A stretch of 35,302 nt of DNA from Bacteroidaceae bacterium (GTDB lineage Bacteria > Bacteroidota > Bacteroidia > Bacteroidales > Bacteroidaceae): assembly GCA_024401185.1 (NCBI GenBank), contig JAKSLO010000016.1, positions 1-35,302 of the forward strand, given 5' to 3'. Made by a program: the position numbers and the translations under genes. The notes under the pieces were generated by a model that worked only from the letters and a program-made list of their open reading frames with translations, was not told the DNA's origin and did no database searches. Positions 1-35,302 of this stretch are shown here, piece by piece. Numbering within the stretch: position 1 is the first letter of the stretch; each line of letters begins with the position of its first letter.

Positions 1-74
1 GAAAACAAAATGTGGATAGATTTGGGCTGCTTGCAACCACAGTAAAAAATGCTAAAACGACAAACGACAACGAG

Positions 75-137
75 GTTTTAAGGTTCTGAGATCTTAAGGT
101 TTTAAGGTCTTGAGGATCTAAGGTTTTGAGGTTTGTC
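75..137. repeat. 24-nt direct repeat upstream of metK
   Basis: Units beginning GTTTTAAGG start at 75 and 99, and a third, diverged and shortened unit (GTTTTGAGG) starts at 123, so the period is 24 nt. Inside each unit an AAGGT-type motif recurs. No gene was seen in 1-209; the rest of this stretch is AT-rich leader. A TAATTTTG box at 198-205 lies too close to the metK ATG to be a normal promoter. Confidence 0.7.
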
Positions 138-209
138 ATGCATTTCTGCCCGATTTCTTTCCCCATTGTTAAATTTTAATTATTAATTCTTAATTTTTAA
201 TTTTGAACT

Positions 210-1508
210 ATGGGTTATTTATTTACTTCAGAATCTGTCAGCGAAGGACATCCTGACAAAGTGGCCGACCAGATTAGTGATGCTGTGCTGGACAAGCTGC
301 TGGCTTACGATCCTCAGTCAAAGGTGGCTTGCGAAACCTTGGTAACCACGGGACAAGTGGTAATGGCTGGCGAGATCAAGACAAAAGCCTACATCGACCT
401 GCAACGCGTGGCAAGAGAGACCATCAAGCGCATTGGCTACACCAAGGCAGAGTATAAGTTTGATGCTGAAAGCTGTGGCATACTGAATGCCATCCACGAA
501 CAGAGCGGCGACATCAACCGCGGCGTTGAGCGTGAGACCCCCGAAGAGCAGGGTGCTGGCGACCAAGGCATGATGTTCGGCTATGCTACCAACGAGACGG
601 AGAACTACATGCCTCTGTCGCTCGACCTTTCGCACCGTCTCGTCAGCGTACTGGCAGACATCCGCAAGGAAGGCAAGGAGATGACATACCTGCGCCCCGA
701 CTCTAAGAGCCAGGTCACCATTGAGTACAACGACGAAGGTGTGCCCGTACGCATCGACACCATCGTGGTATCGACCCAGCACGATGAGTTCGTACTGCCC
801 GAGAACTACACCCAGGAGGCGCAGGACAAGGCCGACAAGCAGATGCAGGACCGCATAGCAGAAGATGTGAAGACGATACTCATCCCCCGCGTCAAGGAAG
901 GCATACGGAGCGAGAAGGTGAAAGCCCTCTTCGACAACCCCAACATCATCTACCATGTCAATCCCACGGGCAAGTTCGTAATCGGTGGCCCTCACGGTGA
1001 CACTGGTCTTACCGGCCGTAAGATCATCGTCGATACCTATGGCGGAAAGGGTGCTCATGGCGGTGGTGCCTTCAGCGGAAAGGACCCCTCAAAGGTTGAC
1101 CGCTCGGCAGCCTATGCTGCACGCCACATTGCCAAGAACATGGTGGCTGCCGGCGTGGCAGACGAAATGCTGGTGCAGTTGAGCTATGCCATTGGTGTGG
1201 CAGAACCCGTCAGCGTGTACGTCAACACCTATGGCCGCAGCCATGTGAACATGACCGACGGCGAGATAGCACGCCTCATCCCCACCATCTTCAGCCTTAC
1301 TCCCCGCGCCATCGAGGATCGCCTGAAACTGCGCAACCCCATCTACGAGGAAACGGCTGCCTACGGACACATGGGACGTGAGTCCAAGGTGGTCACCAAA
1401 CAGTTTGAGAGCCTGTACAACGATGGCAACAAGAGTTTCGATGTAGAGCTCTTCACCTGGGAGAAGCTTGACTATGAGGAGAAAATAAAAGAGGTATTCT
1501 TCAAATAA
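210..1508 (+). CDS. metK: S-adenosylmethionine synthetase
   Basis: Makes S-adenosylmethionine from methionine and ATP in the cytoplasm, supplying methylation and radical SAM enzymes. The 432-residue protein has the family start [13 protein letters not shown], the central [12 protein letters not shown] motif and the phosphate-binding [12 protein letters not shown] segment, with the later [19 protein letters not shown] loop that binds ATP and metal. Length is slightly above the usual 385-430, in keeping with Bacteroidetes versions. The ATG at 210 gives the expected conserved N-terminus. It appears to be transcribed alone, because a strong terminator follows directly. Confidence 0.98.
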
Positions 1509-1514
1509 CACATC

Positions 1515-1558
1515 AACCTTACTGGTCATTTCAAAAAAAAAGACCAGTAAGGTTTTCT
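1515..1558 (+). terminator. Rho-independent terminator after metK
   Basis: A perfect 13-bp inverted repeat (AACCTTACTGGTC at 1515-1527, its complement at 1542-1554) with an A-rich 14-nt loop is followed by a short T run. It starts 6 nt after the metK stop codon. Confidence 0.9.
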
Positions 1559-1569
1559 ATACACGCACA

Positions 1570-2148
1570 ATGAAAACCATAGCAGTTTACGCAGCTTCGA
1601 GCACCCAGATAGACGAGGCCTTCTTTGAGGCTGCCCGTCAGTTGGGACGCGCCCTTGCCCAACACGGCATGCGCCTGGTCAACGGGGCAGGCAACATGGG
1701 ACTGATGCAAGCAACGGCCGATGCCTGCATGGAGGCTGGCGGTGAAGCCATCGGCGTAATACCCACATTCATGATTGAGCAGGACTGGCATCACAAGGGC
1801 ATGACACAACTCATAGAGACGCCCGACATGCACACCCGCAAACAAACCATTGCCGACATGAACGACGGATGCGTGGCCTTGCCGGGTGGATGCGGCACAA
1901 TGGAGGAACTGCTGGAAGTCATTACGTGGAAGCAACTGGGACTTTACTTTCATCCCATTGTGATACTGAATGTCAACGGCTACTACGATCCGCTTATACA
2001 AATGCTGGAACGCTCAGCCGAATACAACTTCATGCGCAAGCAGCACCTCTCCATCTGGCAAGTGGCACACAATGCAGAAGAGGCTATAGAAATGCTGCTC
2101 AACACCCCGGAATGGGACAGTAACGTGCGACGATTTGCAGCAATATGA
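1570..2148 (+). CDS. LOG family protein (nucleoside 5'-monophosphate phosphoribohydrolase-like)
   Basis: Member of the LOG/TIGR00730 Rossmann-fold family, whose characterised members cleave the ribose-base bond of (cytokinin) nucleoside monophosphates. The 192-residue protein shows the glycine-rich GAGNMGLM segment near residue 41 and the signature PGGCGTMEE near residue 100, matching PGGxGTxxE. Family length is about 180-200. Its stop overlaps the next start by 4 nt (ATGA), so it is probably translated together with the DUF4271 gene. The true substrate in Bacteroidetes is not known from the sequence. Confidence 0.93.
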   Translation: MKTIAVYAASSTQIDEAFFEAARQLGRALAQHGMRLVNGAGNMGLMQATADACMEAGGEAIGVIPTFMIEQDWHHKGMTQLIETPDMHTRKQTIADMNDGCVALPGGCGTMEELLEVITWKQLGLYFHPIVILNVNGYYDPLIQMLERSAEYNFMRKQHLSIWQVAHNAEEAIEMLLNTPEWDSNVRRFAAI

Positions 2149-3140
2149 ACCAAAATGACAGCATCATATCGGTAACCGATACGGTAAGTAGCCCTGCTGC
2201 GCCCAAGCAACTGAAGGCACAAGTGGCGACCGACAGCGTATCAAGGCCCACCAGAATGAACGTGCCAACCGACGACTACCACATGAGTTCGGTTGACACG
2301 CTCCCAGTGGCTACCACCACCATCGACATGATGCACGACATGAAGCCATGGATGCCCGACTCAATGTGGGAAGGCACCCCTTGGCCTGTTACCCGATGGG
2401 GTGACACCATAGCCACGCCACACGCTCTCTACAGCGACAAAGGTCTTTATGGTAAGCAGATACCCTACAACTACGCACGCGACAACTGGTTCTCGGGCTT
2501 GCTGGTCATTTGCTTCCTCGCGCTGATAGCCACGCTGGCATGGTCGCGCAAGTACATCACGAAGCAAGCCCGCGACTTCTTTTCGCCCACGAACAACCCA
2601 AAGGAGCAGAAGAAGATCAAGACAACCTTTGAGACACTCACCCCATTCATCATGGCTGGCGTGCTCAGCATCAGCAATGGCTTGGCACTGTTTGCAGTCA
2701 CATCGCATCACTACGACTTAGAGGCAGGTCTGCATTCACCGCTCGTGACAATGGCGTTTTGCATCGGCATCTTCATCACCTACTACCTATCACGTTGGCT
2801 GATGTATAAATTCGTCAACTGGATATTCTTCAGTAAATCAAAAAAACGGACATGGAATAACGGATTTTCCTTTCTGACAAGCTTGGAAAGTCTGCTGTTT
2901 TACCCCATTATCCTGCTTATGCTCAACCTGGAGTTTGACTTTGCATGGACAGGAAAAATTGCCGCTCTAACGTTTGCTTTCATACGCATTTGCTTACTTT
3001 ACCACACATATCGCATCTTTTTTCACAAAATATATGGTTTATTTCATTTATTTGCGTACCTTTGCATGCTTGAAATAATGCCAATTCTACTCTTGTGGAA
3101 ATTCTTTGTGGTTTTCAACGCAGAGTTAATTGCAAAATAA
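2145..3140 (+). CDS. DUF4271 multi-pass membrane protein
   Basis: Uncharacterised inner-membrane protein of the Bacteroidetes DUF4271 family. The first 115 residues are hydrophilic and Ser/Thr/Asp-rich, with no signal peptide. About six hydrophobic segments follow (roughly residues 116-135, 165-190, 200-230, 250-265, 275-290 and 300-328). It overlaps the LOG gene by 4 nt and ends 22 nt before hemD, an arrangement recurrent in Bacteroidetes. The neighbourhood suggests co-expression with heme synthesis but does not reveal a function. Confidence 0.85.
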   Translation: MNQNDSIISVTDTVSSPAAPKQLKAQVATDSVSRPTRMNVPTDDYHMSSVDTLPVATTTIDMMHDMKPWMPDSMWEGTPWPVTRWGDTIATPHALYSDKGLYGKQIPYNYARDNWFSGLLVICFLALIATLAWSRKYITKQARDFFSPTNNPKEQKKIKTTFETLTPFIMAGVLSISNGLALFAVTSHHYDLEAGLHSPLVTMAFCIGIFITYYLSRWLMYKFVNWIFFSKSKKRTWNNGFSFLTSLESLLFYPIILLMLNLEFDFAWTGKIAALTFAFIRICLLYHTYRIFFHKIYGLFHLFAYLCMLEIMPILLLWKFFVVFNAELIAK

Positions 3141-3162
3141 TTAGGACAAAGTTTTTTAAGGT

Positions 3163-3906
3163 ATGATTAAGAAGATTCTGGTTTCACAGCCTCAACCCGC
3201 CTCACCGAAATCACCCTATTTCGACATTGCTACTCGACACGGAGTAGAGGTTGTGTTCCGTCCGTTCATCAAAGTTGAGGGCCTCAGCGCCAAAGAGTTT
3301 CGTCAGCAGCACATCAACGTGCTCGACTATACTGCCATTGTCTTCACCAGTCGCCATGCCATCGATCATTTCTTCAACCTATGCAAGGAGATGCGTATCA
3401 CCGTGCCTGAAGACATGAAGTATTTCTGCATCACCGAGACCGTAGCGCTCTATATCCAGAAGTATGTGCAGTATCGCAAGCGCAAGGTGTTCTTTGGTGC
3501 AACCGGCAAGATTAACGACGTGCTTCCTGCCATGATCAAGCACAAGACTGAGCGTTATCTTACTCCCCTGAGCGATGTGCACAGCGATGAGATTAGCCAG
3601 ATGATGGACTCAAAGAATCTCAACCATGCAGAGTGCGTGATGTATCGCACCGTAAGCAACGACTTTGCCGAGGGCGAGGCATTCGACTACGACATGCTCG
3701 TATTCTTCAGCCCCAGTGGAATCACCTCTTTGAAGAAGAACTTCCCCAACTTCGAGCAGAAGGACATTGCCATCGCCACACTGGGTCCTGCCACAGCAAA
3801 GGCAGCCAAGGATGCCAACCTCACCGTCAACGTGGAGGCTCCCTCGCCCGAATACCCCAGCATCACAGCTGCCATTGACGCTTATATCAAAAAGGTAAAC
3901 GCATAA
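3163..3906 (+). CDS. hemD: Uroporphyrinogen-III synthase
   Basis: Closes and inverts ring D of hydroxymethylbilane to give uroporphyrinogen III, the common precursor of heme, siroheme and corrinoids. The 247-residue protein has the family's two-lobed pattern: an N-terminal strand ILVSQPQP, the TAIVFTSRHAIDHFF segment, and the C-terminal lobe with MLVFFSPSGITSLKKNF and IATLGPATAKAAKDANL. HemD sequences are poorly conserved, so recognition rests on these motifs and the DUF4271-hemD-rnpA neighbourhood. The ATG at 3163 is 22 nt after DUF4271. Confidence 0.9.
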   Translation: MIKKILVSQPQPASPKSPYFDIATRHGVEVVFRPFIKVEGLSAKEFRQQHINVLDYTAIVFTSRHAIDHFFNLCKEMRITVPEDMKYFCITETVALYIQKYVQYRKRKVFFGATGKINDVLPAMIKHKTERYLTPLSDVHSDEISQMMDSKNLNHAECVMYRTVSNDFAEGEAFDYDMLVFFSPSGITSLKKNFPNFEQKDIAIATLGPATAKAAKDANLTVNVEAPSPEYPSITAAIDAYIKKVNA

Positions 3907-3947
3907 GAGGGCAGCCTCACAGTTTACATCTACAAGCAAGCAGAAAC

Positions 3948-4379
3948 ATGAACGGCTGCCATTTCCCCAAATCGGAGCGTCTGTGCAGCAAGAAACTCAT
4001 AGAAGCCCTATTCGAAGGTGGACATAAATCCTTGTCCGCCTATCCGATTAGGGCTGTCTTTATGCCCATTGCCCCAAACCCAAGCGATGGGAGTACCCCC
4101 ATACAGCCCACCACCTCAGCCCCCACACCTCTTGCCCAAGTGATGATGTCTGTGTCGAAGCGTCACTTCAAGCATGCTGTTGACCGCAACCGCGTAAAAC
4201 GTCAGTTGCGTGAGGCCTACCGACTTAACAAGCACCTGCTCGCAGACAAACTGCAACAGCAACACCTTGTCATTGCCTTTATCTGGCTCAGCGATGACTT
4301 GTTTAAGACTTCCGTCGTACAAAGCAAAATGAAGAAACTCTTGCTGAGAATCAGCGAAGAGATAAGCACACAAGCCTAA
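3948..4379 (+). CDS. rnpA: Ribonuclease P protein component
   Basis: Protein subunit of RNase P, which matures tRNA 5' ends together with the rnpB RNA (not in this window). The protein is 143 residues. It starts with FPKSERLCSKK, and the RNR signature (SKRHFKHAVDRNRVKRQLRE) lies at about residues 70-89. Between them, residues 41-62 form a Pro/Ser/Thr-rich stretch, longer than the loop found in most family members. It follows hemD by 41 nt on the same strand. Its end lies only 6 nt from the end of the convergent yidD gene. Confidence 0.95.
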   Translation: MNGCHFPKSERLCSKKLIEALFEGGHKSLSAYPIRAVFMPIAPNPSDGSTPIQPTTSAPTPLAQVMMSVSKRHFKHAVDRNRVKRQLREAYRLNKHLLADKLQQQHLVIAFIWLSDDLFKTSVVQSKMKKLLLRISEEISTQA

Positions 4380-4385
4380 AAAGCA

Positions 4386-4658
4386 TCAAGGCACAGGGTC
4401 ATAACCACTACCTCCCCAAGGATTGCAACGCAGAATGCGCCAGATGGCAAGTAAAAGTCCCTTGACAGGGCCATGCTTGCGAAGCGCCTCGACTGCATAC
4501 TGACTGCACGTTGGCGTGAAACGACAAGCCGACGGGGTAAGAGGAGAGATGCACTTCTGATAGAAACGGATGGGCAAGATAAGCAGCCAAGAGACAGCCT
4601 TCCCCAACAAATTGAAGGGAAGGCAAATATAATGCCATATTTTCTTAATTGTATCCAT
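4386..4658 (-). CDS. yidD: Membrane protein insertion efficiency factor YidD
   Basis: Small membrane-associated protein of the YidD/DUF37 (haemolytic) family that helps YidC/Sec insert membrane proteins. The 90-residue protein has the full signature: an amphipathic N-terminus, [13 protein letters not shown], then [35 protein letters not shown] and GGSGYDPVP. In most bacteria yidD follows rnpA on the same strand, often overlapping it. Here it faces rnpA tail to tail. Its upstream 100 nt contain no clear TAnnTTTG promoter. Confidence 0.95.
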
Positions 4659-4761
4659 CGCTATAATCAGTTTGTTTTGCTTGAAATGACAAATGAGAAA
4701 CAGCCCTGCACTTTATAAAGCCTCAAACTCTGCTTAGTGGAAAGACAATGGGAAAGAACAA

Positions 4762-5430
4762 TTACAATTGTCCTGTTTCAATCTGTTGCACAATACGTTC
4801 CACCAGTTTATCATCATCGTCAGGACGATAGTTCTTTTTCAGACTTGCGCCAAAGGTCCATGCAAAGACCTGATAGAAAGCAGCACGCGTAGGTCCGAGG
4901 AAAGCCTGCACAATCTCGTAGGAAGACTGGTGGCACTCACGGTCAACAAGCTTGATCAGCAGTTTGCCCTGTGAGAACGTCAGCTTCTTCATTTCGGGCG
5001 TAAACTGCTCCTTGATGTCACGCTCCACGGCCTTGATGTGCGCATCCTTGCTTTTCTTGTCGGGCAACAACTCCAGCATGGCATACGTCTCGTTGATAAT
5101 GCGCTTGGCTCTTTGAGCAATGGGAAGCGTCTTTTTTACATTGTTCACCATCTTGTTCCATTTCTGACGCTGCTTCTCACTCTTAAACACCATAGGTGGG
5201 TACACAGGCAGTTCAGGCATCAGATACACCCACATTTCCTCACCCTCGTATATCTCTGGTTCCTTGTAACGGTAGAACTGAAGGCTTACCATACTGCCAG
5301 ACTCTATCTGCTCCCTACTCATCTTCCTCTCCATCATCAAGTTGAGGTCGATAGGGCTATCGTCATTGGCTTGTGCCCATACGTTGGCACTCACCAGACT
5401 CATCAGATATATAAGCAACAGTCGCTTCAC
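4762..5430 (-). CDS. DUF4294 family secreted protein
   Basis: Uncharacterised Bacteroidetes protein of the DUF4294 family. The open frame reaches back to an ATG at 5535, but that would overlap the trkH coding end by 71 nt. A GTG at 5430 gives a clean signal peptide (KRLLLIYLMSLVSANVWAQ) and a 34-nt gap to trkH, so it is preferred; the next ATG (5403) would cut the signal peptide. The mature part (222 residues in total) is hydrophilic, Lys/Glu-rich and largely helical, consistent with an exported, probably periplasmic protein. Co-directional with trkH and the radical SAM gene. Confidence 0.8.
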   Translation of the reverse strand: MKRLLLIYLMSLVSANVWAQANDDSPIDLNLMMERKMSREQIESGSMVSLQFYRYKEPEIYEGEEMWVYLMPELPVYPPMVFKSEKQRQKWNKMVNNVKKTLPIAQRAKRIINETYAMLELLPDKKSKDAHIKAVERDIKEQFTPEMKKLTFSQGKLLIKLVDRECHQSSYEIVQAFLGPTRAAFYQVFAWTFGASLKKNYRPDDDDKLVERIVQQIETGQL

Positions 5431-5464
5431 CGCTTTATGAATTGTAAACCATGAATAAGATTCC

Positions 5465-6949
5465 TTATGTTCTCTCCTTCCAGAACGAAGGCATGAAGAG
5501 GAACAATACAGGATAGATTTCGAGACGACCAACAAGCATATAAAAACTCATCAGCCACTTAGACGTTTCGTGCACGTGCATGAAGTTGGAAGTAGGACCA
5601 CACATACCTGTACCCGGTCCAATATTGCTCAACATCGACACACAGCTTCCGATACTCGTATCCACATCCAAGCCAAAGAAAGTAAACACCACCATACCGG
5701 CCACCACCATAAGCAGATAGATGAAGATGAATGCCAAGGCGCGGCGCACACGATCGTCGCCTACCACCTGACCCGAAATGCGGATGCTACGTACCGTACG
5801 AGGATGTATCTGCAGCACAAATTCCTTGACTACACTCTTGGCACACACCAAAATGCGAATGACCTTGATACCACCCGCAGTACTGCCTGCACAAGCACCT
5901 ATGGCCATAATGACTACAGTAGGCATCCAGAACGAATCGCCCCAAGCCACATAGTCACAATACTCGCCTGCAAAACCCGTGCTCGACATCACCGTACTGA
6001 CGTGGAACAAAGACGTACGTATAGACTCCTCGGCTGTTGTGGGAAGCGTTCCGTATGCCGACATAGGTGTGGGAGCAAAATAGAACAACAGCACAAACAC
6101 AACTATCGAACCTGCCCAAATGCCAAGGAAAGCACGCAATTCCTCATTCTTCCACAACACTTTGGGACGACGAATAACCATATAGTAGTAAAGTGAGAAA
6201 TTGACGCTGGCCAACACCATGAAGATACTTGCCACATACTCTATCGTACCACTGCCAAAGAAAGCAATACTCTTGTCGTGCGTACTGAAACCACCCGTGG
6301 CTATCGTGGTAAGTGCATGGCACACCGCATCAAACAACCCCATGGAGAAAATCCAGTAAGCCAAGGCACACAATGCTGTAAGAAACAGATAGATGATAAG
6401 CAGTCGGCGTGCCGTACTGCCAATCTTGGGACGTAAACGATCCAGTCCGATACCCGTCACCTCGGCAGCAAAAACATTGCTGTTCTTCAGGTCGTACACC
6501 GGAATCAAGGCAAAAGAAAAGACCACAATTCCCAATCCACCCATCCATTGAGTCAAGCATCGCCAGAAGAGGATGCCATGAGGCATATCGTCCAATCCGC
6601 TCAAAACGGTGGCTCCTGTGGTCGTGAATCCGCTCATGGCCTCAAAAAAGGCACTTGCTACGTCCAAATCGAGATACAGAATGTAAGGCAACATTCCTAC
6701 CAGCGAGAACACAACCCATGAAAGAGCCACTATGAGGAAGCTGTCGGCCCTGGAAAGGCGTTTTGAGCCTTTCTTACCTACCATCAATTTGGAGAGACCG
6801 CCCACGGCAAAGCAAGCCAAGGCAGTAATGCCAAGACTCTGCCAATCATCCTCATCGTGCATAAAATGATAATAAAGCGACACAAGAAAGGCAAGGAACA
6901 CGAATGCTCCCTCTACCATCAATAATATGCCGAATATACTTTTTTTCAT
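5465..6949 (-). CDS. trkH: TrkH/KtrB family potassium uptake protein
   Basis: Inner-membrane K+ translocating subunit. The 494-residue protein has four membrane-pore-membrane repeats. The four pore loops are visible as SGFTTTGATVL, TIATGGFSTHD, MSSTGFAGEYCDY and SNIGPGTGMCGP, each with the glycine that lines the selectivity filter. Length fits TrkH. No trkA/ktrA regulatory subunit is adjacent, so that partner must lie elsewhere. It sits 38 nt downstream of the radical SAM gene and is probably in one transcript with it and DUF4294. Confidence 0.95.
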   Translation of the reverse strand: MKKSIFGILLMVEGAFVFLAFLVSLYYHFMHDEDDWQSLGITALACFAVGGLSKLMVGKKGSKRLSRADSFLIVALSWVVFSLVGMLPYILYLDLDVASAFFEAMSGFTTTGATVLSGLDDMPHGILFWRCLTQWMGGLGIVVFSFALIPVYDLKNSNVFAAEVTGIGLDRLRPKIGSTARRLLIIYLFLTALCALAYWIFSMGLFDAVCHALTTIATGGFSTHDKSIAFFGSGTIEYVASIFMVLASVNFSLYYYMVIRRPKVLWKNEELRAFLGIWAGSIVVFVLLFYFAPTPMSAYGTLPTTAEESIRTSLFHVSTVMSSTGFAGEYCDYVAWGDSFWMPTVVIMAIGACAGSTAGGIKVIRILVCAKSVVKEFVLQIHPRTVRSIRISGQVVGDDRVRRALAFIFIYLLMVVAGMVVFTFFGLDVDTSIGSCVSMLSNIGPGTGMCGPTSNFMHVHETSKWLMSFYMLVGRLEIYPVLFLFMPSFWKERT

Positions 6950-6987
6950 TTTCTACAAGTTTGGCAACGATCAAACCTTTGAGACAA

Positions 6988-7764
6988 TCAGTAGCTTGCC
7001 GAGCACGGTATGCCTAAGGCCTCTACCCTATCGCGGATGGCATCCAATGTTTCACGACTTGCCTTTCGAAGCAAGGGTGAGGGTGTCTCTCTATCTACCG
7101 TGTAAATCATCACCTTCTGTGGCTGTATTCGCCTGATAGCCTGAAGCCAGGGAACCACAAACTCTTCCGTGCAGTTATTCACATCCTCACCCTCATGCTC
7201 GCCTTCCATGAACATGGTCTGAATGATAATGCGGTCGTGCATCTTACACAGCCACTCTATCTGTTCCTCAACATCATAGTGTCCACAAGGGCGATCCACC
7301 TTGGCAATATACTCCGCAGAAACCGTATCAAGCTTCATGATGGGATTGTCAAACAAGGCAAGCGCTTCGCGAACCTCCGCCTTTGTGATGCGGGTGGCAT
7401 TGCTCAGGATGCTCAGCTTGGCTTGAGGGAAATACTTGTCGCGCAGACAAGCCACCTCCTTTACTATCTCAGCAAACTGAGGATGCACGGTGGGTTCACC
7501 GTTTCCGGCAAAGGTCAGCACATCGGGATGAGGACCATTCTGCTGCATATCCTGCAACCGAGCCTCAAGCGCGTCCTTCACCTCCTGCACGGTGGGCAGA
7601 GGCAGATGAGCACGATGTGCAGCATTGTAGCCGCACTCACAATAGATGCAGTCGAACGAGCACACCTTACCATCGGAGGGCAAAAGGTTGATGCCAAGCG
7701 ACACGCCCAATCGTCTGCTGTGTATGGGACCAAAGATTGGAGACGGATAAATAACAGTACTCAT
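6988..7764 (-). CDS. Radical SAM protein
   Basis: Iron-sulfur enzyme that uses S-adenosylmethionine to make a 5'-deoxyadenosyl radical; the substrate is not known. The 258-residue protein has the cluster motif C-x3-C-x2-C (CSFDCIYC, about residues 35-42), then FAGNGEPTVHPQF, the GEP-type motif that contacts SAM. It resembles COG0731-type and wybutosine-like radical SAM proteins by its N-terminus (GPIHSRRLGVSLGINLLP). First gene of a minus-strand run that continues into trkH. Confidence 0.92.
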   Translation of the reverse strand: MSTVIYPSPIFGPIHSRRLGVSLGINLLPSDGKVCSFDCIYCECGYNAAHRAHLPLPTVQEVKDALEARLQDMQQNGPHPDVLTFAGNGEPTVHPQFAEIVKEVACLRDKYFPQAKLSILSNATRITKAEVREALALFDNPIMKLDTVSAEYIAKVDRPCGHYDVEEQIEWLCKMHDRIIIQTMFMEGEHEGEDVNNCTEEFVVPWLQAIRRIQPQKVMIYTVDRETPSPLLRKASRETLDAIRDRVEALGIPCSASY

Positions 7765-7794
7765 TTATTTGGATGCTTTTTGTTTTTGCAGATG

Positions 7795-7817
7795 CAAAGA
7801 TACAAATTATATTTGTA
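7795..7817 (-). promoter_or_regulatory. Promoter box and overlapping palindrome for the radical SAM operon
   Basis: On the minus strand a TATCTTTG box (complement of 7795-7802) lies 30 nt before the radical SAM ATG. It overlaps by two bases a perfect 17-nt palindrome, TACAAAT-N3-ATTTGTA, at 7801-7817. No convincing -33 element is seen at the usual distance. A repressor or activator site is inferred, not shown. Confidence 0.55.
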
Positions 7818-7847
7818 CTGCATCCCATTTTAAGAAACTTTATATTT

Positions 7848-7967
7848 TTAATATAATATTTTATTCACTTTTTCACTCTTAAAAGCACACATCAATAGGC
7901 ATAATAGCACTAAAAACAGGTAGCCAAAACAAAAAACACTAAAATCAGCACAACAAACTAAATACAT
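7848..7967 (-). CDS. Possible 39-residue membrane peptide
   Basis: Short reading frame beginning at an ATG about 20 nt downstream of the expected start site of a minus-strand promoter (TTTG, 21 nt, TACCTTTG; complement of 7996-8028). The peptide is one long hydrophobic, Cys-rich segment (VFCFGYLFLVLLCLLMCAF at residues 11-29) followed by a basic tail ending KSEKVNKILY. The same frame stays open further upstream, but only the part after this Met is consistent with the promoter. It could be a small membrane protein, a type I toxin-like peptide, or a chance frame in an AT-rich leader of the radical SAM gene. I do not recognise a family. Confidence 0.3.
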   Translation of the reverse strand: MYLVCCADFSVFCFGYLFLVLLCLLMCAFKSEKVNKILY

Positions 7968-7995
7968 GAATGATACAAAGATTCGACAACAAACA

Positions 7996-8028
7996 CAAAG
8001 GTATGTATTTTCGTCTAAATCGGCCAAA
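7996..8028 (-). promoter_or_regulatory. Minus-strand Bacteroidetes-type promoter
   Basis: The complement of 8025-8028 is TTTG and the complement of 7996-8003 is TACCTTTG, separated by 21 nt. It would transcribe the 39-residue frame and the leader of the radical SAM gene. It lies back to back with the plus-strand promoter of the TPR gene. Confidence 0.5.
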
Positions 8029-8032
8029 TGGC

Positions 8033-8063
8033 TTGGCAGAGAAGCAAATAATGCGTACCTTTG
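8033..8063 (+). promoter_or_regulatory. Promoter of the TPR lipoprotein gene
   Basis: TTG at 8033-8035 and TACCTTTG at 8056-8063, 20 nt apart, match the Bacteroidetes vegetative promoter. The expected start is about 7 nt further on, giving a leader of roughly 14 nt before the ATG at 8084. This fixes the gene start well inside the longer open frame that begins at 7970. Confidence 0.65.
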
Positions 8064-8083
8064 TGCATAAAAACAAAAAGCCC

Positions 8084-9751
8084 ATGAAGAAACTGACATT
8101 TATAGGCATTATGATTCTTGCCATGCTGTCATGCAAGGAAGACTACCAACACATCGTCGATAAAGCGGAAGCCATGATTGACGAGCAGCCTGACAGCGCT
8201 CTGGCTTTATTGAGCGAGTGCAACAAAACGGTCATGCCTGAAGAACTGCAAGCACGATACTCCTTGCTATACTACATGGCACAAGACAAGAGTGGAATGG
8301 ACGTTGACAACGATTCACTTATCGGAATAGCCTACGATTACTACATCCACCACACCGAAGACGAACACTATGACCAATGTATGTTTTACATGGGCAACTA
8401 CTATATGCTAAACGACAGTACCAAAGAGTCGGAAGACTGCTACAACAAGGCCATACGTGCAGCCGACGAAGGCAGCGACTACCGCATAGCCTATATGGCA
8501 CGCGAGATGCTGGCTCGCTCTATCGTACAGAGCAATCCCACCGAAGCCATTCGCTTAGGAGAGGAAGGTGTAGCCCTCATCGAAGAACACGATAGCGAAA
8601 ACCTGCACAACCACGTATGTCTGCTGATGGTTGTAGCAGAAAGCAACTGGTACACAGACGACTACGAGCAAAGTCACGAATACTTGAACCGTGCACTCCC
8701 AGAAGCCAAGCGACTGGGCGACGCACAGTTATTGGGTTCGGTGTACCAAAGCATAGCCACAACCTTCCTGAACGAAAACGTATCCGATAGCGCTTTGCAC
8801 TACTCACGTTTGTCGATGCAGCAATCAGGCCATAACGACCAGCAACAACTTATATATGCCCTGTCGCTCATTCAATCCGATTCCATCGACAAAGCAGAGA
8901 GAACGTTCCAGGACATCCTGCGCCAAACCGACTCGGAAGAAATGAAAGAGGTGGTGTTCCGTGAACTGCAAAAACTGTCGTATGCATCGAACGACATCTA
9001 TGGCGTGATGACCTATGCCGACTCTGCCATCAACAGCAAGGATGTTCTCTACCATAACGTACTGACCCTGAGACACGACTATTACGAAGAGGCATTGCAA
9101 CAGGAGCTTGAGGCGCTGAAACATGCAAACGAAGCAGAGAAACGCTCCATGGAACTCCACTTCAGCCTCATCATCAGTACGATTGTGATAGTATCATTCA
9201 TCATCTTCTATCTGCTCTACCGACGTAACGTAAAGCGCAAAGCCATGCTGGCACAAGAGCGCCATAAACATCAACTGGAACTACAGGAGGCTCAGGCACG
9301 CCACGAGGCTGAACTGAAGGATCAAGCTCACCGTATGGAATTGCAAATGGAGGAAGAACGCCATAGGCAGGAGATTTCAACCCGTGACCTGCAGTTATCC
9401 ATCATGCGACGACATCTGCAAAACAAGCTCGAAGTAGTGGGGCGAATAGAAGACGGACGCGATGAGGAGAAGCGCATTGTGATCAGCGAGGCAGAGTGGA
9501 AAGACATCGAGGTGTTTCTCAATGGGGTGGATAACCTCTTCGTGGAACGCATCAGCAAGGCATTTCCACAGCTCAGCATAAAGGACATACGCTTCTGCAT
9601 GCTCTTACGCCTGGGACTCAACACCAAGGACCTGATGAACGTGTATTGCATCAACGACAGGTCGGTAAAACAAAAAAAATACATGTTCAAGGAAAAGCTC
9701 GGTCTTACGGATGCAACAGTCTCTCTGAAGCAGTTCATCGATGGTTTCTAA
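8084..9751 (+). CDS. TPR-repeat membrane lipoprotein with C-terminal HTH-like region
   Basis: Bacteroidetes-specific sensor/regulator-like protein. The frame is open from 7970, but the promoter and the lipoprotein signal (MKKLTFIGIMILAMLSC, lipobox LSC) place the start at 8084, giving 555 residues. Residues 20-350 are helical repeats of TPR type (for example a CYNKAIRAADEGSDYRIAYM segment). One membrane helix lies at about 360-382, then a charged coiled coil of about 80 residues rich in Arg/Glu/His. The last 60 residues (LSIKDIRFCMLLRLGLNTKDL onward, ending in a SVKQKKYMFKEKL helix) resemble a LuxR-type helix-turn-helix. An outside TPR part joined through one helix to a possible DNA-binding end suggests transmembrane signalling, but the target is unknown. 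Similar proteins carry the DUF6377 label. Confidence 0.8.
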   Translation: MKKLTFIGIMILAMLSCKEDYQHIVDKAEAMIDEQPDSALALLSECNKTVMPEELQARYSLLYYMAQDKSGMDVDNDSLIGIAYDYYIHHTEDEHYDQCMFYMGNYYMLNDSTKESEDCYNKAIRAADEGSDYRIAYMAREMLARSIVQSNPTEAIRLGEEGVALIEEHDSENLHNHVCLLMVVAESNWYTDDYEQSHEYLNRALPEAKRLGDAQLLGSVYQSIATTFLNENVSDSALHYSRLSMQQSGHNDQQQLIYALSLIQSDSIDKAERTFQDILRQTDSEEMKEVVFRELQKLSYASNDIYGVMTYADSAINSKDVLYHNVLTLRHDYYEEALQQELEALKHANEAEKRSMELHFSLIISTIVIVSFIIFYLLYRRNVKRKAMLAQERHKHQLELQEAQARHEAELKDQAHRMELQMEEERHRQEISTRDLQLSIMRRHLQNKLEVVGRIEDGRDEEKRIVISEAEWKDIEVFLNGVDNLFVERISKAFPQLSIKDIRFCMLLRLGLNTKDLMNVYCINDRSVKQKKYMFKEKLGLTDATVSLKQFIDGF

Positions 9752-9790
9752 AACACAAGTCGTTCCTGCACAGGAAAAAACGAAAATAAA

Positions 9791-9822
9791 TTTTGTTTTT
9801 CACTCACTTATTTGTACCTTTG
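9791..9822 (+). promoter_or_regulatory. Promoter of cobT-cobS
   Basis: TTTTG at 9791-9795 and TACCTTTG at 9815-9822 are separated by 19 nt; the cobT ATG follows at 9850. No cobalamin riboswitch is seen between the TPR gene and cobT, so this operon does not show the B12 control found at 21380-21537. Confidence 0.7.
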
Positions 9823-9849
9823 CAAAGTATATTCTGACAAGAAAAAACT

Positions 9850-10881
9850 ATGAAAGGCGAATTAAGAAATCAACTACAAAATAAGATTGACAATCTGAAC
9901 AAACCCAAAGGGTCGTTGGGCAGATTAGAGTCGCTTGCCCTGCAGATTGGACTCATACAGCAGACGCTTTCCCCACATTTGCAGCATCCCTGCCACATTC
10001 TTTTCGGCAGCGACCATGGTATAGAGAGAGAAGGCGTTTCGTTCTCGCCTCGTGAAGTGACGTGGCAGCAGATGATCAACTACGGCAAGGGAGGCGGTGG
10101 CGTGAACATGTTCTGCCGTCAGCATGGCTTCAAGTTGCTGGTGGTAGATGCTGGTGTCGATTACGACTTCGACCCTGTTCAGCACAGCCACATCATCCCT
10201 CGTAAGATAGCCTACGGCACACGCAACTTCCTGCATGAGGCTGCCATGACGAAAGATGAGTGGAAACGTGCCCTGGACATTGGCGCGGAAATGGTGGACA
10301 AGTGCCACGCAGAAGGATGTAACATCATCAGTCTGGGTGAGATGGGCATTGCCAACACCTCTCCTTCAAGCATACTGATGCACCTGCTGCTTCACATCCC
10401 ACTCGAAAAGTGCGTAGGAGCTGGTAGCGGTTTGCCCAGCGAGGGTGTGCGCCACAAGTACGAGGTACTGAAACAAAGTGTGGACAACTTCCGAGCTATT
10501 GGTGAGGATGACGGTTTGGTGGAAAAGACAGCAGCCTACTTCATGGGCTACGAGATGGCATGTGCCACAGGAGCCATGTTGCGTGCCGCAGAGCACAGAA
10601 TGATTATCCTTGTGGATGGATTCATCATGACGGCATGTATGCTGGTGGCTATGAAGATGCGTCCAGAAGTGAAGGATTTTGCCGTGTTTGGTCATTGTGG
10701 CGACGAGGGTGGCCATAAGCTGATGCTTGATGCCATGGGGGCAGAGCCTTTGCTACATCTGGGGTTGCGACTGGGTGAGGGAACTGGTGCCATCTGTGCA
10801 TTCCCCATCGTGCAGTCGGCCGTGAACATGATTAACGAAATGGACAATTTTGCTCATGCAGAAATCACCAAGTATTTTTAA
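9850..10881 (+). CDS. cobT: Nicotinate-nucleotide--dimethylbenzimidazole phosphoribosyltransferase
   Basis: Activates the lower-ligand base of cobalamin by transferring phosphoribose from nicotinate mononucleotide to dimethylbenzimidazole, giving alpha-ribazole phosphate. The 343-residue length is typical. Visible signatures are the N-terminal [15 protein letters not shown], the [12 protein letters not shown] segment, GEMGIANTS, and [10 protein letters not shown], whose Glu corresponds to the catalytic base known in Salmonella CobT. It overlaps cobS by 32 nt. cobU and cobC, which often accompany it, are absent from this window. Confidence 0.96.
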
Positions 10882-11674
10882 TCGGGTCTTTGCCACCCTC
10901 ATCTTCTTCACCCGTCTGCCCTTGTGGCGCATCTGCAGTCCTGACAAAGACAGCTACGAGCGCGTTGTGCCCTTCTGGCCTCTGGCAGGATGGCTGACAG
11001 GAATGGTGATGGTACTGACGTTCTTGCTGACATCGAGCATGCTTCCGTTGGGCATCAGCGTGGCGCTGACGCTGGTGGCACGCCTCCTACTGACTGGTGG
11101 ACTTCATGAAGACGGCTTTGCCGATTTCTGCGATGGTTTTGGTGGAGGCACTTCCAAGAACCGCACGCTCGAAATCATGAAAGACTCGCATATTGGCACC
11201 TACGGGGTATTGGGCCTGGTACTCTATTACCTCATACTGTGGCAAACACTAACCACACTCCTTGCCACGGGTATTACCCCCTGGGTTATGATGGTGGTGG
11301 ATGCCTTCTGCAAGTATCTGGCCAGCACCATCGTATATTTCCTTCCCTATGCCAGAAAAGAGAGTGAAGCTAAGTCGCGCATCGTGTACACGCGTACCTC
11401 AACTTCAGAGAAACTGCTAAGTCTTGTATTAGGAGTCTTTCCCTTTATCGTGGTGGTGATGACAACCATCGTGGTAGCTCCAGCTTCGTTCAACTGGCAC
11501 TTTTCAAACACCTCACTCTGGTTATTAGTCATGCTCATCCCCGCCCTGCTTTGTGGGTTGCTGTTTCGTTTGATGCAACGTCGTATCAATGGTTACACGG
11601 GCGATTGTTGCGGAGCCACTTTCATCATGGCAGAGCTTTGCGCCTACATCTGTCTGGTGGGAGTGCACATGTAG
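10850..11674 (+). CDS. cobS: Adenosylcobinamide-GDP ribazoletransferase
   Basis: Membrane enzyme that joins alpha-ribazole (phosphate) to adenosylcobinamide-GDP, the last assembly step of cobalamin. The 274-residue protein is very hydrophobic, with about six membrane segments. The metal-binding motif [15 protein letters not shown] (about residues 83-97) and [14 protein letters not shown] are family signatures. The start may be the ATG at 10850 or the one at 10856; both lie inside cobT, implying translational coupling. Two terminator hairpins follow. Confidence 0.96.
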
Positions 11675-11742
11675 GTGTTTTTGCCATAATTATCACTAAT
11701 TCACTCATTTTCTTCACACAAACAGCTCATATATCTATTAGC

Positions 11743-11786
11743 AAGAAGGGCATACAGACATCACACCTGCACACCCTTCTTTTTGT
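11743..11786 (+). terminator. Terminator after cobS (first)
   Basis: AAGAAGGG at 11743-11750 pairs with CCCTTCTT at 11774-11781 across a 23-nt loop, followed by a T-rich run. Confidence 0.7.
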
Positions 11787-11795
11787 TTTTATCTG

Positions 11796-11825
11796 AAAGC
11801 ACTCTACACAATGGGGGTGCTTTTT
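11796..11825 (+). terminator. Terminator after cobS (second)
   Basis: AAAGCAC (11796-11802) pairs with GTGCTTT (11817-11823) and runs into a T stretch. It is a backup stop between cobS and the convergent dockerin-like gene. Confidence 0.6.
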
Positions 11826-11842
11826 CCACCCCATCGCGTTTA

Positions 11843-12220
11843 TTAGTTTTTGACCTGACTTATTGGCAACGAATCCAAAGGTTCTTCAAAAGACATCTCT
11901 TGCTTTACGTCGAAGCTACCTTTTTCATCATCCACAGGAATCATCTCAGGCACCCAAACCTTCTTGCGCTTAGCAGGATTCAGCAACATGTCGATGAGGG
12001 TGGTCACATCGCATAGGCCTACTTTCTTGTCACCGTTGGTATCAATCAACGTGATATCTTTGGGCACCTCGCTAATGCCCATTATCATCTTCATAAGTTC
12101 GTCAACGTCAGCAATGGTGAGCGCCTTGTCGCCATTCGTATCGCCAATCCATCGCCATTCTGCATATATGGGTAGCCCTGTAGCTATAAGTATAATAAAA
12201 AGAAACTTTCTCATAATCAT
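11843..12220 (-). CDS. Secreted dockerin-like protein
   Basis: A 125-residue protein with a signal peptide (MRKFLFIILIATGLPIYA) followed by two dockerin type I-like calcium loops, DTNGDKALTIAD and DTNGDKKVGLCD, each with Asp/Asn/Asp/Asp at loop positions 1, 3, 5 and 12 and a following helix. A polar tail of about 40 residues ends the protein. It carries no catalytic or adhesive domain, so it is essentially a free-standing dockerin. It starts 6 nt after the BspA-like gene stops, so the two are probably co-transcribed. Whether it binds a cohesin is unknown; none is seen here. Confidence 0.8.
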   Translation of the reverse strand: MIMRKFLFIILIATGLPIYAEWRWIGDTNGDKALTIADVDELMKMIMGISEVPKDITLIDTNGDKKVGLCDVTTLIDMLLNPAKRKKVWVPEMIPVDDEKGSFDVKQEMSFEEPLDSLPISQVKN

Positions 12221-12226
12221 TCACTT

Positions 12227-15200
12227 TTACTTAACGAACACTTTCTTGCCATTCTTGATATAGATGCCCTTGGCGGCATTCTTCACCTTCCTGCCGCTAA
12301 GGTCATACATCTCCGCCTCTTGCTTGTCGTTTGTTGTCACTTCTACGTTGTCAGTTCCCCACTCGTCATCAAAGACCATAATCTTCACCTCATTCACCGC
12401 CTTAGGATTGCCATTACGGTCGGTCACACTCATATACCAGCGGAAAGGCTGTAAATCGCTGCTTGCAGAAGCTGCTTGCTTCAACGTACCACCTCCCATA
12501 GCATAATAGCCATTTGCCATCATGTCTGTTCCTGTAATGGTTTTATAGGTACCCGTAAAGCAGAACTTAGTGTTCCAGCTTGTTACATCAAAGGTATTCT
12601 CTTCCGTTTTATATAGAATCTCGTTTGTTGATGTTGTTGTCTTGGTTCCTGTATTTTTTGCTTTGATTAAATAAGGAGTGTTGGGTTCTGTATAACCTGC
12701 CTTGATTTTTATTGCCTCAACCTCTGTCATGTCAATTTCTCCATCCTCATCATAGTCGAATTGATGTACGTCATTGATGCGAGCCAATTCAAAATCATTT
12801 TTCCAATCTTCATACTTTATACTGAATGGTATATAAAGTGATTGCCATTGAGTGTTGCTATAAGAACGTGAATATGATATTTTCTTACACTCGGTTTCTG
12901 CTTGATTTTCAAATGTATATCCATCAATAATCTCTGCACCTGTATTCTTAACAGTCACAATACAATATGCAGTAAATCCACCGTCATCAGACGTTGCGGT
13001 TACTATAGCAGTACCCGAACCAATTGCTGTTACAACTCCGTTTTCTGTAATACTGCAAATAGATGGAGTCATGCTTTTCCATATTACCTTCTTATTAACC
13101 GCATCTATTGGAACAATATTTGCGGTTAGTTGAGCGGTTCCTCCTATTTGGTATATTGTAATTGTCGAACAATCTATCGTCAATTCAGTCACCGGCTGAT
13201 TAACAACCACTTTGCACTCTGCCTTTATGCTATGATTACTATCTGGAGTGCCAGTGACAACAGCTTCACCCACATTGACAGCAGTTACCTTTCCATTCTT
13301 ATCAACAGTTACTACCTTTTCATCTGAACTACTCCAAATGATTTTATTATTATCAACGTCAGCGGGAGTTAATGTTGCTTTCAACTGATAACTTCCACCT
13401 TTGTTAATGGCTATTTTCTGTGTATTTATATTGATAGCTGTTGCCACTTTAGACTTGACTATCACAGCTTTCTCTGTCTGTTTTGCTGGATCATAATACT
13501 CATTTCCATCTTCATTTGCATATAGTTTAACCGTTCCAGGTTGCATACAGAGTAGATAGTATTTGCCAGATTCATAGATAACTGTGGCTATATTATTGTC
13601 TGACACAGAATACTGCACTTGGTTTCCTGATGATGAGGTTGCTTTTAACTCAATTTTATCATCAACATAAGTTGTGTTGAAATTTTGTGACCAATTTATG
13701 TTTTGAGTTAGCTTTTCAACTGTGAAAACACCTTGCAGATAAGTTATTTCATAATTTTTGGCACTGGCTCCTGCTATATATATTGGATATGTGCCAGGGA
13801 CAGTATTGCCAACAACCGAAGTGAGAACTGTAGGCTTTGTTGTAAGGACATCTTCATTTTCGCCATTTTTGAATCCTATGTATTCAATTTTGAACTCAGG
13901 ATTTTTTTCACCATATTTTTTTGTACATGAACTAACATATACTGTCAGAGGCGCTTTCTTTATAGTATAACTATATGGTATGTCGCATGAAGTTGTCCAA
14001 TAACTCTTTGAAAAAGTGGTTTTTACGTTTCCTACATGACGCCCAGCAGATGCATGAATAGGGTTGTTTTCAAAAGTGATATCGAATCCAGGAATGTTTG
14101 AACGGTATATGAACTCGGGCGTGTTTCCTGTGTATTCGTATTCAGTATCTTCTATGTCAACCAGTTTACTGCGAATTGCATTTGGGAAAATATTTGCGTA
14201 ATTGTCAGGGTATGCACAATATACATATTTAGGCTTTACACTTTGTGTATCATAATCCATTTTTGGAGAAAACAAGTAAAGGTTTTTAAATGCTTGGCCA
14301 GAAATGATACCTGGAACACTTTCGAATCCGTTACCTATATATACATCTGTTAATAGGTCTGCCCCTATCAAACAATAACTGCCTGTAAATTGGCATCCAT
14401 CTGGATAATTAAACTCTGTGATATTTGTCTCCGAAAATGAACCTTCTCCTATCTCTTTGAGGCATGTAGGTAGCCATGCACTTGTGAGGCTTTCGCACAT
14501 GTCAAACGCATATTCCCCTATGGATTCAATAGCTGGCAAAGTGACAGTTTTTATACCCTTAGATTGTCCGAAAGCGTGTGCTCCTATTTCTGTCAGAATT
14601 GGAGCATTGATGCTCTCTATGGAGTTACATTCATAAAATGCACGTTCTCCAATTCTTGTGATTTTGCTGAAGTCAATATCCATTAAATTTACACATTCAT
14701 AAAAGGTTTTCTTCCCAATGGCTATAGAATTTCCCTCAATAATAACTGTCTTTAGTTTTCGGCATTCACTAAATTCAGAATCTGCCAGCGACTTTACATT
14801 TTTTCCAAACGTTATTTTCTCTAAGCTTGGTGGATTTGAAGAATAAGAGGAGCCCCATGTCGTTTCTTTATCGTCATATACGATAGGACGGTTAATGACT
14901 AATTCTTTCTCACGATGCCAAGTAGAGTATTGTTTTAAATGTATTGGATTGGTTGTTTCTTCAAATACAATTGTAGAGGCATTCATTCCCCAAGTTTCTA
15001 CTTTTGTAACTGTTTTTGGGATTCTTAATGTATTCACGCCGCTTCTATACATTGCATCTTCAAGCATTGTTGTTACCTCATAAGTCTTTTGGTTGTATGT
15101 TACTGATTCAGGAATGCTAATATCTCCTTTGTAGTAAGTCGTATTAGCATTTGGACCGCTAGTTACTCCTACTGTACGTGCTTCTTCCGAGATAATGTGA

Positions 15201-15307
15201 TAATAAATGCCATCTACGATAAAATCGTAAGTGGGAGAAGCTGAACGAACCGCATTGGTGTTCAAAACGAAAACCAACGTAAAAAACAGTTTAACGATAT
15301 TTCTCAT
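12227..15307 (-). CDS. BspA-like leucine-rich repeat surface protein with MBG and Big_2 domains
   Basis: A 1026-residue secreted or surface protein. After a signal peptide (about residues 1-22) comes a BspA-type LRR_5 array (about 70-370; repeats such as IGERAFYECNSIESI and IGEYAFDMCESLTSA). An MBG-like domain follows (about 450-535, with the start PLTVYVSSCTKKYGEKNPEF), then three Ig-like modules, of which the last two are clear Big_2 domains (WSSSDEKVVTVDKNGKVTAV and WKSMTPSICSITENGVVTAI). The C-terminus, YDLSGRKVKNAAKGIYIKNG plus KKVFVK, is the sorting-type tail common in Prevotella and linked to type IX secretion. A role in adhesion is inferred from the family. Its base composition is AT-richer than the core genes. 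Confidence 0.9.
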   Translation of the reverse strand: MRNIVKLFFTLVFVLNTNAVRSASPTYDFIVDGIYYHIISEEARTVGVTSGPNANTTYYKGDISIPESVTYNQKTYEVTTMLEDAMYRSGVNTLRIPKTVTKVETWGMNASTIVFEETTNPIHLKQYSTWHREKELVINRPIVYDDKETTWGSSYSSNPPSLEKITFGKNVKSLADSEFSECRKLKTVIIEGNSIAIGKKTFYECVNLMDIDFSKITRIGERAFYECNSIESINAPILTEIGAHAFGQSKGIKTVTLPAIESIGEYAFDMCESLTSAWLPTCLKEIGEGSFSETNITEFNYPDGCQFTGSYCLIGADLLTDVYIGNGFESVPGIISGQAFKNLYLFSPKMDYDTQSVKPKYVYCAYPDNYANIFPNAIRSKLVDIEDTEYEYTGNTPEFIYRSNIPGFDITFENNPIHASAGRHVGNVKTTFSKSYWTTSCDIPYSYTIKKAPLTVYVSSCTKKYGEKNPEFKIEYIGFKNGENEDVLTTKPTVLTSVVGNTVPGTYPIYIAGASAKNYEITYLQGVFTVEKLTQNINWSQNFNTTYVDDKIELKATSSSGNQVQYSVSDNNIATVIYESGKYYLLCMQPGTVKLYANEDGNEYYDPAKQTEKAVIVKSKVATAININTQKIAINKGGSYQLKATLTPADVDNNKIIWSSSDEKVVTVDKNGKVTAVNVGEAVVTGTPDSNHSIKAECKVVVNQPVTELTIDCSTITIYQIGGTAQLTANIVPIDAVNKKVIWKSMTPSICSITENGVVTAIGSGTAIVTATSDDGGFTAYCIVTVKNTGAEIIDGYTFENQAETECKKISYSRSYSNTQWQSLYIPFSIKYEDWKNDFELARINDVHQFDYDEDGEIDMTEVEAIKIKAGYTEPNTPYLIKAKNTGTKTTTSTNEILYKTEENTFDVTSWNTKFCFTGTYKTITGTDMMANGYYAMGGGTLKQAASASSDLQPFRWYMSVTDRNGNPKAVNEVKIMVFDDEWGTDNVEVTTNDKQEAEMYDLSGRKVKNAAKGIYIKNGKKVFVK

Positions 15308-15358
15308 AATTGTAATAATATTGATTAGTATTTGATGATTGATACGTATTAGGATTTT

Positions 15359-15377
15359 ATCACATATTTATTGTGAT
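15359..15377. promoter_or_regulatory. Palindrome between DUF2971 and BspA-like genes
   Basis: ATCACA at 15359-15364 and TGTGAT at 15372-15377 form an inverted repeat with a 7-nt spacer. It lies between the DUF2971 stop and the BspA-like start, about 50 nt upstream of the latter. It could be an operator or a weak transcription-stop hairpin; there is no clear T run. Confidence 0.35.
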
Positions 15378-15380
15378 CTT

Positions 15381-16220
15381 TTAGCCTTTTTTGCATTCTG
15401 TTTTTGGATCTAAAAAACATGATGATGGTACTTCGTTATACAACCTATGTCCAATAGTTTTAATTTTAAGCTCTTTAGCGAGATTGCTTATTATCGACAA
15501 TTGCTCTTTAGTAGCTTTTTCGTCAACAACTATTTTTTTTAAACATTTAGCAAAATCTATCTTTATGTCAATATATTTACATTTATTATTCTCTTCAAAT
15601 TGGTAACTTTCATTTTCAGTATACAAGAATAGCCGTATTTCATTTTCGTATCTGTACGCCGGTCTTTTGATTAGCATTAATGACAAACAGGTTTCTATGT
15701 TAAGTTCGGAAGAAAAGAACCGTTTGAATAGATACGAGTCTATTGTCCTTAGTTTGTTTATTGTAGAAGTCTGTCTATACGTAACCTTTCCTTCATACAT
15801 TTTTAAACCAGATGGAATGTTTGCCAGCAGTTCCTTTCTTAGTGCTTCAAAATCAAAGACGAATTGAGTGCAGAGCCCCTTTTTTCCTTCTGTCTTTCCA
15901 TACGTATAAACTTTCCAAGCAGCTTCGCAAGATGTGGTTGGTGTTATGCATGTGGCCAATAGTGTTGGCATGTTTTTTTTCCATCCCAACTCTTTTTTGT
16001 AGTTAGCACAATAAAACAGTTTTTCATAAGGGTCTTTCCAACTTTTGGGTTCAATGAAACGAATAGTTCCATTTTCCAAACATTTTTCTGCCGTTTCCAA
16101 ATCCATGTACTTACATACTATCACCTCTCTACATTTACTTCCAAGAATATAATACCGATTAGTTCCATGGTAATTTTCACGAATACTTCTTGGCTCTAAT
16201 CTGTCACTTCTGTTAGGCAT
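15381..16220 (-). CDS. DUF2971-like protein
   Basis: A 279-residue cytoplasmic protein that fits the DUF2971 pattern: an opening KYMDLETAEKCLENGTIRFI followed by a WKDPYEKLF segment, a middle ATCITPTTSCEAAWKVYTYG segment leading to GLCTQFVFDF, then KVTYRQ, and a late KRPAYRYENEIRLFLY segment. DUF2971 proteins have no established activity; many occur in accessory or defence-rich regions. Composition is markedly AT-rich compared with metK or GH115, suggesting recent acquisition. The ATG at 16220 is used, but the first 30 residues are not conserved-looking and an ATG at residue 39 is possible. A minus-strand promoter about 350 nt upstream would make a long folded leader. Confidence 0.7.
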   Translation of the reverse strand: MPNRSDRLEPRSIRENYHGTNRYYILGSKCREVIVCKYMDLETAEKCLENGTIRFIEPKSWKDPYEKLFYCANYKKELGWKKNMPTLLATCITPTTSCEAAWKVYTYGKTEGKKGLCTQFVFDFEALRKELLANIPSGLKMYEGKVTYRQTSTINKLRTIDSYLFKRFFSSELNIETCLSLMLIKRPAYRYENEIRLFLYTENESYQFEENNKCKYIDIKIDFAKCLKKIVVDEKATKEQLSIISNLAKELKIKTIGHRLYNEVPSSCFLDPKTECKKG

Positions 16221-16310
16221 AAATACATCTATTGCCTACATACCCCCATGTATTGGCCTTTTGGATTAAACATATACAAGAAAAACGCAGGGATAATGTC
16301 CTTGCTCATC

Positions 16311-16484
16311 TTGCATCTGGTATCGGCAAACACCATAACTGAAATGAACTGAGTACAATACACCCCGCGCTGAAAGTATAGCAGCTGCATCAGCGCGGAG
16401 CTGTATGCACATACATATACTCAGTACGGGCGTACCGAACTACCTTCATCCTTCAGTTGTGAAATTTTGCCGATTTCGATGCAA
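16311..16484 (-). ncRNA. Candidate structured RNA upstream of DUF2971
   Basis: A nested imperfect inverted repeat pairs almost the whole 174 nt. Arms from outside inward: TTGCATC (16311-16317) with 16478-16484; ATCGGCAAA (16322-16330) with 16466-16474; AACTGAA (16337-16343) with 16452-16458; ACTGAGTA (16348-16355) with 16418-16425; ATACA (16358-16362) with 16402-16406; CCGCGCTGA (16365-16373) with 16390-16398. The apical loop contains the palindrome GCAGCTGC, and one side hairpin (GTACG/CGTAC, 16424-16435) partly competes with the ACTGAGTA stem. The strand is assigned from the promoter at 16568-16598. It may be a leader, a small RNA or a mobile-element end; I do not recognise a family. Confidence 0.5.
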
Positions 16485-16567
16485 AGGATAAAAGCGTGGA
16501 ACGCCTTCTTGGTCATTGTGGCTGTCCAGGAACACATCAAAGTGAACCATGCTCCACATGACGATGG

Positions 16568-16598
16568 CAAAGTTAAAGAAAAAGATTATATCGGCAAA
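16568..16598 (-). promoter_or_regulatory. Promoter reading toward the folded element and DUF2971
   Basis: On the minus strand TTTG (complement of 16595-16598), 19 nt, then TAACTTTG (complement of 16568-16575) match the Bacteroidetes consensus. A start near 16561 gives a leader of about 340 nt before the DUF2971 ATG, including the whole folded element. Confidence 0.5.
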
Positions 16599-16938
16599 GC
16601 ATTCTTCGAAAAAAATCATGGAATATTTGTATGATGCTCGTCATTTCCATGAAAAAACAACGTCTTCATCGCTATTCAACCATACATACAACAAACAATC
16701 AAAGTACTGACTCCAAACGGACCCGGAACCAACTTTTGCGCAATAATCAATAATAACAAATTATACGATTGATAGTTACACTATGTTAGTATATGTAATT
16801 CTAAGCAAAGTAAATATCTTGAAAAGCATCTCTACAAATATCTCCAAAGACAATCTTGCACTCTCTATTCTCGTTGCGTTTGTTAGGAACTTCTTTTGTA
16901 AACATTTACCACTCTTCTTCTCTATGTCTCGAAGTCTT

Positions 16939-16982
16939 CCCGATACCAACCCGATATATTCCCGATATATTCCCGATGCCTT
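16939..16982. repeat. 11-nt periodic repeat, copy A
   Basis: CCCG occurs at 16939, 16950, 16961 and 16972, exactly 11 nt apart; read on the minus strand the units are CGGGAATATAT (twice), CGGGTTGGTAT and a final CGGGAAG. The array is preceded on that strand by an A run and a GGCAT. A related array, in the opposite orientation, lies at 27110-27157. Confidence 0.8.
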
Positions 16983-17143
16983 TTTTTATGTATTATGCCC
17001 CAAAAATGCTTGTTTCGTGGCATAATTACGTTTTTTCTTGTAAAGGATAATTTACATGGCGTAAAAGCTGCTTTTCTTTTTATGTTACCATTTTATAAAC
17101 ATTTTCCGATAAAAGTTTGATGGAATGAGAATATAAAAGTTAA

Positions 17144-19597
17144 CTAAAAGCTGCAATACGTTATTTTCTGCACAATCTGTCCTGGATCGACGATGGTGAG
17201 AGTAAGGGTGTGCTGTTGGCGCGACTTGTCGAGTGGAAGGGTGGCCACAAATTCCTTACGGTTCTCCAGTACCTGAACCTTCCATTCCATGCTCCATTCC
17301 TTGAATACGTTTTCGAACACAACGGGAGTTCCACCATCTACGCAGATCTTAATGCGGTTGCTCTTGTCGGCAGCCACAGGCCACATGGGAAGCACAGACA
17401 AGCATACCTTGATAGAGTCGCCTGTATGATGAAACGTCTCTGCAGGGATGTCAATGTCTATCGAACCTTTGGCATGCTCGTTGAGTGGCTCTCCCATCTG
17501 TAGTGCCAGCCAATCTGTGCCAATGCCTTGCAACAGTCTGAAATCAGGGGTCCGTCCCACAACGTCAGCCAGCGAAGAAAGCTCAATCTTATGCGTAAGT
17601 TCTGGATGAAATTGTGAGGCAGGCAGACGGAAATGATCGGTAGGTTCGTCCACGAGTTCAGGCATCATCTGATATTTTGCCACGAAACCGGGAGGAACTT
17701 CCGACATCATCTGGTTCCATTTGCCATCCAACTGTGTGTTGTATTGCTGCAGCAGGCGTTCAATCTCTTCGTGCGCCTTGCGAGCCTCACGGGCAAAAAG
17801 GGCACTTCCTGTTTCGTGATTAGCCTGTGCATACAAGTATTTACGGTTCATCTGGTAAGCAGAAAGCACCGAGTATCCCAGCATCTCGAAGAGGGCAGGA
17901 CGCAACTCCTTTGAAACGGCCTTCTCGATATCCTCGTAAGCCTGACAGATATTCTGGTAGTCAACAAGTCGCTTCTGAGCCGTCCCTGTCTTGAAAGAAA
18001 AGTCAGTATCGTGCAGTCTATCATTCTCCTGATTATCCCATTCTATCTCGTACCCCATAAACTCAGGCTTGCGATCCCATGCCAAACGGTAATAGTTGTC
18101 GAGAATGAACTGGAACTCCTGCTGATGCGTAGTGCCGAACACCTTTGCCAGCCATTCTGCCTGATAGGTATTGGCATTTTCGTAGTTGAAACGCTTGAAG
18201 TCGTAAGCCATGTCGAAGAACATCTGCGTCTCCACCTCCAAAGGCTTGATGTCTCCCACATTAAGCAGCCAGTAACGGTCAGCCCCTGCCTGATAAGCCT
18301 TGAGCAATTCCTCGTACATCAGCATGGGAGCGGTAGAGGGAATCCACAGATTGTCGTGTGGTGTTCCCAAGTAACTGAGGTGGTAGTACACGCCACTACG
18401 TCCGCCGCGCTTACGTTCAAGACTGTTGCTTACACGTTTCATGTAGCCGTAGTTATCGTCAGGCCAAACCAAGGTGATGTCGTCGGGCACACGAAGTCCG
18501 GCATCATAGATGTCGAGTGTCTCCTTGTAGGGAACGAATATCTGTGGGATGTGACTGGCCTTCTGCATCTTGTACTTCTCAAGAATGGCACGCTGGTCGG
18601 CAAACACCTTCTCAAGGGTACGAGCTCGATCGCCATTGTCAAGACTTCCCTTCATAGCCTCATCGTGCAGTCCACGCATGCCGGTGGTGTAGATGTTGTG
18701 GTATTGAGCCGTCTCGCGCAGACGATTGTCAAACTTCTCCAGAATCCTTTCGCGGTTCGTTTCGTAGTTCCACTCGCCGTCCCGCTCCTTGTCCCACTCG
18801 CTGGGAGCCGCATTGTTGACAAGCAGAGGTTCGCAATGACTGGTAGTAATCATGATGCCCCACTCATCGGCCACCTGCTGACTCTCAGGATGGCTGTAGA
18901 AAGCTCCCGTGCAAGTATGCATGGCTGGAGCCAGCATGTTTCCCTTAAGACGCAAGATGAGTTCGCACACCTTGTCGTAGGTCTTGGGACCAATGTCGCC
19001 CAGTTCCTTTTCGAAGTTAAGAGACGACCACGTCTTCAAGCCCCAGTCCTCATCGTTGATGAAGATGCCACGATACTGGATAGTGGGAGACTGGCTGACA
19101 AAGTTCTCGCAGTAATCGTTGACCACAGGCAATGCCTCTTTGTCTTCCGCATCGCCTCCCTCTGCTTTGGCTACAGCCTGCTGTCCGACCTTAGCCTGAT
19201 GAGGCTTTACGTCAGCAAACCAATACCAGGGATTAACTCCAATGGCCTCGCTAACGTGCAGCACGCCATAGGCTAAGCCTCGTGCGTCGGATCCTGTGAT
19301 GGACAGCGTGTTTCCCTTGGTGTCGATGGCAAACCGTTCCCATGTGCCACGAAGTTCCTTGTGCAGGCCTGTGCATGACGTGGTTGACAGGACTATCTTC
19401 TCGCCTCTCGCTGCTTGTGTGCCAACAAGAGGTCTGATGCCCGAGACACGTTCTATGTCGTCGGCCAGCACCTGTGCCATCTTTCCGACCAGAGGCTTGT
19501 CCTTGGGATTGTACACAATGGTGGCCTTGGTAAGGTCAATGGCCCATGACACCGTTGTGCCGACAACGAGAGACAATAAAAGTATGAGTCGCTTCAT
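17144..19597 (-). CDS. GH115 family alpha-glucuronidase
   Basis: Glycoside hydrolase family 115 removes (4-O-methyl)glucuronic acid side chains from xylan. The 817-residue protein has a signal peptide (MKRLILLLSLVVGTTVSWA), an N-terminal alpha/beta domain with GSDARGLAYGVLHVSEAIGV, then the catalytic barrel with the family signature YRGIFINDEDWGLKTW and LKGNMLAPAMHTCTGAF, and VWPDDNYGYMKR followed by GVYYHLSYLGTPHD. It is at the short end of the family and lacks a long C-terminal extension. No susC/susD pair is adjacent, so it is not part of an obvious polysaccharide locus here. A promoter is visible upstream. Confidence 0.95.
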   Translation of the reverse strand: MKRLILLLSLVVGTTVSWAIDLTKATIVYNPKDKPLVGKMAQVLADDIERVSGIRPLVGTQAARGEKIVLSTTSCTGLHKELRGTWERFAIDTKGNTLSITGSDARGLAYGVLHVSEAIGVNPWYWFADVKPHQAKVGQQAVAKAEGGDAEDKEALPVVNDYCENFVSQSPTIQYRGIFINDEDWGLKTWSSLNFEKELGDIGPKTYDKVCELILRLKGNMLAPAMHTCTGAFYSHPESQQVADEWGIMITTSHCEPLLVNNAAPSEWDKERDGEWNYETNRERILEKFDNRLRETAQYHNIYTTGMRGLHDEAMKGSLDNGDRARTLEKVFADQRAILEKYKMQKASHIPQIFVPYKETLDIYDAGLRVPDDITLVWPDDNYGYMKRVSNSLERKRGGRSGVYYHLSYLGTPHDNLWIPSTAPMLMYEELLKAYQAGADRYWLLNVGDIKPLEVETQMFFDMAYDFKRFNYENANTYQAEWLAKVFGTTHQQEFQFILDNYYRLAWDRKPEFMGYEIEWDNQENDRLHDTDFSFKTGTAQKRLVDYQNICQAYEDIEKAVSKELRPALFEMLGYSVLSAYQMNRKYLYAQANHETGSALFAREARKAHEEIERLLQQYNTQLDGKWNQMMSEVPPGFVAKYQMMPELVDEPTDHFRLPASQFHPELTHKIELSSLADVVGRTPDFRLLQGIGTDWLALQMGEPLNEHAKGSIDIDIPAETFHHTGDSIKVCLSVLPMWPVAADKSNRIKICVDGGTPVVFENVFKEWSMEWKVQVLENRKEFVATLPLDKSRQQHTLTLTIVDPGQIVQKITYCSF

Positions 19598-19605
19598 AGG
19601 AATAA

Positions 19606-19630
19606 GTTAGTTACGTTAGTTACGTTAGTT
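19606..19630. repeat. 9-nt tandem repeat in the GH115 leader
   Basis: GTTAGTTAC at 19606-19614 and 19615-19623 is followed by a partial third unit. It falls between the GH115 promoter and the ATG, so it would be in the mRNA leader. Confidence 0.7.
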
Positions 19631-19637
19631 GGATACG

Positions 19638-19668
19638 CAAAATTACTTTTTTTCTCTCTAAATATCAA
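19638..19668 (-). promoter_or_regulatory. Promoter of GH115 gene
   Basis: On the minus strand TTG (complement of 19666-19668), 20 nt, TAATTTTG (complement of 19638-19645); the ATG follows about 40 nt on. Confidence 0.6.
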
Positions 19669-19718
19669 GCAAAAGCCACTTGTTTTTGCGAAAAAAGCGC
19701 AAAAAGGCACCAATAAGT

Positions 19719-19749
19719 TTTGCATCCACTGAAGTAATTGCTATTTTTG
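19719..19749 (+). promoter_or_regulatory. Promoter of the S24 peptidase gene
   Basis: TTTG at 19719-19722, 19 nt, TATTTTTG at 19742-19749; the ATG is 21 nt further at 19770. This supports the annotated start and leaves no room for an N-terminal DNA-binding domain. Confidence 0.65.
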
Positions 19750-19769
19750 CAGAAAAATAGGCATAAAAG

Positions 19770-20234
19770 ATGGATAAGGAATTTGAAAACAAAGCCGTGA
19801 GCATGTCTGAGGAGGAGGCTCTTCAGCAAGGCATCAAGCTAACCCCTTTTTACGATGATTTGTTTGTCACGGGTGGGCAGTCAGAAGTGGAGACTCCCGG
19901 CTATGGCTGTCATTCCACCGGATTGTACATACCGGGGGTACGGGCAGAGGCCTTTCTACCCGTAGTGGGGCACTCCATGGAACCTTACATCTACCCCGGT
20001 GACATCGTGGGAGTGCGTGCCATCTCCAGCCTGGAGAACATAAACCCAGACTCCACCTACCTGGTGATGACGCGAGGCAACGAGCGTATGATTAAGCATA
20101 TCATCCCCACTTCGGCAAGCGAGGATAGTATTACTTTGGTAAGCGACAATCCCGCCTATCCACCTTTCCGTATCCTGAAGAGCGATATCGTGAAGGTCAT
20201 GAAGGTGGTATACAGTGGAAGGACGTATAAATAA
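19770..20234 (+). CDS. S24 (LexA/UmuD-type) peptidase without DNA-binding domain
   Basis: A 154-residue protein consisting of about 60 leading residues and an S24 serine-lysine peptidase fold. The catalytic Ser is in VVGHSMEPYIYPGD (about residue 74) and the catalytic Lys is probably in ERMIKHI (about residue 109). LexA- and CI-type relatives have an N-terminal HTH of about 60 residues; none is visible and the promoter supports the short start. It could be a UmuD-like protein (no umuC adjacent), an antagonist of a repressor, or a stand-alone stress regulator. Convergent with pduO. Confidence 0.85.
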   Translation: MDKEFENKAVSMSEEEALQQGIKLTPFYDDLFVTGGQSEVETPGYGCHSTGLYIPGVRAEAFLPVVGHSMEPYIYPGDIVGVRAISSLENINPDSTYLVMTRGNERMIKHIIPTSASEDSITLVSDNPAYPPFRILKSDIVKVMKVVYSGRTYK

Positions 20235-20277
20235 CAGAAGTTTCGCACCCTTGGGTGGTTGAAACTCTGTAAGTTCT

Positions 20278-20297
20278 TCTGCACGTTGTGCGAAGCA
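20278..20297. other. Hairpin between S24 and pduO ends
   Basis: CTTC-T-GCAC, a short loop and GTGC-GAAG form a compact stem between the convergent S24 and pduO genes; an upstream stem (AGTTTC...GAAACT, about 20239-20270) encloses CACCC/GGGTG. Neither has a T run, so a terminator role is only possible. Confidence 0.35.
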
Positions 20298-20339
20298 TCG
20301 GCCTACGGCACGCTGAGCGAAAGGAAGCCAAGGAAGAGA

Positions 20340-20891
20340 CTAATTCCTCCTCCAGACAATGTCTTCCACACCCGCATCGACATTGAGCTTGCGAGCCAGA
20401 ACAAAGAAGTAGTCGCTGAGGCGATTGACGTAGCTCAGCACTTGCTCGTCAACCTCAGCCCCGCATTCTACCAGACGAAGAATGCATCGCTCTGCACGTC
20501 GGCAGACGGTGCGACATACGTGAGCCTGTGATGAGGCTACCGTACCACCGGGAAGGATGAAAAGGCGAAGGGGAGGAAGCATGGCCTGCAAGCGGTCTAT
20601 CTCGCTCTCCACGGCACTTACCATCTCGGGGGTAACGATGTTTCCGCTGCGCACTTCGCGCTGCGAGTTGTCGGTAGCCAGATAGCCACCCACTACAAAG
20701 AGCTTGCCTTGTATGTCGGTAAGGAACTGCTTGTCTGTATCATCGGCATCGAGGGCTATGAGCAGACCCACATGCGAGTTCAGTTCGTCCACGGTGCCAT
20801 AGCTTTCCAAGCGTTCACAGCATTTCGATACTCTCTGTCCTCCTACCAATGAGGTCTGGCCCTTATCGCCGGTTTTGGTGTACACTTTCAT
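20340..20891 (-). CDS. Cob(I)yrinic acid a,c-diamide adenosyltransferase, PduO type
   Basis: Transfers the adenosyl group of ATP to cob(I)alamin to make coenzyme B12. The 183-residue protein has the ATP-binding start YTKTGDKGQTSL, the RLESYGTVDELNSHVG segment, and the FILPGG...HVCRTVCRRAER motif that supplies active-site residues, all typical of the PduO/MMAB family. It is read from a leader whose 5' end is a cobalamin riboswitch, so expression should fall when B12 is abundant. No promoter of its own is visible directly upstream. Confidence 0.95.
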   Translation of the reverse strand: MKVYTKTGDKGQTSLVGGQRVSKCCERLESYGTVDELNSHVGLLIALDADDTDKQFLTDIQGKLFVVGGYLATDNSQREVRSGNIVTPEMVSAVESEIDRLQAMLPPLRLFILPGGTVASSQAHVCRTVCRRAERCILRLVECGAEVDEQVLSYVNRLSDYFFVLARKLNVDAGVEDIVWRRN

Positions 20892-21013
20892 GGTTTTGTT
20901 GTATTTTTGCGCGCAATAGATTTTCTTGTTTATTGTTTATAACGCATGGTGCTGCGTTTTATTGTTGCCAACACACTTTTTCTGCATTTATGCCTTGTAC
21001 TTATTTCAGAACA

Positions 21014-21040
21014 GGGATTCGGTCCAAAAACCGAAATCCC
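21014..21040 (-). other. Leader hairpin upstream of pduO
   Basis: GGGATTCGG (21014-21022) pairs with CCGAAATCCC (21031-21040) with one bulged A. No T run follows on either strand. It lies in the pduO leader and may be an RNA processing or stability element. Confidence 0.45.
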
Positions 21041-21044
21041 CATC

Positions 21045-21275
21045 CTAAAATACAACATTATTTATTTTATGCAGAATATTACACTCCTCACGGAGTCTTT
21101 TTAGAGTTAGCTTGCATACTGAGCAGATAATCGCCCGACTGGCATTGTAAGGCGACACCATATACTTCCAAGCAGGAAAAGTTCGGTTTGAAGAACAGTT
21201 TTCCAAGGCACATCCCATGCTCTTACCTATTGTCTTTTGACTGCAAAAGGTATTCATGCCATCCTGCGCACCCAT
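21045..21275 (-). CDS. Small open frame in the riboswitch leader
   Basis: A 76-residue frame lies between the riboswitch and pduO. It starts about 105 nt after the aptamer and contains five Cys, including an ICSVCKLTLKRLREEC stretch. No family is recognised and the composition is unremarkable, so it may be a leader peptide, a small B12-regulated protein, the remnant of a lost gene, or chance. Confidence 0.2.
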   Translation of the reverse strand: MGAQDGMNTFCSQKTIGKSMGCALENCSSNRTFPAWKYMVSPYNASRAIICSVCKLTLKRLREECNILHKINNVVF

Positions 21276-21296
21276 TCCGATGCTGCAAGTAGGAAA

Positions 21297-21310
21297 CGCT
21301 CATCTGAGCG
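21297..21310 (-). terminator. Possible expression-platform hairpin after the riboswitch
   Basis: CGCTCA (21297-21302) and TGAGCG (21305-21310) form a perfect stem with a 2-nt loop; on the minus strand it is followed only by TTTCC, so termination would be weak. A second hairpin (ACTCC 21341-21345 with GGGAGT 21353-21358) lies between it and the aptamer. These are the candidate switching elements. Confidence 0.35.
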
Positions 21311-21379
21311 CTATCAATCGACCTGTAATCATAAGATGAGACTCCAAATCCTGGGAGTATATTTTCACTTAACTCAGAC

Positions 21380-21537
21380 TTTGGCAGGTATTCTGACTTT
21401 CCACAGACGTCGGCGTCTTCCCGTTTTCACAGTGACTCGTTGCCAACTCTATAATGTGGATTACAGCTGCAGGAACAGTTCAGGTCTTTCACCTGATTCC
21501 CTTGCACAATGAACCGCTATGGCACATCGTTACCAAA
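21380..21537 (-). ncRNA. Cobalamin riboswitch
   Basis: Read on the minus strand, the element has the B12 box AGGGAATCAGGTGAAA (complement of 21487-21502), the next conserved block near CTGTTCCTGCAGCTGTAA (complement of about 21461-21478), and the 3' block AAGTCAGAATACCT (complement of 21387-21400). Outer stem P1 is TTTGG (complement of 21533-21537) pairing with CCAAA (complement of 21380-21384). These match the cobalamin aptamer consensus in order and spacing. A full promoter sits directly in front of it. The first confident gene downstream is pduO, almost 500 nt away. Confidence 0.9.
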
Positions 21538-21544
21538 TCTGTCG

Positions 21545-21575
21545 CAAAGATATTGTGTTTTTCTTAAACCACAAA
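21545..21575 (-). promoter_or_regulatory. Promoter of the cobalamin riboswitch transcript
   Basis: On the minus strand TTTG (complement of 21572-21575), 19 nt, TATCTTTG (complement of 21545-21552). Transcription would begin at about 21538, exactly at the 5' end of the aptamer. Confidence 0.8.
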
Positions 21576-21714
21576 GAAAATGAGCGTTTTTTTTTGCTAT
21601 TACCTTTATTATATTGGTTTGTACCTGATTATGACCATGCTAATGGGCAATCCAAAAAGCCTGTTGCAGACCAGCATTTCGTGGCTCCTATTTCCCTTCA
21701 GCTTTCACTCAAGT

Positions 21715-21782
21715 TTCACTCAGTTGGCTTACGTCTTGCTTACGTCAAAACACGTAAGCCAAACGTAAGCCAATCGAGTGAA
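21715..21782. repeat. Long hairpin with 31-nt arms
   Basis: Arms 21715-21745 and 21752-21782 are complementary at 27 of 31 positions around the 6-nt loop CAAAAC. Each arm contains two GCTTACGT-type units, so the core is built of four copies of one 8-mer, two in each orientation. It lies about 60 nt after the K+ channel gene (minus strand) and 140 nt before the riboswitch promoter. No T run follows, so it is not a simple terminator. Confidence 0.8.
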
Positions 21783-21842
21783 GATAATGTGCACCTAAGA
21801 GCAAGACAAATGGCAATTCGCCTAAGAGACGGGAGCTTAGTT

Positions 21843-22727
21843 TTATCCTCCCCACATCTCATCGGGAAGTTGTTTGCCACAATGAGGACAATAGAAAGCC
21901 TCATCGGGCAACGGACAGCCACACTCTGGGCATTTTACGGCATCGTTAGGTTGTTTCTTATCCTCCGACGAATGGCGTTTGTCGTGAATGAACTGCGCAC
22001 TGACGATGCCCGTAGGCACAGCCATGATGGTGTAGCCAAGCAACATAATGACGGCACTCAGACAACGACCCAGGAGCGTGACAGGAGCCAGATCGCCATA
22101 ACCCACGGTAGTCATGGTCACAATGGCCCAGTATATACTGGTAGGCACATCAGTAAAGGGGGTGTTGGGTTGGTTGCCCTCCATCATATACATCAACGTA
22201 CCCAATGCTATGGTCATGATGAGTACAAAGAGGAAGAAAACAGCTATCTTGCGGAAACTCAAGCGCAGCGACTTCATCAGCTTGTCACCCTCCTCCAGGA
22301 AACTGAACAGTTTGAACACACGGAACACGCGGATGAGGCGGAACGTACGCAAAATCATCAGGTAGCGAGCCGAACCAATGATCCACCCCAGATATAAGGG
22401 TAAGGTGGACACGAGGTCGATGATGCCAAAGAAGCTGAAGAAATACTTGATGGGCTTGGGAGCACAATACAAACGGCATAGATACTCCAATGTGAAGAAG
22501 AACGTAAAGACGTACTCCAGCACCGTGAAGACGGTCTTCAGCACGGGGTGAAGGCCAGGCATGCTCTCCACAATGACCAGCACGATGCTTGCCACGATAA
22601 CCCACAGCAACGTGATGTCGAACATCTTGCCAAACTTGGTATCACTCTCAAAGATAACGGAGTTGAGCTTTTGCTTCAATTTCTCGTTCTGCAAAATACT
22701 ATGGATAAATGCCTTGATTTTTTTCAT
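21843..22727 (-). CDS. Voltage-gated-type potassium channel with C-terminal zinc ribbon
   Basis: A 294-residue inner-membrane ion channel of the 6-TM Kv family. Segments S1-S6 are visible; S4 is the Arg-rich LRTFRLIRVFRVFKL (about residues 126-140), and the pore has the K+ selectivity filter TTVGYGD (about residue 212). After S6 the cytoplasmic tail ends in a zinc ribbon with two C-x2-C knuckles (CPECGCPLP and CPHCGKQLP). Zinc-ribbon tails of this kind are known in some bacterial channels, but their role is unclear. Divergent from the ECF sigma operon. Confidence 0.93.
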   Translation of the reverse strand: MKKIKAFIHSILQNEKLKQKLNSVIFESDTKFGKMFDITLLWVIVASIVLVIVESMPGLHPVLKTVFTVLEYVFTFFFTLEYLCRLYCAPKPIKYFFSFFGIIDLVSTLPLYLGWIIGSARYLMILRTFRLIRVFRVFKLFSFLEEGDKLMKSLRLSFRKIAVFFLFVLIMTIALGTLMYMMEGNQPNTPFTDVPTSIYWAIVTMTTVGYGDLAPVTLLGRCLSAVIMLLGYTIMAVPTGIVSAQFIHDKRHSSEDKKQPNDAVKCPECGCPLPDEAFYCPHCGKQLPDEMWGG

Positions 22728-22778
22728 GTTATGTATATGTTTAGCACCTCATGAGCCCCATGAATCCACTTTTTTTTG

Positions 22779-22807
22779 CAAAATTAAAAAAAAAAACTCA
22801 TTTTCAA
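22779..22807 (-). promoter_or_regulatory. Promoter of the K+ channel gene
   Basis: On the minus strand TTG (complement of 22805-22807), 18 nt of mainly T, TAATTTTG (complement of 22779-22786); the ATG is about 50 nt downstream. No equivalent vegetative box is seen for the divergent sigma-factor gene. Confidence 0.5.
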
Positions 22808-22857
22808 CTTAACTTTTCTTCGTTTCTTACGTTTATAAGGCAGAAATGATAAAATAA

Positions 22858-23373
22858 ATGAAGCAACAAGAATTTGAAACAATAGCCCCAGAATTGCGAG
22901 ACGTGATGTTTAACATCGGCCTGCAGTTTTTCCATAGCGAGGTTGAAGCCGATGACGTGGCGCAAGAGGGCTTGCTCACACTCTGGAAGCTGCACGAGCG
23001 GCTTGAAGCAGGCCTCTCGCATCGAGGATTAGCCATACGCATTGCAAAACATTGCTGCATGGACATGGTGCGGAAGCGAAAACGGACGGTGGAACTGAAC
23101 CCACTGGACGCCAACGGGCAACAGACACAGCCGGAAACGGCACTCTCGCCGCACGAACAACTGGAGGAGACCGAACTCGACCAAGCTCTGGACCAGGCCA
23201 TCAGCCAACTGAAACCGAGCGAGCGAAACCTCTTTGAACTACGGCAGATGCAAGGCCTATCAAACGATGAGATCTCACAGCGTACGAACATCCCTAAAGC
23301 CTCGGTAAAGAGCATGGTGTCAACGGCACGCAAAAAGGTTTTTGAAGAATTAAAACGAAGATTAAGACAATGA
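22858..23373 (+). CDS. ECF-type RNA polymerase sigma factor
   Basis: A 171-residue extracytoplasmic-function sigma factor. Region 2 is residues about 8-80 (FHSEVEADDVAQEGLLTLWK, then IAKHCCMDMVRKRKR), and region 4 is residues about 118-168 (LKPSERNLFELRQMQGLSND, then IPKASVKSMVSTARKKVFEE). It overlaps the next gene by 4 nt (ATGA), a usual link to an anti-sigma factor. The lack of a TAnnTTTG box upstream would fit self-activation, but no repeated sigma-specific box could be identified. Confidence 0.95.
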   Translation: MKQQEFETIAPELRDVMFNIGLQFFHSEVEADDVAQEGLLTLWKLHERLEAGLSHRGLAIRIAKHCCMDMVRKRKRTVELNPLDANGQQTQPETALSPHEQLEETELDQALDQAISQLKPSERNLFELRQMQGLSNDEISQRTNIPKASVKSMVSTARKKVFEELKRRLRQ

Positions 23374-23837
23374 CATACAACGAAACAGAACAGCTCATTC
23401 AGCGTTACCTTGAGGGTGAAACCACTCCTCAGGAGGAACAGCAACTAGCCTTGGAGGTGTCGCGCCAGGATGCACCCGAGGATTGGAAACTCATCGCAGA
23501 GATGCTGGGCACACTCACCATCGACGAAGCCCTCTACGACCAGGAGATGCGCCGTCGCGAGGAGGTTGCGGTTCATACAGAAAAGAAGAAGATGCACCCC
23601 ATACGCAAGCGTATGGCATGGATGTGGACGGCAGCCGCTTGCCTCATAGCAGCCGCCATTACCGTACCAATGGTTTGGGGCAGTCACACCGAACCCGACA
23701 TGGTTGCCTATGTGTATGGAGAGGAAATAACCGACCCAGAGGCCGTGATGCAACTGATGGCCAGCACGATGGAGGATGTGCTCGACAACGGACCGTCGGA
23801 CCCTGTGGCCCAACTGGAAGGAATATTTGGAAACTAA
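23370..23837 (+). CDS. Single-pass membrane protein, probable anti-sigma factor
   Basis: A 155-residue protein with a helical N-terminal part (TEQLIQRYLEGETTPQEEQQ, a start typical of Bacteroidetes anti-sigma factors), a membrane helix at about residues 84-105 (WMWTAAACLIAAAITVPMVW), and a short acidic outer part of about 50 residues. No zinc-binding H-x3-C-x2-C motif is present. Translational overlap with the sigma gene and topology support an anti-sigma role; this is inference. Confidence 0.7.
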   Translation: MTYNETEQLIQRYLEGETTPQEEQQLALEVSRQDAPEDWKLIAEMLGTLTIDEALYDQEMRRREEVAVHTEKKKMHPIRKRMAWMWTAAACLIAAAITVPMVWGSHTEPDMVAYVYGEEITDPEAVMQLMASTMEDVLDNGPSDPVAQLEGIFGN

Positions 23838-23850
23838 AAAAGATTTAGAT

Positions 23851-24324
23851 ATGAAACGGACATCTTTATTATTATGGTTGCTCATGGCGCCTTTCATTCT
23901 TGCCATGGCACAGAAAAAACTTCATGTATCGCCCATCTTTGAAGGTAAGGTAATCCCCAAGAAGCGCATGGTGGAAACTTTGGCAAAGGGACAGTCGATG
24001 GCTGCCTACAATTTGAGTTACTTCCGCAGCATCAAGGTCAACGTCACCGCCGACGAGATGACAAGAATCTATAACATCGTAAAGCAGGACGTGGGTAACC
24101 TGGAAGAGTCAGAGGATTTGGAATATGGTCGCGAGAACGACATCGTATCATACTGCATCAAGCACTTTCCTTTGGTCGGCAACAAGCAACAGATTATGAA
24201 TCTGAACCGATACCTGTGCTACCAGTGCTACGAGTCATCCAGGGGAGGCTATAACATCACCCTCGTCTATATAGAAGGATCTGCTGGAATGCAAGAGTTA
24301 AAAAGAATGTTTAAGAAAAAGTAA
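23851..24324 (+). CDS. Small secreted protein of unknown function
   Basis: A 157-residue exported protein; the frame is open from 23776 but the ATG at 23851 gives a clean signal peptide (MKRTSLLLWLLMAPFILAMA) and a 13-nt gap to the preceding gene. The mature part starts QKKLHVSPIFEGKVIPKKRM and resembles uncharacterised Bacteroidales proteins found next to ECF sigma genes (possibly the DUF6108 type; not certain). No catalytic motif is seen. Confidence 0.7.
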   Translation: MKRTSLLLWLLMAPFILAMAQKKLHVSPIFEGKVIPKKRMVETLAKGQSMAAYNLSYFRSIKVNVTADEMTRIYNIVKQDVGNLEESEDLEYGRENDIVSYCIKHFPLVGNKQQIMNLNRYLCYQCYESSRGGYNITLVYIEGSAGMQELKRMFKKK

Positions 24325-24341
24325 AAAAATAAAAATAAATT

Positions 24342-25190
24342 ATGAAAAAGAATACTATGCGCGCTATCCTTTGCGCAATGACAATGTTGGCAGGCGTACC
24401 TGCCATGGCACAGGAAACTGAAATGATTAATACCACCAAGTATACCGTTGGGGTAGGTATAGCTAAACACAGCTCTTCGGAAGATTCCTTGTATCACGAG
24501 GAAAGAAATCCTGGTGGTTTTGATTTCAGCCTTAGCTATCTGCGCGAGAAATGGGGATCTAATGTAAAAGAATATAAGAATGAGTTTACCCTCGAGGTAG
24601 GAGGTAACATCGGTATAGGCTTCACAGGCACCACCAGCACGCCTGCAGGCATGAGCACCAACATGGGTTCGAGCATCGAGGTGGATTGGAGCAACCTGGT
24701 AGGTGTGAACTTACGTTTCAACAAGAATAACAAGATTGGTCTTGGTTTCGGTCTGTTGTGGCGCAACTACCGTATGACGAACCAAACTCAGTTCGTGCAA
24801 GATGATAACGGCCAGATAGAATTAGCCTCTTATCCTACAGGCGCAAATCCCAAGTTCTCTCGTTTGCATAGCTTCAATCTCACCATGCCACTCCTCTACA
24901 CACATCGTTGGAATAATGGCTGGGCTATCACAGCAGGTCCCGAGCTTTGTTTCAAGACCAATAAGGACAAATATAACAGCATCAAGACAAGATATGAACT
25001 GAACGGTGAAAAGTACAAGGACATTTCAAAGGGCGTACATTTCAATCCCGTTACCGTCAACGTGCTGGCCAGCGTGATGTATAAGTCCGTCGGTATCTAT
25101 GCTCGCTATTCACCCATGAATGTCCTCAACTCTGACTTCGGTCCTTCATTCCAGAGCTTCACCGTGGGTATCCGTCTCTTAGGATGGTAA
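24342..25190 (+). CDS. Outer-membrane beta-barrel protein
   Basis: A 282-residue protein with a signal peptide (MRAILCAMTMLAGVPAMA after a short basic start) and many alternating amphipathic strands (for example VGVNLRFNKNNKIGLGFGLL and TVNVLASVMYKSVGIYARYS). It ends in a strand finishing with Trp (VGIRLLGW), the usual C-terminal aromatic of outer-membrane barrels. Last gene of the sigma operon, so probably an envelope protein made under the control of that sigma factor. Its specific function is not recognisable. Confidence 0.8.
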   Translation: MKKNTMRAILCAMTMLAGVPAMAQETEMINTTKYTVGVGIAKHSSSEDSLYHEERNPGGFDFSLSYLREKWGSNVKEYKNEFTLEVGGNIGIGFTGTTSTPAGMSTNMGSSIEVDWSNLVGVNLRFNKNNKIGLGFGLLWRNYRMTNQTQFVQDDNGQIELASYPTGANPKFSRLHSFNLTMPLLYTHRWNNGWAITAGPELCFKTNKDKYNSIKTRYELNGEKYKDISKGVHFNPVTVNVLASVMYKSVGIYARYSPMNVLNSDFGPSFQSFTVGIRLLGW

Positions 25191-25235
25191 TGGTAATGGC
25201 CAAATGGCATAAATAACAGGATGTTTTTTCCGTAT

Positions 25236-25275
25236 GTGTGGGTTGTGGCAATTTGTCACGACCCACACTTTTTTT
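25236..25275 (+). terminator. Terminator after the sigma/barrel operon
   Basis: GTGTGGGT (25236-25243) pairs with ACCCACAC (25261-25268), with further pairing inside (GTG/CAC), and a run of seven T follows. Confidence 0.85.
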
Positions 25276-25324
25276 CATATACAATCATCCAAAGCGTGAG
25301 GCGTAGCATAACAAAAAGAACATC

Positions 25325-25349
25325 ATTTTGATTATTTTTGTATCAAAAT
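25325..25349. promoter_or_regulatory. Perfect inverted repeat upstream of amtB
   Basis: ATTTTGAT (25325-25332) and ATCAAAAT (25342-25349) form a perfect 8-bp inverted repeat with a 9-nt spacer, and the spacer with one flanking base holds a TATTTTTG promoter box (25333-25340). The site is 150 nt before amtB. It is operator-like; the regulator is not known. The whole stretch 25191-25499 contains no gene, only this site, the terminator and the promoter. Confidence 0.5.
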
Positions 25350-25391
25350 CACACCAAAAGACCACAATTTAATAACTTTTTGCTGTATTTC

Positions 25392-25423
25392 TTTGTTTAA
25401 TACTTACATATTGCGTATCTTTG
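25392..25423 (+). promoter_or_regulatory. Promoter of amtB
   Basis: TTTG at 25392-25395, 20 nt, TATCTTTG at 25416-25423; ATG at 25500. Confidence 0.7.
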
Positions 25424-25499
25424 CAAGGAATTTGTTGACAGAAGCACAACAAACAAGGTGAACAACTAACAAAATGTCATACAAGCAAAACATTGTATT

Positions 25500-26912
25500 A
25501 TGAAAAAAGTAAAGAAACGTTGGATAATCCTGATGACGGCAATGGTTATCTTTGCCGTTTGGGGTGCAGTAGCGCCCGAACACTCATTCGCATGTTCGTT
25601 TGGTAGTGGTGAAGGACAGATCAATCCCGCCGATGTGGCATGGCTGATTACTGCCACCATCTTCGTACTGATGATGACACCCGGACTCTCATTCTTCTAC
25701 GGAGGTATGGTAGGAGCCCGAAACGTGATTTCTACCATGTTGCAATCGTTCATAGCCATGGGCTTGATATCCGTGCTATGGGTGGTCATAGGCTTCTCAT
25801 TGTGCTTCGGCGACGACGTGGGTGGTCTTGGCATCATCGGTAACCCATTGTCATTTCCCATGCTCGATGGCGTAGGTGGAGCCACATACATCACCGAGAA
25901 CACAGGTAAGTTTGTGGGTGGAGCCACCATACCCTTGGCCTTGTTCGCTCTGTTCCAGATGAAGTTTGCCATCATCACGCCTTCGCTTATCACAGGTTCG
26001 TTTGCCGAACGCGTACGTTTCTCAGGCTACATGTGGTTCATGATTTTCTTCTTCTTCTTCATTTACTGTCCGCTGGCACACATGACGTGGCATCCCGACG
26101 GACTCTTCATGAACTGGGGTGTAGTGGACTTTGCGGGTGGTATAGTGGTGCACGCCTCAAGTGGTGTCGCCGCTTTGACGGGAGCGCTGTTCCTCGGTAA
26201 ACGTAAGACAAAGAACCGCAACACCGAACCTGCCAACATCCCCTTCGTATTGCTCGGTGCAGCTATGTTATGGTTGGGTTGGTTTGGCTTCAATGCCGGT
26301 TCAAGCCTACAGTCAGATGGTACTGCCATCAAGGCATTCCTCAATACCAACACAGCCTCAGCCGTGGCCATGATGACATGGATCTTCTTCGACTGTCTGC
26401 GAGGTCGAAAGCCCAGTGCCATGGGTGCTGCCGTGGGTTGCGTAGTGGGTTTGGTTGCCATCACTCCTTCTGCCGGATATGTTACGGTGGGTCAGAGTAT
26501 CACCATCTCGTTCATCATCACCATGATATGCAATATTGCCGTGCATTGGCGCGAGAAGAGTAGCATCGACGATGCACTCGACGTGTTCCCCACTCACGGA
26601 ACGGGTGGTATCTTCGGTACGGTACTGACAGGTATCTTTATAGAGGAAGGACTGATCTCGGGTACTGGCGAGGGAGTAGTAGTCTTCCTGTACCACTTGC
26701 TGGCTATCGTACTGGTTATTGCCTACACCTTCGTGGTGAGCTACTTCGGCTACTGGCTTGTTGACCACTTCATTCCCATGCGTGTAAGTGAGAAGTCAGA
26801 GGAGATTGGTCTTGACATTTCTCAGCACGACGAACACTATGGTTTGGCTCACGTGGCAGAACGCGAAATAGAGGAATACGCTCAGTACGAGATTGAGAAA
26901 AAGAAAAAATAG
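25500..26912 (+). CDS. amtB: Ammonium transporter
   Basis: Inner-membrane ammonium/ammonia channel of the Amt/Rh family. The 470-residue protein has an N-terminal signal-like helix followed by the eleven expected membrane segments. Visible signatures are TPGLSFFYGGMVGARNVIS with the gate Phe, FAGGIVVHASSGVAALTGAL with the first pore His, and VFPTHGTGGIFGTVLTGIF with the second pore His. The C-terminal cytoplasmic tail is charged and ends in Lys. No glnK (PII) gene is next to it, unlike in many bacteria. Terminator hairpin follows. Confidence 0.97.
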   Translation: MKKVKKRWIILMTAMVIFAVWGAVAPEHSFACSFGSGEGQINPADVAWLITATIFVLMMTPGLSFFYGGMVGARNVISTMLQSFIAMGLISVLWVVIGFSLCFGDDVGGLGIIGNPLSFPMLDGVGGATYITENTGKFVGGATIPLALFALFQMKFAIITPSLITGSFAERVRFSGYMWFMIFFFFFIYCPLAHMTWHPDGLFMNWGVVDFAGGIVVHASSGVAALTGALFLGKRKTKNRNTEPANIPFVLLGAAMLWLGWFGFNAGSSLQSDGTAIKAFLNTNTASAVAMMTWIFFDCLRGRKPSAMGAAVGCVVGLVAITPSAGYVTVGQSITISFIITMICNIAVHWREKSSIDDALDVFPTHGTGGIFGTVLTGIFIEEGLISGTGEGVVVFLYHLLAIVLVIAYTFVVSYFGYWLVDHFIPMRVSEKSEEIGLDISQHDEHYGLAHVAEREIEEYAQYEIEKKKK

Positions 26913-26950
26913 CAAACACCCTCAAGTAGGGTTTATGCATAAAAAACTAA

Positions 26951-26984
26951 GGTCAGCCTCTGCGTAAGGAGGTTGACCTTTTTT
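26951..26984 (+). terminator. Terminator after amtB
   Basis: GGTCAGCCTC (26951-26960) pairs with GAGGTTGACC (26969-26978; one G-T pair) and six T follow. A smaller hairpin (CCCT/AGGG, about 26919-26931) precedes it. Confidence 0.85.
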
Positions 26985-27109
26985 ACTGCCCAATAGATTT
27001 GTCATGCTTCACAAACAAAACATCTTTCACATTAACACTTAAAATAAATCCTTACACAAAAGGCTGAATTCAACACCTAAAACTCTCCTTTTATAGGAGT
27101 AAAAAGCTT

Positions 27110-27157
27110 CGGGATGATAACGGGTTGATAACGGGTTGATAACGGGAAAGTATCGGA
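27110..27157. repeat. 11-nt periodic repeat, copy B
   Basis: CGGG occurs at 27110, 27121, 27132 and 27143 and CGGA at 27154, exactly 11 nt apart; units are CGGGATGATAA, CGGGTTGATAA (twice), CGGGAAAGTAT. It is preceded by an A run and GCTT, similar to the flank of copy A at 16939-16982 on the opposite strand. Confidence 0.85.
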
Positions 27158-27292
27158 ATGAACCATGATGATAAATTTTCATTACACACCACTCCTTTGA
27201 TTGTCAGGAATAGGTTACGCATTTAACAAAAAACTATTTGGGAAATACCAAGGTGAATCCTAATGAAAGGTGGCATCTACTAATTGAACACA

Positions 27293-27430
27293 AAGCATCA
27301 TCCGCAAAGCACCATCCACAAGTTGCGACAAAGGCTACATCGAGGGCTATGACAAAGTCAAACACCCATCAACAAGACATCATCCGCAAGCAATTACCCA
27401 CAAGACACCATTCACGAGGCACCTTCCACA
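27293..27430. repeat. Degenerate 14-nt repeat array
   Basis: Units of about 14 nt resembling ARRCAYCATCCRCA stand head to tail at 27293-27320 (two units) and 27361-27430 (five units), with a more diverged stretch between. The period is not a multiple of three. The array ends 10 nt from the 3' end of the PHP gene. Confidence 0.65.
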
Positions 27431-27439
27431 AGGCAAATA

Positions 27440-28165
27440 TTAAGACTTTACCTTCAACCCTGTGTATTCGAAGAATGCTTCAGGTTGGTGGTTCATCACC
27501 AATGCCTCGGGGAATTCAACCTCTTGCAAAAGGGGTAGGACGTAGGTATAATTGGCAATGTCGGTACAAAAGTGGGCGTCACTACCCAAGATGACAGGCA
27601 CTTCGTTGCGCTTGCAAAGCTGAAGGATTTCCTTATAGTTATGGTAGGAAGCATCAAGCCCCCGGGTAGGTTTGAAAGATGAATTGTTGATTTCGAGTAG
27701 CGTATGGCATTCCTTAGAAGCCAACACGATGGGTTCAAAGAGTAGGTCGGCCGTTCCATCGCCAGGGTGACTAATGATGTTGACGTAGGGATTACGAATG
27801 GCAGTTACCATGGCATGGGTGTTCTGTTCGATAGTACCACCTTCCCAACAGAGACGATGGATGCCTGCAATGCGAATGTCGAGGCAACGCTCGTAATACC
27901 ATTCGTCAAGGTCGAGCGTACCCTTGGTGTCAAGGATGTTCAGTTCGGCACCCAGCAGAAGATTCACACCATACATCTGTCGGGGGATAGTGTGCATATT
28001 ACGGAAATAGATAGGGTCGCATGTCCCTGGAATATGAGGAGCATGCTCAGTAATGCCCAGATACTGTAATCCTTTCTCCGATGCCGTCTTGGCCATCTCC
28101 ATAATGGTATTATAGGCATGGCCCGAAGCCAAAGTATGGGTATGTAAGTCGAGTAATATGTTCAT
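27440..28165 (-). CDS. PHP domain phosphoesterase (YcdX-like)
   Basis: Metal-dependent phosphatase of the PHP superfamily (histidinol-phosphatase/YcdX type); the substrate is not known. The 241-residue protein has the first metal-binding motif DLHTHTLASGHAY at residues 6-18, then GITEHAPHIPGT, GAELNIL, a NIISHPGDGT motif, LEINNSSF and the last motif GSDAHFCTDIANY. These cover the usual His/Asp/Glu ligands of a trinuclear site. It is the last gene of the dapB-lepB-WbqC run on the minus strand. Confidence 0.92.
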   Translation of the reverse strand: MNILLDLHTHTLASGHAYNTIMEMAKTASEKGLQYLGITEHAPHIPGTCDPIYFRNMHTIPRQMYGVNLLLGAELNILDTKGTLDLDEWYYERCLDIRIAGIHRLCWEGGTIEQNTHAMVTAIRNPYVNIISHPGDGTADLLFEPIVLASKECHTLLEINNSSFKPTRGLDASYHNYKEILQLCKRNEVPVILGSDAHFCTDIANYTYVLPLLQEVEFPEALVMNHQPEAFFEYTGLKVKS

Positions 28166-28248
28166 TTATAAATCGATGAAGAAATAGCCATTCAAAAAAC
28201 AGAATTCTTAACTCTTATTGTCAACTCCAAATCTTCCAAATCCATCAC

Positions 28249-28845
28249 TTAATTTCCAATAACCAATACACCTTCTGGCCCCATATTGAAGAGTAAGTCG
28301 GCTATGCTCAGATGAGGAAGAAAACCCTGACGCTGTGCAAAAACCTGATAATAAGGATTAAAGGGAAGGGTACGCAGAGCACTTGGTTCTGCCCATTGAT
28401 GCAGATCGGCACCACTATAGGCCGACGTCCGAGTCAACTCCACCTCAATGTCGAGCAGATTGAGAATGGTGTGGGTAAGTTCTTCGTTGAAATCGAAGAG
28501 AAACTCCCAGCGACGCTCGGCGTAAAACGGACGCAGGTCGTCGGCATAGTATTCAAAGAAGGGTGATTTGCCATAGCTTGACTCAAGAGCATTCCAATGC
28601 AGATGTCGCCAGTTGCCATGGTCACTGATACGAAGATCGCGCATATAGGCCTTGTGGTCGGCAGGCTTCTCCACAGGTATGGTGAGTGTCTGCGTACCAT
28701 TAGGACCAGCTATAACACAACGGTTGCGGAAGGTCTGCTTCACGTAATGGTCGTATTGCTCAATCTGTGCCTTGCCATTGCGCAACATGGCAGCAAAGAG
28801 AGGTATGGGTCCCAAGTATGTGGAAGGGAGGATGAGGTTTTCCAA
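28249..28845 (-). CDS. WbqC family protein
   Basis: A 198-residue protein of the WbqC family, named for genes in O-antigen loci; its activity is not established. Family features seen are the start LPSTYLGPIPLFAAML, a YVKQTFRNRCVIAGPNGTQT segment, LTIPVEK, and WRHLHWNALESSYGKSPFFE, then YYADDLRPFY. It lies between the signal peptidase paralogue and the PHP gene, as in other Bacteroidales. Confidence 0.92.
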   Translation of the reverse strand: MENLILPSTYLGPIPLFAAMLRNGKAQIEQYDHYVKQTFRNRCVIAGPNGTQTLTIPVEKPADHKAYMRDLRISDHGNWRHLHWNALESSYGKSPFFEYYADDLRPFYAERRWEFLFDFNEELTHTILNLLDIEVELTRTSAYSGADLHQWAEPSALRTLPFNPYYQVFAQRQGFLPHLSIADLLFNMGPEGVLVIGN

Positions 28846-28898
28846 TTAACAAAAAATTAATAATGGACAAAAACATATTAAGTGAGGATACACCTAGC

Positions 28899-28950
28899 AA
28901 GGAGTGATGTGAAGAAGACGTGACAAGGAGTGGTGCAAGGAAGACGTGAC
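28899..28950. repeat. 26-bp tandem duplication
   Basis: Two adjacent units (28899-28924 and 28925-28950), each beginning AAGGAGTG and ending GAAGACGTGAC or nearly so, differ at about four positions. They lie directly 3' of the lepB paralogue and upstream of WbqC. Confidence 0.75.
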
Positions 28951-28953
28951 TTC

Positions 28954-29592
28954 TCACAAAATCCTTCCAATCAGCGATGCGTGAGGCACAAAGCCATAGG
29001 TTCTGGAGTCAGAAGGATTCTTCTTGTCGCCATTTTCCACCCAGTAGTAATCGTGCTGGAAGGTGTACTGCTTGACCATCTCTCCGCTCACGCAAAGAGC
29101 TCCATCCACCACGGTAGCCTTGACCGGTTCGTGAAGAGTGATGAGAACCGCATAAAAGCGCATATTGTCGTTGTTGATGGCAATCTTCTGTCCCTTGGCG
29201 GGTACAATGAGAGGATGCGAGAAACCATGCTTCTTATCAGGCTTGACAGAGATGCTTCCGCTCTCATTATTGTACCAAATCGTATCACCAGGAATGGCAG
29301 CCAACATTCCCACACGTACAGCGGTGGTGTCGGCCTGCTCATCGCGCGAAGTGACAGGCTGGTTGTAAGCCACCCAGTCGTTGCGCTTGCCCAGCGAGTA
29401 GCTGATGCGCGAGGTGGCTTTCCAAGGAAGCCTGTAGCCGTAGGACCATCGGCCGACAAACGAAAGCTTGCCAGCACGCGGGCATTTGCTGTCCTGAGGA
29501 ACCCTGACCACATCCACCACGAACAGACGTGTTGCAAGCAGAATGGTCACAACGGAGAGCAATACGACAAAGAAGATCTTTTCTTTTTTCAT
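28954..29592 (-). CDS. S26-like signal peptidase paralogue lacking the catalytic lysine
   Basis: A 212-residue protein with one N-terminal membrane helix (KIFFVVLLSVVTILLATRLF) and the S26 fold. The Ser of VPQDSK (residue 35) aligns with the catalytic Ser of lepB (IPSSSL), and the C-terminal box NPSDSRTYGFVP matches the conserved SxDSRxxG. The segment before the PGD motif, however, reads VRVGMLAAIPGD, so the general-base Lys of the family (VKRCVGTPG in the neighbouring lepB) is replaced by Gly. The ATG at 29592 overlaps the lepB stop by 4 nt, so the frame's extra upstream 12 residues are not used. It may be an inactive partner of LepB. Confidence 0.85.
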   Translation of the reverse strand: MKKEKIFFVVLLSVVTILLATRLFVVDVVRVPQDSKCPRAGKLSFVGRWSYGYRLPWKATSRISYSLGKRNDWVAYNQPVTSRDEQADTTAVRVGMLAAIPGDTIWYNNESGSISVKPDKKHGFSHPLIVPAKGQKIAINNDNMRFYAVLITLHEPVKATVVDGALCVSGEMVKQYTFQHDYYWVENGDKKNPSDSRTYGFVPHASLIGRIL

Positions 29593-31034
29593 TTGATATT
29601 GTCCACCCAACGGAACAAGCGTTTCCAACGTATGCCGTTGAAGAGTCCCTTGTTGGGATCCTTACTGAACCAGATGAGGATGGGTTTGCCCACCACGTGA
29701 TCCTCGGGCACAAAACCCCAGAAACGAGAGTCGGCAGAATAGTGACGGTTGTCACCCATCATCCAGTAGTAGTCCATTTTGAAGGTATAGTTCTTGGCTT
29801 CCTTACCGTTGATGAGAATCTTGCCATCGTCGGTAACCTTGAGGTCGTTATCCTCATAAACGTCGATGATACGCTCATAGAGAGGTAAGTTCTCGAGAGT
29901 GAGTCCGCCAGGAATCTCCTTTCCCTTTTCAGGAATCCACAGGGGGCCGTAGTTATCACATGACCAATGGTAGCCACCATTCTTGGGGAACAAGCGGTCG
30001 TCCTCCTCCTGCTCAATCAAGGATATGCTGCTCACCAAGTCGGTACGACTCTTCAGGGCGGTATAAGCCTGCTGTGTGAGAGGCATGCATCCAGTGCCAT
30101 ACAGCTGGCTAAGTTGCTCGCTGCTAAGTTCAAGCTCGTCCACGAGGTCATCGGGCAGTTGCTGAATGAGTTCCAGGCGATAGCTGTACTGCACATTGTC
30201 AGGCTCCTTATTGGGCTTACCATCCAGATATACAATGCGGTCCTTAATCTCAAGCATCTGTCCGGGAGTACCCACACAACGTTTTACATAGTTCTCACGG
30301 CGGTCAACAGGACGCCAGATAACCCTACCCAGTTCTCCGGGATTGGTGGAGATGTACTGCTGTCCGAGACTGTAGCACTCCTCAAAGTATCTGCGCTTTT
30401 GCAAAGTACTGACAGAGTCGAGCACCAGTTCGAGTCCATGCTTCTGACTGTAGAGGCTTCGTCCATAACCATAGCAGTAGTCGTAATAATCAGCCTCTTG
30501 TACGTTGTAGAGCACAGAATCACCATTAGGGAAGTTGAATACCACAATATCGTTTACGGGAATACGCTCGGGATGGATGCGCTTGTAATCCCACTGTACG
30601 CTTTCAATGTAGCTCTTGCCAATGCCAAAAGGCAAGGTATGCTGGCAAAGTGGCATGTGTAGGGGAGTCTGAGGCACACGAGCACCATAGCTTGACTTGC
30701 TCACCATCAGATAGTCACCAATCAGAAGACTCTTCTCCAACGACGAACTGGGAATGGTGTAGTTCTGGAAGAAGTAGATGTTGACAAAGTAAACGGCCAC
30801 AAGGGCAAACACAAGCGCATCCACCCAACTCATCACAAGTCGAACCACAGGACTTTCGCTATCCTTCCACCACGACCAGTTGATGTACTTGGTGATGTAA
30901 TTGTCAATAATGAAAGGGAGGGCGAGAAGTCCCCACCACGATTCAATCCAGATAAGGAAGGCTATGTAGAGCACCACCACCACGCTGCACTTGATGATGT
31001 CCTTGCGAGCGGGCTTCTTGAAAGTGTATTTCAT
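29589..31034 (-). CDS. lepB: Signal peptidase I
   Basis: Cleaves signal peptides of exported proteins at the outer face of the inner membrane. The 481-residue protein has two N-terminal membrane helices (about residues 15-45 and 66-90), the catalytic Ser98 in IPSSSL, the catalytic Lys251 in YVKRCVGTPGQ, and the C-terminal GDNRHYSADSRFWGFVPEDH box. It is longer than the 324-residue E. coli LepB because of insertions at about 125-245 and 265-390, as in other Bacteroidales. Coupled by ATGA overlap to the lysine-less paralogue. Confidence 0.95.
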   Translation of the reverse strand: MKYTFKKPARKDIIKCSVVVVLYIAFLIWIESWWGLLALPFIIDNYITKYINWSWWKDSESPVVRLVMSWVDALVFALVAVYFVNIYFFQNYTIPSSSLEKSLLIGDYLMVSKSSYGARVPQTPLHMPLCQHTLPFGIGKSYIESVQWDYKRIHPERIPVNDIVVFNFPNGDSVLYNVQEADYYDYCYGYGRSLYSQKHGLELVLDSVSTLQKRRYFEECYSLGQQYISTNPGELGRVIWRPVDRRENYVKRCVGTPGQMLEIKDRIVYLDGKPNKEPDNVQYSYRLELIQQLPDDLVDELELSSEQLSQLYGTGCMPLTQQAYTALKSRTDLVSSISLIEQEEDDRLFPKNGGYHWSCDNYGPLWIPEKGKEIPGGLTLENLPLYERIIDVYEDNDLKVTDDGKILINGKEAKNYTFKMDYYWMMGDNRHYSADSRFWGFVPEDHVVGKPILIWFSKDPNKGLFNGIRWKRLFRWVDNIK

Positions 31035-31053
31035 TTATTTCCTCGTTTGTGAA

Positions 31054-31770
31054 TTAGAAATTGAACAAATCGCTCATGGTCAGCAAGCCATTGTGCTGTG
31101 CCGTGTACTCTGCTGCCAGTACGGCACCCAAGGCAAATCCCTGACGAGAATGGGCATCATGAGTGATGGTTATGAGGTCTTCGGGCGAATCGTAGGTGAT
31201 GGTATGTATGCCAGGCACCTCCTTACGACGGATGTCGTCGATGCGAAGCACGTTCTCGGCAGTCTCATGCAAGCCCCAGCGCTCCTTGCGGTCCAACTCC
31301 TCTACGATGGCCTCTGCCAGAGTGATGGCAGTACCCGAGGGAGCATCGAGCTTGTGCACATGATGCGTCTCGACCATGTTTACATCATACTGTGGGAACT
31401 GGTTCATAATCTTGGCCAGGTAGCGGTTTACTGCGTTGAAGATGGCTACACCCACGCTGAAGTTGCTAGCCCAGAAGAGGGTCTTACCCTCATCGGCGCA
31501 AGCCTTGCGCACCTCGTCGCCATGTTCCTTCATCCAACCGGTAGAACCACTCACCACTTTCACACCAGCCTTCCATGCCTTCAGGTAGTTGTCATAGGCA
31601 GTCCAAGGGGTGGTAAACTCGATGGCCACATCAGCACTCTTGAAGGCCTCGCTGTCGAAGTCCTGCTGGTTGTCAATGTCAATGACACTTACGATCTCAT
31701 GGCCACGGCCAAGAGCTATCTGCTCAATCATACGGCCCATTTTGCCGTACCCAATTAATGCTATTTTCAT
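31054..31770 (-). CDS. dapB: 4-hydroxy-tetrahydrodipicolinate reductase
   Basis: NAD(P)H-dependent reductase of lysine and meso-diaminopimelate synthesis. The 238-residue protein has the nucleotide-binding GYGKMGRM at residues 7-14, the VSGSTGWMKEHGDEV segment and the substrate-binding signature ETHHVHKLDAPSGTAITLAE at about 145-164. Slightly shorter than the 270-residue proteobacterial enzyme, as usual in Bacteroidetes. It is the first gene of the minus-strand run, 19 nt before lepB. Confidence 0.97.
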   Translation of the reverse strand: MKIALIGYGKMGRMIEQIALGRGHEIVSVIDIDNQQDFDSEAFKSADVAIEFTTPWTAYDNYLKAWKAGVKVVSGSTGWMKEHGDEVRKACADEGKTLFWASNFSVGVAIFNAVNRYLAKIMNQFPQYDVNMVETHHVHKLDAPSGTAITLAEAIVEELDRKERWGLHETAENVLRIDDIRRKEVPGIHTITYDSPEDLITITHDAHSRQGFALGAVLAAEYTAQHNGLLTMSDLFNF

Positions 31771-31802
31771 AAATAATGTATTTTTTTGCTCTAATTTTGT
31801 TG

Positions 31803-31839
31803 CAAAGGTAGGCTTTTTTCGCGAAAATGACTACTTTTG
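31803..31839. promoter_or_regulatory. Divergent promoter boxes for dapB and DUF2851 genes
   Basis: TACCTTTG on the minus strand (complement of 31803-31810) precedes dapB by about 33 nt. TACTTTTG on the plus strand (31832-31839) precedes the DUF2851 gene by about 65 nt. No good -33 element was found for either. Confidence 0.5.
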
Positions 31840-31903
31840 TAGCATTATTTAACGCAGAGAGTGAAAAACTGACTTTATTTAACTTTAAGTAAACAAAAAG
31901 TAG

Positions 31904-33121
31904 ATGGAAAAACTCCTTCATTATGCATGGAAATGCAAGATGCTACCCCTTCGGCAATTGTGCACCACGGATGGGCAGGCTGTGGAGGTCATCGACCCCG
32001 GACTTAGCAACACCAATGCCGGTCCTGACTTCTTCAATGCCAAGATTCGTATAGGCGACACAATGTGGGCAGGCAATGTGGAACTTCATCTACTCTCTTC
32101 GGATTGGTACCGGCATAACCACCACCTCGACGCTGCCTATGACAACGTAATTTTGCACGTAACCACGAAAGCCGATACGGAGGTGGAAACGCATAGCGAG
32201 AAGCGCCTTCCTCAGGTGGTAGTGCAGATTCCCGACTCCCTGCATACTCACTACGAGGAATTGCTCACCACGATGGACTATCCCCGTTGCCATCGCATCA
32301 TCCCACACATCGCTTCGCTTACGGTTCACAGTTGGATGGATGCCCTACTGTGCGAGAGACTGAAGGAACGTTCGGAAAGGGTGATGAAGTGGGTAGAAGA
32401 GACACATGGAGACTGGGCGCGTGCCTTGATGGTGACGCTGGCTCGCAGCTTTGGTTTCTCGCTCAATGGTGATGCTTTTGAGCGATGGGGACGATGTTTG
32501 CCTCTTCATGCCACGGCCAAGCATCGCGACGACCTATTTCAGTTGCAAGCCCTGTTCCTGGGAACGGCAGGTCTGCTCGGCAAGGTAGGAGACGAGAAAC
32601 TGACCAGGGAATACGCCTATCTGGCACACAAGTTCTCGCTGACAGACACCCTGACGGAAAAAGACTGGCGCTACATGCGAACACGTCCACAGAACTTCCC
32701 ACACGTACGCATCCTGCAACTCACCCAGATCTATCAGAATGGAACCGCCGAACTGAGTCGCCTACTGGATGCAAAAGACATCAAGCAACTCTATGAATGC
32801 TTTGCCGTGAAGGGACTGACGAAGGGTTCCATCAACCTGCTTATCATCAATGTGGTAGTACCTGTTCTCTATGCCTATGGACGTCATCACAATGAGGACA
32901 AGTACGAGCATCACGCTCTGGAACTGCTGGAGCAAATCAAGGCAGAGAACAACTACATACTGCGCCAATGGCAGGATTGCGGCATCAAGGTGGACACAGC
33001 AGCCGACAGTCAGGCTCTCATACAGTTGAAGCGCGAGTATTGCGACAAGAAGGACTGTCTGCGTTGCCGCTTTGGATATGAATATTTAAAATCTTCTGGA
33101 ACAAACAAACAAATAATATGA
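31904..33121 (+). CDS. DUF2851 family protein
   Basis: Uncharacterised 405-residue Bacteroidetes protein. Family features are the N-terminal GLSNTNAGPDFFNAKIRIGD and WAGNVELHLLSSDWYRHNHH, then a His-rich DNVILHV segment, which together suggest a metal-dependent or nuclease-like domain although no activity is known. The C-terminus carries four Cys (REYCDKKDCLRCRFG), possibly a metal site. It overlaps the thioesterase start by 4 nt. Confidence 0.88.
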   Translation: MEKLLHYAWKCKMLPLRQLCTTDGQAVEVIDPGLSNTNAGPDFFNAKIRIGDTMWAGNVELHLLSSDWYRHNHHLDAAYDNVILHVTTKADTEVETHSEKRLPQVVVQIPDSLHTHYEELLTTMDYPRCHRIIPHIASLTVHSWMDALLCERLKERSERVMKWVEETHGDWARALMVTLARSFGFSLNGDAFERWGRCLPLHATAKHRDDLFQLQALFLGTAGLLGKVGDEKLTREYAYLAHKFSLTDTLTEKDWRYMRTRPQNFPHVRILQLTQIYQNGTAELSRLLDAKDIKQLYECFAVKGLTKGSINLLIINVVVPVLYAYGRHHNEDKYEHHALELLEQIKAENNYILRQWQDCGIKVDTAADSQALIQLKREYCDKKDCLRCRFGYEYLKSSGTNKQII

Positions 33122-33525
33122 CCTACGATTTTGAACTGAAAATGAAAGTACGCGACTATGAGTGCGACCTTCAAGGAATTGTCAATAACGCCAATTACCA
33201 GCATTACACCGAGCATTGCCGCCACGAGTTCCTGCTGTCTCACGACATCAGTTTCTCGGCCATGCACGAGCAAGGCATCGACGCCGTGGTGGCTCGCATC
33301 ACCATCGACTATAAGGTACCCCTTCGTAGTGGAGACGAATTTGCCGTTCGCCTGCGTCTGGAACGCGATGGCATCAAGTACGTCTTCTTTCAGGACATCT
33401 ACCGTCTGGCTGATGAGAAACTGGTTGCCAAAGCACGCGTTGATACCGTGTGCATGCTGAACGGAAGACTCATGAAGTCGTGCCCGGAACTGGATGCAAA
33501 ACTACAGGATATCTTGTCACGATAG
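33118..33525 (+). CDS. Hotdog-fold acyl-CoA thioesterase (YbgC/4HBT type)
   Basis: A 135-residue hotdog protein likely to hydrolyse acyl-CoA or acyl carrier thioesters. The family pattern VRDYECDLQGIVNNANYQHY is present, with Asp in the usual catalytic place (YECDLQG), and the long central helix HCRHEFLLSHDI; the strand ARITIDYKVPLRSGDEFAVR follows. Overlap with DUF2851 implies co-translation. The substrate is not known. Confidence 0.9.
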   Translation: MTYDFELKMKVRDYECDLQGIVNNANYQHYTEHCRHEFLLSHDISFSAMHEQGIDAVVARITIDYKVPLRSGDEFAVRLRLERDGIKYVFFQDIYRLADEKLVAKARVDTVCMLNGRLMKSCPELDAKLQDILSR

Positions 33526-33588
33526 TCCATCGGCAACAGTTGATCGTCTTTAGACGAAATTCATCTTTAATCATTAATTCTTAATAAT

Positions 33589-34719
33589 TTGTCGAATTTG
33601 TCTGATTCTGAGACACTCTACTCCATGGCCCTGACACGCATACCGCGTCTCAACGTGCCAACGCAACGCATTCTGATGGAAGCGTTAGGGTCTGCTACTG
33701 CCATCTACGAAAACTGCCACGACATCAAATCGGTTCTACCCGACGTTTCTCCGGTTTTGCAAGAGAATCTGTCAAGGATGGATGAGTTCCTGCCTCGTGT
33801 ACAGCAAGAACTGGAGTGGGCAAGAAGTAAACGCATACAATGCATCACCCTGGGCGATGAGGCTTATCCTGGCCGACTGCGTGAGTGCCCTGATGCACCC
33901 ATCGTACTATACTACCGTGGTAATGCCGATCTCAACAACCTTCACATCATCAATATGGTTGGCACACGCCAATGCACCGAGTATGGTAAGGATATTTGTC
34001 GCAACCTACTGGCCGAGATGGCGCAGTTATGTCCCGACTGCCTTGTGGTGAGTGGTTTGGCCTATGGCATTGACATCCATGCACACAGGGAAGCCCTAAG
34101 CCACGGATTAAAGACAATTGGTGTGCTGGCACATGGCCTTGACCGCGTCTATCCAAGAATGCACCAGGAAACAGCCAAGCAAATGCTTACGCAAGGTGGA
34201 TTGCTGACGGAATACATGTCGGGCACAACACCCGAGAAGATGAATTTCGTAGCACGCAACCGCATTGTGGCAGGCATGTGCGATGCCACGATTGTGGTGG
34301 AAAGCGCAGCCAAGGGTGGTTCGCTCATCACCGCGGAGATAGCCAACGACTATAACCGCGACGTCTTTGCATTCCCTGGTCGCGTGGGCGACACTATGTC
34401 GATGGGCTGCCATAAGCTGATACGGCAGGACAAGGCGCACCTCATTACCTCTGCCACCGATATCATCGAGTTGCTGGGGTGGCCCTCAAAGGAAGCTGTC
34501 CAACAAGCTCAGCAACCTATCCAGCGGGAACTCTTCCCCGAACTCAGCGACGAGGAGCGACGCATCGTTGACTGCCTTCAAGGCTCCGACGGGAAGGCCA
34601 TCAACCAGATATCCATAGAGTCTGTCATCCCCATCGGCCAACTCTCTGCCATCCTCTTCACACTTGAGATGCGAGGTGTAGTCAAACTGATGGCAGGTGG
34701 AATGTACAGATTGCTATAA
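33589..34719 (+). CDS. dprA: DNA-processing protein DprA
   Basis: Binds incoming single-stranded DNA and loads RecA in natural transformation. The 376-residue protein has an N-terminal helical part, the Rossmann-like DprA core (GTRQCTEYGKDICRNLL, VVSGLAYGIDIHAHREAL, GSLITAEIA and DVFAFPGRVGDTMSMGCHKL), and a C-terminal winged-helix part (residues about 310-376). The first in-frame ATG (33625) would remove 12 residues of the usual N-terminus. With an in-frame stop at 33568 and no ATG after it, translation probably starts at the TTG at 33589 or 33598. Confidence 0.95.
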   Translation: MSNLSDSETLYSMALTRIPRLNVPTQRILMEALGSATAIYENCHDIKSVLPDVSPVLQENLSRMDEFLPRVQQELEWARSKRIQCITLGDEAYPGRLRECPDAPIVLYYRGNADLNNLHIINMVGTRQCTEYGKDICRNLLAEMAQLCPDCLVVSGLAYGIDIHAHREALSHGLKTIGVLAHGLDRVYPRMHQETAKQMLTQGGLLTEYMSGTTPEKMNFVARNRIVAGMCDATIVVESAAKGGSLITAEIANDYNRDVFAFPGRVGDTMSMGCHKLIRQDKAHLITSATDIIELLGWPSKEAVQQAQQPIQRELFPELSDEERRIVDCLQGSDGKAINQISIESVIPIGQLSAILFTLEMRGVVKLMAGGMYRLL

Positions 34720-34733
34720 GCCCAACATCCATA

Positions 34734-34788
34734 ATAAAAAAGCACAGAGGCGCACCTATATACTTGGGGGCGCCTCTGTTCTTTTTTT
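34734..34788. terminator. Bidirectional terminator
   Basis: ACAGAGGCGC (34744-34753) pairs with GCGCCTCTGT (34770-34779); a T run follows on the plus strand (34782-34788) and an A run precedes it, so it can stop dprA and the convergent repeat protein gene alike. Confidence 0.9.
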
Positions 34789-34806
34789 ATGTCCTAAACC
34801 ATGTCT

Positions 34807-35302
34807 CTATCTGCTGACCTTCTTGCCATAGTAGTATGTATTGAAGGCATCGTGAGCATAGCCGTTGCCATCGAGCTTGAAGGTTGAGGGATTAGAGTTG
34901 TTGACTTTCTCGCCATAATAGTACACATTGAAAGCATCCTTACTGTAGCCTTCGCCTACAATCTTGAACGAGGAACCGCTAGCATCCTTCATCTTCTTAC
35001 CATAGTAGTAAACGCTGAAGGCGTCCTTGCTGTAGCCTTCGCCTACAATCTTGAACGTATTGCCCGACGCTCCCGCTATCTTCTCACCATAGTAGTAAAC
35101 ATTAAAACTGTCCCTTCCGTAACCATCGCCAAGATCCTTGAACGAACTGGCAGTAGCCCCTTGAAGCTTTCGACCATCGAAGTAAACATCGAAGTTGCTC
35201 ACCATGTAGCTGGGGGCAGGACGACGGTTGTCGTAATAGTCATCCTCGTAACGGCCATTGCCAGGATGAATGCCAACAGGGGCATTGCCGGGACGAACAT
35301 CA
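34807..35302 (-). CDS. DKNYY-like repeat protein, N-terminus beyond the window
   Basis: At least 164 residues; the frame is open to the window edge, so the first Met seen (35205) is probably internal. After a Pro/Gly/Asn-rich stretch come four and a half 29-residue repeats of the form DAFNVYYYGEKI...SSFKIVGEGYSK, closely related to the DKNYY family repeat. The repeats are nearly identical in residues and in codons, suggesting recent duplication or gene conversion. DKNYY proteins are usually exported and of unknown function; the export signal would be outside the window. Confidence 0.85.
   Translation of the reverse strand, partial: DVRPGNAPVGIHPGNGRYEDDYYDNRRPAPSYMVSNFDVYFDGRKLQGATASSFKDLGDGYGRDSFNVYYYGEKIAGASGNTFKIVGEGYSKDAFSVYYYGKKMKDASGSSFKIVGEGYSKDAFNVYYYGEKVNNSNPSTFKLDGNGYAHDAFNTYYYGKKVSR

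Follow-up and report, generated by a model that had tools for sequence, protein, structure and literature searches.

The window analysed here, meaning the whole 35,302 nt of DNA under study, comes from a Bacteroidaceae bacterium (GCA_024401185.1, contig JAKSLO010000016.1, positions 1-35,302, forward strand). On its minus strand, a Bacteroidota-type promoter is followed by a structured RNA (16277-16598), and an open reading frame (ORF) begins 56 nt beyond the RNA (Table 1). The promoter, which had already been recognised in the first-pass annotation, is an exact match to TTTG-N19-TAACTTTG at 16568-16598; the window contains five TTTG-N19-TAnnTTTG sites compared with 0.11 expected. Transcription would start at approximately 16561-16563 on this strand. 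The AT-richness of the region, also noted earlier, was borne out by a G+C content of 0.335-0.379 in 1-kb windows across 15001-17000, as against ~0.48 on both sides. The earlier description of the 279-aa ORF as DUF2971-like holds as a weak likeness (18.9 bits, E = 0.004); the gathering score of 22 was not reached and an NCBIfam search with this ORF gave no match. The next co-directional ORF is possibly part of the same transcript, as judged from the 73-nt gap, and the dockerin-like ORF that follows may likewise be co-transcribed. The AT-rich stretch at 11843-17000, with its dockerin-like, LRR/Big_2 and DUF2971-like ORFs on one strand, may be one acquired operon. A tandem 11-mer, CCCGATATATT, is found upstream of the promoter (16950-16977), and a similar stretch occurs near another copy of the element (L004).

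Folding the minus strand of 16220-16598 gives -131.8 kcal/mol (z = -5.3), better than any of 100 dinucleotide shuffles, and this predicted structure includes the nested pairing that had been described before at about 16311-16484. Since the plus strand gives a nearly equal z of -4.7, a single sequence cannot assign the strand, which is assigned instead by the relatives: on the minus-strand reading, G.U exceeds A.C by 79:10, 66:3, 122:9 and 107:4 in four combinations of alignment and structure.

Table 1. Features of the locus, in window coordinates; folds A and B are described in the text
Feature	Position	Strand	Basis or remark
Promoter -33 element, TTTG	16595..16598	-	exact TTTG-N19-TAnnTTTG match
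Promoter -7 element, TAACTTTG	16568..16575	-	TAnnTTTG motif
5' domain, GTGG...CCAC stem enclosing a hairpin	16518..16557	-	hairpin covaries (window's size class)
Core structured leader RNA, 234 nt	16277..16510	-	model R1, 226.5 bits (this copy belongs to the R1 training set)
Strand 1	16483..16505	-	partner strand 2 (fold B) or partly 16304-16318 (fold A)
Hairpin HA	16461..16477	-	loop complementary to HB
Strand 2	16429..16454	-	partner strand 1 (fold B) or within arm (fold A)
Strand 3	16355..16372	-	inside arm (fold A) or with tail (fold B)
Hairpin HB, GGU[loop]ACC	16319..16334	-	loop complementary to HA
Strand after HB	16304..16318	-	fold A partner ~16478-16492
Strand 4 (tail), ACAUUAUCCCUGCG	16286..16299	-	3' arm of proposed terminator
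U-tract, UUUUUCUUG	16277..16285	-	T-richness at element 3' end
Strand 5, CAUGGGGGUAUG	16239..16250	-	partly complementary to tail; ends 18 nt before start codon
Downstream ORF, 279 aa, weakly DUF2971-like	15381..16220	-	ORF and Pfam match
Next co-directional ORF (LRR_5, Big_2, MBG_2)	12227..15307	-	
Next co-directional ORF, dockerin-like	11843..12220	-	just under Pfam cut-off

A structured RNA spread across the phylum

In the genome of the window, blastn identified five copies of the element with 100, 92, 88, 86 and 72% identity, each set of downstream genes being different. Three covariance models were built: R1 from 13 copies, R2 from 21 copies of a shorter class, and R3 from 61 matches, with fold A and the loop helix as its training structure. 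A sixth copy in the same genome was found by R1 and one more, on contig C10, by R3. R1 matched 72 of the 139 genomes of the genus (E<=0.01). A sample of the family searched with R2 gave matches in 269 of 399 genomes, representing 22 of 30 genera (E<=0.001); in the order, R2 matched 102 of 295 genomes from 72 of 184 genera (E<=1e-4), and in a sample of the phylum 31 of 296, with 29 of the matching genomes lying outside the order. In a panel of 32 genomes, R3 gave matches in 28, with up to 20 in one genome; these 28 were the genomes with earlier R1 or R2 matches, and the other four stayed at zero. A 22-base core motif led to 63 contigs, including Bacteroides finegoldii, B. salyersiae, B. clarus, Prevotella pectinovora, Parabacteroides distasonis and Dysgonomonas, and R2 matched 61 of the 63 loci. 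Three of the contigs are labelled as other phyla and may be mis-binned. Matches also span named Bacteroides, Prevotella, Phocaeicola and Parabacteroides, and five loci from the phylum search have the same architecture by eye.

A search of the whole window against Rfam 15 returned only SAM-II and cobalamin matches, both away from the element, and eight other loci of the family gave none. The SAM-II riboswitch (6-65, plus strand) lies upstream of a 432-aa ORF resembling S-adenosylmethionine synthetase, and the cobalamin riboswitch (21366-21552, minus strand) is near a cobalamin adenosyltransferase ORF. The best sub-threshold Rfam match over the element reached 23.2 bits (cut-off 46), and two weak matches seen at a loose threshold were unrelated to it. 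The open-access literature that we searched contained no description of the family, which is not proof that none exists. Long 5' UTRs, riboswitches assigned by homology and 5' UTR-derived sRNAs have been reported for B. thetaiotaomicron (PMC7366714, PMC10994844), and the passages of these papers that we considered do not describe the family. Many candidate RNAs of human microbiomes have been computed (PMC8040213), and the family may overlap with that list.

A blastn search with the element against phage and plasmid records gave no match. Nine of ten viral-contig stretches found with two core motifs (L244-L252) carry a model match, which may lie in phage sequence or in host flank. Several copies (L024, L098, L122, L129 and others) are found no more than a few hundred bases from the end of their contig, as would be expected of repeats. 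Mismatched loops were seen in three copies (L002:1687-1917, L096:2501-2731 and L068:2131-2380), two of which look recombined between paralogues or mis-assembled, and one of which seems to be without its 3' half.

Covariation in two mutually exclusive folds

Compensatory changes in the stems, which the first-pass annotation had named as a sign to look for, are present in the alignments of copies; that description did not extend to the U-tract, to further copies or to an alternative fold. Fold A is a rod, in which the 5' strand pairs with the strand after HB, the flanks of HA are joined by pairing to those of HB and the arm closes on itself. In 13 sequences, column counts gave 52 cells with double changes compared with 17.5 in shuffles, and in 21 sequences 94 compared with 30.6. 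The loops of HA and HB are complementary in many different ways, such as CGCCA/UGGCG, UGGUAAA/UUUACCA and CUGAGAA/UUCUCAG. When loops were taken from the columns of a model without the loop helix, 78 of 81 distinct pairs shared a complementary run of at least five, and the mean run was 8.1 for own pairs compared with 4.6 for swapped ones, a value that none of 1000 shuffles reached. For the swap and second-set tests HA and HB were placed where their best run of complementarity lay, a choice that tilts the loop test in those sets towards a positive result.

Fold B consists of two separate hairpins, one formed by strands 1 and 2 around HA and the other by strand 3 and the tail around HB, after which the U-tract follows. 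We compared own with swapped duplexes in 72 diverse elements and obtained z = -17.2 for 1:2, -22.4 for 2:3 and -14.6 for 3:4. Control pairings of strand 2 with the tail and with the segment after HB were flat (z = -0.1), whereas those of the upstream leader, gap and arm, at between -1.9 and -2.4, and that of strand 3 with the segment after HB (z = -4.9) departed from flatness. Column counts for fold B gave 15 double changes compared with 6.0 in shuffles; here 12 of 500 shuffles reached the observed number of pairs with double changes, and 'further pair types' were not in excess (207/500). In the shorter class the count was 24 compared with 10.0, the terminator there being a local hairpin of the strand after HB and the tail and not 3:4, so that column counts for 3:4 come from the 13-sequence alignment only. 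Column support is therefore stronger for fold A than for fold B. The pairings are presumably not independent of one another, as the fourth helix is largely implied once the other three are given.

In fold B the tail takes up arm nucleotides that are, on average, 83% paired within the arm hairpin, so that the two folds are mutually exclusive. In the window, the full minimum free energy (MFE) is -91.0 kcal/mol, compared with a sum of -81.5 kcal/mol for the two halves apart, and the duplex of strand 3 with the tail amounts to -16.9 kcal/mol. Across the 72 elements, halves folded apart, as a stand-in for fold B, average -62.9 kcal/mol and the full MFE -75.3 kcal/mol. Fold B, being on average 12.5 kcal/mol less stable by this measure, would thus need kinetic trapping or help. 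At the 3' end, 94% of 209 elements have at least 5 T per 8-nt window, compared with 14% and 20% for the same criterion in two later stretches. The U-tract of the copy in the window is interrupted, and a simple scan of its 3' end detected no short-loop terminator. Beyond the U-tract, a fifth strand 8-50 nt past the element covaries with the tail (z = -10.4, n=204; -5.6 in 70 diverse elements), compared with +0.4 and +0.5 for a control stretch at 60-102 nt. At the other end, the pattern of the 5' domain occurs in 25 of 212 elements with 24 distinct inner stretches, whose own halves pair better than swapped ones (z = -8.8).

These observations recur in a second set of 59 further elements, absent from the earlier sets and drawn from R3 matches in 19 genomes. 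Swap tests gave z = -15.9 for 1:2, -21.0 for 2:3, -13.9 for 3:4 and -5.7 for 4:5, with four controls between -0.5 and +2.3. Fold A and the loop helix formed part of the R3 training structure, so that the 1:2, 3:4 and 4:5 results are the ones free of model influence. The promoter motif was found upstream in 52 of 58 and downstream in 6 of 58, a U-tract in 52 of 59, and a sense ORF within 300 nt in 55 of 59.

Position between the promoter motif and varied genes

The 234 matches represent 212 distinct elements, 15 of which have no next gene on the contig. For the remaining 197, the next gene lies on the same strand in 188, at a median gap of 58 nt (quartiles 46-76). Part of this co-direction is background, because upstream neighbours are also co-directional in 137 of 186 elements. 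TAnnTTTG occurs within 150 nt upstream in 164 of 196 elements and within 150 nt after the element in 13 of 196. With the motif ahead of the RNA and rarely behind it, the family is best read as a 5' leader and not as half of a type III pair, in agreement with the long regulatory leader that had been offered earlier as one of two readings.

An ORF of at least 50 aa begins soon after 201 of the 212 elements, and these ORFs fall into 131 groups (blastp E<1e-10). The largest comprises 38 ORFs with an LRR_5/BspA-type representative, and the second 12 small proteins that are HTH-like by eye. By a rough hydrophobicity rule, 126 of the 201 look secreted. The expected co-occurrence with DUF2971 did not appear, the element being mostly without a DUF2971-like gene downstream. 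AbiGi, DarT, SIR2_2 and FRG gave single matches among downstream genes, which fall short of enrichment, and a link to defence was set aside. SIR2-like, FRG, AbiGi or DarT genes lie behind L002, L005, L058, L096 and one member of alignment A6.

Probable attenuation and other possible modes of action

We regard the family as a cis-acting 5' leader RNA, with transcription attenuation as its most likely function. RNA polymerase would start at the upstream promoter and transcribe strands 1 to 4. If strand 1 were kept on strand 2, strand 3 would be free for the tail, and the 3:4 hairpin with its U-tract would end transcription before the gene. Alternatively, with strand 3 held within the arm, strand 1 on the strand after HB and the HA and HB loops paired, no terminator would form and the gene would be transcribed; strand 5 could hold the tail while the terminator is blocked. 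We infer this direction, termination by fold B and readthrough by fold A, from the U-tract after 3:4, and the loops may start the strand exchange. A signal favouring one fold, whether a ligand, a protein or a physical cue, would set expression.

It is less likely that the leader works at the level of translation or RNA stability, or through a bound protein, its folds controlling access to the start region in place of termination. Strand 5 would suit such a role, since in the window it stops just short of the start codon and its counterparts covary with the tail. So would the leaders of the shorter class, in which an in-frame stop follows the AUG within three codons in 32 of the 40 that carry an AUG (1 and 14 in the other frames). 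The U-tract right after the tail in nearly all elements is, however, hard to explain without termination. We think it improbable that the element is a free-standing trans-acting sRNA lying upstream of genes by accident: the promoter motif and terminator-like 3' end are what such an RNA would have, but the distance to the co-directional start codon is short and narrow, a promoter motif seldom intervenes between RNA and gene, and a strand lying past the U-tract covaries with the tail. A DNA-level repeat (MITE, REP or recombination site) folding as single-stranded DNA is very improbable; it would account for multiple copies, 72-92% identical within one genome, and for two that look like recombinants, but not for the excess of G.U over A.C, the U-tract or the place between promoter and gene. 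Least credible of all is the initial suggestion that the element and the DUF2971-like protein form a type III toxin-antitoxin pair; the layout alone agrees, against 131 groups of downstream proteins and no tandem repeat found in the element.

The family has a 5' UTR placement, from the positions of motif and ORF, and a conserved structure with compensatory changes, traits by which riboswitches and attenuators are recognised. Attenuators of the trp/his type set 1:2 and 3:4 against 2:3, with U's after 3:4, and the pairings tested here show the same scheme; the family differs in its longer hairpins, loop-loop pairing and fifth strand, and the window's class shows no sign of a leader ORF. Loop-loop contacts are known from the lysine, purine and cobalamin riboswitches, which the family resembles as a 5' leader with alternative folds, pairable hairpin loops and a terminator-like end. 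Unlike these, it has no Rfam match, and we noticed no metabolic theme in the downstream genes. Type III toxin-antitoxin RNAs are likewise structured RNAs ahead of a protein gene, but neither their tandem repeats nor a fixed partner protein turned up here: within 15000-17200 the only tandem array was the 11-mer (2.5 copies), outside the element, and no constant partner of the ToxN/AbiQ kind appeared across the 131 groups, although a rare ToxN may occur beyond the first 25 of their 66 Pfam families. In Bacteroides, the small RNAs FopS and GibS resemble the family in being multicopy in Bacteroidaceae (PMC11697453). FopS is described as having a single-stranded 5' stretch and a terminator hairpin, represses targets in trans and has been deposited in Rfam (PMC11697453); identity with FopS was ruled out on structure, the family having no such layout of a single-stranded 5' seed and then a terminator.

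A broader reading, which we put forward tentatively, is that of a phylum-wide class of switch, which may couple a common signal, through five strands and a loop-loop contact, to scattered surface, regulatory and defence-like genes, and which may travel as a portable promoter-leader module that duplicates, recombines and captures genes. As a regulatory RNA with up to 20 matches per genome across Bacteroidota, the family would add a layer of control, so far unrecognised, to the surface and other accessory genes of gut commensals. Exact mutants can be designed from the two folds, and the set of downstream genes offers a route towards the signal.

Outside the shorter class, a stop follows the first AUG within three codons in 26 of 62 leaders (control frames: 19 and 17). 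As judged by eye, several other copies of the window's class do not preserve an AUG-led frame running through strands 1 and 2. In the shorter class, a GCCUAUG sequence ~31 nt before the core (L101, L127, L142, L143, L203 and others) often has an in-frame stop after 0-3 codons, as in AUGUAA, AUGGCAUAA and AUGAAGCAUUGA, and may represent a start-stop mini-ORF or a small palindrome.
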